Source: a virus. From it: a stretch of 38,082 bases of DNA. Under the pieces are notes generated by a model. That model ran no database searches. It was not told where the DNA came from and saw nothing but the letters and a program-made list of their open reading frames with translations. The stretch is taken from IMG/VR virus record IMGVR_UViG_3300043446_001753, positions 1 through 38,082 of that record. One strand, written 5' to 3'. The translations under genes and the position numbers were made by a program. Shown here piece by piece: positions 1 to 38,082 of the stretch (the first letter of the stretch is position 1; each line of letters starts with the position of its first letter).

Positions 1-480
1 AGACACCTTCCCAGATGCCTCGTAAACGCTCGTAATTGCGTTATAGGACGTTTTGATTACTTTCCTGAGCGTTTGCTTCTCGGCAAGTATCTCGACGTAA
101 TAGGGCAGATTAGCCGCCGCTGGCACTCCGTCTGCCATCCGGCTTAACTCGCCTATGCCGCCAACGCTTTCCAACACACCCTTAGCTTTAAGCGTAGAAT
201 AGGCGGTGGTTATGTCTATCGGCTTGCCTGCCCGCCATAGCTCTAACAAGGCTTCGTAGATGGTGCGGTTGCGTAGGTCGTAGAAGCTTTCAGTCGTAAG
301 CTCATCTTCACATACGGGCATAGACTCGGGCGCGTCTAGCAGGATGCAGCCTATGGCAGCTTGCTCTGCTTCTGTGCTGTGCGGTGGTAGTCTGTCTATC
401 TGCCCTGAGCCAGAATACAACTCAACCATTGCCGCACGTTCGCGCCTTGCGTTTTTTAAGCTCGTCTGGTCTTGGTTCAA
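1..480 (-). CDS. dnaB: Replicative DNA helicase, DnaB family (N-terminal domain only, cut by the window edge)
   Basis: About 160 residues are visible before the left edge. They match the DnaB N-terminal helical domain: a PPHSTEAEQAAIGCILLD segment, then FYDLRNRTIYEALLELW, then a D-I-T-T segment and an LPYYVEIL segment. The ATPase domain would lie beyond the edge. The gene starts at TTG (478-480), chosen because AGGAGG lies 6 nt upstream and because the TTG overlaps the TGA stop of the upstream initiator gene (TTGA), which implies translational coupling. DnaB unwinds the fork and is loaded by the O-like initiator encoded just upstream, as in lambda-type replication modules. The family assignment is secure; activity cannot be judged without the C-terminal half. 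Confidence 0.9.
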   Translation of the reverse strand, partial: MNQDQTSLKNARRERAAMVELYSGSGQIDRLPPHSTEAEQAAIGCILLDAPESMPVCEDELTTESFYDLRNRTIYEALLELWRAGKPIDITTAYSTLKAKGVLESVGGIGELSRMADGVPAAANLPYYVEILAEKQTLRKVIKTSYNAITSVYEASGKVS

Positions 481-1121
481 AAGTTACCTCCTGCCTGCTT
501 TTGATAGAAGCTACTAGCGGATTGCTGTGGTGATTCAAATATGCCCTGATATCCGCAAGCTATTGAGTGTGTTATTGCCGCAATAGACCTTTCAACGCCA
601 ATCTTGGAAAGTTTTTCAAGCTGAATTTTTGCTGATAGCTCAGTCATCGGCTTTTTCTTCTCTTTGCGATGCTGCTTCCACATTTCCCAATGCTGAACAA
701 ACTTTGGCGCATTAAGATTGTCAGGAATTTTAGAAGTGCTTTCTTTATTAGTTTCTTTATCTCTTTCTTTCTTCGGACTATCTGGTAGTGTGGCCTGCAC
801 TATCTGGTAGTGTGGACTATCTTGTAGTGTGGCAACATCGTTTGTGTTGATTGTGTATTCAAACGTATCGCCAAGCTCAAACCTAGAAACTACACCCTTA
901 GCGAATAGCGAATGAAGCGCATTGTTGACCGAGTTGCAATGAAGGCCGCAAGCCCGCTCGATAAACGAGTAGCTAAGGCGATGTTTTTCTCGGTGAAAGC
1001 CAAACGTGTAGCGGCATATCAGCATTACCACCTTAAACTCTACATGGGTAAACTCGGCCATGTTGTCAAGTATCACGTTTGGGACTTGTGTATAATTAGG
1101 CTTTTCCACTGTTAGTTTCAT
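477..1121 (-). CDS. Replication initiation protein, phage O-like
   Basis: A protein of 214 residues. Residues about 5-85 form a winged-helix domain resembling the phage replication protein O N-terminus (PNYTQVPNVILDNM, then the hydrophobic VVMLICRYTFGFHREKHRLS, then a helix-turn-helix with ERACGLHCNSVNNALHSL). The middle is low-complexity and charged, and the C-terminal part is helical and lysine-rich. ATG at 1121 was chosen because homologous sequence begins there; an extended frame to 1193 exists but has no ribosome site. Three direct repeats lie inside the gene at 777-833 with an AT-rich tract beyond them, the layout of the lambda origin inside gene O. It overlaps dnaB by 4 bp and probably loads it. 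Family call is from sequence pattern, not a search. Confidence 0.8.
   Translation of the reverse strand: MKLTVEKPNYTQVPNVILDNMAEFTHVEFKVVMLICRYTFGFHREKHRLSYSFIERACGLHCNSVNNALHSLFAKGVVSRFELGDTFEYTINTNDVATLQDSPHYQIVQATLPDSPKKERDKETNKESTSKIPDNLNAPKFVQHWEMWKQHRKEKKKPMTELSAKIQLEKLSKIGVERSIAAITHSIACGYQGIFESPQQSASSFYQKQAGGNF
719..833. repeat. Candidate replication origin: three iterons plus AT-rich tract inside the initiator gene
   Basis: Direct repeats ACTATCTGGTAGTGTGG at 777-793 and 799-815 are identical, and ACTATCTTGTAGTGTGG at 816-832 differs by one base. The copies start 22 and 17 bp apart. Each contains a small dyad, ACTA-N5-TAGT. Immediately beside them, 719-776 is AT-rich and pyrimidine-rich, a plausible unwinding element. 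The repeats are translated in the linker between the two halves of the O-like protein, which is where lambda keeps its origin iterons. Repeat identity is seen directly; the origin role is inferred. Confidence 0.65.
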
Positions 1122-1230
1122 AAATAAAAAGAGCATCCACTGACTGCGTGATAGTCCCGTTTTGCCTAAAAGGATAGGCGAAGGCACAATCAATGGACGC
1201 TCTAAAGCTTTGTTTCATGGTTTCGGGTAT

Positions 1231-1261
1231 AGCCACTATCAATGGCTGCCTAACGCTAGGC
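1231..1261. repeat. Two tandem short inverted repeats
   Basis: AGCCA-N7-TGGCT at 1231-1247 is followed at once by the near-perfect palindrome GCCTAACGCTAGGC at 1248-1261. They lie in the only sizeable gap (1122-1287) of the early operon, between the 51-residue gene and the initiator gene. No T-run follows on either strand, so an intrinsic terminator is unlikely. They could be an RNA processing site, an operator or a translational regulator of the initiator gene. Confidence 0.4.
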
Positions 1262-1287
1262 GGTTAATAGTATTGCATTTATTGTGC

Positions 1288-1443
1288 CTAAGTCAGCATC
1301 TTGTGTAGGTGTTTAGCCAAGCATCCAATCGGCAGGTTGTCATGGCGAGCAAGCCATGTGTTCACGCGCTTCTGACCGCCCCAGAAGCGTTTGTTGCGGT
1401 AGATAAGGCCGTTCCAGTTTTCGGGTGTGTAACGCCATTTCAT
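1288..1443 (-). CDS. Small basic protein of unknown function
   Basis: A 51-residue reading frame (MKWRYTPENWNGLIYRNKRF at the start, ending LAKHLHKMLT). Its ATG overlaps the TGA of the upstream gene as ATGA, the same junction used by several neighbours, which is the main reason to accept it. It is rich in aromatic and basic residues, with no membrane segment or cysteine motif. Its place among DNA-binding replication genes suggests a nucleic-acid role, but I do not recognise the family. Confidence 0.55.
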   Translation of the reverse strand: MKWRYTPENWNGLIYRNKRFWGGQKRVNTWLARHDNLPIGCLAKHLHKMLT

Positions 1444-1676
1444 GTGTGTAGTGTGTAGTAGGTTTGGACTTGTTGCTTGTTCTGCTCACGGCGGCAGGTG
1501 ATATGCCAGCCCTGCTGCCGACAATCGGAGATGCGACGGGATAGCGATGCTACGAAGCCGTTGCGTTTATAGTCGCTGCCGACATAGTGCAAGTCAATGG
1601 CAGGACATTCGTCGTTGGAGTTCTCTAGCAGGTGCGCTAGGATGCGAGCGGTTTGTTTTGAGTGCGATGATTTCAT
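1440..1676 (-). CDS. Small winged-helix DNA-binding protein
   Basis: 78 residues. The pattern ARILAHLLENS, then a turn, then ASLSRRISDCRQQGWHITC, then a basic strand and a final YYTL resembles the small helix-turn-helix/winged-helix proteins that many phages place near replication genes, in which the RRI-x-DL-x-x-xGW segment is typical. The start at 1676 has AAGGTGA about 5 nt upstream and overlaps the previous stop as ATGA. It may regulate the operon or assist at the origin; no target site was identified. Confidence 0.6.
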   Translation of the reverse strand: MKSSHSKQTARILAHLLENSNDECPAIDLHYVGSDYKRNGFVASLSRRISDCRQQGWHITCRREQNKQQVQTYYTLHT

Positions 1677-1882
1677 TCTGTCACCTTTCTAAGAGCCATG
1701 ATTGTGACTCCCGTTGCCTCCAAGACCTTGCTGCGAATCTCCGTCTTTACGCCATGCGCTGCAAAACGCTTCTTCTCAAGCGCAAGCCATTCGCTGTATT
1801 TGATGTGGCCATATTGCGTGTCAATGCGTTCAGATGCGCTGTCCCATACTGTCAAGTTGTCTGTATCGTGTTGTGTAGTCAT
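1673..1882 (-). CDS. Unknown small protein
   Basis: 69 residues, charged and mostly helical by eye, with the central segment GHIKYSEWLALEKKRFAAHG and a basic C-terminal helix. No motif recognised. It sits 1 bp after the exonuclease stop and overlaps the next gene as ATGA, so it is a regular member of the early operon. No strong ribosome site precedes its ATG; coupling to the exonuclease gene is likely. Confidence 0.6.
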   Translation of the reverse strand: MTTQHDTDNLTVWDSASERIDTQYGHIKYSEWLALEKKRFAAHGVKTEIRSKVLEATGVTIMALRKVTE

Positions 1883-1883
1883 G

Positions 1884-2648
1884 TTATTGTGGTTTGTAGT
1901 TGTTGATTCTCTGCCATAGTACCGTGATTAAGATAAATGTCTTGCTATCTTCCAGCCAATCGTCGTTTATGCAAACAGCTATCTCTCCAAGCCTAGCCGT
2001 ACTGATGTAGATATTCGCCGTCCTGATGCGTTTATTGCCTGTATTGCCAAGCGTATCAGCGTAGGCTGATAGCTGCAAACGGTGTTCCATGTAAGACTCT
2101 TTGGGAAGCTTTTTAGCTCCGGTGGTCTTGAAGTCAATGACGGTGATTGTGTCGTCGTTTTCAACTACGCAATCCACCCGCCCCGCATATCCTTCGCCAA
2201 GTAATACGCGCTCCGTGAACATAACCTTGCCAAGCTCATCCACCGCAACGAGCGTTGGAGCAACGCAAGCCCGCACTTGCTCGGTCATTTCTCCAACGTT
2301 GCCGTTTAACGCTTTCTCAATGGCATCGTGAACACTCGTCCCAAGCTCTTTAGCTGCGTCGGATATGCTTTCACTATCTACTGCCATGACCCTAGCGGCA
2401 AACTCGTCTAGCGTCTCGTCATCGCGTTTAGGCGTGGTCAATGTCGCTTCAATGGCGTTGCGTATGCGCCATTCGTTCAGCGCAGGTTTGTCCAACACCT
2501 TGCAAATCGTGGTGACAGATGGAAGCAAATCAAGCTTCCTAGCGTCCGCAAGCGTGGTTGCGCGTAGTCCTGAGCCGTCCTTTTTCTCGATGAAGTGCAT
2601 AGGCTCTCCATCGCGTTTATACCAATGTCCTGCTGATTTAATGCTCAT
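1884..2648 (-). CDS. PD-(D/E)XK exonuclease, RecB/Cas4/lambda-exonuclease-like
   Basis: 254 residues with a complete RecB-type nuclease core: GTSVHDAIE near residue 104 (H107), E146 in the following strand, GYAGRVD near 153-159 (D159), IDFKT at 171-175 (D172, K174), and HRLQLSAYA near 189-197 (Q192). These are the canonical metal-binding and catalytic positions. The ATG at 2648 is preceded by AAGGAG at good spacing, so the long arginine-rich frame upstream is not part of the protein. It lies two small genes downstream of the ERF annealing protein, so the two probably form a resect-and-anneal recombination pair. It overlaps the upstream zinc-ribbon gene by 4 bp. Confidence 0.85.
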   Translation of the reverse strand: MSIKSAGHWYKRDGEPMHFIEKKDGSGLRATTLADARKLDLLPSVTTICKVLDKPALNEWRIRNAIEATLTTPKRDDETLDEFAARVMAVDSESISDAAKELGTSVHDAIEKALNGNVGEMTEQVRACVAPTLVAVDELGKVMFTERVLLGEGYAGRVDCVVENDDTITVIDFKTTGAKKLPKESYMEHRLQLSAYADTLGNTGNKRIRTANIYISTARLGEIAVCINDDWLEDSKTFILITVLWQRINNYKPQ

Positions 2649-2782
2649 TCTTCGTCTCCTTCTTCTGGCTGGCAATCTTGGCAAAGCCCGTTGTCGTCCA
2701 ATGCTTCGTAGTGAAATGTCTCGCCGCAATGCTGGCAATCGGCTAGTTCATCGGCGGCAGTTGGTAATGCGAATCTGTTCAT
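2645..2782 (-). CDS. Small zinc-ribbon protein
   Basis: 45 residues with two knuckles, CQHC and CQDC, about 19 residues apart, and an acidic tail (EEGDEE). This is the spacing of a minimal zinc ribbon. The stop overlaps the exonuclease ATG (ATGA), so the two should be translated together. It may be a nuclease or recombination accessory factor, though small zinc ribbons occur in many phage contexts. Confidence 0.65.
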   Translation of the reverse strand: MNRFALPTAADELADCQHCGETFHYEALDDNGLCQDCQPEEGDEE

Positions 2783-2821
2783 TTGACTTGATGCGACTTA
2801 GTAACCTCGTCGCGTTTATGG

Positions 2822-3088
2822 TTAGAAGCCAATGTCGTCTTGTTCAGCTTTCTTCGTCGGCTTCCATGTGTCAACGAAAATGCTGTGCGTTGATTTCTCG
2901 TCGGGGTTTTTGCGTCCGGCGATGACCATCCGCGCCCATCCCGTCTCCGCTGCGGCTGCATTAAGCAGCTTAGTAAGCTCAGGAATGGACTCGCGTTTAA
3001 CCGATACGTTTAGGACGCTGCCGCCATTGCTGAATTGCTTTTCACGAATCCAGACTCCGGGCAGGTATTGTTTTGTTTGTTCGCTCAT
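2822..3088 (-). CDS. Conserved phage recombination-module protein of unknown function
   Basis: 88 residues, alternating strands and helices (YLPGVWIREKQFSNGG, then ILNVSV-like segments, then THSIFVDTWKPT). It resembles small proteins found between annealing-protein and nuclease genes in other phages, some thought to bind single-stranded DNA, but I cannot name a family. The ATG at 3088 follows an intergenic copy of ATAAACGC rather than a clear ribosome site. Confidence 0.65.
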   Translation of the reverse strand: MSEQTKQYLPGVWIREKQFSNGGSVLNVSVKRESIPELTKLLNAAAAETGWARMVIAGRKNPDEKSTHSIFVDTWKPTKKAEQDDIGF

Positions 3089-3121
3089 GGTTTTGCGTTT
3101 ATGTTGGTTGTTGTTGGTTGA

Positions 3122-3856
3122 TTACGGGGTAATATCGCCTTGCGCGAAGTCCACAATGCGCTGGCAGAGTTTGTCAAACTCCGCCTTGCTCTTGGGCATT
3201 GCTGACTCAGGCCAATCTGTTTCCGCATTGCCGTCCGCTTTGATGTAGCCCTGAGCAAAGGCAAAAGCGTTTATCTCCTTTGGCAATACACCAAGCTCAA
3301 GGATTTTCGACATCATGCCGTTTAAGCGTTCAGCGTGACTCTTGCTTGGTGTGGCAGGTGCGGCAGGTTTAGGCGCAGGCTTAGGAGCGGTCTGCGGTGC
3401 GCTTGACTTGGCTTCTGGTGCGTTTTTAGGCAATGGCGCGGGAGAATGGTTCTCCGTGTCGTTGTCGCCTTCTGTAGGCACACAGAACACTTCTAGGAGG
3501 GCGTATTTCATCGCCGCGCTCATTGCTTTATTACTGCTCTTGTCGCCGGAGTCCATCGCTTCGCCAATGGTCACAGCGTCAAAACTGCTGCCATCCTCGG
3601 CACAAAAGAAGGTGTGTTTGACTTCCATCGTGGTGTAAATCAGCGCAGAGCCGGACTTGGTTTGCCGTTCTTCGCGGGTGACTTTCAAAACAGTAGGCAC
3701 TACGAAAACGCCAAGCTTGGAGAAAACAGGCTGGAAAGCTTGGTAGGCATCGTCAATGCCTCTGAATTGGTAGCCTTGCTGCTGATTCTTTCGGCCTTTG
3801 GCGATTGCTCCGACCTCAGCCATTACTTGTGGGATTAGTGTGTGGATTTTGCTCAT
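3122..3856 (-). CDS. erf: ERF-family single-strand annealing protein
   Basis: 244 residues. The N-terminal about 130 residues carry the ERF signature: LIPQVMAEVGAIAKGRKNQQ, YQFRGIDDAYQAFQPV, then TIGEAMDSGDKSSNKAMSAA and KYALLEVFCVPTEGDND. A proline/alanine linker follows (about 150-185), then a second small domain typical of ERF proteins. ERF anneals complementary single strands during recombination and genome circularisation. The ATG overlaps the TGA of the homing endonuclease gene. A fragment resembling the N-terminus of a different ERF subtype remains upstream at 4477-4557. Confidence 0.9.
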   Translation of the reverse strand: MSKIHTLIPQVMAEVGAIAKGRKNQQQGYQFRGIDDAYQAFQPVFSKLGVFVVPTVLKVTREERQTKSGSALIYTTMEVKHTFFCAEDGSSFDAVTIGEAMDSGDKSSNKAMSAAMKYALLEVFCVPTEGDNDTENHSPAPLPKNAPEAKSSAPQTAPKPAPKPAAPATPSKSHAERLNGMMSKILELGVLPKEINAFAFAQGYIKADGNAETDWPESAMPKSKAEFDKLCQRIVDFAQGDITP

Positions 3857-4464
3857 ATTTTTTTAAATGTTTTACCGCCGCACTCTTTGTATTTTCCGTT
3901 TATTTGTTTTTGTATATTTCCCGAAAAAAGACCGTATTTTTTAGCGCACTCGCTTAAGGTTTCAAAAACTTCTCCAGTGGTTTCGCACAAAATTTTAACT
4001 CTAGCCCTTCCTGCACTCCTCCTTTTTATTCCCCAATGCTCCAACTTGCCACATATTGCCGTTGCTGATTTTCCGTAAATTCTTGCTATTTCTTCAGTTG
4101 ACAGTTTTTGCTGGCAATAAAGCATTTCGGCAACTTCTTTTGTGATATACGGCTTCCAGTTGAAATGATTTTCGCCAAACACTCCAGAAATACCACCCTC
4201 TCCACCATCGCAAACATTTGCTTGAGCCTGATTTTTTCCCTTGAAGTATTTTATGTAAAAACGCTCCCTATCGTAGGCCTCAGACTCATCCAAAAGCCAT
4301 TCTAAAAACACAACTCTAAAACCGTGCTTTGCTGCAATTCTTTTCCAGTACTTATTTCTCCCTTGCCGCTCAAACGCCCTTTTTCCAGTTCCTTTTCCAA
4401 CATAAAAAACAGAGCCATCCGGTTTTTGGTGCGCGTAAACATAATAATCAATCCGCATGTCCAT
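3853..4464 (-). CDS. GIY-YIG homing endonuclease, free-standing
   Basis: 203 residues. The GIY-YIG core is at the N-terminus (YYVYAH at 7-12, VFYVGKG at about 19-25, followed by the expected arginine and a glutamate-rich helix). A helix-turn-helix follows (STEEIARIYGKSATAICGKL), then a NUMOD-like DNA-binding repeat (GEVFETLSECAKKYG and a terminal GGKTFKK). AAAGGTG lies 7 nt before the ATG at 4464. Such genes nick or cut at a specific site in genomes lacking them and spread by recombination. It is wedged directly upstream of ERF and just downstream of an ERF-like fragment, suggesting invasion of the ERF locus. Confidence 0.88.
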   Translation of the reverse strand: MDMRIDYYVYAHQKPDGSVFYVGKGTGKRAFERQGRNKYWKRIAAKHGFRVVFLEWLLDESEAYDRERFYIKYFKGKNQAQANVCDGGEGGISGVFGENHFNWKPYITKEVAEMLYCQQKLSTEEIARIYGKSATAICGKLEHWGIKRRSAGRARVKILCETTGEVFETLSECAKKYGLFSGNIQKQINGKYKECGGKTFKKI

Positions 4465-4476
4465 ATCGTAACACCT

Positions 4477-4557
4477 TTAAGAATGTGTGTCAAGAATCTC
4501 GCCTTGCGCCTTGTTTAGCGCGGCGAAAAGGTTTTTTGTGGATTCGGATTTGTTCAT
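4477..4557 (-). pseudogene. Remnant resembling the N-terminus of another ERF-type annealing protein
   Basis: A 26-codon frame whose first 20 residues, MNKSESTKNLFAALNKAQGE, look like the start of ERF proteins of a different subtype from the intact gene (the pattern SES-KNL-x-AL-x-KAQGE is common there). It ends in TAA, which overlaps the ribosome site of the homing endonuclease. It could be a scar left when the endonuclease entered or replaced an older erf gene, or simply a short peptide. The resemblance is from memory of the family; the open frame is seen directly. Confidence 0.45.
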
Positions 4558-4575
4558 GTGTTTAGTGTGTTGCGT

Positions 4576-4794
4576 TTATGTGTTTTGCTTGTAAATGCGG
4601 TCAGCGTGTTCAAATGCCTTCTCAAAGGTTTCTCCGTATCCCAAAAAAGTAGACCGATTCCCAAGTCGAATCCTTCCGACTGCGTATCTTGTTCTTGCTG
4701 GTGCGCGTCCGCGAATTGCAACCACCGAGTTCCCAAGACTTGTCATTTCAGGCCAGCGAGTTATTGCTTCTTGTATTGCTTGTTTTTTATTCAT
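4576..4794 (-). CDS. Small basic protein of unknown function
   Basis: 72 residues (begins MNKKQAIQEAITRWPEM). Its centre is arginine-rich, with beta-like GRAPART and VGRIRLGN segments, then FEKAFEHADRIY. ATG at 4794 was chosen over a longer frame because AAGGAA lies just upstream. Its TAA stop lies inside a copy of ATAAACGC. Basic charge and size suggest nucleic-acid binding, but no family is recognised. Confidence 0.6.
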   Translation of the reverse strand: MNKKQAIQEAITRWPEMTSLGNSVVAIRGRAPARTRYAVGRIRLGNRSTFLGYGETFEKAFEHADRIYKQNT

Positions 4795-4820
4795 TTGATT
4801 CCTTAGTCTAGCGGTTGCGT

Positions 4821-5015
4821 TTATGTGGGGCAAGCTAAATTCTCAAGTATTTTAATCTCAGCCAATGCCTTTTGAGCATCCCTTATCTCTTCGCACCAAG
4901 TAGGGGGCGATTGCTGTTTGTTTGAGGTCTGCATAAATGCCGATGCGATTGCCAAACCTCTGTTGATTGCGTCCCATTGCTGTTTGGTGATTGCGTTTAT
5001 AGGTTTTGCGTCCAT
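4821..5015 (-). CDS. Unknown small helical protein
   Basis: 64 residues, helical (NAITKQQWDAINRGLAIASA, then EEIRDAQKALAEIKILENL). AAAGGC precedes the ATG at 5015. A copy of ATAAACGC is translated near the N-terminus (as IN-A) and a second copy provides the TAA stop. No family recognised. Confidence 0.6.
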   Translation of the reverse strand: MDAKPINAITKQQWDAINRGLAIASAFMQTSNKQQSPPTWCEEIRDAQKALAEIKILENLACPT

Positions 5016-5031
5016 TTGATTGCCTTTTCGT

Positions 5032-5670
5032 TTATGCAGTTAATAAATGACTATAAGCTGCCCACTTGATCGGCTTGCCATCTTTGCAAGGCTTGCCTTT
5101 GTCCGTTCTCCATCCTGAAAGCATACTCATGATGTTGTCCGCGACAACTAATTCCCGCTCGACATCGGCCAATGACCGCTGGGCAGCATCACGCAACGCT
5201 TTTGCGGTGGCAGCATAATCCGGCTCATCGTCGGTATAGACGACATCCACTGATACTTTTTCTTGAGCAGACATGAACCAACTATCGCCGTCCCATTCTC
5301 CGGGGCAGTCGCATCCGCAAACAACTTCTTGCGACTGCTCCATGTAGGCTTCGTGACATTTTTCTCTCAATGTGTCGCTAATGCTGCGCGGCAGGTTTAG
5401 CGTAACATCGTCGCCAACAAATGTTTTTCCGATGTGCGCCGTGGCATAGGCTTTTTCTTCGGTTATATAGTCAAAATGAAGCCCCTGCTGTCCGCGCGGC
5501 TCAAGGTCTGCGTCTTTGCCAGTCCAGCAACAGTCAATTTCATCCCACCGCCAGCGATTGGTGGAAATGGCTTTCAATGCGTCCAGCATGGGCTGATGCC
5601 CGTAATCTTCAGGTTGGTTGAAGTAACGGTCTGGGTCTAAATAATCGTTGTGCATTGATGCGAATGACAT
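5032..5670 (-). CDS. Early-operon protein of unknown function
   Basis: 212 residues, acidic overall. N-terminal half rich in D, Y and W (MHNDYLDPDRYFNQPEDYG); a CGCDCPGEWDGD segment near residue 115 could bind metal; the C-terminal third is helical (ATAKALRDAAQRSLADVERE). AAAAGG stands 5-6 nt before the ATG at 5670. Its TAA stop is embedded in ATAAACGA, a one-base variant of the recurrent octamer. It contains the only GATC I found in the window (5068-5071). I do not recognise a family. Confidence 0.65.
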   Translation of the reverse strand: MSFASMHNDYLDPDRYFNQPEDYGHQPMLDALKAISTNRWRWDEIDCCWTGKDADLEPRGQQGLHFDYITEEKAYATAHIGKTFVGDDVTLNLPRSISDTLREKCHEAYMEQSQEVVCGCDCPGEWDGDSWFMSAQEKVSVDVVYTDDEPDYAATAKALRDAAQRSLADVERELVVADNIMSMLSGWRTDKGKPCKDGKPIKWAAYSHLLTA

Positions 5671-5740
5671 ATTTTTCCTTTTTGTTAATTGCTTTCGTTT
5701 ATGTGGTTGTTTGTTTATGTGTTAATCTCTTGCGATTATG

Positions 5741-5992
5741 TCAATCGTTCATCATGTAAAAAAACCCCGTGCTTTTTTGGTGAACACATACGCACCCGAG
5801 TTGGTATCCGTCTGTTGTCCATTTGTCTGCCCACCCGTCCGATTCAAGAGCCGCGACAACTGAGCGCGGATTAAACGTATCGTCAAGGTTAAGGTGGACG
5901 CTGCCATCATCTTCTGAAAGCATTGTTTTGGGAATGTTAAGAAACTTAGATATTTCGTTTATTGCTTTTGTGTCTTTCACTGTGTCTTTCAT
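5741..5992 (-). CDS. Unknown small protein
   Basis: 83 residues (begins MKDTVKDTKAINEISKFLNI). Start 5992 was chosen because AAAGG lies just upstream and the longer frame would run through the intergenic octamer. The C-terminal segment SDGWADKWTTDGY is aromatic-rich. The 5671-5740 gap after its stop carries two more ACATAAAC copies. Confidence 0.6.
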   Translation of the reverse strand: MKDTVKDTKAINEISKFLNIPKTMLSEDDGSVHLNLDDTFNPRSVVAALESDGWADKWTTDGYQLGCVCVHQKSTGFFYMMND

Positions 5993-6008
5993 TTTATAGC
6001 CTTTGCGT

Positions 6009-6278
6009 TTATGGTTTAACGTATCCGCCCAACTGTGCAAAGCGTAGCATAAGCTTGCCAGCGTCGTCTGAATCACTTCGCCACAAATCCCAGATGCAGA
6101 ACCTAGCCTCGTCCGGCGTGGTGGGCGTTAAATCCAACGCCGTGCAATGGAATTCCTCGCGTTTATGCGGATAAATCACATCTCGAAATTGACAGTCTAG
6201 GCGATATTTGTGGCCGCGATAGGCCACAACGCGGTTGTGCGCGTTGAATAGGGCGGTTTGAAGGTCGTCGGTTTTCAT
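6009..6278 (-). CDS. Unknown small protein
   Basis: 89 residues, mixed alpha/beta by eye, with a HKREEFHC segment and an aromatic FCIWDLWRSDSDD segment. Its TAA stop lies within ATAAACGC at 6005-6012. Two further copies of the ACCACATAAAC element stand just upstream of its ATG, so the start region has no conventional ribosome site. Family not recognised. Confidence 0.6.
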   Translation of the reverse strand: MKTDDLQTALFNAHNRVVAYRGHKYRLDCQFRDVIYPHKREEFHCTALDLTPTTPDEARFCIWDLWRSDSDDAGKLMLRFAQLGGYVKP

Positions 6279-6310
6279 GGCGTTGAATGGTTGAGTTTAT
6301 GTGGTTGCGT

Positions 6311-6517
6311 TTATGTGGTTGCGTTGTCGTATGTTAAAAGCGTGTAGTTTTTTACTCGCTTGTTAAACTCCTCAGGCTTCATGCGTCCGATTGCGTTTGC
6401 TCTCTGGCCGTCTGGCAAGGATATTCCAAAGCGAAACATTGCTTGCAACTGCTCAAAGCAAGACACGGATACGGTGGAAACGGTGCGTGTGCGCGTGTTT
6501 ATGGCGTAGTAAATCAT
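6311..6517 (-). CDS. Unknown small protein
   Basis: 68 residues beginning MIYYAINTRTRTVSTVSV, with a basic helix MKPEEFNKRVKNY. It reads like a small regulatory or host-takeover protein but no family is recognised. Stop codon TAA falls inside ATAAACGC (6307-6314). The upstream junction with the 139-residue gene holds the variant CATAAACTCC. Confidence 0.55.
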   Translation of the reverse strand: MIYYAINTRTRTVSTVSVSCFEQLQAMFRFGISLPDGQRANAIGRMKPEEFNKRVKNYTLLTYDNATT

Positions 6518-6545
6518 ATTAGTTGGAGTTTATGTGTTGAATGGG

Positions 6546-6965
6546 TCAATAAACCGCAATTCCGCGAGAATAAACGGAGTCTAGGACTTCCCCCGCTTGC
6601 AACTGCTCGCGCCGGAGTATGTAAAGAGCCGCTCCGCGACAGTCTCCTTGATGATAGGCTAGCAACTCAGGGAAGCTTGACATGATAGCCCGCAAGCGTT
6701 TCAATGCGCCCTTCTCGCGGTCAGCGACAGGATAGCGGCTCGTCTGCCATTGCCCCGTGTAGCGGTTTTGCCATTGGCGGACGTAAAAGGGTTTGTCCGT
6801 GTCGTCGTCTCGTTCGATGTGTCCATCATCGCAACCGCATTCCAATTCCGCCCATCGTTGCAAGGTTAGGCTAATCCGGCGAAGCTTGTTTGCTGTCGTT
6901 TCGTCAATGCCCATGCGGGACAGTGCGGACAGAATGAACTTCTTTTCTTTGGGTGATGTTTTCAT
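6546..6965 (-). CDS. Conserved phage early protein, first gene of the early operon
   Basis: 139 residues. Resembles a family of unknown function common in phages of Gram-negative hosts: a basic helix LRRISLTLQRWAELECG, an acidic DDDTDKPF stretch, RYPVADREKGALKRL, then AYHQGDCRGAALYILRRE and a terminal YSRGIAVY. The ordered match along the whole length gives good support for a real gene. As the promoter-proximal gene it should be expressed first. Starts at 6965 next to the divergent control region. Confidence 0.75.
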   Translation of the reverse strand: MKTSPKEKKFILSALSRMGIDETTANKLRRISLTLQRWAELECGCDDGHIERDDDTDKPFYVRQWQNRYTGQWQTSRYPVADREKGALKRLRAIMSSFPELLAYHQGDCRGAALYILRREQLQAGEVLDSVYSRGIAVY

Positions 6966-7139
6966 ATTCGTATTTGATTTGATTGGTTAACTAACTGGAC
7001 ACAATCTAGCATCGCGCCACAAAAACACAAGAAAAAAAATCGTCATTTTGTCCAATGTTTGCAAGGGTTTTGTGATGGCGGGCAATATTTTGTCCAAGTT
7101 GTCCTAGATTTTAGGCGTGAAAACTTGCGACAAGGCGCA
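6966..7139. promoter_or_regulatory. Divergent control region with two identical 11-bp boxes
   Basis: No gene is seen here. ATTTTGTCCAA occurs at 7045-7055 and again at 7087-7097, 42 bp apart, about four helical turns, as expected for cooperative binding on one DNA face. A half copy, TTGTCC, follows at 7099-7104, and a related inverted TGGACACAA lies at 6996-7004. On the minus strand a weak sigma70-like pair (TTGTGT, 16 bp, TAGATT) could drive the early operon. Reading direction changes here, so both early and rightward promoters are expected. Operator role is inferred. Confidence 0.45.
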
Positions 7140-7278
7140 ATGCGGGTTAGTGTGATGGCGTTGAATAAGTCATGCAAGACTTCCAAACAATTTCGGACAC
7201 TATGCTGCCTGTCTTTTTAGGCTGGCGGCAGACCTTGCATGACTCCCCGCTGGCTTAACCGCTGGCGGGGTTTCTTTT
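7130..7278 (+). ncRNA. Candidate small RNA ending in an intrinsic terminator
   Basis: An 11-bp perfect inverted repeat, AGTCATGCAAG (7168-7178) and CTTGCATGACT (7234-7244), encloses an inner stem CTGCC/GGCAG (7205-7209, 7227-7231). This is followed directly by the terminator hairpin at 7245-7278. No gene precedes the terminator on this strand apart from a possible 26-codon frame starting at 7140, so the terminated product would be a short structured RNA or a mini-gene. The 5' end is a guess. Confidence 0.45.
7245..7278 (+). terminator. Intrinsic terminator
   Basis: CCCCGC at 7245-7250 pairs with GCGGGG at 7265-7270; the stem extends inward through two G-T wobbles and GC/GC pairs around a short TTAACC loop. 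TTTCTTTT follows at 7271-7278. It works only on the plus strand. Confidence 0.8.
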
Positions 7279-7660
7279 GTCATTCGTGCCAGACACGAGC
7301 AAGGCTATATTACAACACGCCGAAAGATATTGACACGGCAAAGGTTAGACGGGGCGACACGCTTAGGCGGTCTGCTGGCATAGGCCAATAAACAACACCG
7401 AACCTCAACAACAAAACGATGTGCGGGCTAACCACCCGCGACCGCCACCGCAGCAATGCGGGACATAGACGGCACGGATGACAACGTGACCGCATCCGGC
7501 AATACTCGCCACCGTCTAAACGTCATGCGCCGAACCCCGAAGGGTTAGTGAGCAATCAAGACAAGTCCTCTCAGCAATGGGGGGACTGTCTTCACCTCGA
7601 CCGCTCAGGGTTAGCCGTTCAATCAAATAGCCCGTTTCAATCACCTTGAAAATAGTTGAA
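7279..7660 (+). ncRNA. Hairpin-rich non-coding stretch, candidate structured RNA
   Basis: No credible gene on either strand. Local perfect stems follow one another: CGTG/CACG near 7286-7298; GCCG/CGGC near 7320-7339; GCGGG/CCCGC at 7423-7439; CCGCA-GCAA-TGCGG at 7448-7461, a GNRA tetraloop; TAGACGG (7466-7472) with CCGTCTA (7512-7518) enclosing CGGATG/CATCCG (7475-7480, 7493-7498); AACCC-CGAA-GGGTT at 7533-7546; and AAGACA-a-GTCC with GGAC-TGTCTT at 7558-7592. It could be a stand-alone RNA or the leader of the two genes at 7724 and 8019. It does not show the tmRNA, RNase P or group I/II intron core signatures I know. Confidence 0.45.
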
Positions 7661-7723
7661 AAAGATGCTTGCAATAATCCAGCGACCTGCCAAAGTTGAA
7701 TCGTGAAAGGGAAATTAAATAAT

Positions 7724-7993
7724 ATGAACAGCACATTCAAAAAATTTAACGCTAGCGAACAAGGCGAAATTATCGCCATACGCTGGCTTCGTGATTGCGA
7801 AAAGCGGATTGCTTCTGGCAAGCAAACTTACAAAATAAGCGAGCAGCCGGATTTGTATTTTGCTGAACTTATCGAATCAGGCACAGGCACGAAAGCAAGT
7901 CTGCAATCAATCAAATCATTCGCGATTCAAGCGGCGAAAGAAATGTTGATTTCTGGGCAATATCCCGTTGTGCTCAATCACTTCACGAAATAA
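7724..7993 (+). CDS. Unknown small protein
   Basis: 89 residues (begins MNSTFKKFNASEQGEIIAIR). Amphipathic helices, no membrane segment. ATG at 7724 was preferred over an upstream GTG at 7703 because AAAGGGA lies between them at usable spacing. It is the first gene rightward of the non-coding region and forms a two-gene unit with the next gene, closed by the terminator at 8259. This could be a regulatory or immediate-early pair. No family recognised. Confidence 0.6.
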   Translation: MNSTFKKFNASEQGEIIAIRWLRDCEKRIASGKQTYKISEQPDLYFAELIESGTGTKASLQSIKSFAIQAAKEMLISGQYPVVLNHFTK

Positions 7994-8018
7994 CCAGTCC
8001 AATCAAATCAAAATCAAT

Positions 8019-8237
8019 ATGAAAAAAACACTCGCAAAAATAGCAAAAGAGCTTGAGTTCAAATCAGACATTTACCACATGGGGAAGCGCATCCTGTCAT
8101 TTGAGGGGAAATGGGTTTTTGACGAATCAAACCTGTATTTTGTTCGCAACGGAAAAGCCGAAAAAATAGACTGCAAACAACTGACAAACGGCCACGGCGA
8201 ATCAATATACAAGCAATATTTTGACGACAACAAATAA
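8019..8237 (+). CDS. Unknown small protein
   Basis: 72 residues, lysine-rich (MKKTLAKIAKELEFKSDIYH), then a beta-rich stretch (FEGKWVFDESNLYFVRNGKA). The start at 8019 is the methionine closest to the protein-like region; the longer in-frame extension is serine/asparagine-rich noise. It is followed 21 bp later by a perfect intrinsic terminator. Function unknown. Confidence 0.6.
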   Translation: MKKTLAKIAKELEFKSDIYHMGKRILSFEGKWVFDESNLYFVRNGKAEKIDCKQLTNGHGESIYKQYFDDNK

Positions 8238-8258
8238 CCCATCACCGCACCACCACGC

Positions 8259-8282
8259 ACCCGCCTAACCAGCGGGTTTTTT
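8259..8282 (+). terminator. Intrinsic terminator after the two-gene unit
   Basis: ACCCGC (8259-8264) and GCGGGT (8272-8277) form a perfect stem around the loop CTAACCA, followed by six T. The hairpin at 7423-7439 has the same seven-base loop with the stem arms exchanged (GCGGG first, CCCGC second). Confidence 0.85.
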
Positions 8283-8555
8283 GTTGCCCAGACGATAAAC
8301 CAACCCACGCAACAACCATGCCAAGCCAGCAAACAAAATCACAGAATATTTTAAGCCATAAAAGCACATTGGCACGGTGTTTTTCTGTATCGTTAAAAGC
8401 CAGATTGCCCGCTATCACCATACCACCCGCCACAGAATCCCACGCTTCCCCAATGATTAACGGTAAAGCAGAATCACATCAAAACGCGCCATAAGCCAAA
8501 TCCACTTTGCACCACAAAGCTTGCCAAGTGACCACAAATAAGCTATTTTGCCAGC
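8283..8555. other. Non-coding gap between terminator and small terminase gene
   Basis: Apart from the promoter at 8521-8549, no gene could be supported. A minus-strand frame (8242-8433) would encode two hydrophobic segments but lacks a good start and runs through the terminator; a 58-codon plus-strand frame (8318-8494) has no protein-like features. Recombination junk or a packaging-related site are possible. Confidence 0.4.
8521..8549 (+). promoter_or_regulatory. Sigma70-like promoter of the terminase unit, nearly leaderless
   Basis: TTGCCA at 8521-8526, a 17-bp spacer, and TATTTT at 8544-8549. The start codon of the small terminase begins at 8556, only 7 nt past the -10 box, so transcription should begin at or next to the ATG. 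No ribosome-binding sequence precedes the gene, which fits a leaderless mRNA. Confidence 0.5.
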
Positions 8556-9101
8556 ATGGGCAAAGCTAAGACGAAATCAACTGACAACCAAGCAATCACA
8601 CAGGCAAAGGCTAGGCAAGCCGGACTGGTGAAGCGTGGCCGCAGGATAGACGAGCAGGCCGCCTATGAGATGGCCGGACTAGTCGCCAAACGTATCACAG
8701 AGACGGGCGCAGCCATGATTCTAGGCATCAATCCGCAGACTTGGTTCAATTGGAAAAGCTTAAACAGTAGTAAGTTTAGTGATTTACTAACGTATGTGCG
8801 TGAGGCTAAACTGTCCGCTACCTTAGATGCGATAGACGAAGCAGGCGACGGCAAGGTGATTGAGACGCCAGACGGCCCTGTCGTAGTTGCTAGGGCAGAC
8901 TGGCGCGCTAAAGCTTGGATGGCTGAACGTGCGCTTGCGCCCGAACGCTTCGCCAAACAACCAGAGCAGACGACACAGCCTACCGTCAACGTGCTTGTGA
9001 CCAGCGAACTGTCGCGCCTCGTGTACGGCGATGCTATTGAAGCGCAGGTTGTCAGCGATGCGACGGAGCGGAAGGCAATTGCGTCGGGTGATGGCGGATA
9101 A
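8556..9101 (+). CDS. terS: Terminase small subunit
   Basis: 181 residues. Residues about 30-75 hold a helix-turn-helix (AGLVAKRITETGAAMILGIN, then QTWFNWKSL), which would recognise the packaging site. The segment DWRAKAWMAERALAPERF is typical of small terminases of this type, and the C-terminal tail would contact the large subunit. Start ATG follows a promoter with almost no leader. The unit is separated from the large subunit by a 399-bp non-coding stretch and two small genes, which is unusual; the stretch may hold the packaging site. Confidence 0.82.
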   Translation: MGKAKTKSTDNQAITQAKARQAGLVKRGRRIDEQAAYEMAGLVAKRITETGAAMILGINPQTWFNWKSLNSSKFSDLLTYVREAKLSATLDAIDEAGDGKVIETPDGPVVVARADWRAKAWMAERALAPERFAKQPEQTTQPTVNVLVTSELSRLVYGDAIEAQVVSDATERKAIASGDGG

Positions 9102-9500
9102 TAAACACCCGCCAGCCCCGGTGTGCGAACATTACCCCACACTAATTTTGCCTACCCTATTGCCAAATCTCTTATCCACGCACTTGTGTTGTTGCAAATG
9201 CTTTTGTTTCAATGCGTTGCAAGTTGACGTGGTGTGGGCAGGGAAGTCCCCCTTGTCGGGGTTGATTCGTAGAAGTGCTGGCGTTTGCGTAGCTCGGTCA
9301 TGCGGTAGCTAATGGTCTAGGAATCCCACTCTTGGTAGAGTCATGGCGGGTGCGGCGTGGTTTGGGCGCGGCTGTCGTGGTGTTGTTTTACAGGTGACGT
9401 GTTGTTTATCAGCCTATGCTGGCAAGCCCGAGTCGGTGCTGCCCGTCCTAACCTGCTGACGTTATCAAAGCCTTTCGTCAGATAATGTGTGTAAAGTAGC
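9102..9500. other. Non-coding stretch between terminase genes, candidate packaging region
   Basis: No convincing gene. A 73-codon frame from 9091 overlaps the terS stop but is an unlikely cysteine-rich sequence. Visible structure: GTGTG/CACAC near 9121-9142, CCCC/GGGG around TTGTC near 9248-9261, ACTCT-TGGT-AGAGT near 9328-9341 and a perfect CTGACG/CGTCAG stem near 9456-9481 whose loop offers the alternative TTATC/GATAA pairing. Phage packaging sites usually lie in or next to terS, so this is the natural place to look for cos or pac. A tRNA was considered and rejected for lack of a T-arm. Confidence 0.4.
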
Positions 9501-9635
9501 ATGGGTAAGATTGACTGGCAAGCGATAATAGCTTGTGAATCGGATTTAAGTTGTGTATGCTGTGCTTATGTACTTGGCGCATCATCAAGCTTTGACCGAG
9601 CCGCTTTACGTCACGGGCTTATCAAGCAATGGTAA
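9501..9635 (+). CDS. Possible small cysteine-containing protein before the terminase accessory gene
   Basis: 44 residues (MGKIDWQAIIACESDLSCVC at the start, ending ALRHGLIKQW). Its TAA is followed after one base by the ATG of the next gene (TAAGATG), a tight junction like others in this genome, and the DWQAII and FDRAALRHGLI segments look like a small helix-turn-helix. There is no clear ribosome site and the length is short, so it could be chance. Confidence 0.4.
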   Translation: MGKIDWQAIIACESDLSCVCCAYVLGASSSFDRAALRHGLIKQW

Positions 9636-9636
9636 G

Positions 9637-9951
9637 ATGTTGATTGGCGGTGTGTTTAGGATGCACGATAGCGTCGGGTTTCCTTTGGATTGCTGTTTTG
9701 AAGAATCCAAGCTAAGAGGCTTTGACATAGACTGGTTGGAAGCTTTGTGCGATTGCTGGCTGAATGATTGCGCTAAGTATGACTCATTCTGCCGACAAGC
9801 TTCTAATTGTGCTAGGATTGATTTAGACGAGCTTTTCAAGCGTTCTGGCGCGATGGTGGCCAACATGTTCCCCAAGATGCTTAAATGCCCTAATCCGGTT
9901 GATGTGGTGTGCAAGTACATAATTCGGCGCAAGAAACTAGGAAAATCGTAA
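9637..9951 (+). CDS. Conserved phage protein immediately upstream of the large terminase
   Basis: 104 residues. The start was placed at 9637 because the protein then begins MLIGGVFRMHDSVGFPLD, matching a family of short phage proteins that start with an FRMHD motif followed by a helical DWLEAL-x-D region and sit beside terminase genes. A longer frame from 9553 adds 28 unlikely residues and overlaps the previous frame. Its TAA abuts the terminase ATG with no gap. Function is unknown; the position suggests a packaging accessory role. Confidence 0.65.
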   Translation: MLIGGVFRMHDSVGFPLDCCFEESKLRGFDIDWLEALCDCWLNDCAKYDSFCRQASNCARIDLDELFKRSGAMVANMFPKMLKCPNPVDVVCKYIIRRKKLGKS

Positions 9952-11448
9952 ATGAGTCGCCAAAAAATTTTAAAACCACCTATTCCCAAGTTGTCGGCTG
10001 AACAACAGGCGGCGATTAACGCTTTCCGTCCGATGTGGGAATACGGCAAAAAGCTTGGCTGTCCTAAAGAGCAGTTGGAGAACTTCACCAAAGCGAACAT
10101 ATTTCTGCAACCTAAACAGCTTGAGTTCTGTTCTAAAGCGCGGGAATGTGACCATGAAGGCGGGCCAACGGCGGTGATGAGCGGTGGCGGACGTGGCAGT
10201 TCCAAATCCCATGCGATTCTGGCGCAGATATTTGCGGACGATTGCCAACGGTTTTCCGGTCTTAAAGTGCTGCTTTTGCGTAAGATAGGCAAAGCCAACC
10301 AAGAACAAGTTCAGGATTACCGTACTAAACTGCTTAACGGCTTGGCGCATGATTACAAGCAACAAGCGCAGGAAATCATCTTTGAAAATGGCAGTAAAGT
10401 GCTGATGGGCAACTTCAAGGACGAAAAGGACATTGACAGGTATATGGGGCAGGAATATGACGTTATCTATTTGATGGAGTCCAACCAGCTTACCTTTGCC
10501 AAAAAGAAGTTCATCCTTACCTGCTTGCGTACCAGCAAGGCTAATTGGAGACCGCGATTGTATGAGGACACCAACCCCGGCGGCGTGGGTATGGCTGAAA
10601 ATAAGCAGATGTATGTCATCCCGTGGCGGCTTGGTAAAGAAAAGGAGACGGGTACTAGGTACATACATTCCACGGTTTATGACAATAAATTCATCAACAA
10701 AGAGTATGTCAAGCAGCTTGAAAGTCTTACCGGATGGCAGCGCAAAGCGTGGTTGGACGGAGATTGGGATTTCGCCGCAGGCTCGTTCTTTACCAATTTC
10801 GTACCAGACCGCCACGTTTACCCCAACCATCACGTCGCGTTCGACGAAAAAACTGCCGTCCGGTGGTACGCCTCTTACGATTTCGGATTTGCTCACAATG
10901 CGGCTTGCATTTTGTTTGCCCAAGACAAAAAGGGGCTGACTTACATCGTGGACGAATGGGTGGACTCGGAAAACGTCATTTACGAGCAGGCTGAGAATAT
11001 CAAAGCCATGCTTAACGCGCACCATTTGAGCGTAGGCGACCTTTATTTCTTTGTGGCTGGTCGAGACTGCTTCAGCCGCAACGAGGACGGAAAAACGATT
11101 TCTGATGCGTTTAGCGAAAATGGTATAGATTTCTCGGTGGCCGAAGTGGACAGGGCTAACGGATGGAAGCGTTGCCATGCGTTGTTTGGCGACATATCAG
11201 CCAACATCCCGTCCAAAGGTTTTATTAATCAACGGTGCAAAAACCTGATTACACAGATTCAACTAGCGCAACACAGCGAAAAGCGGGCTGGAGATATTGA
11301 GAAGTTCAACGCTGACACAGAAGGCAACGGTGGCGACGATGCGCTTGATGCTTTCAGGTTCGGAATTGCAAGTGACCCTAATCACGCCATCAACTTTGCT
11401 AAACCCGTGTCTCTGAGCCGAAGTCCTTATCAGTTGATTGGGTTGTAA
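9952..11448 (+). CDS. terL: Terminase large subunit
   Basis: 498 residues, usual length for the family. ATPase domain: Walker A GGGRGSSKS at 78-86, Walker B-like strand DVIYLMESNQ at about 170-179 with E176 as the likely catalytic acid, and TNPGG at 207-211 as a coupling motif. RNase H-like nuclease domain: D310 in WYASYDFGF, then DD at 462-463 and D466 in GDDALDAFRFG. It is the motor that cuts concatemers and drives DNA into the prohead. The last 50 bp overlap a convergent minus-strand gene. Confidence 0.95.
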   Translation: MSRQKILKPPIPKLSAEQQAAINAFRPMWEYGKKLGCPKEQLENFTKANIFLQPKQLEFCSKARECDHEGGPTAVMSGGGRGSSKSHAILAQIFADDCQRFSGLKVLLLRKIGKANQEQVQDYRTKLLNGLAHDYKQQAQEIIFENGSKVLMGNFKDEKDIDRYMGQEYDVIYLMESNQLTFAKKKFILTCLRTSKANWRPRLYEDTNPGGVGMAENKQMYVIPWRLGKEKETGTRYIHSTVYDNKFINKEYVKQLESLTGWQRKAWLDGDWDFAAGSFFTNFVPDRHVYPNHHVAFDEKTAVRWYASYDFGFAHNAACILFAQDKKGLTYIVDEWVDSENVIYEQAENIKAMLNAHHLSVGDLYFFVAGRDCFSRNEDGKTISDAFSENGIDFSVAEVDRANGWKRCHALFGDISANIPSKGFINQRCKNLITQIQLAQHSEKRAGDIEKFNADTEGNGGDDALDAFRFGIASDPNHAINFAKPVSLSRSPYQLIGL

Positions 11449-11638
11449 ATTTACTGCAAAAATCGTTTTCTTCTTTCATGATATGATGAGGGTTGTAATG
11501 GCAATAACCAACGTCAGTAAAAAATTGCTTAATACCTAAAGTTGGATAAGAATATAACGAATTGTCTTGATTAGAATAAACGGTTTCTGTCTTTAATTCC
11601 GTTTGTTTTTTAAACCACTTGCAATCTTTACATTTCAT
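11399..11638 (-). CDS. Small zinc-binding phage protein
   Basis: 79 residues beginning with CKDCKWFKK, with further cysteines in GYCHYNP and DFCSKF. The four-cysteine pattern (CxxC, C, C) is common among small phage proteins of unknown function. The last codons run antisense into the terL gene. It is the third gene of a minus-strand cassette inserted between terL and portal. Confidence 0.65.
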   Translation of the reverse strand: MKCKDCKWFKKQTELKTETVYSNQDNSLYSYPTLGIKQFFTDVGYCHYNPHHIMKEENDFCSKFTTQSTDKDFGSETRV

Positions 11639-11853
11639 ACGTTATTCCATTCAGGGTTATCTTTCGGTGTTAATCCACGCATCTCAATATGTGCAAAACA
11701 TTCTTTAGCTTGTTCGCTTTCTGGATAATGTTTGGTCAATATGGCTACACAACGATTGCACAAGCTGTCAAAATTCATTGAATAGCTGTAATGATAACAG
11801 CGCGGGCATTTAACTCCGCTATGCCGCTCAACCTTAATTTTGCAATCAATCAT
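11635..11853 (-). CDS. Small zinc-binding protein
   Basis: 72 residues with two cysteine pairs, CPRC and CNRC, 16 residues apart, plus histidines nearby; a zinc ribbon is likely. It overlaps the next gene by 4 bp as ATGA and is itself overlapped the same way by the previous gene, so the three cassette genes are tightly coupled. Target unknown. Confidence 0.65.
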   Translation of the reverse strand: MIDCKIKVERHSGVKCPRCYHYSYSMNFDSLCNRCVAILTKHYPESEQAKECFAHIEMRGLTPKDNPEWNNV

Positions 11854-12224
11854 TTATACACCTTCTTAAACGTGGGCTTTTTCTTTGTCTTTTTCAACGC
11901 CTCTTTAAGCTCAATGCGCGAGTTGTCAATTTTGCGGTTGACATAATCCTGTGTGCCATAATCATCTTCTAACGATTCATCCTCAACGATTCTTGGCAAA
12001 GGACGCTCGCCAAAGATTTGTGTGCGATGCATCCAGCCTTTATCCGGCGTGTAAACCCAATACTCGCGCCATCCGGTATCATGCTCAAATCGCTTGATGT
12101 TGTCGGTATTAGAAAACAACTGCATACCACAAGCGCGGCATTGTCCGGGAAAATACTTAGGTGCGGACAGGTTGCGGCATTTGGGGCATTGCTTTACGTT
12201 TTTAAGCAATAGGTAATCTTTCAT
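11850..12224 (-). CDS. Zinc-ribbon protein, first gene of the reverse-strand cassette
   Basis: 124 residues. An N-terminal zinc ribbon (CPKC near 13-16 and CRAC about 18 residues later) is followed by an aromatic-rich segment (GWREYWVYTPDKGW) and a basic C-terminal tail (KKTKKKPTFKKVYK). It could be a single-stranded nucleic-acid-binding or host-interaction factor. Transcription must start in the 12225-12308 gap shared with the portal promoter. The opposite orientation to all neighbours marks the cassette as an acquired moron-type insertion. Confidence 0.65.
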   Translation of the reverse strand: MKDYLLLKNVKQCPKCRNLSAPKYFPGQCRACGMQLFSNTDNIKRFEHDTGWREYWVYTPDKGWMHRTQIFGERPLPRIVEDESLEDDYGTQDYVNRKIDNSRIELKEALKKTKKKPTFKKVYK

Positions 12225-12308
12225 CTGCGTCCATATTGCCCTAAATGTCCAAGCGTTCCAAGAGATTTTTCTTGCAATATCAAACTTTATGTGTAACGTT
12301 AAAGCTCA
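12225..12308. promoter_or_regulatory. Divergent promoter region, zinc cassette and portal
   Basis: For the portal gene, TGTAACGTTAAAG at 12292-12304 resembles the element before 27666 (11 of 13 bases). TTGCAA at 12272-12277 is a possible -35. The portal ATG at 12309 lies about 10 nt past the -10, again without a ribosome site. On the minus strand TTGGAA, 17 bp, CAATAT is a weak candidate for the cassette. Confidence 0.4.
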
Positions 12309-13751
12309 ATGGCAGCTAAACCTAATTTCTTTCAACGCTTGTTTGCTCGTAATGAGCCAGTCAAGACAGAGCGCAAGCCGCGCATTGCTACGGAGCGTAA
12401 GGCGCGTATTTCGGGTTTAGGCCAGCCGCAATACATCGCTTCTAGCCTTGATGTTCAGCGCATCCAAAACGCTCTCAGGTCAGCGGAGCGCGGTGATACA
12501 TGGCTTTTATTCACCATCTTCCGCGATATGTATTCCTCTTACGGACATCTTCAAGGTGTGTGGGGAAAACGCAAATCGGTAATCACGGGTAATGTTGAAA
12601 CTCTGATTCCTGCCGACCCTGAAAATGAGGATGACGTTATTGCTTGCGATGTAATCAAGCAGATGATTTCCGGTTGCGATAACTGGCGAACGGGATTGGT
12701 GCATTTGCTGGATGCCACGCTTTATCCTTTAGCTGTGGCGGAAAAGATTTTTGAGCCTGTCGGGTCAGCGGAACACACAAGATACAAGTACCCATTGAGG
12801 TACAAACTGAAATCAATCGCCGCAGTTGACCCGACATTGCTCTGTTTTAAGCTCCCGTATGTGCCTAGTTTTGCGGAAAAAGACAATCCGCATCATTACA
12901 ATCCTGACGATTTTGAATCGTGGTTGCGTTTTTATTCCACGACTGCCAATGGCGCGGTTCAGTATTCGATGAAGGATATTTATGCACCTGACCCGAATGT
13001 GCATATCGTCCATCGCGGCACAATGCTTTCGCCTATCATCCCGCCTAACTTTGGCGGTCAAATGCGGGCAATCTTATTTCCGTGGCTATTGGCTACGCAG
13101 GGGCGAGATTGGTTTGCTTTGTTGATGCAGAAGTATGGGATGCCTATTCCGGTTGCCAAAGTCAACACACAGCAAAAAGACACAGTATCGCAAATGCAAG
13201 AAGCTCTTGCAATGTGTTCTCAATTAGGCGGCATTGTTATTGATTCTAAGGCGGCGATTGAATGGGGACAAGTTGCCGCTACGGATTCAGCGTCGGCGCA
13301 TAAGGCATTTCAGGAATGGTTGGATAGCCTTGTGTCAAGGGTTGTTGGTTGTGAATCGTATAGCTCCAATCCAAAAAATACTGGCATGGGTTCTGGTGCT
13401 GCATCTCAATCAGAAGAAATCAGGGAAGATGTTCGTGATTTGGACACAAGAAATTTGAGTGACACGCTTCGTCGCCAGTTATTTCGCCAATTCCTTGACA
13501 TTAACGGTTATCGCGGTGCTGCCCCTGAAATCTTCTGGGGCGGTATGCGCGAAGGCGCAGCGGCTACTTACGCCAAAACTATTGCTCAGATGAGTACTGC
13601 GGGCTTGCGGCCTACCAAAAAGCGCGGTTTGCAGACCATCAATCGCAACATCGGCATTGAGTTTGAGATGGAAGAAATTGACAAAGCCCCGCCTATCAGC
13701 AAAGCCGTCAAGATTCAGGACAAGGAAAACAACAACGCGGTCAAATACTGA
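12309..13751 (+). CDS. Portal protein, DUF935 / Mu gp29-like
   Basis: 480 residues. Recognisable DUF935 features: the helical YGHLQGVWGKRKSVITG region, an LLDATLYPLAVAEKIFEP segment, RDWFALLMQKYGMPIPVAK, and the C-terminal GAASQSEEIREDVRDLDTR segment with a following helix that lines the tunnel. It forms the dodecameric ring at the capsid vertex that TerL docks on. The next gene overlaps by 1 bp. A Mu-like portal in a genome with siphovirus tail genes and no transposase is a known combination. Confidence 0.88.
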   Translation: MAAKPNFFQRLFARNEPVKTERKPRIATERKARISGLGQPQYIASSLDVQRIQNALRSAERGDTWLLFTIFRDMYSSYGHLQGVWGKRKSVITGNVETLIPADPENEDDVIACDVIKQMISGCDNWRTGLVHLLDATLYPLAVAEKIFEPVGSAEHTRYKYPLRYKLKSIAAVDPTLLCFKLPYVPSFAEKDNPHHYNPDDFESWLRFYSTTANGAVQYSMKDIYAPDPNVHIVHRGTMLSPIIPPNFGGQMRAILFPWLLATQGRDWFALLMQKYGMPIPVAKVNTQQKDTVSQMQEALAMCSQLGGIVIDSKAAIEWGQVAATDSASAHKAFQEWLDSLVSRVVGCESYSSNPKNTGMGSGAASQSEEIREDVRDLDTRNLSDTLRRQLFRQFLDINGYRGAAPEIFWGGMREGAAATYAKTIAQMSTAGLRPTKKRGLQTINRNIGIEFEMEEIDKAPPISKAVKIQDKENNNAVKY

Positions 13752-14044
13752 TGAGCCTGTTTGGACATTACGTTGACGGCATTAAGGTGTATCAGTTCAA
13801 TGGTATGCCGGGTTGGTATTCTGTTCCGGCGGGCTACGATTGGGATTGCAAGATGGATAGCGGGATGCAGCTTTGGGTTTCTCCTAATGAAATCACCAAG
13901 AACGCAGACGGCACAGTTAGCGGCAGTCCTTTGTATGCGGCTGAATTAAACATGGACGGTACATTGGTGTTCCAGCATCAACTTGCGTCTCGCAAATTAA
14001 ACATAGATAGTCCACCGCACGATAGGCTTTCGCCTCAGAACTAA
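13751..14044 (+). CDS. Head-region protein of unknown function
   Basis: 97 residues, beta-rich and aromatic (MSLFGHYVDGIKVYQFNG, then GWYSVPAGYDWDC). It overlaps the portal stop (TGATG). No family recognised; co-transcription with the portal suggests a virion or packaging function, possibly a small head protein. Confidence 0.6.
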   Translation: MSLFGHYVDGIKVYQFNGMPGWYSVPAGYDWDCKMDSGMQLWVSPNEITKNADGTVSGSPLYAAELNMDGTLVFQHQLASRKLNIDSPPHDRLSPQN

Positions 14045-14064
14045 TCACAATCATTAAGGGGAAA

Positions 14065-14271
14065 ATGAACGGAGATTACATAGACCTTAACACGGCTTCA
14101 TCCAAAAAGTACCTTCCTATCGGCAGGCGACAACTTGCGCGAATGTGCGAGGAAGGGATGTTCAAAACAGCCTTCAAGCCCGGAACTGGTGGCAAAACCA
14201 GCAAGTGGCTAATTTCCCGAACCGAAGTCATTTCACACAGGATAAACGGACACCCAAAACCACAATACTAA
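14065..14271 (+). CDS. Small helix-turn-helix DNA-binding protein, excisionase/MerR-like fold
   Basis: 68 residues. YLPIGRRQLARMCEEGMFKT is a helix-turn-helix followed by a wing (GGKTSKWLISRTEV), as in excisionase-type proteins. AAGGGGA precedes its ATG. It is odd inside a head operon and could be a late regulator that acts on nearby promoters, or an architectural factor in packaging. No integrase was found, so an excisionase role is not supported here. Confidence 0.65.
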   Translation: MNGDYIDLNTASSKKYLPIGRRQLARMCEEGMFKTAFKPGTGGKTSKWLISRTEVISHRINGHPKPQY

Positions 14272-14275
14272 AACT

Positions 14276-14698
14276 ATGGCCGCACCAACACAAACCGCAA
14301 CGACAACCGCACCGCAAGAACCACGCTGGATTAGCATTGAAGAAGCTGAAAAGCTTGAAAAGCTGCTGTTTAAGAACTACGTCCCCAAAGACGACGAAAA
14401 GTTTGCCAAGAAGTTTTATTATCGAGTTGAATCAATCATTCCATACACTCCTGCTGACTTTTCCGACCCTGACAAGCATCGTTACCATGTGATGATTCAG
14501 AAGTATCACCGAGACAAAACGGAAAAAGTTAATACCAACGATGGCTCAGGCAACTCGCAAGAGATTGAGCGCAATCAGCGCGTAGATTCACACGAAATGC
14601 GTAATGGCAAGTTTGTGTTGATTGATGCACAAGCCAACCGCCTTGTTGATTCAGACGAGTTTAAGAAATCGTTTACGCTCGACACTAACGCAGACTAA
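14276..14698 (+). CDS. Unknown protein, last gene of the portal operon
   Basis: 140 residues, charged, with an alanine/threonine-rich start, a helical EEAEKLEKLLFKNY segment, YRVESIIPYTPADFSDPD and an acidic tail. It is followed 18 bp later by a strong terminator, so the portal operon ends here. No family recognised. Confidence 0.6.
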   Translation: MAAPTQTATTTAPQEPRWISIEEAEKLEKLLFKNYVPKDDEKFAKKFYYRVESIIPYTPADFSDPDKHRYHVMIQKYHRDKTEKVNTNDGSGNSQEIERNQRVDSHEMRNGKFVLIDAQANRLVDSDEFKKSFTLDTNAD

Positions 14699-14716
14699 TC
14701 AGCTTTAAATCCATTG

Positions 14717-14752
14717 CCCCAAGTGCTTAAATGTGCTTGGGGTTCTTTTTTT
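14717..14752 (+). terminator. Strong intrinsic terminator
   Basis: CCCCAAG (14717-14723) and CTTGGGG (14736-14742) pair perfectly around a short AT-rich loop, then TTCTTTTTTT. It separates the portal operon from the capsid operon. Confidence 0.9.
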
Positions 14753-14791
14753 GTCCAAACCACATTCTTCGCCAATTTAGCCCTCTTGGCT

Positions 14792-14819
14792 TTGTGATTT
14801 ATCGTTAACGTGTTATACA
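14792..14819 (+). promoter_or_regulatory. Capsid-operon promoter
   Basis: TTGTGA at 14792-14797, a 16-bp spacer, TATACA at 14814-14819. It stands between the terminator and the start codon at 14829, only 9 nt past the -10, implying a leader of about 2-4 nt. A TAACGT core lies in the spacer. The same -35 sequence appears at 33799. Confidence 0.55.
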
Positions 14820-14828
14820 CACTCACGA

Positions 14829-15908
14829 ATGTTGCAATTTAGCCAACTGACACCCGCCAAGATAGACGTGCAATCTGGCATTATTTACGGCGTATGTGTC
14901 ATGTCTAAGGGGGAAGCCAAAGGTCATAACCTGCTTTTGGATGATTGCTCTATTGACGGTTTTTTGTCGCTTTGCTCATCTCGCAAGGATGGCGTTAAGG
15001 TTCGCTTTGGAAAAGACCACGATGCGGGTGCAGACGACATTAACGGCGCATTGAAGAACTTCCGGCGTGAAGGCGACAAGATTGTTGCCGATATGCACCT
15101 TCTCAAGTCTGACGAGAAGTACAATAAAATAATTGAAATGGCGGAAAAGATGGCGCATGAGTTTGGGCTTTCCGCTTCTACCACGGCTGATGAGGAGCTT
15201 ATCGGTCATGACAGATACGTTCGTTTTACCGAAGTCCATTCAGTTGACATTGTGAGCAATCCAGCGGCGACTAAAGGGCTTTTCTTTTCTCAACAAACCA
15301 ATAACCAAAACAAACACAGCATGAAAAACATCGCTCTTGCTCTTGGTCTGCCCGAAACGGCGACTGAAGCGGAAATCATTGAAGCGTCCAAGCTGGCTCT
15401 GGAAGCCAAGCATAAAATGGATGCAGAATCCAAGAAAAAGCATGAAAAAGGCGAAAAGCACGAAAACAAGTGCGAAGCTGAATACGACGCTGACGCTGAT
15501 GCAGACGCAGAAGCCGATGACGAAGAAAAGGCTAAAAGCAAAAAGAAATTTGAAGCTGTCGAAAAGACTGTTTTGGAACTTTCTGCCAAGCTTAAAGAAA
15601 TTGAATCTAATTCCGAAGCTGCTAAGGCTTCTGCTCACAAGGCGGAAATCGAAAACTTGAAGCTGGAAGCGTCCAAAGACGGCAAAATTATCCCGCTTTC
15701 TGACGAATCTCTCGTCAAGCTGTCCATCCCTGAAATCAAGGATGTGATTGCCAAACTTCCGAAGAACCAAGTCAAGTTGAGCAAAGGCTTTGTTCCCTCG
15801 GCTGACAATAAACCCCTCGACAAGCGCAGTCCTGAATTCAAAGCGCAACTGGCCGCGAAGCGCGAAGAAGGTGCTTTGCTGCTCGGTCAAAAGATGCTCA
15901 AAAACTAA
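14829..15908 (+). CDS. Head maturation protease fused to scaffold
   Basis: 359 residues. The N-terminal about 150 residues resemble phage prohead proteases: KIDVQSGIIYGVCVMSKGEA, a strand with VRFGKDHDAG, then FRREGDKIVADMHLLKSD and HEFGLSAS, ending with VDIVSNPAATKGLF. Histidine in KDHD and serine in GLSAS are the likely catalytic pair. From about residue 165 a highly charged helical scaffold follows, with an acidic DADADADAEADDEE tract and lysine-rich coils. The protein directs capsid assembly and then digests the scaffold. The start is set by the promoter and the homologous N-terminus. Confidence 0.8.
   Translation: MLQFSQLTPAKIDVQSGIIYGVCVMSKGEAKGHNLLLDDCSIDGFLSLCSSRKDGVKVRFGKDHDAGADDINGALKNFRREGDKIVADMHLLKSDEKYNKIIEMAEKMAHEFGLSASTTADEELIGHDRYVRFTEVHSVDIVSNPAATKGLFFSQQTNNQNKHSMKNIALALGLPETATEAEIIEASKLALEAKHKMDAESKKKHEKGEKHENKCEAEYDADADADAEADDEEKAKSKKKFEAVEKTVLELSAKLKEIESNSEAAKASAHKAEIENLKLEASKDGKIIPLSDESLVKLSIPEIKDVIAKLPKNQVKLSKGFVPSADNKPLDKRSPEFKAQLAAKREEGALLLGQKMLKN
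15321..15908 (+). CDS. Probable internal start giving scaffold alone
   Basis: In-frame ATG at residue 165 of the protease-scaffold gene, at the exact join between domains. The 20 bases before it (CAAAACAAACACAGC) resemble the A/C-rich leader of the adjacent major capsid gene (CAAAACACACT). The product, 195 residues, would be scaffold only, as lambda Nu3 is made from inside gene C. Both the position and the leader are seen; the internal initiation is inferred. Confidence 0.5.
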   Translation: MKNIALALGLPETATEAEIIEASKLALEAKHKMDAESKKKHEKGEKHENKCEAEYDADADADAEADDEEKAKSKKKFEAVEKTVLELSAKLKEIESNSEAAKASAHKAEIENLKLEASKDGKIIPLSDESLVKLSIPEIKDVIAKLPKNQVKLSKGFVPSADNKPLDKRSPEFKAQLAAKREEGALLLGQKMLKN

Positions 15909-15920
15909 ACAAAACACACT

Positions 15921-16883
15921 ATGGCAACTACTTCACTGTACGACTTAGCCATCCTTGACCGTGCTGACGAATACACGGGACTTATCGAGGATGTAACCAC
16001 GCTTGCACCTGAATTTGAGGTGTTTAGCGCAATGAAACGCCCCGGCACATGGTACAAGACCGTTAAGCGCACCACGCTTCCCACGGTTCAGTTCCGTAAC
16101 GCCAATGCGGGCACGACTGCTTCCAAGAGCGGTTACAAGAGCGAAATCAAGGAGATGTTCTTCCTCGACGCTCGCCTGAACATGGACGAAGCGGTTTGGG
16201 AAGCGGATTCCGCTCACCTTGGCTCGCTCTGGCAGCTTGAAGCGGCTGGCGCGGTTCGCGCAGCTTCTATCTTGATTGGTCAACAGACTTGGTACGGCAC
16301 TTCCGCTGATAGCTCCGGCTTCACTGGCATTCGTTCTCAGTTGGCCGATTCTGTCGCCGCTGGTGGCACGACCAATTCAACCTCGGCTTATCTCGTCTGG
16401 ATGGATGAGAAAGAAGGCGTTCGCTACGATGTGGGCATGGATGGGCAGTTTGCCATTTCCGCCCCGTTCCGCCAACAGATTGTTGACCCGAACGATTCTA
16501 CCAAGGCTTACTTTGCCTACGTTGGCAATTTGAAGTCTTGGATTGGTTTGAACGTCCTGTCCAACCTCTCGGCTTGGGCTGTCACTGGTGTTACCTCGAC
16601 CTCGACGCAATGGTTGACCGATGACCGCGCTTCTCAGCTTTTGGCTAAGATTCCGGTTGCTCGCCGCAACAATCTGCGCTGGTTCATCAACCGCACGACT
16701 CAGAGCGTTCTGAACCGTAGCCGTACCACCATCAACCCCGGTATCACCACTTACAGCGCAGCCTACTCGATGCAGCCTGCCGATGCGGGTGGCCGTCCGG
16801 CGTTTGCTCCGCTGCCTGAAACCTGCTTGGGTTATCCCATCACGTTGACGGACTCGATTCTGAACACTGAAACCAACAGCTAA
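15921..16883 (+). CDS. Major capsid protein
   Basis: 320 residues. Located directly after the protease-scaffold, highly expressed-type composition, with the opening TSLYDLAILDRADEYTGLIE, LAPEFEVFSA and later RRNNLRWFINRTTQSVLNRS and PLPETCLGYPITLTDSI segments found in one group of phage coat proteins. The HK97 fold is assumed from context and length, not shown directly. The leader AAACAAAACACACT lacks a Shine-Dalgarno sequence. Confidence 0.82.
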   Translation: MATTSLYDLAILDRADEYTGLIEDVTTLAPEFEVFSAMKRPGTWYKTVKRTTLPTVQFRNANAGTTASKSGYKSEIKEMFFLDARLNMDEAVWEADSAHLGSLWQLEAAGAVRAASILIGQQTWYGTSADSSGFTGIRSQLADSVAAGGTTNSTSAYLVWMDEKEGVRYDVGMDGQFAISAPFRQQIVDPNDSTKAYFAYVGNLKSWIGLNVLSNLSAWAVTGVTSTSTQWLTDDRASQLLAKIPVARRNNLRWFINRTTQSVLNRSRTTINPGITTYSAAYSMQPADAGGRPAFAPLPETCLGYPITLTDSILNTETNS

Positions 16884-16902
16884 TCCTTAGAAAACACACA
16901 TT

Positions 16903-17367
16903 ATGAGCGTTTCATTTACTGGACTGACTCCTAGCAACTTGCCGACGAATCAACGTGCGGTATTGGATGCTAACTACATCATCACACGCGCCTTGCCTGA
17001 TTCCGCCTCGGCCACCGTCAATAGCTCGTCTATTGACTTGGGCGATGCCGTGAGCGGTATTCCGTATGCGACCACCGAAACCATCAATCTGCAAGTTCTC
17101 GCTCCTGCGCTGACTACGACCATCCTGCCGGATACCCGCACGATGAGCTACGTCATTGCGGATAGCGCGGACAATAGCTCGTTTACGGCTATCGGTACGC
17201 TGGCTACGCAGACCCAAACGGGCGCAAGCTCGGCTGGTGCTTCTGCCGCCACCTACACGTTCAAGTTGCCGCCGAATACGCGCCGTTACGTCCGCCTTCA
17301 GATTACTTCTGGGGCTTCGACTACGAATGCCTCGGCTACGACGGCCACGTTGCAGTTGGTGTTTTAA
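16903..17367 (+). CDS. Capsid decoration/stabilisation protein, Bbp16-like
   Basis: 154 residues, beta-rich and low in charge. The order IDLGDAVSG, LQVLAPALTT, SADNSSFTAIGTL and LPPNTRRYVRLQIT resembles a group of capsid-surface proteins (Bbp16-like) in which a deviation-style strand pattern ends with a YVRL motif. Position after the coat gene supports this. Leader AGAAAACACACATT matches that of the coat gene. Confidence 0.65.
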   Translation: MSVSFTGLTPSNLPTNQRAVLDANYIITRALPDSASATVNSSSIDLGDAVSGIPYATTETINLQVLAPALTTTILPDTRTMSYVIADSADNSSFTAIGTLATQTQTGASSAGASAATYTFKLPPNTRRYVRLQITSGASTTNASATTATLQLVF

Positions 17368-17380
17368 TCCAACTAAGGCG

Positions 17381-17773
17381 ATGAAAAGCCTATACACATT
17401 GATTGTGACCCTCGCCGTCATAGGGGCGGCGAGGGCGCAAGATTTGGTTACGGTTGTGCCTGAGAATCAGGCTTTTAACGTGTATTCTACGAATTACGTT
17501 TTCAGCCGCTTTACCAATGCCGCGCCTAGCAATGTTGTGTTGTTGGCTACCAGCCCGTCTTTGTATCACACCATCCATTTCTATCCTACGGGTGTTTGCT
17601 CGTATGCGGTGGATAAAAGTTTGGATAACACAAATTGGGTGCTTGGGACAACCACAGCTATTGCGGCTGGCGTGGTGACTGAATCAACGGTTACTGGCAA
17701 GGAAGGTTACTTGCGAATCCGTATTCAAGGCACAAACGTAGGCGGTGGAATCAACTATTTGGGTGGACGATGA
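17381..17773 (+). CDS. Signal-peptide protein in the capsid operon
   Basis: 130 residues. N-terminus is a standard Sec signal: basic MKS, hydrophobic LYTLIVTLAVIGA, then ARA with cleavage before QD. The mature part is beta-rich (VPENQAFNVYSTNYVFSRF). AAGGCG precedes the ATG. It is in the capsid operon but would be exported, so it could be a periplasmic or surface protein rather than a virion part. It overlaps the next gene as ATGA. Unknown family. Confidence 0.7.
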   Translation: MKSLYTLIVTLAVIGAARAQDLVTVVPENQAFNVYSTNYVFSRFTNAAPSNVVLLATSPSLYHTIHFYPTGVCSYAVDKSLDNTNWVLGTTTAIAAGVVTESTVTGKEGYLRIRIQGTNVGGGINYLGGR

Positions 17774-18108
17774 AAAAAGCATTTCTCTTGTTGTTGGTTT
17801 TGCCGTTTGTGGCGGTGGCGCAGCAGAAAACCGTTAGCCCATTGAAGATTGATGCGGGTGATGGTCAAAACGCTGCGCTCACCATCGTTGCAACCAATCA
17901 ATATGCTCCTTTGATTGCCGTGAATAATGGCACAACCAGCATTTTGACGGTTAGCAGCAATGGTGTGCTAACCATGAGTTCTACCAACGGCCAGTTTGTT
18001 TTTGGTGCAACCAATTCTGCTCCTGCGACTACCAACACGGTAAGCGCATGGGTAACGGTGTCGGTGGCTAATAACACCAACACATATAAATTGCCGCTTT
18101 ATCGCTAA
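17770..18108 (+). CDS. Second signal-peptide protein in the capsid operon
   Basis: 112 residues. MKKAFLLLLVLPFVAVAQQ is a clear Sec signal with AVA cleavage. The mature segment is asparagine/threonine-rich beta sequence (TNQYAPLIAVNNGTTSI), with repeats resembling those of the fibre protein at 27666. It is coupled to the previous signal-peptide gene. Together they look like an exported pair; whether they reach the virion is unknown. Confidence 0.7.
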   Translation: MKKAFLLLLVLPFVAVAQQKTVSPLKIDAGDGQNAALTIVATNQYAPLIAVNNGTTSILTVSSNGVLTMSSTNGQFVFGATNSAPATTNTVSAWVTVSVANNTNTYKLPLYR

Positions 18109-18113
18109 AGCGA

Positions 18114-18175
18114 GCTATTGGGGAATAGCAAAAGATATAGGCTCACTCCCCGTTAAAAGGAAGTGAGCCTTTGCT
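18114..18175 (+). terminator. Capsid-operon terminator with preceding hairpin
   Basis: First hairpin GCTATT-GGGG-AATAGC at 18114-18129. Second, a perfect 9-bp stem AGGCTCACT (18139-18147) with AGTGAGCCT (18162-18170), followed by TTTGCTGTT, a weak U-tract. Gene spacing supports a transcript end here. Confidence 0.65.
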
Positions 18176-18230
18176 GTTGAGCAATGAATCCCCACAAAGC
18201 CAACAGCATAAATTTAACATACAGTAAGCC

Positions 18231-18671
18231 ATGAGTCAATATACCAACAAGGCTGCGGTTCTTGGAGAAATCCAAGAGCCTGACTTAATCGCATTGACCG
18301 ATGACTCTCGGCTTGGCGTGGTGAATGATACCATTCTTGACCAAATCATAACCAATGCCAGCGGCTACATTGATTCCAAGTTAGCCAACATCTACGGTTC
18401 GCAGATTCCGTTTAACCCGATTCCATCGTCTGTCGCTAGCATGGCGTTAACGATAACGTGCTATCGGTTGCTGCGTCGTCGAGAAGTGCCGGATGAAAAG
18501 AACAAGTTTGCTGAATCGTGGAATGACGTTAAAGAGTTCTTGGACAAAGTGAACAAGGGCGAAGCGATGATTGACGACATTGTTGAGCGTGATTTTGCTC
18601 AAGTCGCCTACACTCGTCGCAGCACCACGTTTGGAACAGCAAGCAGCAATTTTCCGGCAACCACGTTATGA
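18231..18671 (+). CDS. Head-tail connector, DUF1320 / Mu gp36-like
   Basis: 146 residues. Matches the small helical adaptor pattern: LIALTDDS, ILDQIITNASGYIDSKLANIY, MALTITCYRLLRRREVPDE and NDVKEFLDKVNKGE. These proteins sit under the portal. The leader TTTAACATACAGTAAGCC just before the ATG resembles that of 27666. Overlaps the next gene as ATGA. Confidence 0.8.
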   Translation: MSQYTNKAAVLGEIQEPDLIALTDDSRLGVVNDTILDQIITNASGYIDSKLANIYGSQIPFNPIPSSVASMALTITCYRLLRRREVPDEKNKFAESWNDVKEFLDKVNKGEAMIDDIVERDFAQVAYTRRSTTFGTASSNFPATTL

Positions 18672-19120
18672 CCGCCGAGATTTACATAGATTCTCAAGCG
18701 TTTGCAAGCAGCATAATGGCTGAGTTCAATCGTGTAAAGATTCCGTGTCAGGCGGCTATGGCTGAGGCGGTAATGGAAACTACGCGCAATAACTTTGGTC
18801 AATCTGGCGAAGATAGGCCAGTTGAATGGGAAGCGTTGAAAGACTCGCGTTATGCTAAGAAAGTGGGGCGTGATTACGCCACGCTTAACCTTAACGGCGA
18901 ATTAGAGTCGTCTATTACATTTGACGGCTCTAATGCCGATGCTGCGGTGGTTTATTGCGACAATGAGCCTGTGTATGCCACAGCGCATCAATATGGCGAA
19001 GGCAGGATGCCAGAACGTCCGTTTTTTCCGATTGTCCCTATGTCCAACGAGCTTACGCCAACCATGCAGGCTAAATGCTTGGATGTATGTGATAGGACTT
19101 TGACCGAGCTTTTGAAATAA
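18668..19120 (+). CDS. Virion morphogenesis / tail completion protein, Mu gpG-like
   Basis: 150 residues. Contains the family pattern NNFGQSGEDRPVEWEALKDS with YAKKVGRDYATLNLNGEL-like turns, and a terminal HQYGEGRMPERPFFPI segment found in Mu gpG-type proteins. Acts at the head-tail joint. Its stop abuts the next ATG. Confidence 0.78.
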   Translation: MTAEIYIDSQAFASSIMAEFNRVKIPCQAAMAEAVMETTRNNFGQSGEDRPVEWEALKDSRYAKKVGRDYATLNLNGELESSITFDGSNADAAVVYCDNEPVYATAHQYGEGRMPERPFFPIVPMSNELTPTMQAKCLDVCDRTLTELLK

Positions 19121-19620
19121 TGGCACTAGCACGTCCAATAACGATTTCCCAAGAGGCAAAACTCATACAAGAGGAATTGCAGACTTGGGTACGTCAATAC
19201 GGAGGCACGGCGGCGGTGGTGTCCAACCTTAAAGAGCTTTGGAATCAGGCTTCCATGAATAGCCAAGTTCCGCGCATCTTGATTTGTTACAACGGCGAAA
19301 CCGCTCGCGGTACGTTCTCGCAAATATCAACTTGGCACAGGGTTGACCGTTCTTGGTTGATTGCGGTCACTAAGGGGCGCGGGTATTACTCTAACCGTGG
19401 CGATTCTTTGTCAAACGGATTGAACGTGGAAATGCCATTGTTCGATGCCGTAGAAAATGTTCGGGATGTGGTGCGCTTTATGCAAAACATAAGCGAGGAA
19501 ACACCATCTCCCGACTATCGGTCAACCAAACCTATGCAAATGGGCAACCTTGTCATTGACGGGTATCTGATTGAGATAACCACTGCCAACGACATTCCTA
19601 GTAATTTAACAACTGAATAA
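19120..19620 (+). CDS. Putative tail terminator protein, DUF1834/Mu gp37-type neighbourhood
   Basis: 166 residues. Order of genes (adaptor, completion, this one, tail tube) matches tail terminators. Segments RVDRSWLIAVTKGRGY and ENVRDVVRFMQNI fit the alpha/beta fold of that class, but there is no decisive motif. Confidence 0.55.
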   Translation: MALARPITISQEAKLIQEELQTWVRQYGGTAAVVSNLKELWNQASMNSQVPRILICYNGETARGTFSQISTWHRVDRSWLIAVTKGRGYYSNRGDSLSNGLNVEMPLFDAVENVRDVVRFMQNISEETPSPDYRSTKPMQMGNLVIDGYLIEITTANDIPSNLTTE

Positions 19621-19625
19621 AACTT

Positions 19626-20087
19626 ATGGCATCACCAACAACAACATCAGCAGGCTACGGATTAAACAACGGCGGAGATTCATACGGCATTACTACCCTT
19701 GTTTGGGGCACAGACGGTCTATTGACCAGTCCCGCTCCGGGACAGCCCTACGCCGGAACTGGCTATTACATCGTTGAATCCGTTGACCAAGAAACCGACA
19801 ACGAAGTGATTTACGGCGAAAATGGCACAGGACAAAAGGCTTGGCGCGTTAATATCGTCAATGGTCAAAAATGGACACTTTCGGTTCAAGACGACACAGG
19901 AATGACTGCGCCTAAAGTTGGCAATACGGTCAATATCCGTGACGGTGGTGCTTTGATTGATAACACGGTTGGAGCGGTTTATACGGCAGTGATTGTTTCC
20001 AGTGGCGAACGCTTTACCCGCAAAGGTGCGGCTATGCGTAACCTGACTGTTGAAAATTTATTGCTCGTTGACGCGCAACCTTCTTAA
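19626..20087 (+). CDS. Putative major tail tube protein
   Basis: 153 residues, beta-rich with glycine and asparagine turns (GYGLNNGGDSYGITTLVWGT, WTLSVQDDTGM, GERFTRKGAAMRNLTVENLL). Located just before the tail-assembly chaperones and tape measure, the usual place for the tube gene. Identification rests mainly on position. Confidence 0.55.
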   Translation: MASPTTTSAGYGLNNGGDSYGITTLVWGTDGLLTSPAPGQPYAGTGYYIVESVDQETDNEVIYGENGTGQKAWRVNIVNGQKWTLSVQDDTGMTAPKVGNTVNIRDGGALIDNTVGAVYTAVIVSSGERFTRKGAAMRNLTVENLLLVDAQPS

Positions 20088-20093
20088 TAGTTT

Positions 20094-20606
20094 ATGAATG
20101 GGGATACTAAACTACCAGCGGGCTTGCAGGAGAAAATCCAGCAAGCGGCACAAGAGAAGCAAGACGCAGCACAAGCTAACGCAATCCCCTTTCCGGGGGC
20201 TTTGCGCGATGCTTTTTCGCCTGAGCAAAACATTCAAGTAGGCCAATACACGGTTCGCCCGTTTTACGAGCTTGACTTTGAGGTTTTGCAGATGGTTGAC
20301 CACCCACTAGCTCGCATGGCTCTTGGTGGCGACAAGTTCGGCGAAAAACTGCAAGACCTTCGCGGCAGATACGCTTGGGTTGCCTGCTGGCTACTGACTC
20401 ACTCGCTAGATGAAGTGGACGAGGTGTCCCAAAAGGGCGCGGAAAGCGTCCTAGCGGCCTCTAGGCGCGAGTTTGGGCGCAAGCAGCTAGGCGATGTGCT
20501 GGAAGTCTCTAAAGCCGTCCTAGAACAGTTTGGACGCTATTTCGCCACGGTGGTAGGACTAGTGCCTGCCGAGGAAGAAGAAGGCAAGCAGTCAAAAAAA
20601 GCGTAA
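20094..20606 (+). CDS. Tail assembly chaperone, short form (gpG-like)
   Basis: 170 residues, helical and acidic (PFYELDFEVLQMVDHPLARM, LRGRYAWVACWLLTHS, then a basic-acidic tail EEEEGKQSKKA). It ends at TAA 20604-20606, six codons before which ribosomes meet a slippery run. It precedes the tape measure gene, as chaperones do, and should coat the tape measure during tail assembly. Confidence 0.75.
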   Translation: MNGDTKLPAGLQEKIQQAAQEKQDAAQANAIPFPGALRDAFSPEQNIQVGQYTVRPFYELDFEVLQMVDHPLARMALGGDKFGEKLQDLRGRYAWVACWLLTHSLDEVDEVSQKGAESVLAASRREFGRKQLGDVLEVSKAVLEQFGRYFATVVGLVPAEEEEGKQSKKA

Positions 20607-20842
20607 GCCCGCTTCCTAGAGATGGGTGGGGGTGGGCGTTTGAGAAGCGATGCCGATTGATGCAAGCGTTTGGTTGGAATCCTGAATATATCAGGAAAGG
20701 CATTACCGGAGCGCAGGGATGGGCGTACTACGCTTGGGCAACGGCTCAAGAATCGGCAAAATGGATGCAACCGCCTAGTGAACCTAAAAATGGGTATGTG
20801 TCTCAGGAAATAGAAAGAATTAAAAATGTCCGCAGAGCTTAA
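20094..20842 (+). CDS. Tail assembly chaperone, frameshifted long form (gpGT-like)
   Basis: A -1 shift at A AAA AAA (20594-20600) joins 169 codons of the short form to 80 further codons (reading AGC from 20600) that run without a stop to 20842. The added part begins SVSPLPRDGWGWAFEKRCRL and continues QAFGWNPEYIRKGITGAQGW. Predicted length 249 residues. The frame relation, absence of stops and position before the tape measure are exactly those of lambda G/GT. No independent start is needed for the downstream frame. Confidence 0.78.
20594..20649 (+). promoter_or_regulatory. Programmed -1 frameshift signal
   Basis: Slippery heptamer A-AAA-AAA at 20594-20600 in the required frame. Nine bases later CGCTTC (20610-20615) pairs perfectly with GAAGCG (20644-20649), and the loop is G-rich (GGGTGGGGGTGGG), so it could form a tighter structure. 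Stop codon of the short form lies between site and stem. Confidence 0.75.
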
Positions 20843-21950
20843 CGTACAAGTAAAACTGAATCTCCTAGAGGGGGAAGTTAAGGGGCTTGCTGAAAAGGTC
20901 AACAAGTCTATCGGCGGTATTTTAAACAGACCATTGCAGCCGTCTCAATCTCCGCAAATCAGGGAAGAAGATAAGAAGGCGGTTGAAAAGCTAAAGCAAT
21001 TAAATAAACAAGGCATTTCATTAGCTGACGCTGCCGCCGGAATGTTGCGCTCTTTGTTGATTTATCGCGCCATATCTGAAACATTAAAAATGTTTAAGGC
21101 TGCTTTAGATTCAATTACATCTTCATTTGAAAAAGCCAAAAAGCTATACGTTGGTGGTGCTTTGTCTGGTTTTGGAACAAAGCTTCAAGCAAATAGAACT
21201 TCGGTTGCTCAAATATTGGGAGTTAATGAAAATGATTTAATGCGTTTTGGTGAAGCCTACAAGACTTATAGCCGCAAAATAGAAATAGCTATTAACGCCA
21301 TTTCTAAAAACGCTAGAACATTAGCCGAAACAAATATGCAGTTTGAAGTGATGAAAGTTAAGGTTAGCGCAGTTGCTTCAGATTTAGCCACTAAATTAAA
21401 ACCAGCTTTTGACCATTGGATTGAAGGCGTTGAAATTATGGCTGATTGGATGCTGAAACATTTTCCGGGTATTGGAAATCAATCAAAAACAGAAGCATTT
21501 TCTAATCAATACCAACAAAATTCACAACTTTTTGATACTTTGGCTCAAAAAATGAATCGTTATTCTGTTTATGGAAGAGATAAATACGGCAATCAAAACT
21601 ATAACGAAATCATTGGTGCTTTATCAAAACATTCAGAAAAATCAAGAAAACTTCTTTACAAAGAGTCTGGAATAGACATTTCCGGTCAAACCGTTATTGA
21701 AAGATTGCTTAAAGAATACAAAGGTTTGGGCAAAGAATCAAAAGGTCTTACTCCACAAATGAAGCAATTAGGTGCTTCTGCTTGGGAAAAAATGGGCTTA
21801 GTAATTGGCGGCACAGGTGGAACTAATTACGCGCAGCAAACCGCAACCAACACTAAAAACACAAGCAATCTATTAAAAGAACTTAAAAAGTCTTTAGATT
21901 CTCAACAGCGCGGCGGAAACGTATTTCAATCTCATCCATCTTTAGCATAA
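20826..21950 (+). CDS. Tape measure protein, short
   Basis: 374 residues, helix-rich with a hydrophobic ADAAAGMLRSLLIYRAISETL segment near residue 75 and coiled-coil regions. Overlaps the chaperone stop by 17 bp. At roughly 0.15 nm per residue a tail near 55-60 nm is expected, short for a siphovirus. Composition is more AT-rich than the neighbouring head genes. Confidence 0.72.
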   Translation: MSAELNVQVKLNLLEGEVKGLAEKVNKSIGGILNRPLQPSQSPQIREEDKKAVEKLKQLNKQGISLADAAAGMLRSLLIYRAISETLKMFKAALDSITSSFEKAKKLYVGGALSGFGTKLQANRTSVAQILGVNENDLMRFGEAYKTYSRKIEIAINAISKNARTLAETNMQFEVMKVKVSAVASDLATKLKPAFDHWIEGVEIMADWMLKHFPGIGNQSKTEAFSNQYQQNSQLFDTLAQKMNRYSVYGRDKYGNQNYNEIIGALSKHSEKSRKLLYKESGIDISGQTVIERLLKEYKGLGKESKGLTPQMKQLGASAWEKMGLVIGGTGGTNYAQQTATNTKNTSNLLKELKKSLDSQQRGGNVFQSHPSLA

Positions 21951-21952
21951 TT

Positions 21953-22507
21953 ATGAAAGGCATTACTACAACAGTCAACGGCAGCGCGATTTCGCTTAAC
22001 CTGTATCCCGCAACAGTCACGCCTACGCAGCCTTCACGTCAAGTTTCCGTAGGCCAGTTTCCGGCCAACAACCCCAACTTCTCTCGCATCCTGCAAATCA
22101 GCGATGAGTTTGTGTTTGTCAAATACGGCACTTATGCGGTGGGCATACCGCTTACTACGATTGTTGCTTTGGCGTTGACGCAAGAGCCGGGGTTGACTTG
22201 GACACCGCCTGTTATCCTAACACAGCCGGAAAACGCGTCAACTACGGTTGGCAATCCGACAACTTTCACCGTTGAAGCAGGCAGTGAGTACACCATGACG
22301 TATCAATGGGAGTATTCAGCCGACAATGACACTTGGGCAGCATTGACCAACACGGGTGCTTATTCCAACGTCACCACCGCAGAAATGACGGTACAGCCAA
22401 CGGATTTGACGCTTAATGGATACTATTACCGTTGCGTTGTAACCGATAATGCGACCAGCCCCGGTTCAGTAACCAGCAACGCCGCCATCTTAACCGTAAC
22501 CGCTTAA
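21953..22507 (+). CDS. Tail protein with C-terminal immunoglobulin-like domain
   Basis: 184 residues. About residues 80-184 are an Ig-like fold: ILTQPENASTTVGNPTTFTV, then YQWEYSADNDTWAAL and YYRCVVTDNA, with the Y-x-C and W pattern typical of I-set domains. The N-terminal part is a short beta domain. Surface Ig domains in phages are thought to bind carbohydrate weakly. Sits just after the tape measure, so a tail-tip or tube-decorating role is likely. Confidence 0.65.
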   Translation: MKGITTTVNGSAISLNLYPATVTPTQPSRQVSVGQFPANNPNFSRILQISDEFVFVKYGTYAVGIPLTTIVALALTQEPGLTWTPPVILTQPENASTTVGNPTTFTVEAGSEYTMTYQWEYSADNDTWAALTNTGAYSNVTTAEMTVQPTDLTLNGYYYRCVVTDNATSPGSVTSNAAILTVTA

Positions 22508-22508
22508 T

Positions 22509-23822
22509 ATGCCTACGCCAAGCACAGAAATAGTCAAAGACAAGCTGCCTGCTGGCATAGATTGGGCAGACGGACTTGGCAAAAACTTAGGCACACCTTC
22601 ACCGTCTGGCAGTATTCTTGCAAATGCCGACAATGGCTCTGTTCACCAAGTTTCAAAAATACCTTTGGAAGAATTGCCAGATTCTCCAACTCTTGAACGC
22701 GCAGAGCAGGCTACGGTTACACATTCGTTTGTTTTGCCATATAGCGAGGCATTAAACAAACTAGCTATTTATGGTCGAGGTGCGCTAAGACAGGATTCAG
22801 TCGGTAATTATTACCGAGTCCTTTCTAGTTCAGTTACGCGCATGAAGGGAAACATGGCTCGCTTGCAGATTGTCAGCGAGTCGCTTTCTTACGACAATCC
22901 GCCTGATGAGTTTCATGTAGTTCCAGTTGAGCTTAACATAGACATTCTGAAGCATCCTAGATATTTTTATGCTTTAATGCCAACAAATCAAATACCTAAT
23001 TTTGATGGCATACCCGACACATCATCCCAAGCGGCTTTTAAGCAACAAATCATCAGAGCAATTCAGGCCTATAGGGAAAATCCAGTAGTTCCGGTTGACG
23101 CTGCCGTTTTGAATGTTGATGGAAAAATCCAGCAACAAATTGAGGTTTATCTTAAAGAACTAAAATCAATAATTAAGACTCCAAACCCTAATTTTAGACC
23201 AGAGTATCCAGCAACAGCAATACCTCCAGTTGGAAGTAAATGGGGCAGCTTGCCTTATCCGCCAATGGCAAGCCCGACGCAACAAAAACCAAATCCTCAA
23301 TATTATTATACGGGATACAATTTTTCTTCTCCTGAACTTGACGCAAACAATAAAGTTTTTATGGCTGCAAGTGCGGCTTGGGAAATAATAAACAAAATTT
23401 GGCGCATGGAAGATACTCCCTACGTTGTTGGGTGGCAGATTGTTTGGTCGTCGTATTATTTTAGACCACCACCGCTTAATCCGGGGGGCTATATTCAAGC
23501 TCCAGAAACAGACAGCCCAGCATTGCCTGATTATTTTTATTCAACTGGATACCCGCCAGACCCGTCTAAATCTATCTTTGCTAAAATGTCTTATTACAAT
23601 CCACAGTGTTATTCCAGCAATGGACAATACGGCGGAAACACAAGTATTTCTTGGTTGCGTAAAGCTGATGAAATAGAGTACCAAAGAACTTGGTTTAAGG
23701 TTACTCGTTCTTGGCTTGGCGCTCCGATTGGGGCTTGGGATGCTGATTTGTATTCTAGGAAAGAAAGACCAATATACGGAACTCAGTACCATAGCGGAAA
23801 CCTGCCAATTCCTCCGACGTAA
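22509..23822 (+). CDS. Tail-tip/baseplate protein of unknown family
   Basis: 437 residues, rich in proline, tyrosine and serine, with segments YSEALNKLAIYGRG and SSVTRMKGNMARLQIVSE early. Later regions are irregular and aromatic (YYYTGYNFSS, GWQIVWSSYYFRPPPL). Probable distal tail component by position only. It abuts the next gene with the stop sharing a base with the ATG. Confidence 0.55.
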   Translation: MPTPSTEIVKDKLPAGIDWADGLGKNLGTPSPSGSILANADNGSVHQVSKIPLEELPDSPTLERAEQATVTHSFVLPYSEALNKLAIYGRGALRQDSVGNYYRVLSSSVTRMKGNMARLQIVSESLSYDNPPDEFHVVPVELNIDILKHPRYFYALMPTNQIPNFDGIPDTSSQAAFKQQIIRAIQAYRENPVVPVDAAVLNVDGKIQQQIEVYLKELKSIIKTPNPNFRPEYPATAIPPVGSKWGSLPYPPMASPTQQKPNPQYYYTGYNFSSPELDANNKVFMAASAAWEIINKIWRMEDTPYVVGWQIVWSSYYFRPPPLNPGGYIQAPETDSPALPDYFYSTGYPPDPSKSIFAKMSYYNPQCYSSNGQYGGNTSISWLRKADEIEYQRTWFKVTRSWLGAPIGAWDADLYSRKERPIYGTQYHSGNLPIPPT

Positions 23823-24310
23823 TGAATCCGCAACCTAGAATTGTAGTACCAAAAGCGCACGAATCTTCACAGCTTCGTTCGCCACGCGATTCTGATTCAG
23901 TCAATAGGCAGTGGCGCAGGCATAATGCAACGCACATACAAGAATCGTCAAACACCAATGCGATTCAAGTGCTTAATCAAAAAGTCGAAAAGATACGCCG
24001 TCGCATATTAGGTGGCTCTGGAACAGCTTTTTCGGGTTGGTTTTGGACTAGCGGCCAAAGAGTATTTGATATTTCTCAAAGCTACAATGTGAATCAAGTG
24101 GTTTACATACCTCCAGATAGCGCACTTGTTACAATCGGGATTGACAATGACGGCGAAACCATATTTGCCGTTCCCGGTCTTTGGGTTGCCACACAAGATA
24201 CTGACGGAACAACCGCTACGCTTCCGCAATGGCCGTATCCCGTTGCCGACAATCCCGACAGTTCTTCTAACTATTGGTGGCTTATAAGCCCCGCACCAGT
24301 CTGCACATAA
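23822..24310 (+). CDS. Tail-tip protein of unknown family
   Basis: 162 residues: a polar arginine-rich N-terminal third (RSPRDSDSVNRQWRRHN), a helical segment with NAIQVLNQKVEKIRRRI, then beta-rich sequence (SGWFWTSGQRVF, VVYIPPDSALV). Its stop is one base from the next ATG. Likely baseplate-associated. Confidence 0.5.
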   Translation: MNPQPRIVVPKAHESSQLRSPRDSDSVNRQWRRHNATHIQESSNTNAIQVLNQKVEKIRRRILGGSGTAFSGWFWTSGQRVFDISQSYNVNQVVYIPPDSALVTIGIDNDGETIFAVPGLWVATQDTDGTTATLPQWPYPVADNPDSSSNYWWLISPAPVCT

Positions 24311-24311
24311 T

Positions 24312-27300
24312 ATGGCTGGCAACAACCGACCACCTTACCGGACTCCCTGTGAAGGCTGGCAATATGCTTGGCCGGGAAAGCCGCATCAAAACGTCAAGCC
24401 GGACGATAAAAACGTCCCTCAATGGCAAAATGTAACTAAAAATGGCTACCCATATCCAGTTGGGTCTCAACCAGTAATTCGCTCAGCAAGCGAGCGCGAA
24501 ACAATCGCAACAACTTGCACCGTTGAGGGTGTTGATTGTGGTTATAATTGCGACGAGTTTCCAAGAGCCTTGCGTGTTACGCAGCAGTATGAAGAAGTTG
24601 CACCGCAAGACATGATTGTTTGCGAAAAGCAAGGGTTTAAGAACTTGCAAATGGTCAAGGCTTGGCATGGCAGGTGGGGGCTTGACGCTAGACCGGATTG
24701 CGGCACTTATCAAAATGTCAAATATAGAACTCTTAGTTTATCTTTTCAAATAGACGGAAGATGGTTTTATGGTGCTCAAGTTCCCGACCCATTTGATGTT
24801 GATTTTAGCAAAACGGTTCAAGTAACTTCTACCGTTGGAAAAGACACAGGAATAATTGGAATAAACAGTTTAACCAACGAAAGTTCAAAAACCGGAAACG
24901 GCGCAGAAGGAAACACTGTTCCAAGCGATTGTGATTACACTTCGCCAACAATTTTACAATTTGATTGCAGCTCTTTGATTAAAATAAGACTGCCTCTTAT
25001 TGGTGATGATGTAAATATTTGCAATGAGCCGTTTGAGGGAACTGTCTCAGAGTTGTCTGATTGGCTTAACGACAACTCTGACATTGAGATTTACAGGAAT
25101 TTTAATGGAGACGAGGTAAGCGGCCCAAACCATACTAATTCAGATGGCCTTTATGATGCAGACACTAAATTCACGCTGGAAATAACAGACATTGAAGTTA
25201 ATTATTCAACCACAAATTTTTCAGTGTCTTATAGTTTGGTTCTTAACAGATATGACAACCCCGATGATGGAAGGTCATCGCCTCAGCCAACGCCGCCAAC
25301 TTGGACTGAGTTTGGTCAATACAACTACCATTACAATTACGATTACTCGCTTTCTGTTCAGTTAGATAATGCCTATTCGTTTACCGATGTAATAAACGAT
25401 TGCAAATCACTTGCATCTCAATGGGATTTGTCAGACGACCATGTTTATCCGTGGCGTACAGATGATTATCAATCAGTTGCTCCGATTGTTTCTAGGGATG
25501 AAGTTAGAAAGTATGCAATAGCATTTGGTTATTCCAGAGAGTGCTTTGAGCCGCTTGTTACATTGCCTAATTGGTCTGTAAACGATTATGGACAACCAAT
25601 TAACACTGGAGAGCATGAGCCATTTTCGGTTTTGTGGCAAAGCGACCCAAGCTATAAACAAATAACTGATAAAGACCCCAATTCAATCGTTTGGAGTTGG
25701 GCTGGAAAATATTACGACGCTACACACAACACGGCTGGTGGTGTTAATTATTCAGGTGAAGAATGGCAATGGAATCTTGAGCCTGATTACGTCAAAGCTA
25801 TTTACGCTACATCTGCGGCTGTTAGCTATAATCGTTTTACTGGAAACATTATGGGCGCACCGTCGGATAAACAAGGGGCGCAAAATTTTGATTACGAACA
25901 TATAACGTGGAATGGTTGCGCTCCGTCAACTTCTGCCATCGCTTTGTTTGGTAATGTTTCGCCGTATGTGTCTCAAATTGGAGCATATTCTGGAGGAAAC
26001 GAAGCAAGCGATGACACAGATTTAGCAGTTCCAAGAGCCGCTACGCAATGGACAAATAACTACGATGCTTGCAAATACCGTCCCGGTGCTTGGATTGCCA
26101 ATGATGGCTGCATTGTAGTTGTCCAAGAGTGTATTTATACACAAGTTCCACGTCCATCGTATAACTTTGCCCGTCCTTGCGGAGAAGATAGATGGTCGCC
26201 TGACGAAACCAAGACTGATTGTATTTATGAAGATGACGGCACAACTGTTGTGCTATCATCATCGTCTGAAGTCACGTCCGGCCAGATTGCCTATATTCAA
26301 AGCGCAGTTAATCCCGGCATATTCAAGGTCAATCAAATCAGCGACACAGAATATGAGCGCGTTGGTGATAAAATATCCGATTTGCCCTACCGATTTACGC
26401 CCTCCGAAACAGACAATTTCTTTGCTCCTATTCGGTGGCAACCCGTGTCCAAAAGAACTAAGCCAGCTATTTGCGGCAGGGTTAAGGTCATATCGGCTAC
26501 GCAAGATGGCAGCAATGTAATCATAGAATCCGAAGCAGCAGTTAGTTTAGTTGTCCATGCCGACATAGAGGATTACGTTGACTTTTCAGGCGTTAGTGGT
26601 CTTGGCTCTAACGTTAAAGTAACTGAGATAGTTGACTCTACGCATTTTAAGGTTGTTGGCACATTGTCTGGCGCATACACCAAAGGCGGTTATGTTTCGT
26701 CCAATGGCGCAGCGGCTTGGTATTGGAATGACGACCAAAGCAAGGGGCAATACGCAATCCATGAATGGGTGTATAATCATGCTTCCGGTGCGCCCGTAAC
26801 CATACTTAACGGCCAGCCATGCGCCAGTGTGGTGTGTGAAACTCGATGCTTGCCGGAAATCAACTGTTATCCAAGCGTAGTCGGCTGGATGGTCACAAAT
26901 CCTAATCCCGGAGATGCCACATGGGATATTAACAACATACCAAACGCATCTTCGTTGTTTTATCAAGGGCAAGGTTACATTGACGACCCGAATTACATAC
27001 CTTTCCTTTGGCAAGCCATTGTGACGTTTACCATGAGCGATTTGCTATGGCAAAAGCCGCATAAGCCCAAAGGCGCATATTGCAATACTAATCCCGATTG
27101 GGTTCAAGACGATGGCACTTGCACCAAGAATTATCCTGCACCACCAAAAACCGAGACGTTTTGCGAGCTTCCTAGCGGAGTTCCGGCGTTGCCAGATGGC
27201 ATAACTCTGCCAGCATACTTACCAGATGCCGAAATAGGCGGCGTGTATCAATCTAGCTTTTTTAACGATGTTCTAAAGCCTAACCCGTTTGAAAGCGAGC

Positions 27301-27392
27301 AAGCCTTGTATCTGCGTGAAAAGCAATGCAGTTGCGAAGGCGGCTCATTTGCGGAAGAATACGAGCGCAATAAAGCTCGTTGCCATTGTTAA
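24312..27392 (+). CDS. Large cysteine-containing tail protein
   Basis: 1026 residues; no family recognised. Contains numerous cysteines, among them VDCGYNCDE near residue 75, PVCT-like groups, and a terminal cluster KQCSCEGG and ARCHC. Middle is rich in Tyr/Asp/Asn beta sequence, such as YNYHYNYDYSLSV, and tandem beta-strand units with VDSTHFKVVG. Size and position suggest a central tail-tip or receptor-binding component. Disulphide or metal stabilisation is possible. Confidence 0.6.
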   Translation: MAGNNRPPYRTPCEGWQYAWPGKPHQNVKPDDKNVPQWQNVTKNGYPYPVGSQPVIRSASERETIATTCTVEGVDCGYNCDEFPRALRVTQQYEEVAPQDMIVCEKQGFKNLQMVKAWHGRWGLDARPDCGTYQNVKYRTLSLSFQIDGRWFYGAQVPDPFDVDFSKTVQVTSTVGKDTGIIGINSLTNESSKTGNGAEGNTVPSDCDYTSPTILQFDCSSLIKIRLPLIGDDVNICNEPFEGTVSELSDWLNDNSDIEIYRNFNGDEVSGPNHTNSDGLYDADTKFTLEITDIEVNYSTTNFSVSYSLVLNRYDNPDDGRSSPQPTPPTWTEFGQYNYHYNYDYSLSVQLDNAYSFTDVINDCKSLASQWDLSDDHVYPWRTDDYQSVAPIVSRDEVRKYAIAFGYSRECFEPLVTLPNWSVNDYGQPINTGEHEPFSVLWQSDPSYKQITDKDPNSIVWSWAGKYYDATHNTAGGVNYSGEEWQWNLEPDYVKAIYATSAAVSYNRFTGNIMGAPSDKQGAQNFDYEHITWNGCAPSTSAIALFGNVSPYVSQIGAYSGGNEASDDTDLAVPRAATQWTNNYDACKYRPGAWIANDGCIVVVQECIYTQVPRPSYNFARPCGEDRWSPDETKTDCIYEDDGTTVVLSSSSEVTSGQIAYIQSAVNPGIFKVNQISDTEYERVGDKISDLPYRFTPSETDNFFAPIRWQPVSKRTKPAICGRVKVISATQDGSNVIIESEAAVSLVVHADIEDYVDFSGVSGLGSNVKVTEIVDSTHFKVVGTLSGAYTKGGYVSSNGAAAWYWNDDQSKGQYAIHEWVYNHASGAPVTILNGQPCASVVCETRCLPEINCYPSVVGWMVTNPNPGDATWDINNIPNASSLFYQGQGYIDDPNYIPFLWQAIVTFTMSDLLWQKPHKPKGAYCNTNPDWVQDDGTCTKNYPAPPKTETFCELPSGVPALPDGITLPAYLPDAEIGGVYQSSFFNDVLKPNPFESEQALYLREKQCSCEGGSFAEEYERNKARCHC

Positions 27393-27393
27393 T

Positions 27394-27645
27394 ATGCCGT
27401 GGAGTCGCGAAATCATAAACACGCCTGTAAAGCCAACTGTGGCGCGGGAATGGCCATTGTGGGCTAAGGCAATCAAAGCGGTGAGGTCAGAACAAGATTC
27501 TGGCGTAGGCGATACCGTGGAGCGCATCATTGGCAAGGAAAACAGCGATGCCTATAAGAAATGGCATAAGTCTCTGTTTGGCAAGCCATGTAATTGTTCT
27601 AAGCGCAAAGAAAACTGGAATAACGTGTATTCCTATAAAAGTTGA
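27394..27645 (+). CDS. Conserved small cysteine-pair protein of the tail region
   Basis: 83 residues. Starts at 27394, one base after the previous stop. Contains SGVGDTVERIIG, then WHKSLFGKPCNCSKRKENWN and terminal YSYKS; a GDT-type helix followed by a CxC-KR motif and an aromatic end is a recurrent pattern in phage genes next to tail-fibre genes. Function not known. An upstream in-frame extension was rejected because it overlaps the preceding gene. Confidence 0.65.
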   Translation: MPWSREIINTPVKPTVAREWPLWAKAIKAVRSEQDSGVGDTVERIIGKENSDAYKKWHKSLFGKPCNCSKRKENWNNVYSYKS

Positions 27646-27646
27646 C

Positions 27647-27659
27647 TATAACGTAAAAG
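27647..27659 (+). promoter_or_regulatory. Candidate late promoter element before the fibre gene
   Basis: TATAACGTAAAAG, 7 bp before the ATG of the fibre gene, matches TGTAACGTTAAAG (12292-12304) in 11 of 13 bases. TATAAC would serve as -10; no good -35 is visible. A TAACGT core also occurs 30 bp upstream at 27621. Confidence 0.4.
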
Positions 27660-27665
27660 TAAGCT

Positions 27666-30600
27666 ATGTTCAAACCTATAATGAGAGCTATTTTAGCATT
27701 TGTTTTTTGCCTGCTTTGCGTTACCAGCCAAGCCGCCACAATAGTATGCACCAACCTAGTTGATTCTCGCGGCACTAATTACAGCGCAAGCACGGCTAAA
27801 TTTACGCCAATTAGCAAGATTCCACAGCAATACGGTTCAAACACGGTTGTGCCTGCCGTAGTCACAGCGTCCATTGTTAATAGCTCATTTTCCATAGGTA
27901 TTGTTGCGGGTGGCATTTATTGGTTTGAAACATTGCCACCTAATAGCTATGTAACTCCGGTTAAGGTTCTTGTGCCTTCCAACGACACAAACACTTACGA
28001 CCTAAACCAAGTCATTGCGTTTGCTACCAACGCCAATGTATTTCTTTGGACTAACCAGTTTCCGATTGTTGCAGGCGATAACATTACGTTTTCAACCAAT
28101 GGCTCGCTAATCGTCATATCTACGACAGGTAATACTAACGCGCTTACATCTGGTCAGCAAGCAACATTAAATGCAGCAATTACTAATGCCACAGGCGTTA
28201 ATGGCGCAAATGCTTCTATTGTTGGACACTTGCTTACCATATCCAATTACAACCCATTTATCAGCCAGAATGTAACCAACATCCAATTTCTAAACAATTC
28301 AACCAATGTTCCGGCGCATAGCGAAGGGCTGGTGTATTATGACAACGCTACGCATACGCTGGCATATTACAATGACCAGCCAGACGTTACGGTAAACATC
28401 GGCCAAGAGCAGCATGTTCGCGTAGTCAATAAAACTGGCATTACCATCACCAACGGGCAGGTAGTGACAATCAGCGGGGCGCAGGGCAATCGCCCTAAAG
28501 CCGTCTTAGCCGTATCCAATACAAACACAACGTCAACAGGCTATGCGTTTATCGGCGTTGCTACGCACAACATCACCAACAACCTAGAAGGCTTAGTGAC
28601 GACTTACGGCGTGGTTAACGGCATTGACACGCGCGGTTATACGGCTGGACAAGGTTTGTTTGTCGGCACTAACGCAGGCACAATCACCACCAATGCACCG
28701 AACGACAGCCTTTCGGTGATGAAGGTTGGCATTGCGCTTAATAGCACCGTCAATGGCTCAATCCTTGTCATTCCACAAGATGCAATTCACCTTAACGATG
28801 TGACCGGACTTACAAACCAACTTGCTAGTTATGCGTATGCGACTAATGGTTTTATTCGATTTGCTACATTAGATAGTTATACACTCAGCCAATTAGGGGG
28901 GCAAGATGGTATTCTTGTTACAAATCAAGATGGCACATTTAGAATTGGTGCGTTAAACCAAGATGTTCCGGTTAACGCATCGGAATTTATTGCTGACAAC
29001 TCTATAACCACGCCATCACTTACTCTTAACGGCGTTACGCGCACAAGCTGGCCTAGCGGCACGGCTTATACCAACACAACCGATTCTGCTGGTGTTGCCA
29101 CAGCTTACGGCATAGGTACAAACCTTACTCAGTACGCAGGAACAAACCTTGTTTTTGTCACTAGCAACGGACTTGTTGCCCGATTGGTTGCTACCAACAA
29201 CGCGCTTGTTTCTGCTTATTCCAATGCTGACATTGTAACAAGCAATGGTTTGGTTACAAGATTGGTGGCTACCAATAATGCTTTAGTAAGCTCTTATACA
29301 ACCGCTGACACATCACTAAGTAATAGCCTTTATGCGTCTATTTTGACTAATACAATAACTTTGTCACAGGTAACCAATGTTGCTAACTCGCTAGATACGA
29401 TTACCAGCAATGGACTTGTTGCCAGAATAATTGCCACTAACAATTCTTTAATAAGCTCTTACACATCAGCCGACACAGTTTCTAGCAATGGTTTAGTTGT
29501 GCGCTTAATTGCTACCAACGATGCTTTAATAGCGTCTTACACAGACGCAGATACGATTTCCAGTAACGGTCTTGTAACGCGATTAGTTGCCACCAACAAC
29601 GCTTTAATTGCCTCGTATTCTTCCGCAGATACAACCACCAGCAATGGGCTTGTGAATCGCATTGTAGCCACCAACAACGCAATAACAGTTGCCTATACTA
29701 ATGCTGATTTTGTCACTAGCAATGGTTTAATGACGCAAATACGCAACGCAACCAATGACATTGTTATAGTCAACACGTTTACCAATAATACGGCTCAGGC
29801 TGGCGTGGTGTCTGGGTTTGGCATAGGCACTAACCTTACGCGCTATGTCACCACCAACACGCTTAATTCAACCAGCAATTCATTAATGGGGCAGTTGTTT
29901 GCTGTGACTAATAATTTTGTTCTGCTTAATGAATCGCGTGAGGTTACGTTTTCAAATAGTTTGACATTTTCTGGCGGCAGCGCAGGCATAACGCTTCCCG
30001 ACAGGCCGGATAGCGCAAGCGTGTTAATCGTCGGCACAGACGGCTCGGTTCAGGATAGCAATGTTGGCTTTACCAACGTGCAGCTTAAAACGTCAATGCC
30101 GCAAAACATCCTGACCAACAACTACGCAGGCGCAGCGAAGCTACTTGGCTCGGCAGAGCTAGGCGGTTCTACGGCAAAGGTGATTGTCACCAACAGCCTT
30201 GTTTCAGTAACAACGCCCAAGCTGGCGTTTGATTTTGGCTCAACCGTTGTTCCATTTTTAGAAAAAGATGCCTCTGGTAATTTTGTTGTCAACCTGACCG
30301 ATAGTGCTAACGGTATGGTGGTAAGTAACGGCGACTTCACCGTCGGCATCGGTCAGGGGATGTGGCTTGGTGGCGAATATCGCAGCACTTGGCCTAGCGG
30401 CACAACCTACACCAACAACACAGGCGCGGCAGGCGTTATCTCCGGCAGCGGGATAGGCACAAACCTAACCGCCTACGCCTACGCTACCAACCTGCCCTCT
30501 GTCTCCGCAGGCGCAAACGTGACCATAACCACCAACGTAACGGGCGGGCGCACCAATTACAGCATAGCGGCGAGCAGTTCTGGATTTAGCGGAAGCTATG

Positions 30601-31850
30601 GTGGTACGGCTACGTTTAGCGGGCTGACCAGCACCAATACCCTGACGCTGGGCAATCCGTTCAGCTGGGCGGCTAGCGGCGGATTTCACTCCGACACCGT
30701 AGGCATCAAGATATTCAACACCAACAGCGTTGCCGGTTCGGACGTACCGCACATCTTCATGGCCAGCGTGGCCGCCACCAACAACATCAACGAGATTTAT
30801 ATCGAGAACCAGACCAACGGCATCGGCTCGGGCCGTCACGCTTCCGGTACTTGGGGAATTGATACCAACGGCACAATGTTTACGACTCACCGCCGTTTTA
30901 CAGACAACAACGTCATCTTCCGCTGGTGCGATAATAACAGCGCATATCCCCATCCCGATTTGATGTCCTCAACTAACGGCAATTTGTGGATTTCTGGCTC
31001 TTATTACGGCGATGGTTCGCATCTTACTGGCATAAGTGGCGGCAGCGGCTTTTCTGGAAGTTACGGCGGCACGGCAACATTCGGCGGTTTGGTAAGCACA
31101 AATGCGCTAACACTTGGTAATCCTTATTCATGGGCGGCGAGCGGCGGGTTTAGCGCGTCAACGGTAGGCATTAAGGTTTACAACACTAATGCACTTAACG
31201 CTTCTGATGTGCCTCACATATTCATGGCCAGCATTGCGGCTACCAATAACATCAACGAGATATACATCGAGAATCAAACCAATGGCGCAGGTAGCGGCAG
31301 ACACGCTTCCGGCACTTGGGGCATAGATACTAACGGCACAATGTTTACGACTCACCGCCGTTTTACTGATAACAAAGTCATTTTTAGATGGTGCGATAAT
31401 AATAGTGCGTATCCTCACTTAGATTTAGCGGCTTCTACAAATGGTGATTGGTGGATTTCTGGAACGAACTTTGCAAATAGATTTGTTGGTAAGTTTAGCG
31501 GCGATGGTTCTGCAATAACAAATCTTCCATCTGCAACTTCTGATTATGTTGATATTTCTAATGATGTTACAGTTGGAGAAACTTGGACAAACACAACATC
31601 TGTCAGGGTTTGCGTTCAAGTCAAAATTGCAGCAATTCCAGATGGTTCTAATGACAGCGGATTAAATGTAAATGTGTATAATTCATCTGCTGTCTTAAAA
31701 TTCAATTCAACGTATTCGGTTGGAGCAACGGCAGATTATAGTTTTGGTCAATTAACTTTTTACCTTAATCCAAATTATTATTTCTCTTTTGCTCAAGTCA
31801 ATGGTTCTGCCGCCGCTGAAATAAATTCTATTTTTTACATCGCACAATGA
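27666..31850 (+). CDS. Long repetitive fibre-like protein with N-terminal signal peptide
   Basis: 1394 residues. Begins MFKPIMRAILAFVFCLLCVTSQAA, a classic signal with h-region AILAFVFCLLCV and SQA cleavage. Next comes a beta domain, then a region rich in Asn, Thr and Ser with 26-residue repeats (29150-29730), and two near-identical 150-residue modules (30582-31020 and 31047-31490), and a C-terminal beta domain. N/T-rich repetitive beta structure fits a tail fibre or host-surface protein. A cleavable Sec signal on a fibre is unusual, since phage tails assemble in the cytoplasm. No ribosome site at the ATG. Confidence 0.75.
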   Translation: MFKPIMRAILAFVFCLLCVTSQAATIVCTNLVDSRGTNYSASTAKFTPISKIPQQYGSNTVVPAVVTASIVNSSFSIGIVAGGIYWFETLPPNSYVTPVKVLVPSNDTNTYDLNQVIAFATNANVFLWTNQFPIVAGDNITFSTNGSLIVISTTGNTNALTSGQQATLNAAITNATGVNGANASIVGHLLTISNYNPFISQNVTNIQFLNNSTNVPAHSEGLVYYDNATHTLAYYNDQPDVTVNIGQEQHVRVVNKTGITITNGQVVTISGAQGNRPKAVLAVSNTNTTSTGYAFIGVATHNITNNLEGLVTTYGVVNGIDTRGYTAGQGLFVGTNAGTITTNAPNDSLSVMKVGIALNSTVNGSILVIPQDAIHLNDVTGLTNQLASYAYATNGFIRFATLDSYTLSQLGGQDGILVTNQDGTFRIGALNQDVPVNASEFIADNSITTPSLTLNGVTRTSWPSGTAYTNTTDSAGVATAYGIGTNLTQYAGTNLVFVTSNGLVARLVATNNALVSAYSNADIVTSNGLVTRLVATNNALVSSYTTADTSLSNSLYASILTNTITLSQVTNVANSLDTITSNGLVARIIATNNSLISSYTSADTVSSNGLVVRLIATNDALIASYTDADTISSNGLVTRLVATNNALIASYSSADTTTSNGLVNRIVATNNAITVAYTNADFVTSNGLMTQIRNATNDIVIVNTFTNNTAQAGVVSGFGIGTNLTRYVTTNTLNSTSNSLMGQLFAVTNNFVLLNESREVTFSNSLTFSGGSAGITLPDRPDSASVLIVGTDGSVQDSNVGFTNVQLKTSMPQNILTNNYAGAAKLLGSAELGGSTAKVIVTNSLVSVTTPKLAFDFGSTVVPFLEKDASGNFVVNLTDSANGMVVSNGDFTVGIGQGMWLGGEYRSTWPSGTTYTNNTGAAGVISGSGIGTNLTAYAYATNLPSVSAGANVTITTNVTGGRTNYSIAASSSGFSGSYGGTATFSGLTSTNTLTLGNPFSWAASGGFHSDTVGIKIFNTNSVAGSDVPHIFMASVAATNNINEIYIENQTNGIGSGRHASGTWGIDTNGTMFTTHRRFTDNNVIFRWCDNNSAYPHPDLMSSTNGNLWISGSYYGDGSHLTGISGGSGFSGSYGGTATFGGLVSTNALTLGNPYSWAASGGFSASTVGIKVYNTNALNASDVPHIFMASIAATNNINEIYIENQTNGAGSGRHASGTWGIDTNGTMFTTHRRFTDNKVIFRWCDNNSAYPHLDLAASTNGDWWISGTNFANRFVGKFSGDGSAITNLPSATSDYVDISNDVTVGETWTNTTSVRVCVQVKIAAIPDGSNDSGLNVNVYNSSAVLKFNSTYSVGATADYSFGQLTFYLNPNYYFSFAQVNGSAAAEINSIFYIAQ
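29150..29730 (+). repeat. Tandem 78-bp (26-residue) repeats in the fibre gene
   Basis: The core SNGLV-x-R-(L/I)-(V/I)-ATNNAL followed by Y-x-x-AD recurs about seven times with drift at the nucleotide level. One interval near 29310-29400 is degenerate. Likely a trimeric beta-helical or coiled stalk. Confidence 0.75.
30582..31490 (+). repeat. Tandem duplication of a 150-residue module in the fibre gene
   Basis: Copy 1 starts near 30582 and copy 2 near 31047; both encode GFSGSYGGTATF, NINEIYIENQTNG, RHASGTWGIDTNGTMFTTHR and VIFRWCDNNSAYPH with few changes, but many silent nucleotide differences, so the duplication is not recent. Confidence 0.8.
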
Positions 31851-32083
31851 CCGCCAAGCAACATGAATCGGCCTTGCAACGTATCAAGCGCGACATAATA
31901 GCCGCGACGATTGCCGACGATGGCGAGCGGCTGCGCGAGTTGTCGCAGGAAAAACAGAAGCTAAAGCGCAAGAAGTTTTGTTCTGTGTGCGGCGAGCCTA
32001 CGCAGGGCTTTCGCTGCTTTACCCACGCACTTGCCCGTCACCACCGACGCGCATTACAGCCATGTTTAACTCAAAGTATATGA
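31847..32083 (+). CDS. Small basic zinc-binding protein
   Basis: 78 residues. Helical start with repeated charged segments (ALQRIKRDIIAATIADDGER), then a KRKKFCSVCGEP knuckle with CFTH following about 11 residues later, giving a C-x2-C-x-C-x-H type zinc site. Overlaps the fibre stop as ATGA. Function unknown. Confidence 0.6.
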   Translation: MTAKQHESALQRIKRDIIAATIADDGERLRELSQEKQKLKRKKFCSVCGEPTQGFRCFTHALARHHRRALQPCLTQSI

Positions 32084-32457
32084 AAAATATGGAGTACTCG
32101 CCTGCCGCACAAGCCGTCAGAATCAACGCTTGTGAGCGGGCTATTGAAGTCCTGACCGACGCGACACAGAAGCTAGGTCAGACGGCTAACGACATTAAGA
32201 CCATCCTAGCCTTAGCGCAGCAGACGCAGGTTGAACACACGGAGCTTTTGCGGACACAAGGCGTGGACATTAGCACGTTAAAGACTGACCGTGCGTTCAT
32301 TCTTGGCTCTTGGAAGGCTATCTGCGTCTTTGGTGTCATCGTAGTTAGTGCTTGCACAATCTCGTCAGTTATTGCAACATGGGCGGTCAATAAGCATGCA
32401 AACACTATTTATAGAACAAATAATGGCAGTAGTGGGCAGGTCGCACAGCAACCCTAG
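32080..32457 (+). CDS. Coiled-coil membrane protein of the lysis region
   Basis: 125 residues from ATG 32080, chosen because it overlaps the previous stop as ATGA. Residues about 10-75 are a long helix (LTDATQKLGQTANDIKTILA), then one membrane segment WKAICVFGVIVVSACTISSVI and a short asparagine-rich tail. This layout resembles XhlA-like or other phage lysis-accessory membrane proteins, without proof. Confidence 0.6.
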   Translation: MKNMEYSPAAQAVRINACERAIEVLTDATQKLGQTANDIKTILALAQQTQVEHTELLRTQGVDISTLKTDRAFILGSWKAICVFGVIVVSACTISSVIATWAVNKHANTIYRTNNGSSGQVAQQP

Positions 32458-32469
32458 ACGCTATCGGAC

Positions 32470-32691
32470 ATGGCTCGAAAGACAATCCAATTTCCGGTTA
32501 GCCGCGCTGCTATCCGCTCTTACAAAGTGAAGCACGAAGCGAAATTGTGTTGTCAGTTCTGCAAGCATTACTCTTGGAGCATAGCGACGTTTCAACGGCA
32601 CATGAGAGCCAAACACAAAGAACATAAAGAGTATCCGCCGCACATTGTCTATGTGAAGGCGAAAGATTTAACCACCGCACACCATGACTAA
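32470..32691 (+). CDS. Classical C2H2 zinc-finger protein
   Basis: 73 residues. CQFC followed by 12 residues, then H, four residues and H: C-x2-C-x12-H-x4-H, the spacing of eukaryotic-type C2H2 fingers, with a hydrophobic F at the right place (TFQRHMRAKH). Flanks are basic (KVKHEAKLCC, MRAKHKEHKE). It may bind DNA or RNA as a late regulator. Located between two membrane-protein genes. Confidence 0.65.
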   Translation: MARKTIQFPVSRAAIRSYKVKHEAKLCCQFCKHYSWSIATFQRHMRAKHKEHKEYPPHIVYVKAKDLTTAHHD

Positions 32692-32711
32692 ATGCGAAAA
32701 AGGGTTTTAAT

Positions 32712-32924
32712 ATGAATTGGAAACAATGGCGTTTTGGGTTGTTTGTGGCTTGCCTTACTGGATTGGCTACGGCGTTTGGTGTCGGCGTAATTGTGCCGTC
32801 AATGACACTTAAAGAAGGCTCGCTTGTGTGCCTTGCGTCAATAGCGAAGGACGTGCTATTATTCCTCAAGCAACACCCGTCAGAGTCGGTATCATTCGAC
32901 ACAACTCAAATCAAAAAGCCATGA
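32712..32924 (+). CDS. Holin-like membrane protein
   Basis: 70 residues. N-terminal basic tail, then FGLFVACLTGLATAFGVGVIV and a second hydrophobic helix with SLVCLASIAKDVLLFLKQHP; the AKDVLLFLKQHP motif is found in a holin-like class of phage proteins. AAGGG lies about 9 nt before the ATG. Should permeabilise the inner membrane. Confidence 0.7.
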   Translation: MNWKQWRFGLFVACLTGLATAFGVGVIVPSMTLKEGSLVCLASIAKDVLLFLKQHPSESVSFDTTQIKKP

Positions 32925-33280
32925 GAACTATTAAATACCTATCCATAGTCGCGTTTATGTCTGTATTGCTATGCGGCTGTCAAACCACATGGCAAGACGC
33001 AACAGGCAAGTCGCTCGCCTCAATCGCGCAATCCGTTGATTCAGCTATGAAAGGATGGGCTGCGTATGCTGCGGCCAAAGACATACGCCCTGATAACATC
33101 GTCCATACTCGAGTCCAAGCCGCCTACGCTGAGTATCAACTAGCCTTCTCGTCTGCATTGTCAGCCTACAACGCCGCCGTCTTGTCCAACAATCAATCCG
33201 GCTGGCTTAAAGCATCCGAGGCATTGACCGCCGCGCAACAATCGTTGGTTCAACTCATCACCCAACTGGAGGCTAAATGA
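32921..33280 (+). CDS. Lipoprotein of the lysis region
   Basis: 119 residues. MRTIKYLSIVAFMSVLLCGC carries a lipobox LLCGC (signal peptidase II site) followed by helical alanine-rich sequence. It overlaps the holin stop as ATGA and the next gene in the same way. It may be an outer-membrane lysis or superinfection-related protein. Confidence 0.7.
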   Translation: MRTIKYLSIVAFMSVLLCGCQTTWQDATGKSLASIAQSVDSAMKGWAAYAAAKDIRPDNIVHTRVQAAYAEYQLAFSSALSAYNAAVLSNNQSGWLKASEALTAAQQSLVQLITQLEAK

Positions 33281-33465
33281 CACCCGCCATCATCGCACAA
33301 CTTATCCTGACGCTTGGCCCGACTGCGCTTGAACTAATTCCCAAGCTCGCCGCCGTATGGCATAAGGAATCACTCACGCTTGAAGAAGTGAACAGCCTCT
33401 GCGCCGTGTCGCAAACTCCGTATGAGAAGTACATGGCCGACGCTAGGGCTGCTTTAGGCAAGTGA
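33277..33465 (+). CDS. Small amphipathic helical protein, lysis region
   Basis: 62 residues, a hydrophobic N-terminal helix (TPAIIAQLILTLGPTALELI) then EEVNSLCAVSQTPYEKYM. Overlaps the lipoprotein gene as ATGA. Could be an antiholin or membrane anchor; family not recognised. Confidence 0.55.
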   Translation: MTPAIIAQLILTLGPTALELIPKLAAVWHKESLTLEEVNSLCAVSQTPYEKYMADARAALGK

Positions 33466-33466
33466 T

Positions 33467-33661
33467 ATGCTGAAAGCTCTATTATCGGTTTTAAGCGTGT
33501 TTGGTTGGGTTATAGAGCGTTGGCTAACGAAGAAGGATAAAAACGCGCCACAGGCTGAATTAGACGCTGCTAGGACGGATTCTGCGAATGAAAACGACGT
33601 TGCTCTTAATGACAAGCTCGATGCTGCTCGCGACAGGCTGCGCGACAAAAACAATCGTTAA
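33467..33661 (+). CDS. Inner spanin-like protein
   Basis: 64 residues. N-terminal membrane helix (LKALLSVLSVFGWVIERWL) and a charged helical tail (AELDAARTDSANENDVALND). The next gene starts within it in another frame and encodes a lipoprotein, the arrangement of Rz/Rz1. Short for an inner spanin, so length is the main caveat. Confidence 0.55.
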   Translation: MLKALLSVLSVFGWVIERWLTKKDKNAPQAELDAARTDSANENDVALNDKLDAARDRLRDKNNR

Positions 33662-33797
33662 GGAAATACCTAGCGATAGGTTTGTCCGCTCCGTCCGCGC
33701 TGGCGAGAAGTTCGACGTACCTTGCGACGGCAAGTTCGTGCCGTTAGCTCGTTGGAATGAAATGCTTGAAGTCTATATCAACGCTTCGCAAAAATAA
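33588..33797 (+). CDS. Outer spanin-like lipoprotein (Rz1-like)
   Basis: 69 residues. Signal with lipobox LLATGC, then ATKTIVKEIPSDRF and a basic-aromatic body. It begins 74 bp before the end of the inner spanin-like gene, in a different frame. A spanin pair with an outer lipoprotein points to a Gram-negative host. Confidence 0.6.
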   Translation: MKTTLLLMTSSMLLATGCATKTIVKEIPSDRFVRSVRAGEKFDVPCDGKFVPLARWNEMLEVYINASQK

Positions 33798-33798
33798 C

Positions 33799-33827
33799 TT
33801 GTGACGGTGAATAACTTGGACTATAAC
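33799..33827 (+). promoter_or_regulatory. Sigma70-like promoter
   Basis: TTGTGA at 33799-33804, 17-bp spacer, TATAAC at 33822-33827. The next ATG (33839) is 12 nt past the -10, so the leader is very short. Same -35 as at 14792 and same -10 as at 27647. No ribosome site precedes the gene. Confidence 0.55.
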
Positions 33828-33838
33828 CACAATCCAAG

Positions 33839-34042
33839 ATGAAATCACCTAAACGATTAAAAGCGCATTTCGACAAAGAGACAATCGGCATCTTCAAAAC
33901 TATTTTAGAAGCTTGCGGATACGATGCGGTTGTTACACCGCAAGGCTGCTACGGAGTTATTTCTAGAGCATCCCTACGAGCCATCAAAGCCGCCACCCGC
34001 GCTAAGAAGTCCAACAAGAAAGGCAACCGTGAATCCCGTTAA
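33839..34042 (+). CDS. Unknown small basic protein
   Basis: 67 residues (MKSPKRLKAHFDKETIGIFK), basic C-terminus (TRAKKSNKKGNRESR). It is the first gene behind the promoter at 33799 and its stop overlaps the metallophosphoesterase start. No family recognised. Confidence 0.55.
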   Translation: MKSPKRLKAHFDKETIGIFKTILEACGYDAVVTPQGCYGVISRASLRAIKAATRAKKSNKKGNRESR

Positions 34043-34760
34043 GTCTTGGAAACGATTCCTAGCCGTTGGTTGCTCGCACGGCGATTTGATTGACCCTAAC
34101 GCCGCCGAAGCCGTCTTGCGTTTTAAGCAAATCTACAAACCCAATACAACCGTCCATCTTGGCGACTTCGTGGACACGGCTGCATTTCGGGCTGGCGCAA
34201 AAGGTTCTGAGGACGAATCACGCGACATTGCGCCTGATTTTGAAGCTGGTTTAACGTTCCTCAAAAAGCTACGCCCGCAAATCATAATGTGCGGCAACCA
34301 TGAAGCTAGGTTGTATCGCCTGCAAAAGCATCATAACGCCATCATCCGCGAGCTATCCGGCGATTTGATTGAACGCATCCGCACCACTGCCGCCATCTGC
34401 AAGGCTGAGATAGTCGAAGATTGGTCTATACGGGCTTATAGGACGATTGGCAACTACAAGCTCATGCACGGTTATATGTATGGCGAAAACGCTTGTAGAG
34501 ACCACGCAGAGGCTCACGGCAACATCATATTCGCGCACACCCACCGCGCGGGCATGGCTAAGGGTAGGCGCGATGACAATCCTACGGGCTATTGTGTTGG
34601 CACACTGTCCAACATACCGAACATGGACTATGCTGCCGCTCGCCGCTCTACGCTGTCATGGGCTGGTGGTTTTGTTTGGGGCGAATACACCGACGACCAA
34701 GCCGTTTGTTGGGTACATGAACAGCCGCAGACGCAATCTGTTTGGAGGTTGCCGATATGA
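34029..34760 (+). CDS. Metallophosphoesterase, calcineurin-like
   Basis: 243 residues starting at GTG 34029 (AAAGG upstream), chosen over an upstream extension. Metal-binding motifs in order: a GCSHGDLID loop, HLGDFVD, CGNHEARL, and FAHTHR with a final histidine pair. These match the family's D-x-H, G-D, G-N-H-E and G-H-x-H sites (here A-H-T-H). Substrate unknown: phage enzymes of this type act on phosphoesters of nucleic acids or cyclic nucleotides, including signalling nucleotides used in defence. It overlaps its neighbours on both sides. Confidence 0.8.
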   Translation: MNPVKSWKRFLAVGCSHGDLIDPNAAEAVLRFKQIYKPNTTVHLGDFVDTAAFRAGAKGSEDESRDIAPDFEAGLTFLKKLRPQIIMCGNHEARLYRLQKHHNAIIRELSGDLIERIRTTAAICKAEIVEDWSIRAYRTIGNYKLMHGYMYGENACRDHAEAHGNIIFAHTHRAGMAKGRRDDNPTGYCVGTLSNIPNMDYAAARRSTLSWAGGFVWGEYTDDQAVCWVHEQPQTQSVWRLPI

Positions 34761-34999
34761 CCAGCAACGCCATATTTCAGAAGCTCAAAGAAGCGTTCAA
34801 GAATCAAAACCTTGAAACGCCGGAGAAGGGCTTCAAGACAATCAACCAATGGGCGGCTGAGTTTGGTTGTAGCCGCTCCTACGCCAAGACTCTACTTCTA
34901 GGCAAGCATACGGACGGCAAGATTGAGCGCAGGGATTACTGCATCCAGAATCACAAGCTGAGGGTAAAGACTCCGCACTATCGGCTTAACCTGAAATGA
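34757..34999 (+). CDS. Helix-turn-helix regulator
   Basis: 80 residues. INQWAAEFGCSRSYAKTLLL is a clear helix-turn-helix, preceded by a charged helix and followed by basic RRDYCIQNHKL. Overlaps the previous stop as ATGA. May regulate adjacent late or early genes. Confidence 0.65.
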   Translation: MTSNAIFQKLKEAFKNQNLETPEKGFKTINQWAAEFGCSRSYAKTLLLGKHTDGKIERRDYCIQNHKLRVKTPHYRLNLK

Positions 35000-35002
35000 C
35001 CT

Positions 35003-35104
35003 ATGGAAGAAATCTTCTGCGCTTACTGCAATTCCGGTGCGATGGAAGAAGTAGGTGACGACTTGTGGATTTGCATGGATTGTGGCAAGGTACAGGAGGA
35101 ATAA
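35003..35104 (+). CDS. Tiny zinc-ribbon protein
   Basis: 33 residues with two CxxC knuckles, CAYC and CMDC, about 15 residues apart, plus acidic flanks. AGGAGGAA at its 3' end doubles as ribosome site for the next gene, with TAATG overlap. Too short for database prediction tools to favour, yet the double knuckle is convincing. Confidence 0.6.
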   Translation: MEEIFCAYCNSGAMEEVGDDLWICMDCGKVQEE

Positions 35105-35358
35105 TGGCAACCAATAAACAACAGAAGATTGTCGGCAGATTGCTAACATCTGCGCTGCATTATCTCGGAGAAAGCAATCTTCCTTATGTTGTCATCGTGG
35201 CCGACAACATCTTTTCAAACTGCCCGGAGCAACACGCTCGCATGATTATCCAAGATGCCTATCAGCTACAAGAAAAGATACGCGAGATTAAGGTTGATAG
35301 GCAGGCTGATTTGCAAGTCGGCTTTGGCGGTGACGACGACGACAAGACTAAAGCTTAA
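35104..35358 (+). CDS. Unknown small protein
   Basis: 84 residues. Helical start (ATNKQQKIVGRLLTSALHYL), then PYVVIVADNIFSNCPEQH and an acidic tail GGDDDDKTK. Excellent ribosome site AGGAGG. Its TAA shares TTAA with the stop of the convergent methyltransferase gene (35355). Confidence 0.6.
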   Translation: MATNKQQKIVGRLLTSALHYLGESNLPYVVIVADNIFSNCPEQHARMIIQDAYQLQEKIREIKVDRQADLQVGFGGDDDDKTKA

Positions 35359-35792
35359 ACTTCAATATAGCACCCATCTATTCCGCTTGTTTCCAATAAA
35401 AAAAAGTTTTTTATTCCGTAAGCAACTAAAACAACCCCTCTCATTATTGAAAACACAGAACCGTCAATCCTCGTAAATTTAGGCCTGCCGTTCATAAAAA
35501 GTATTGCGGATTGCTGATTGAAAATATATTTATGAAACCAATCAGTATCCGTTGAATTTAACACAAGAGCTATTCCGTTGTTATGAATTGACATTTTTTC
35601 TAACCACGGAGACGGGTTGGAATATGGAGGATTAAGCCAAACTCTACCGCTCCAATCACAATAAAGCCCATCCTCTGGAAGTTCTATTATTTTATCAGCA
35701 GTTTTATGTGTTTTTATTCCACAAACATCTAAATCAAATCGGCCTAGTTTTTGTATTAAATCCAGAGGAGTTAGCGATGTGTCTTTTTTCAT
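35355..35792 (-). CDS. DNA N6-adenine methyltransferase, phage Dam-type
   Basis: 145 residues. Carries the catalytic NPPYS at 54-58 (motif IV D/N-P-P-Y) in VWLNPPYSNP, followed by LEKMSIHNNGIALVLN, and a DTDWFHKY segment; this order fits the small phage DNA N-6-adenine methyltransferase family, which lacks a large target domain. Preferred site is likely GATC as in other members. In this window GATC is almost absent, so there may be little to methylate on the phage DNA; host DNA could be the target. Confidence 0.78.
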   Translation of the reverse strand: MKKDTSLTPLDLIQKLGRFDLDVCGIKTHKTADKIIELPEDGLYCDWSGRVWLNPPYSNPSPWLEKMSIHNNGIALVLNSTDTDWFHKYIFNQQSAILFMNGRPKFTRIDGSVFSIMRGVVLVAYGIKNFFLLETSGIDGCYIEV

Positions 35793-35795
35793 AAA

Positions 35796-36140
35796 TTAAA
35801 GCATAGTCAACTGAATCCCACTCGCCAGCATCGCCTTATACTCGTCGGCAATCGCTTTCAACTTGGCCTCTAGTATTTGCAAGCTCGCCCCGCAAATCGG
35901 CTTTTCAACCTCGTCGTCTTTGTCGCGCCATTTCCTGTCTTTAATCTCGTTCTTCAAGCGCAGCATCCAGTCGTGACTGTCGTTGTATCGCCTGTAAGCC
36001 AGTTCAATGTCTAGGCATTGTTGGCAAATATGCCCGCCCATGTAGAAGCGCACGGCATCGCGGTCAGCGTGGACTACGCATTTCTTACCGGCTACGCTTT
36101 TCTTTTCCTGCCATGCGGCGGCTAAGTCTTTGGTTTTCAT
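35796..36140 (-). CDS. Unknown protein
   Basis: 114 residues, charged and helical (LRLKNEIKDRKWRDKDDEVE). A CQQC pair and a CGAS pair with histidines (GKKCVVHADRD, GGHICQQC) form a possible zinc site. Stop 3 bp before the methyltransferase ATG, so the two are probably co-transcribed. Confidence 0.6.
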   Translation of the reverse strand: MKTKDLAAAWQEKKSVAGKKCVVHADRDAVRFYMGGHICQQCLDIELAYRRYNDSHDWMLRLKNEIKDRKWRDKDDEVEKPICGASLQILEAKLKAIADEYKAMLASGIQLTML

Positions 36141-36156
36141 TTGATTTTATTGGTTG

Positions 36157-36318
36157 TTACTTTTTACGTTTATCTTCCTCAATCCTCAACGCAGCGGCCA
36201 TGTAGTTACGCGCTCTGACCTGAGCTTTTGTCAGGTCTTTCAAGTCTCCGCTGGCGATGAAGTTTTCCGTGTGTTTCTTTACCGACTCCGCTAGTTCCAA
36301 GAGTTTTTTGGTGTTCAT
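36157..36318 (-). CDS. Unknown small helical protein
   Basis: 53 residues (MNTKKLLELAESVKKHTENF, ending RIEEDKRKK). Protein-like amphipathic helices throughout. It overlaps by 113 bp with the longer frame at 36206-36517; one of the two must be shorter than drawn, and this one looks more protein-like over the shared stretch. Confidence 0.55.
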   Translation of the reverse strand: MNTKKLLELAESVKKHTENFIASGDLKDLTKAQVRARNYMAAALRIEEDKRKK

Positions 36319-36517
36319 GTTTGTGTAAATCTTCCATTATTTCCCTATCGAAATCCTTTGCAATGGAGCTAAGAAAAGCACAGTTAAGCTCGCGCTTAAT
36401 GTCAATATGTTTTTCTCGCTTGATTGGCTTGCGCTTGCGCTTAAAAATCCTGTCCCACTCATTCGCTAAATGAGTATAGTCGCGTATCGGACGGGGCTTG
36501 CTGCTTTTGCCGTTCAT
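36206..36517 (-). CDS. Unknown basic protein, C-terminal third doubtful
   Basis: 103 residues. The first about 65 residues are strongly basic and helical (KPRPIRDYTHLANEWDRIFK, IKREKHIDIKRE); the last 35 overlap the 53-residue gene out of frame and read as noise. It overlaps the upstream gene by 4 bp (ATGA). A frameshift near the boundary or an early stop in relatives would not be surprising. Confidence 0.5.
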   Translation of the reverse strand: MNGKSSKPRPIRDYTHLANEWDRIFKRKRKPIKREKHIDIKRELNCAFLSSIAKDFDREIMEDLHKHEHQKTLGTSGVGKETHGKLHRQRRLERPDKSSGQSA

Positions 36518-36735
36518 AGCCCGTTATCAATCAACCAACGATTAGCCACCTCCTGCGCCCACGGCTCGCTCGTCACGCGAGCAATCTCGCTTAACACATA
36601 GACCTGATAATCGTAGTCTCGGTCAATGGCTGGATACGCCATGTCTGCGCTGACGGGGCAGGATGGCGATTCGCTGTCAACGTCAGCAATCAGTTCAAGC
36701 ACTTCGCGTATGGTTGGTTTGTGTAAGTCGCTCAT
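36514..36735 (-). CDS. Unknown small acidic protein
   Basis: 73 residues, acidic (REVLELIADVDSESPSCPVS, then DRDYDYQVYVLSEIARVT). Coupled to neighbours by 4-bp overlaps. No motif recognised. Confidence 0.55.
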   Translation of the reverse strand: MSDLHKPTIREVLELIADVDSESPSCPVSADMAYPAIDRDYDYQVYVLSEIARVTSEPWAQEVANRWLIDNGL

Positions 36736-36938
36736 TGGCCATCCTTTTCTAGCTCGTCGGCTATTCTGTTAAATGCAATTGAAATGCTTGTTTCAGCGGT
36801 AATCATGCCGTCAAAAAAACCTTTAGAATATTCTCGGGTTATTTCTTCGCTGGTAAGCTTTGTTTCCCTTGAATACATAGAAGCTCTTTCGGCGCAATCT
36901 CGATATATTGCCGCCTTGATTTTGTTAATCTCACTCAT
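36732..36938 (-). CDS. Unknown small helical protein
   Basis: 68 residues, charged helices (INKIKAAIYRDCAERASMYS, then EEITREYSKGFFDGM). Starts within the stop of the gene before (ATGA). No family recognised. Confidence 0.55.
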   Translation of the reverse strand: MSEINKIKAAIYRDCAERASMYSRETKLTSEEITREYSKGFFDGMITAETSISIAFNRIADELEKDGQ

Positions 36939-37108
36939 AATTCCTCAATCATCTTCCTAGAAGTCCTAGCGGCATTGCAGTTCTCGCAATCACAATCTGC
37001 GGCATCATCACCAAACAAGCGCAGGATGGACAACATCGCTTCACGCTGAACCTGTTTAAGCTCGTCGCGGGTTATGGCAATCACGTCAGTTGTTTTCTCG
37101 TCGCTCAT
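36935..37108 (-). CDS. Small CxCxxC protein
   Basis: 57 residues. A helix (RDELKQVQREAMLSILRLFG), then acidic GDDAADCDCENCNAARTSRK with three cysteines that could bind metal. Both ends overlap neighbours as ATGA (36938 and 37108), which strongly supports a real gene in this tightly packed operon. Confidence 0.6.
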   Translation of the reverse strand: MSDEKTTDVIAITRDELKQVQREAMLSILRLFGDDAADCDCENCNAARTSRKMIEEL

Positions 37109-37743
37109 TGCACCTTTCCTACAATCTTCCTGAAGTTATTAACCCAGTTCTTATGCCCTACCGCATCCGCAGACGGCGGGCAATAGCGAGCAGCGATGAA
37201 CTTGGCGAAGTCGTCAGGCTTGCCGGACTTAGTCCAGCGCACATAGTTATTGCGGACGGTGTTATAACACACCCTACGCGCCGACTCCTTGTCCTTCACC
37301 TTGACGCTAAGTATGCCATACGGAACACGCGCCTTGTCACCACCTTCAATGCGATAGATAGCGGCAACCATGCGGTTGATTTCTGCGTCTGAAAGCTGCC
37401 CTGCTTCGCGCCCGAATAGATTAGGCGCGGTTGCCAACATAGCAACTATTACAAGCAGGACAAAGTGTTTGAGCGCGGCAGGATTTACCTGCACCGTGTT
37501 TGCTTTCGCCTGTTCAAACCATCGCTTGCAATGCGTCACGGACAAGGCTAGACCAATGCTGATTTTTCTCAGCCACGCGCTCAAAAAGTATCCCACAGCC
37601 GCAAGCGTCCAACGGTTAACTAGTTTGCCATCGGTTGAATTGCCCGCTTGCGCTTCGCCTACACTTTGCCCCGGAATAGTCTCCTGACAGGCTCGGCTAT
37701 CGTCCGGCATAGGAACTGTGGAAAAAGTATTCATTGATTTCAT
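37105..37743 (-). CDS. Lysozyme-like muralytic protein with membrane segments
   Basis: 212 residues from ATG 37743 (further start codons nearby). C-terminal about 90 residues, with AAIYRIEGGDKARVPYGILS, SARRVCYNTVRNNYVRWTKS, FIAARYCPP and NWVNNFRKIVG, resemble a phage lysozyme/transglycosylase-like family; E in RIEGG is the likely catalytic acid. Upstream are two hydrophobic segments (VGYFLSAWL and ALKHFVLLVIVAMLATA), so it may be membrane-anchored or exported. Located in the early-strand block, away from the holin, unlike a typical endolysin. Confidence 0.6.
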   Translation of the reverse strand: MKSMNTFSTVPMPDDSRACQETIPGQSVGEAQAGNSTDGKLVNRWTLAAVGYFLSAWLRKISIGLALSVTHCKRWFEQAKANTVQVNPAALKHFVLLVIVAMLATAPNLFGREAGQLSDAEINRMVAAIYRIEGGDKARVPYGILSVKVKDKESARRVCYNTVRNNYVRWTKSGKPDDFAKFIAARYCPPSADAVGHKNWVNNFRKIVGKVQ

Positions 37744-37765
37744 TTCCGCGACTATGCGCCTAAAC

Positions 37766-38082
37766 TCAAAGCGCGTCAATAATTATTTCAATCTTTTCTT
37801 CCTCGCCCTTTTCGCACTTGCGCTGGGCAATCTTGATTTCGCATTTGTCCGGCGAATCGTCAGGTATGATTCCAGCGTATCGCAGGCAGTCAATATGCCA
37901 CTTCGGGACAAGGTTGTCTGCGTCGAGCAATCGTTTGCGGATGCTCGTAACGCTGACAAGAAATCGTCCTGTATGTCGCGCTTGAGCTTCACTAGAATAA
38001 ACCTGTTGCGGCCTAGCAATTGGTTCAGACTTGGCAACCTGCCGGGGATTGTCAGCGCAAAGATTCTGCCTGATAAATGCTT
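37766..38082 (-). CDS. RusA-type Holliday junction resolvase, 5' end beyond the window, apparent frame break
   Basis: The frame that ends at 37766 contains RFLVSVTSIRKRLLDADNLV and YAGIIPDDSPDK, matching the RusA metal-binding D-x-DN and DD motifs. It has no start codon within the window. The frame one base away carries an excellent RusA-like N-terminus (ALTIPGRLPSLNQLLGRNRF) that runs into another 60 residues of noise. Either the gene is split by a -1 shift near 37930-37980 or the true frame starts upstream of the edge. RusA would resolve recombination intermediates made by ERF and the exonuclease. Confidence 0.62.
   Translation of the reverse strand, partial: AFIRQNLCADNPRQVAKSEPIARPQQVYSSEAQARHTGRFLVSVTSIRKRLLDADNLVPKWHIDCLRYAGIIPDDSPDKCEIKIAQRKCEKGEEEKIEIIIDAL

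Follow-up and report, generated by a model that had tools for sequence, protein, structure and literature searches.

The rightward genes of this phage are preceded by a structured leader RNA and a structured non-coding body, and the RNA structure of both parts is well supported. The window (the whole 38,082-nt stretch of DNA that was analysed) represents a linear 38-kb virus record, and its best-supported RNA occupies positions 7168–7302, where an 11-bp stem surrounds a conserved core and is followed by an intrinsic terminator, a U-tract and a hairpin with the loop CYAGA. The first-pass annotation had flagged the adjacent region 7279–7660 as either a new class of large phage RNA or an intricate leader. 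This view gained support from covariation, which it had proposed as a check and which was found in two independent comparisons, namely of the leader with a related phage and of the body with a second copy in the same genome. The best-supported part (7168–7278) and the inverted second copy (9497–9190, minus strand) had both been missed. Thus, the reading as RNA holds but its boundaries do not, as the conserved RNA starts approximately 110 nt upstream of the flagged region and takes in the terminator that had been treated as an outside landmark.

Genomic context of the structured region

The early genes of the phage, including those for an exonuclease, an Erf-like annealing protein and replication protein O, are directed leftward, the last of them starting at 6965. 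The rightward genes comprise, in order, two small ORFs without a family match (89 aa, 7724–7993, and 72 aa, 8019–8237, both on the plus strand), the terminase small subunit TerS (8556–9101, plus strand; phrog_4102, E-value 2e-5), TerL (9952–11448), the portal and the capsid; TerS sits between the two copies of the RNA body. Both flanking terminators described previously were found, at 7245–7270 and at 8259–8277, the second extending over 8259–8285 in all (plus strand). The placement of the flagged region between divergent operons was slightly off, since the putative divergent promoter gap spans approximately 6966–7160 and the region lies to its right, following an attenuator-like terminator. 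A 278-nt non-coding A/C-rich stretch (8278–8555; 33% A, 33% C) with no significant folding separates the second terminator from TerS. The capsid matches an Akkermansia phage at 27% and TerL a planctomycete plasmid at 43%, which hints at a host in the PVC group.

A related phage is represented by two IMG/VR contigs of the same phage, L001 and L002, which have nine differences and whose TerL matches that of the window at 78%. Eight of the nine differing sites fall into one 73-bp stretch (L001 10924–10996) near the end of the portal gene, the two contigs coming from two metagenomes. The syntenic site in L001 is also non-coding and located between the leftward early operon and TerS. The flagged region itself is T-poor and non-coding, its longest wholly internal ORF having 61 aa, which agrees with the earlier statement that it holds no credible gene; a 162-aa open frame at the syntenic place in L001 has no counterpart in the window and was ascribed to T-poor composition. 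A search of the whole window against Rfam 15 yielded no family at or above the gathering threshold, a lax E-value gave only chance-level scores in both the window and L001, and no tRNA or tmRNA was matched by ARAGORN in the window.

Conserved leader RNA and its terminator

The leader RNA (7168–7244, plus strand; fold z-score −5.2) is closed by the 11-bp stem P1 (7168–7178 with 7234–7244) and contains the inner hairpin P3 (7203–7209/7224–7230) with the apical element GUCU-UUUU-AGGC at 7211–7222. The intrinsic terminator (7245–7278, plus strand), which consists of the hairpin at 7245–7270 and the U-tract UUUCUUUU, begins at the base after P1. It is followed by a conserved post-terminator block (7279–7302) with the hairpin UCGUG-CCAGA-CACGA at 7284–7298 (UCGUC-CUAGA-GGCGA in L001), the pair probability of which reaches 0.93–0.99 in context. 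Upstream of the leader, a candidate promoter, the pair TTGCGA-17-TAGTGT (7125–7153, plus strand), ends 14 nt before P1. It is a weak match to the sigma-70 consensus and is absent from the output of a standard scan; the promoter-like pair of L001, TTGACA-17-TAGTGA, is likewise located exactly 14 nt before P1.

The two phages have a common leader architecture, comprising the 11-bp P1, an inner hairpin with GUCU-UUUN-AGGC at its end, a terminator that begins at the next base, the U-tract and the CYAGA-loop hairpin, and a 30-nt block from the U-tract onward is common to both, with the U-tract itself identical. A covariance model built from the window alone recovered L001 2808–2950 with 50.9 bits (E-value 3e-9 in 0.47 Mb), the next match scoring 17 bits. 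Across 7168–7302, 15 of the 37 base pairs are changed on both sides relative to L001 and 98.6% of cells are paired, which none of 500 shuffles reached, the alignment being fitted to the structure of the window so that these counts lean towards it; slid versions of the alignment pair at 37–47%. P1 forms a perfect stem in each phage with almost no shared sequence, ten of its eleven pairs being changed on both sides.

Instead of RNA, the palindromic block 7271–7302 and the repeats around TerS could represent DNA sites, such as cos, pac or single-strand initiation sites that work through hairpins in the DNA. In favour of this are a 17-bp invariant stretch, the position beside the terminase small subunit and the inverted copies on either side of that gene. 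We regard this explanation as quite unlikely, because the covariation of P1 and the terminator, with U·G pairs conserved, is that of an RNA leader, the leader follows the promoter-like pair at a fixed distance, and hairpins with compensated stems and conserved loops would not be expected from recognition of double-stranded DNA.

P1 and the terminator fold together, and when the terminator was forbidden no alternative or antiterminator helix emerged in either the window or L001, so a riboswitch logic, in which a mutually exclusive antiterminator links the aptamer stem to the terminator, was rejected. Read-through would accordingly depend either on an additional factor or on the leader acting on the polymerase. 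A near-perfect 14-nt complementarity between the conserved block and the body (7277–7290 with 7471–7484) was also considered and rejected, being borderline (29 of 500 shuffles) and lacking a counterpart in L001. Conservation between the phages runs 22 nt past the U-tract, suggesting that RNA made after read-through matters and arguing against a purely trans-acting terminated RNA, which would not need such conservation.

Predicted fold of the body and its inverted copy

The flagged region folds on the plus strand with −128 kcal/mol, compared with −106 ± 5.3 for dinucleotide shuffles (z-score −4.13, 0 of 100 shuffles), and on the minus strand with a z-score of −2.33; the stems named in the first-pass annotation are present. 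The z-score is −4.47 for 7303–7640, which excludes the conserved 5′ hairpin, and −4.75 for the sub-domain 7343–7523, where the minimum free energy (MFE) structure is close to the centroid. The structured body (7303–7632, plus strand) is predicted to be closed by GGCUAU (7303–7308) and AUAGCC (7627–7632). It includes the hairpin H1 (GCCG/CGGC, 7319–7339) and a multibranch domain (7346–7520) closed by UAGACGGGGCGA and UCGCC-A-CCGUCUA, in which UAGACGGGGCGA (7346–7357) and the CCGUCUA strand form a 12-bp closing stem in the MFE and centroid structures alike. The 7-bp stem UAGACGG/CCGUCUA reported earlier at 7466/7512 does exist, but CCGUCUA pairs better with the upstream UAGACGGGGCGA. Further predicted elements on the same strand are the hairpins H2 (UGGC-AUAG-GCCA, 7376–7387), P6 (CCGCA-GCAA-UGCGG, 7448–7461, the GNRA hairpin already described) and P7 (GGAUG/CAUCC, 7476–7497, with a 12-nt loop ending in GACCG), as well as the previously noted bulged hairpin at 7558–7592 (−20.3 kcal/mol, z-score −5.2), for which no counterpart was recognised in the inverted copy.

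The body (7303–7600) has an inverted and diverged copy in the non-coding gap behind TerS (9190–9497), the minus strand of which aligns to the flagged region along its length with approximately 55% identity between body and copy. It is the best-aligning of all window segments on either strand, with a local alignment score of 171 compared with 101.6 ± 9.0 for dinucleotide shuffles (maximum 139.5, n = 500). A search of the window and relatives with the covariance model of the body gave a match on the minus strand of the window at 9370–9428 (26 bits, E-value 2e-5), and the 21-base motif GCATAGGCYRATAAACAACAC occurs at just two places, the body and the inverted copy. For the most part, the internal gaps of the alignment have lengths not divisible by three, which speaks against a coding origin.

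Four hairpins of the body have counterparts in the inverted copy, namely H1 (GACG/CGUC, 9458–9479), H2 (CAGC-AUAG-GCUG, 9410–9421), P6 (ACUCU-ACCA-AGAGU, 9328–9341) and P7 (UAGCU/AGCUA, 9290–9311, with the loop again ending in GACCG). Among their 18 base pairs, 11 are changed on both sides, including all five in P7, and none is broken, whereas slid arms pair at 3 to 8 of 18. These four hairpins were initially chosen by eye, and a choice-free re-test was therefore made with six hairpins of the plus-strand copy, positions given by sequence alignment alone and Watson-Crick pairs only. Four of the six recur at a tolerance of 6 nt (shuffle mean 0.30) and three at a tolerance of 2 nt, in each case with 0 of 2000 shuffles reaching the result, although the shuffles erase sequence conservation and are thus a lenient control for H1 and H2, in whose stems part of the sequence is the same in both copies, P6 and P7 being unaffected. 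RNAalifold gave a z-score of −5.0 for a hand-anchored alignment of the two copies, a value biased by the anchors, and −1.0 to −1.7 for plain MAFFT alignments, in which the stems are misplaced. The comparisons comprise two independent leaders and two body copies, the only ones known.

The inverted copy taken alone folds no better than shuffles, and it has neither a leader nor a recognised promoter. This copy may give rise to an RNA of its own or may be a duplicate that has decayed; its covarying hairpins favour the first possibility. The leader and the body could be two stand-alone RNA genes, the leader being a trans-acting small RNA (approximately 7160–7278) and the two body copies being separately transcribed and acting in trans. 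Such an arrangement, compatible with the leader having its own promoter-like pair and terminator and with a second body existing without a leader, is possible though doubtful, given that conservation continues through the hairpin beyond the terminator and that neither copy of the body was found to have a promoter of its own.

Comparison of the body with L001 and search for further relatives

Past the first approximately 30 nt, the sequence similarity between the window and L001 is no higher than that of shuffles. The corresponding stretch of L001 folds modestly in part (z-score −2.2 for 2951–3300 and −3.3 for 2965–3182) and has a z-score of −1.2 as a whole. With a purpose-written sequence-structure aligner, the score of the body against L001 was reached by 2 of 230 stability-matched L001 shuffles and by 0 of 120 window shuffles; among real genomic segments it was reached by 1 of 160 and by 6 of 160, and a control above the observed score (L001 7200) corresponds to the start of the terminase gene on the plus strand and was taken as chance. 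The covariance model of the multibranch domain (R3) does not recover the L001 site. Conservation of the body in L001 is therefore suggestive only.

These weak similarities, together with the inability of the inverted copy to outfold its shuffles and the weak RNAalifold z-scores of the plain MAFFT alignments, are what would be expected if only the leader were functional, with 7303–7660 being an unconstrained spacer with chance hairpins and the inverted copy an old duplication. The fold of the window body (z-score −4.5), the retention of four of six predefined hairpins in the inverted copy, the 11 of 18 compensated pairs and the L001 sub-domain with a z-score of −3.3 all speak against a mere spacer, and we find it unlikely.

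Searches for further relatives identified no other phage with this RNA. Pattern scans with the 30-nt conserved block yielded only the L001/L002 phage and chance matches, mostly within coding sequence, and a looser scan gave 119 stretches, none of which has an upstream terminator except the known ones. Searches with TerS, TerL and the capsid brought together 32 terminase loci and a single additional relative by its capsid; neither the leader nor the body was found in these outside L001/L002. Host genomes yielded no TerL relatives, and the Akkermansia phage Chantilly and an Isosphaeraceae plasmid gave no match. The motif of the inverted copy had no match in the collected loci or, by BLAST, in phage and plasmid collections.

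Possible role at the packaging genes

In the reading that we consider most likely, at about even chances, the unit would act as a leader/attenuator gate in front of the rightward packaging genes, and the body would belong to the read-through transcript as a structured portion without coding function. The rightward transcription unit would start near 7160, and its first approximately 115 nt would form the conserved leader (P1 and the inner hairpin) abutting the intrinsic terminator, so that the default product would be a short terminated RNA. Read-through, aided either by a Q-like phage factor or, in the manner of put, by the leader RNA itself, would yield a transcript with the post-terminator hairpin, the structured body of approximately 330 nt and then the small genes or the terminase genes. 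The position of the leader, which is the same in both phages between the leftward early genes and TerS, is consistent with this gate, whereas the second terminator (8259–8277), which separates the unit from TerS in the window, and the weak consensus match of the promoter count against it. The gate leaves the inverted copy, with no leader or recognised promoter of its own, unexplained. Comparison of the tested early genes with PHROGs revealed none of the Q or N type, most of the tested early proteins being without a PHROGs match. We hold it rather unlikely that the elements make up a new phage RNA class in which an inverted pair around the TerS gene, made by leader-terminator read-through, directly controls packaging, for example by RNA binding to TerS or to the RNA polymerase of the packaging operon.

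The logic of the proposed attenuator gate resembles that of two known systems. In the late leader of phage lambda, the promoter pR′ is followed by the 6S RNA and the terminator tR′, which is relieved by Q. The order of promoter, short leader RNA and intrinsic terminator before late or packaging genes is alike, here as sequence features only; by contrast, in the phage analysed here the leader structure covaries and a large structured body follows, and neither a Q homologue nor a qut site was recognised. The put RNA of phage HK022, an element of approximately 70 nt with two stem-loops that follows the early promoters, requires no phage protein (PMC9378689). Like the element described here, it is a stem-loop leader of a nascent phage transcript, encoded directly after a promoter (here a candidate one) and ahead of terminators (PMC9378689), but the present leader differs from put in size and anatomy, having approximately 115 nt and an 11-bp closing stem and preceding packaging genes.

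The phi29 pRNA is a structured phage RNA encoded near packaging functions. The RNA described here shares this location but has a different anatomy and no Rfam match, and its phage encodes a TerS/TerL terminase. GOLLD and ROOL are both much larger than the present RNA and, unlike it, are represented in Rfam. Both are large structured non-coding RNAs of phages or prophages (PMC12286853).

Few large structured RNAs encoded by phages are known, and most of them still lack an assigned function. The present RNA combines a conserved promoter-leader-terminator module, a fixed place beside packaging genes and a second copy in the genome, features that make its possible function, either antitermination or an RNA role around the terminase, directly testable with a reporter. 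A leader that worked without any protein would extend put-like elements beyond the lambdoid phages, probably to phages of PVC bacteria.

Additional sequence elements

Several further repeats were observed in one or both genomes. The element GCGTTTATG is strongly enriched around the early-operon genes, with eight copies in window positions 2812–6315 (0.54 expected) and eight in L001 3916–4508 (0.17 expected). The putative divergent promoter gap of the window contains operator-like elements at 7045–7112, specifically, ATTTTGTCCAA repeats at 7045 and 7087 and TGGACACAAT further left. Tandem copies of AAAAAGCTACACCGTGCGC were found in L001 in the non-coding gap between TerS and TerL (4690–4760). 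Finally, two oppositely oriented genes of the window are preceded by a common leader sequence, CCAATCAAATCAAA...ATGAAAA (6953–6986, minus strand, and 7999–8031, plus strand; 85% identity over 34 nt), which is possibly a translation-initiation motif.
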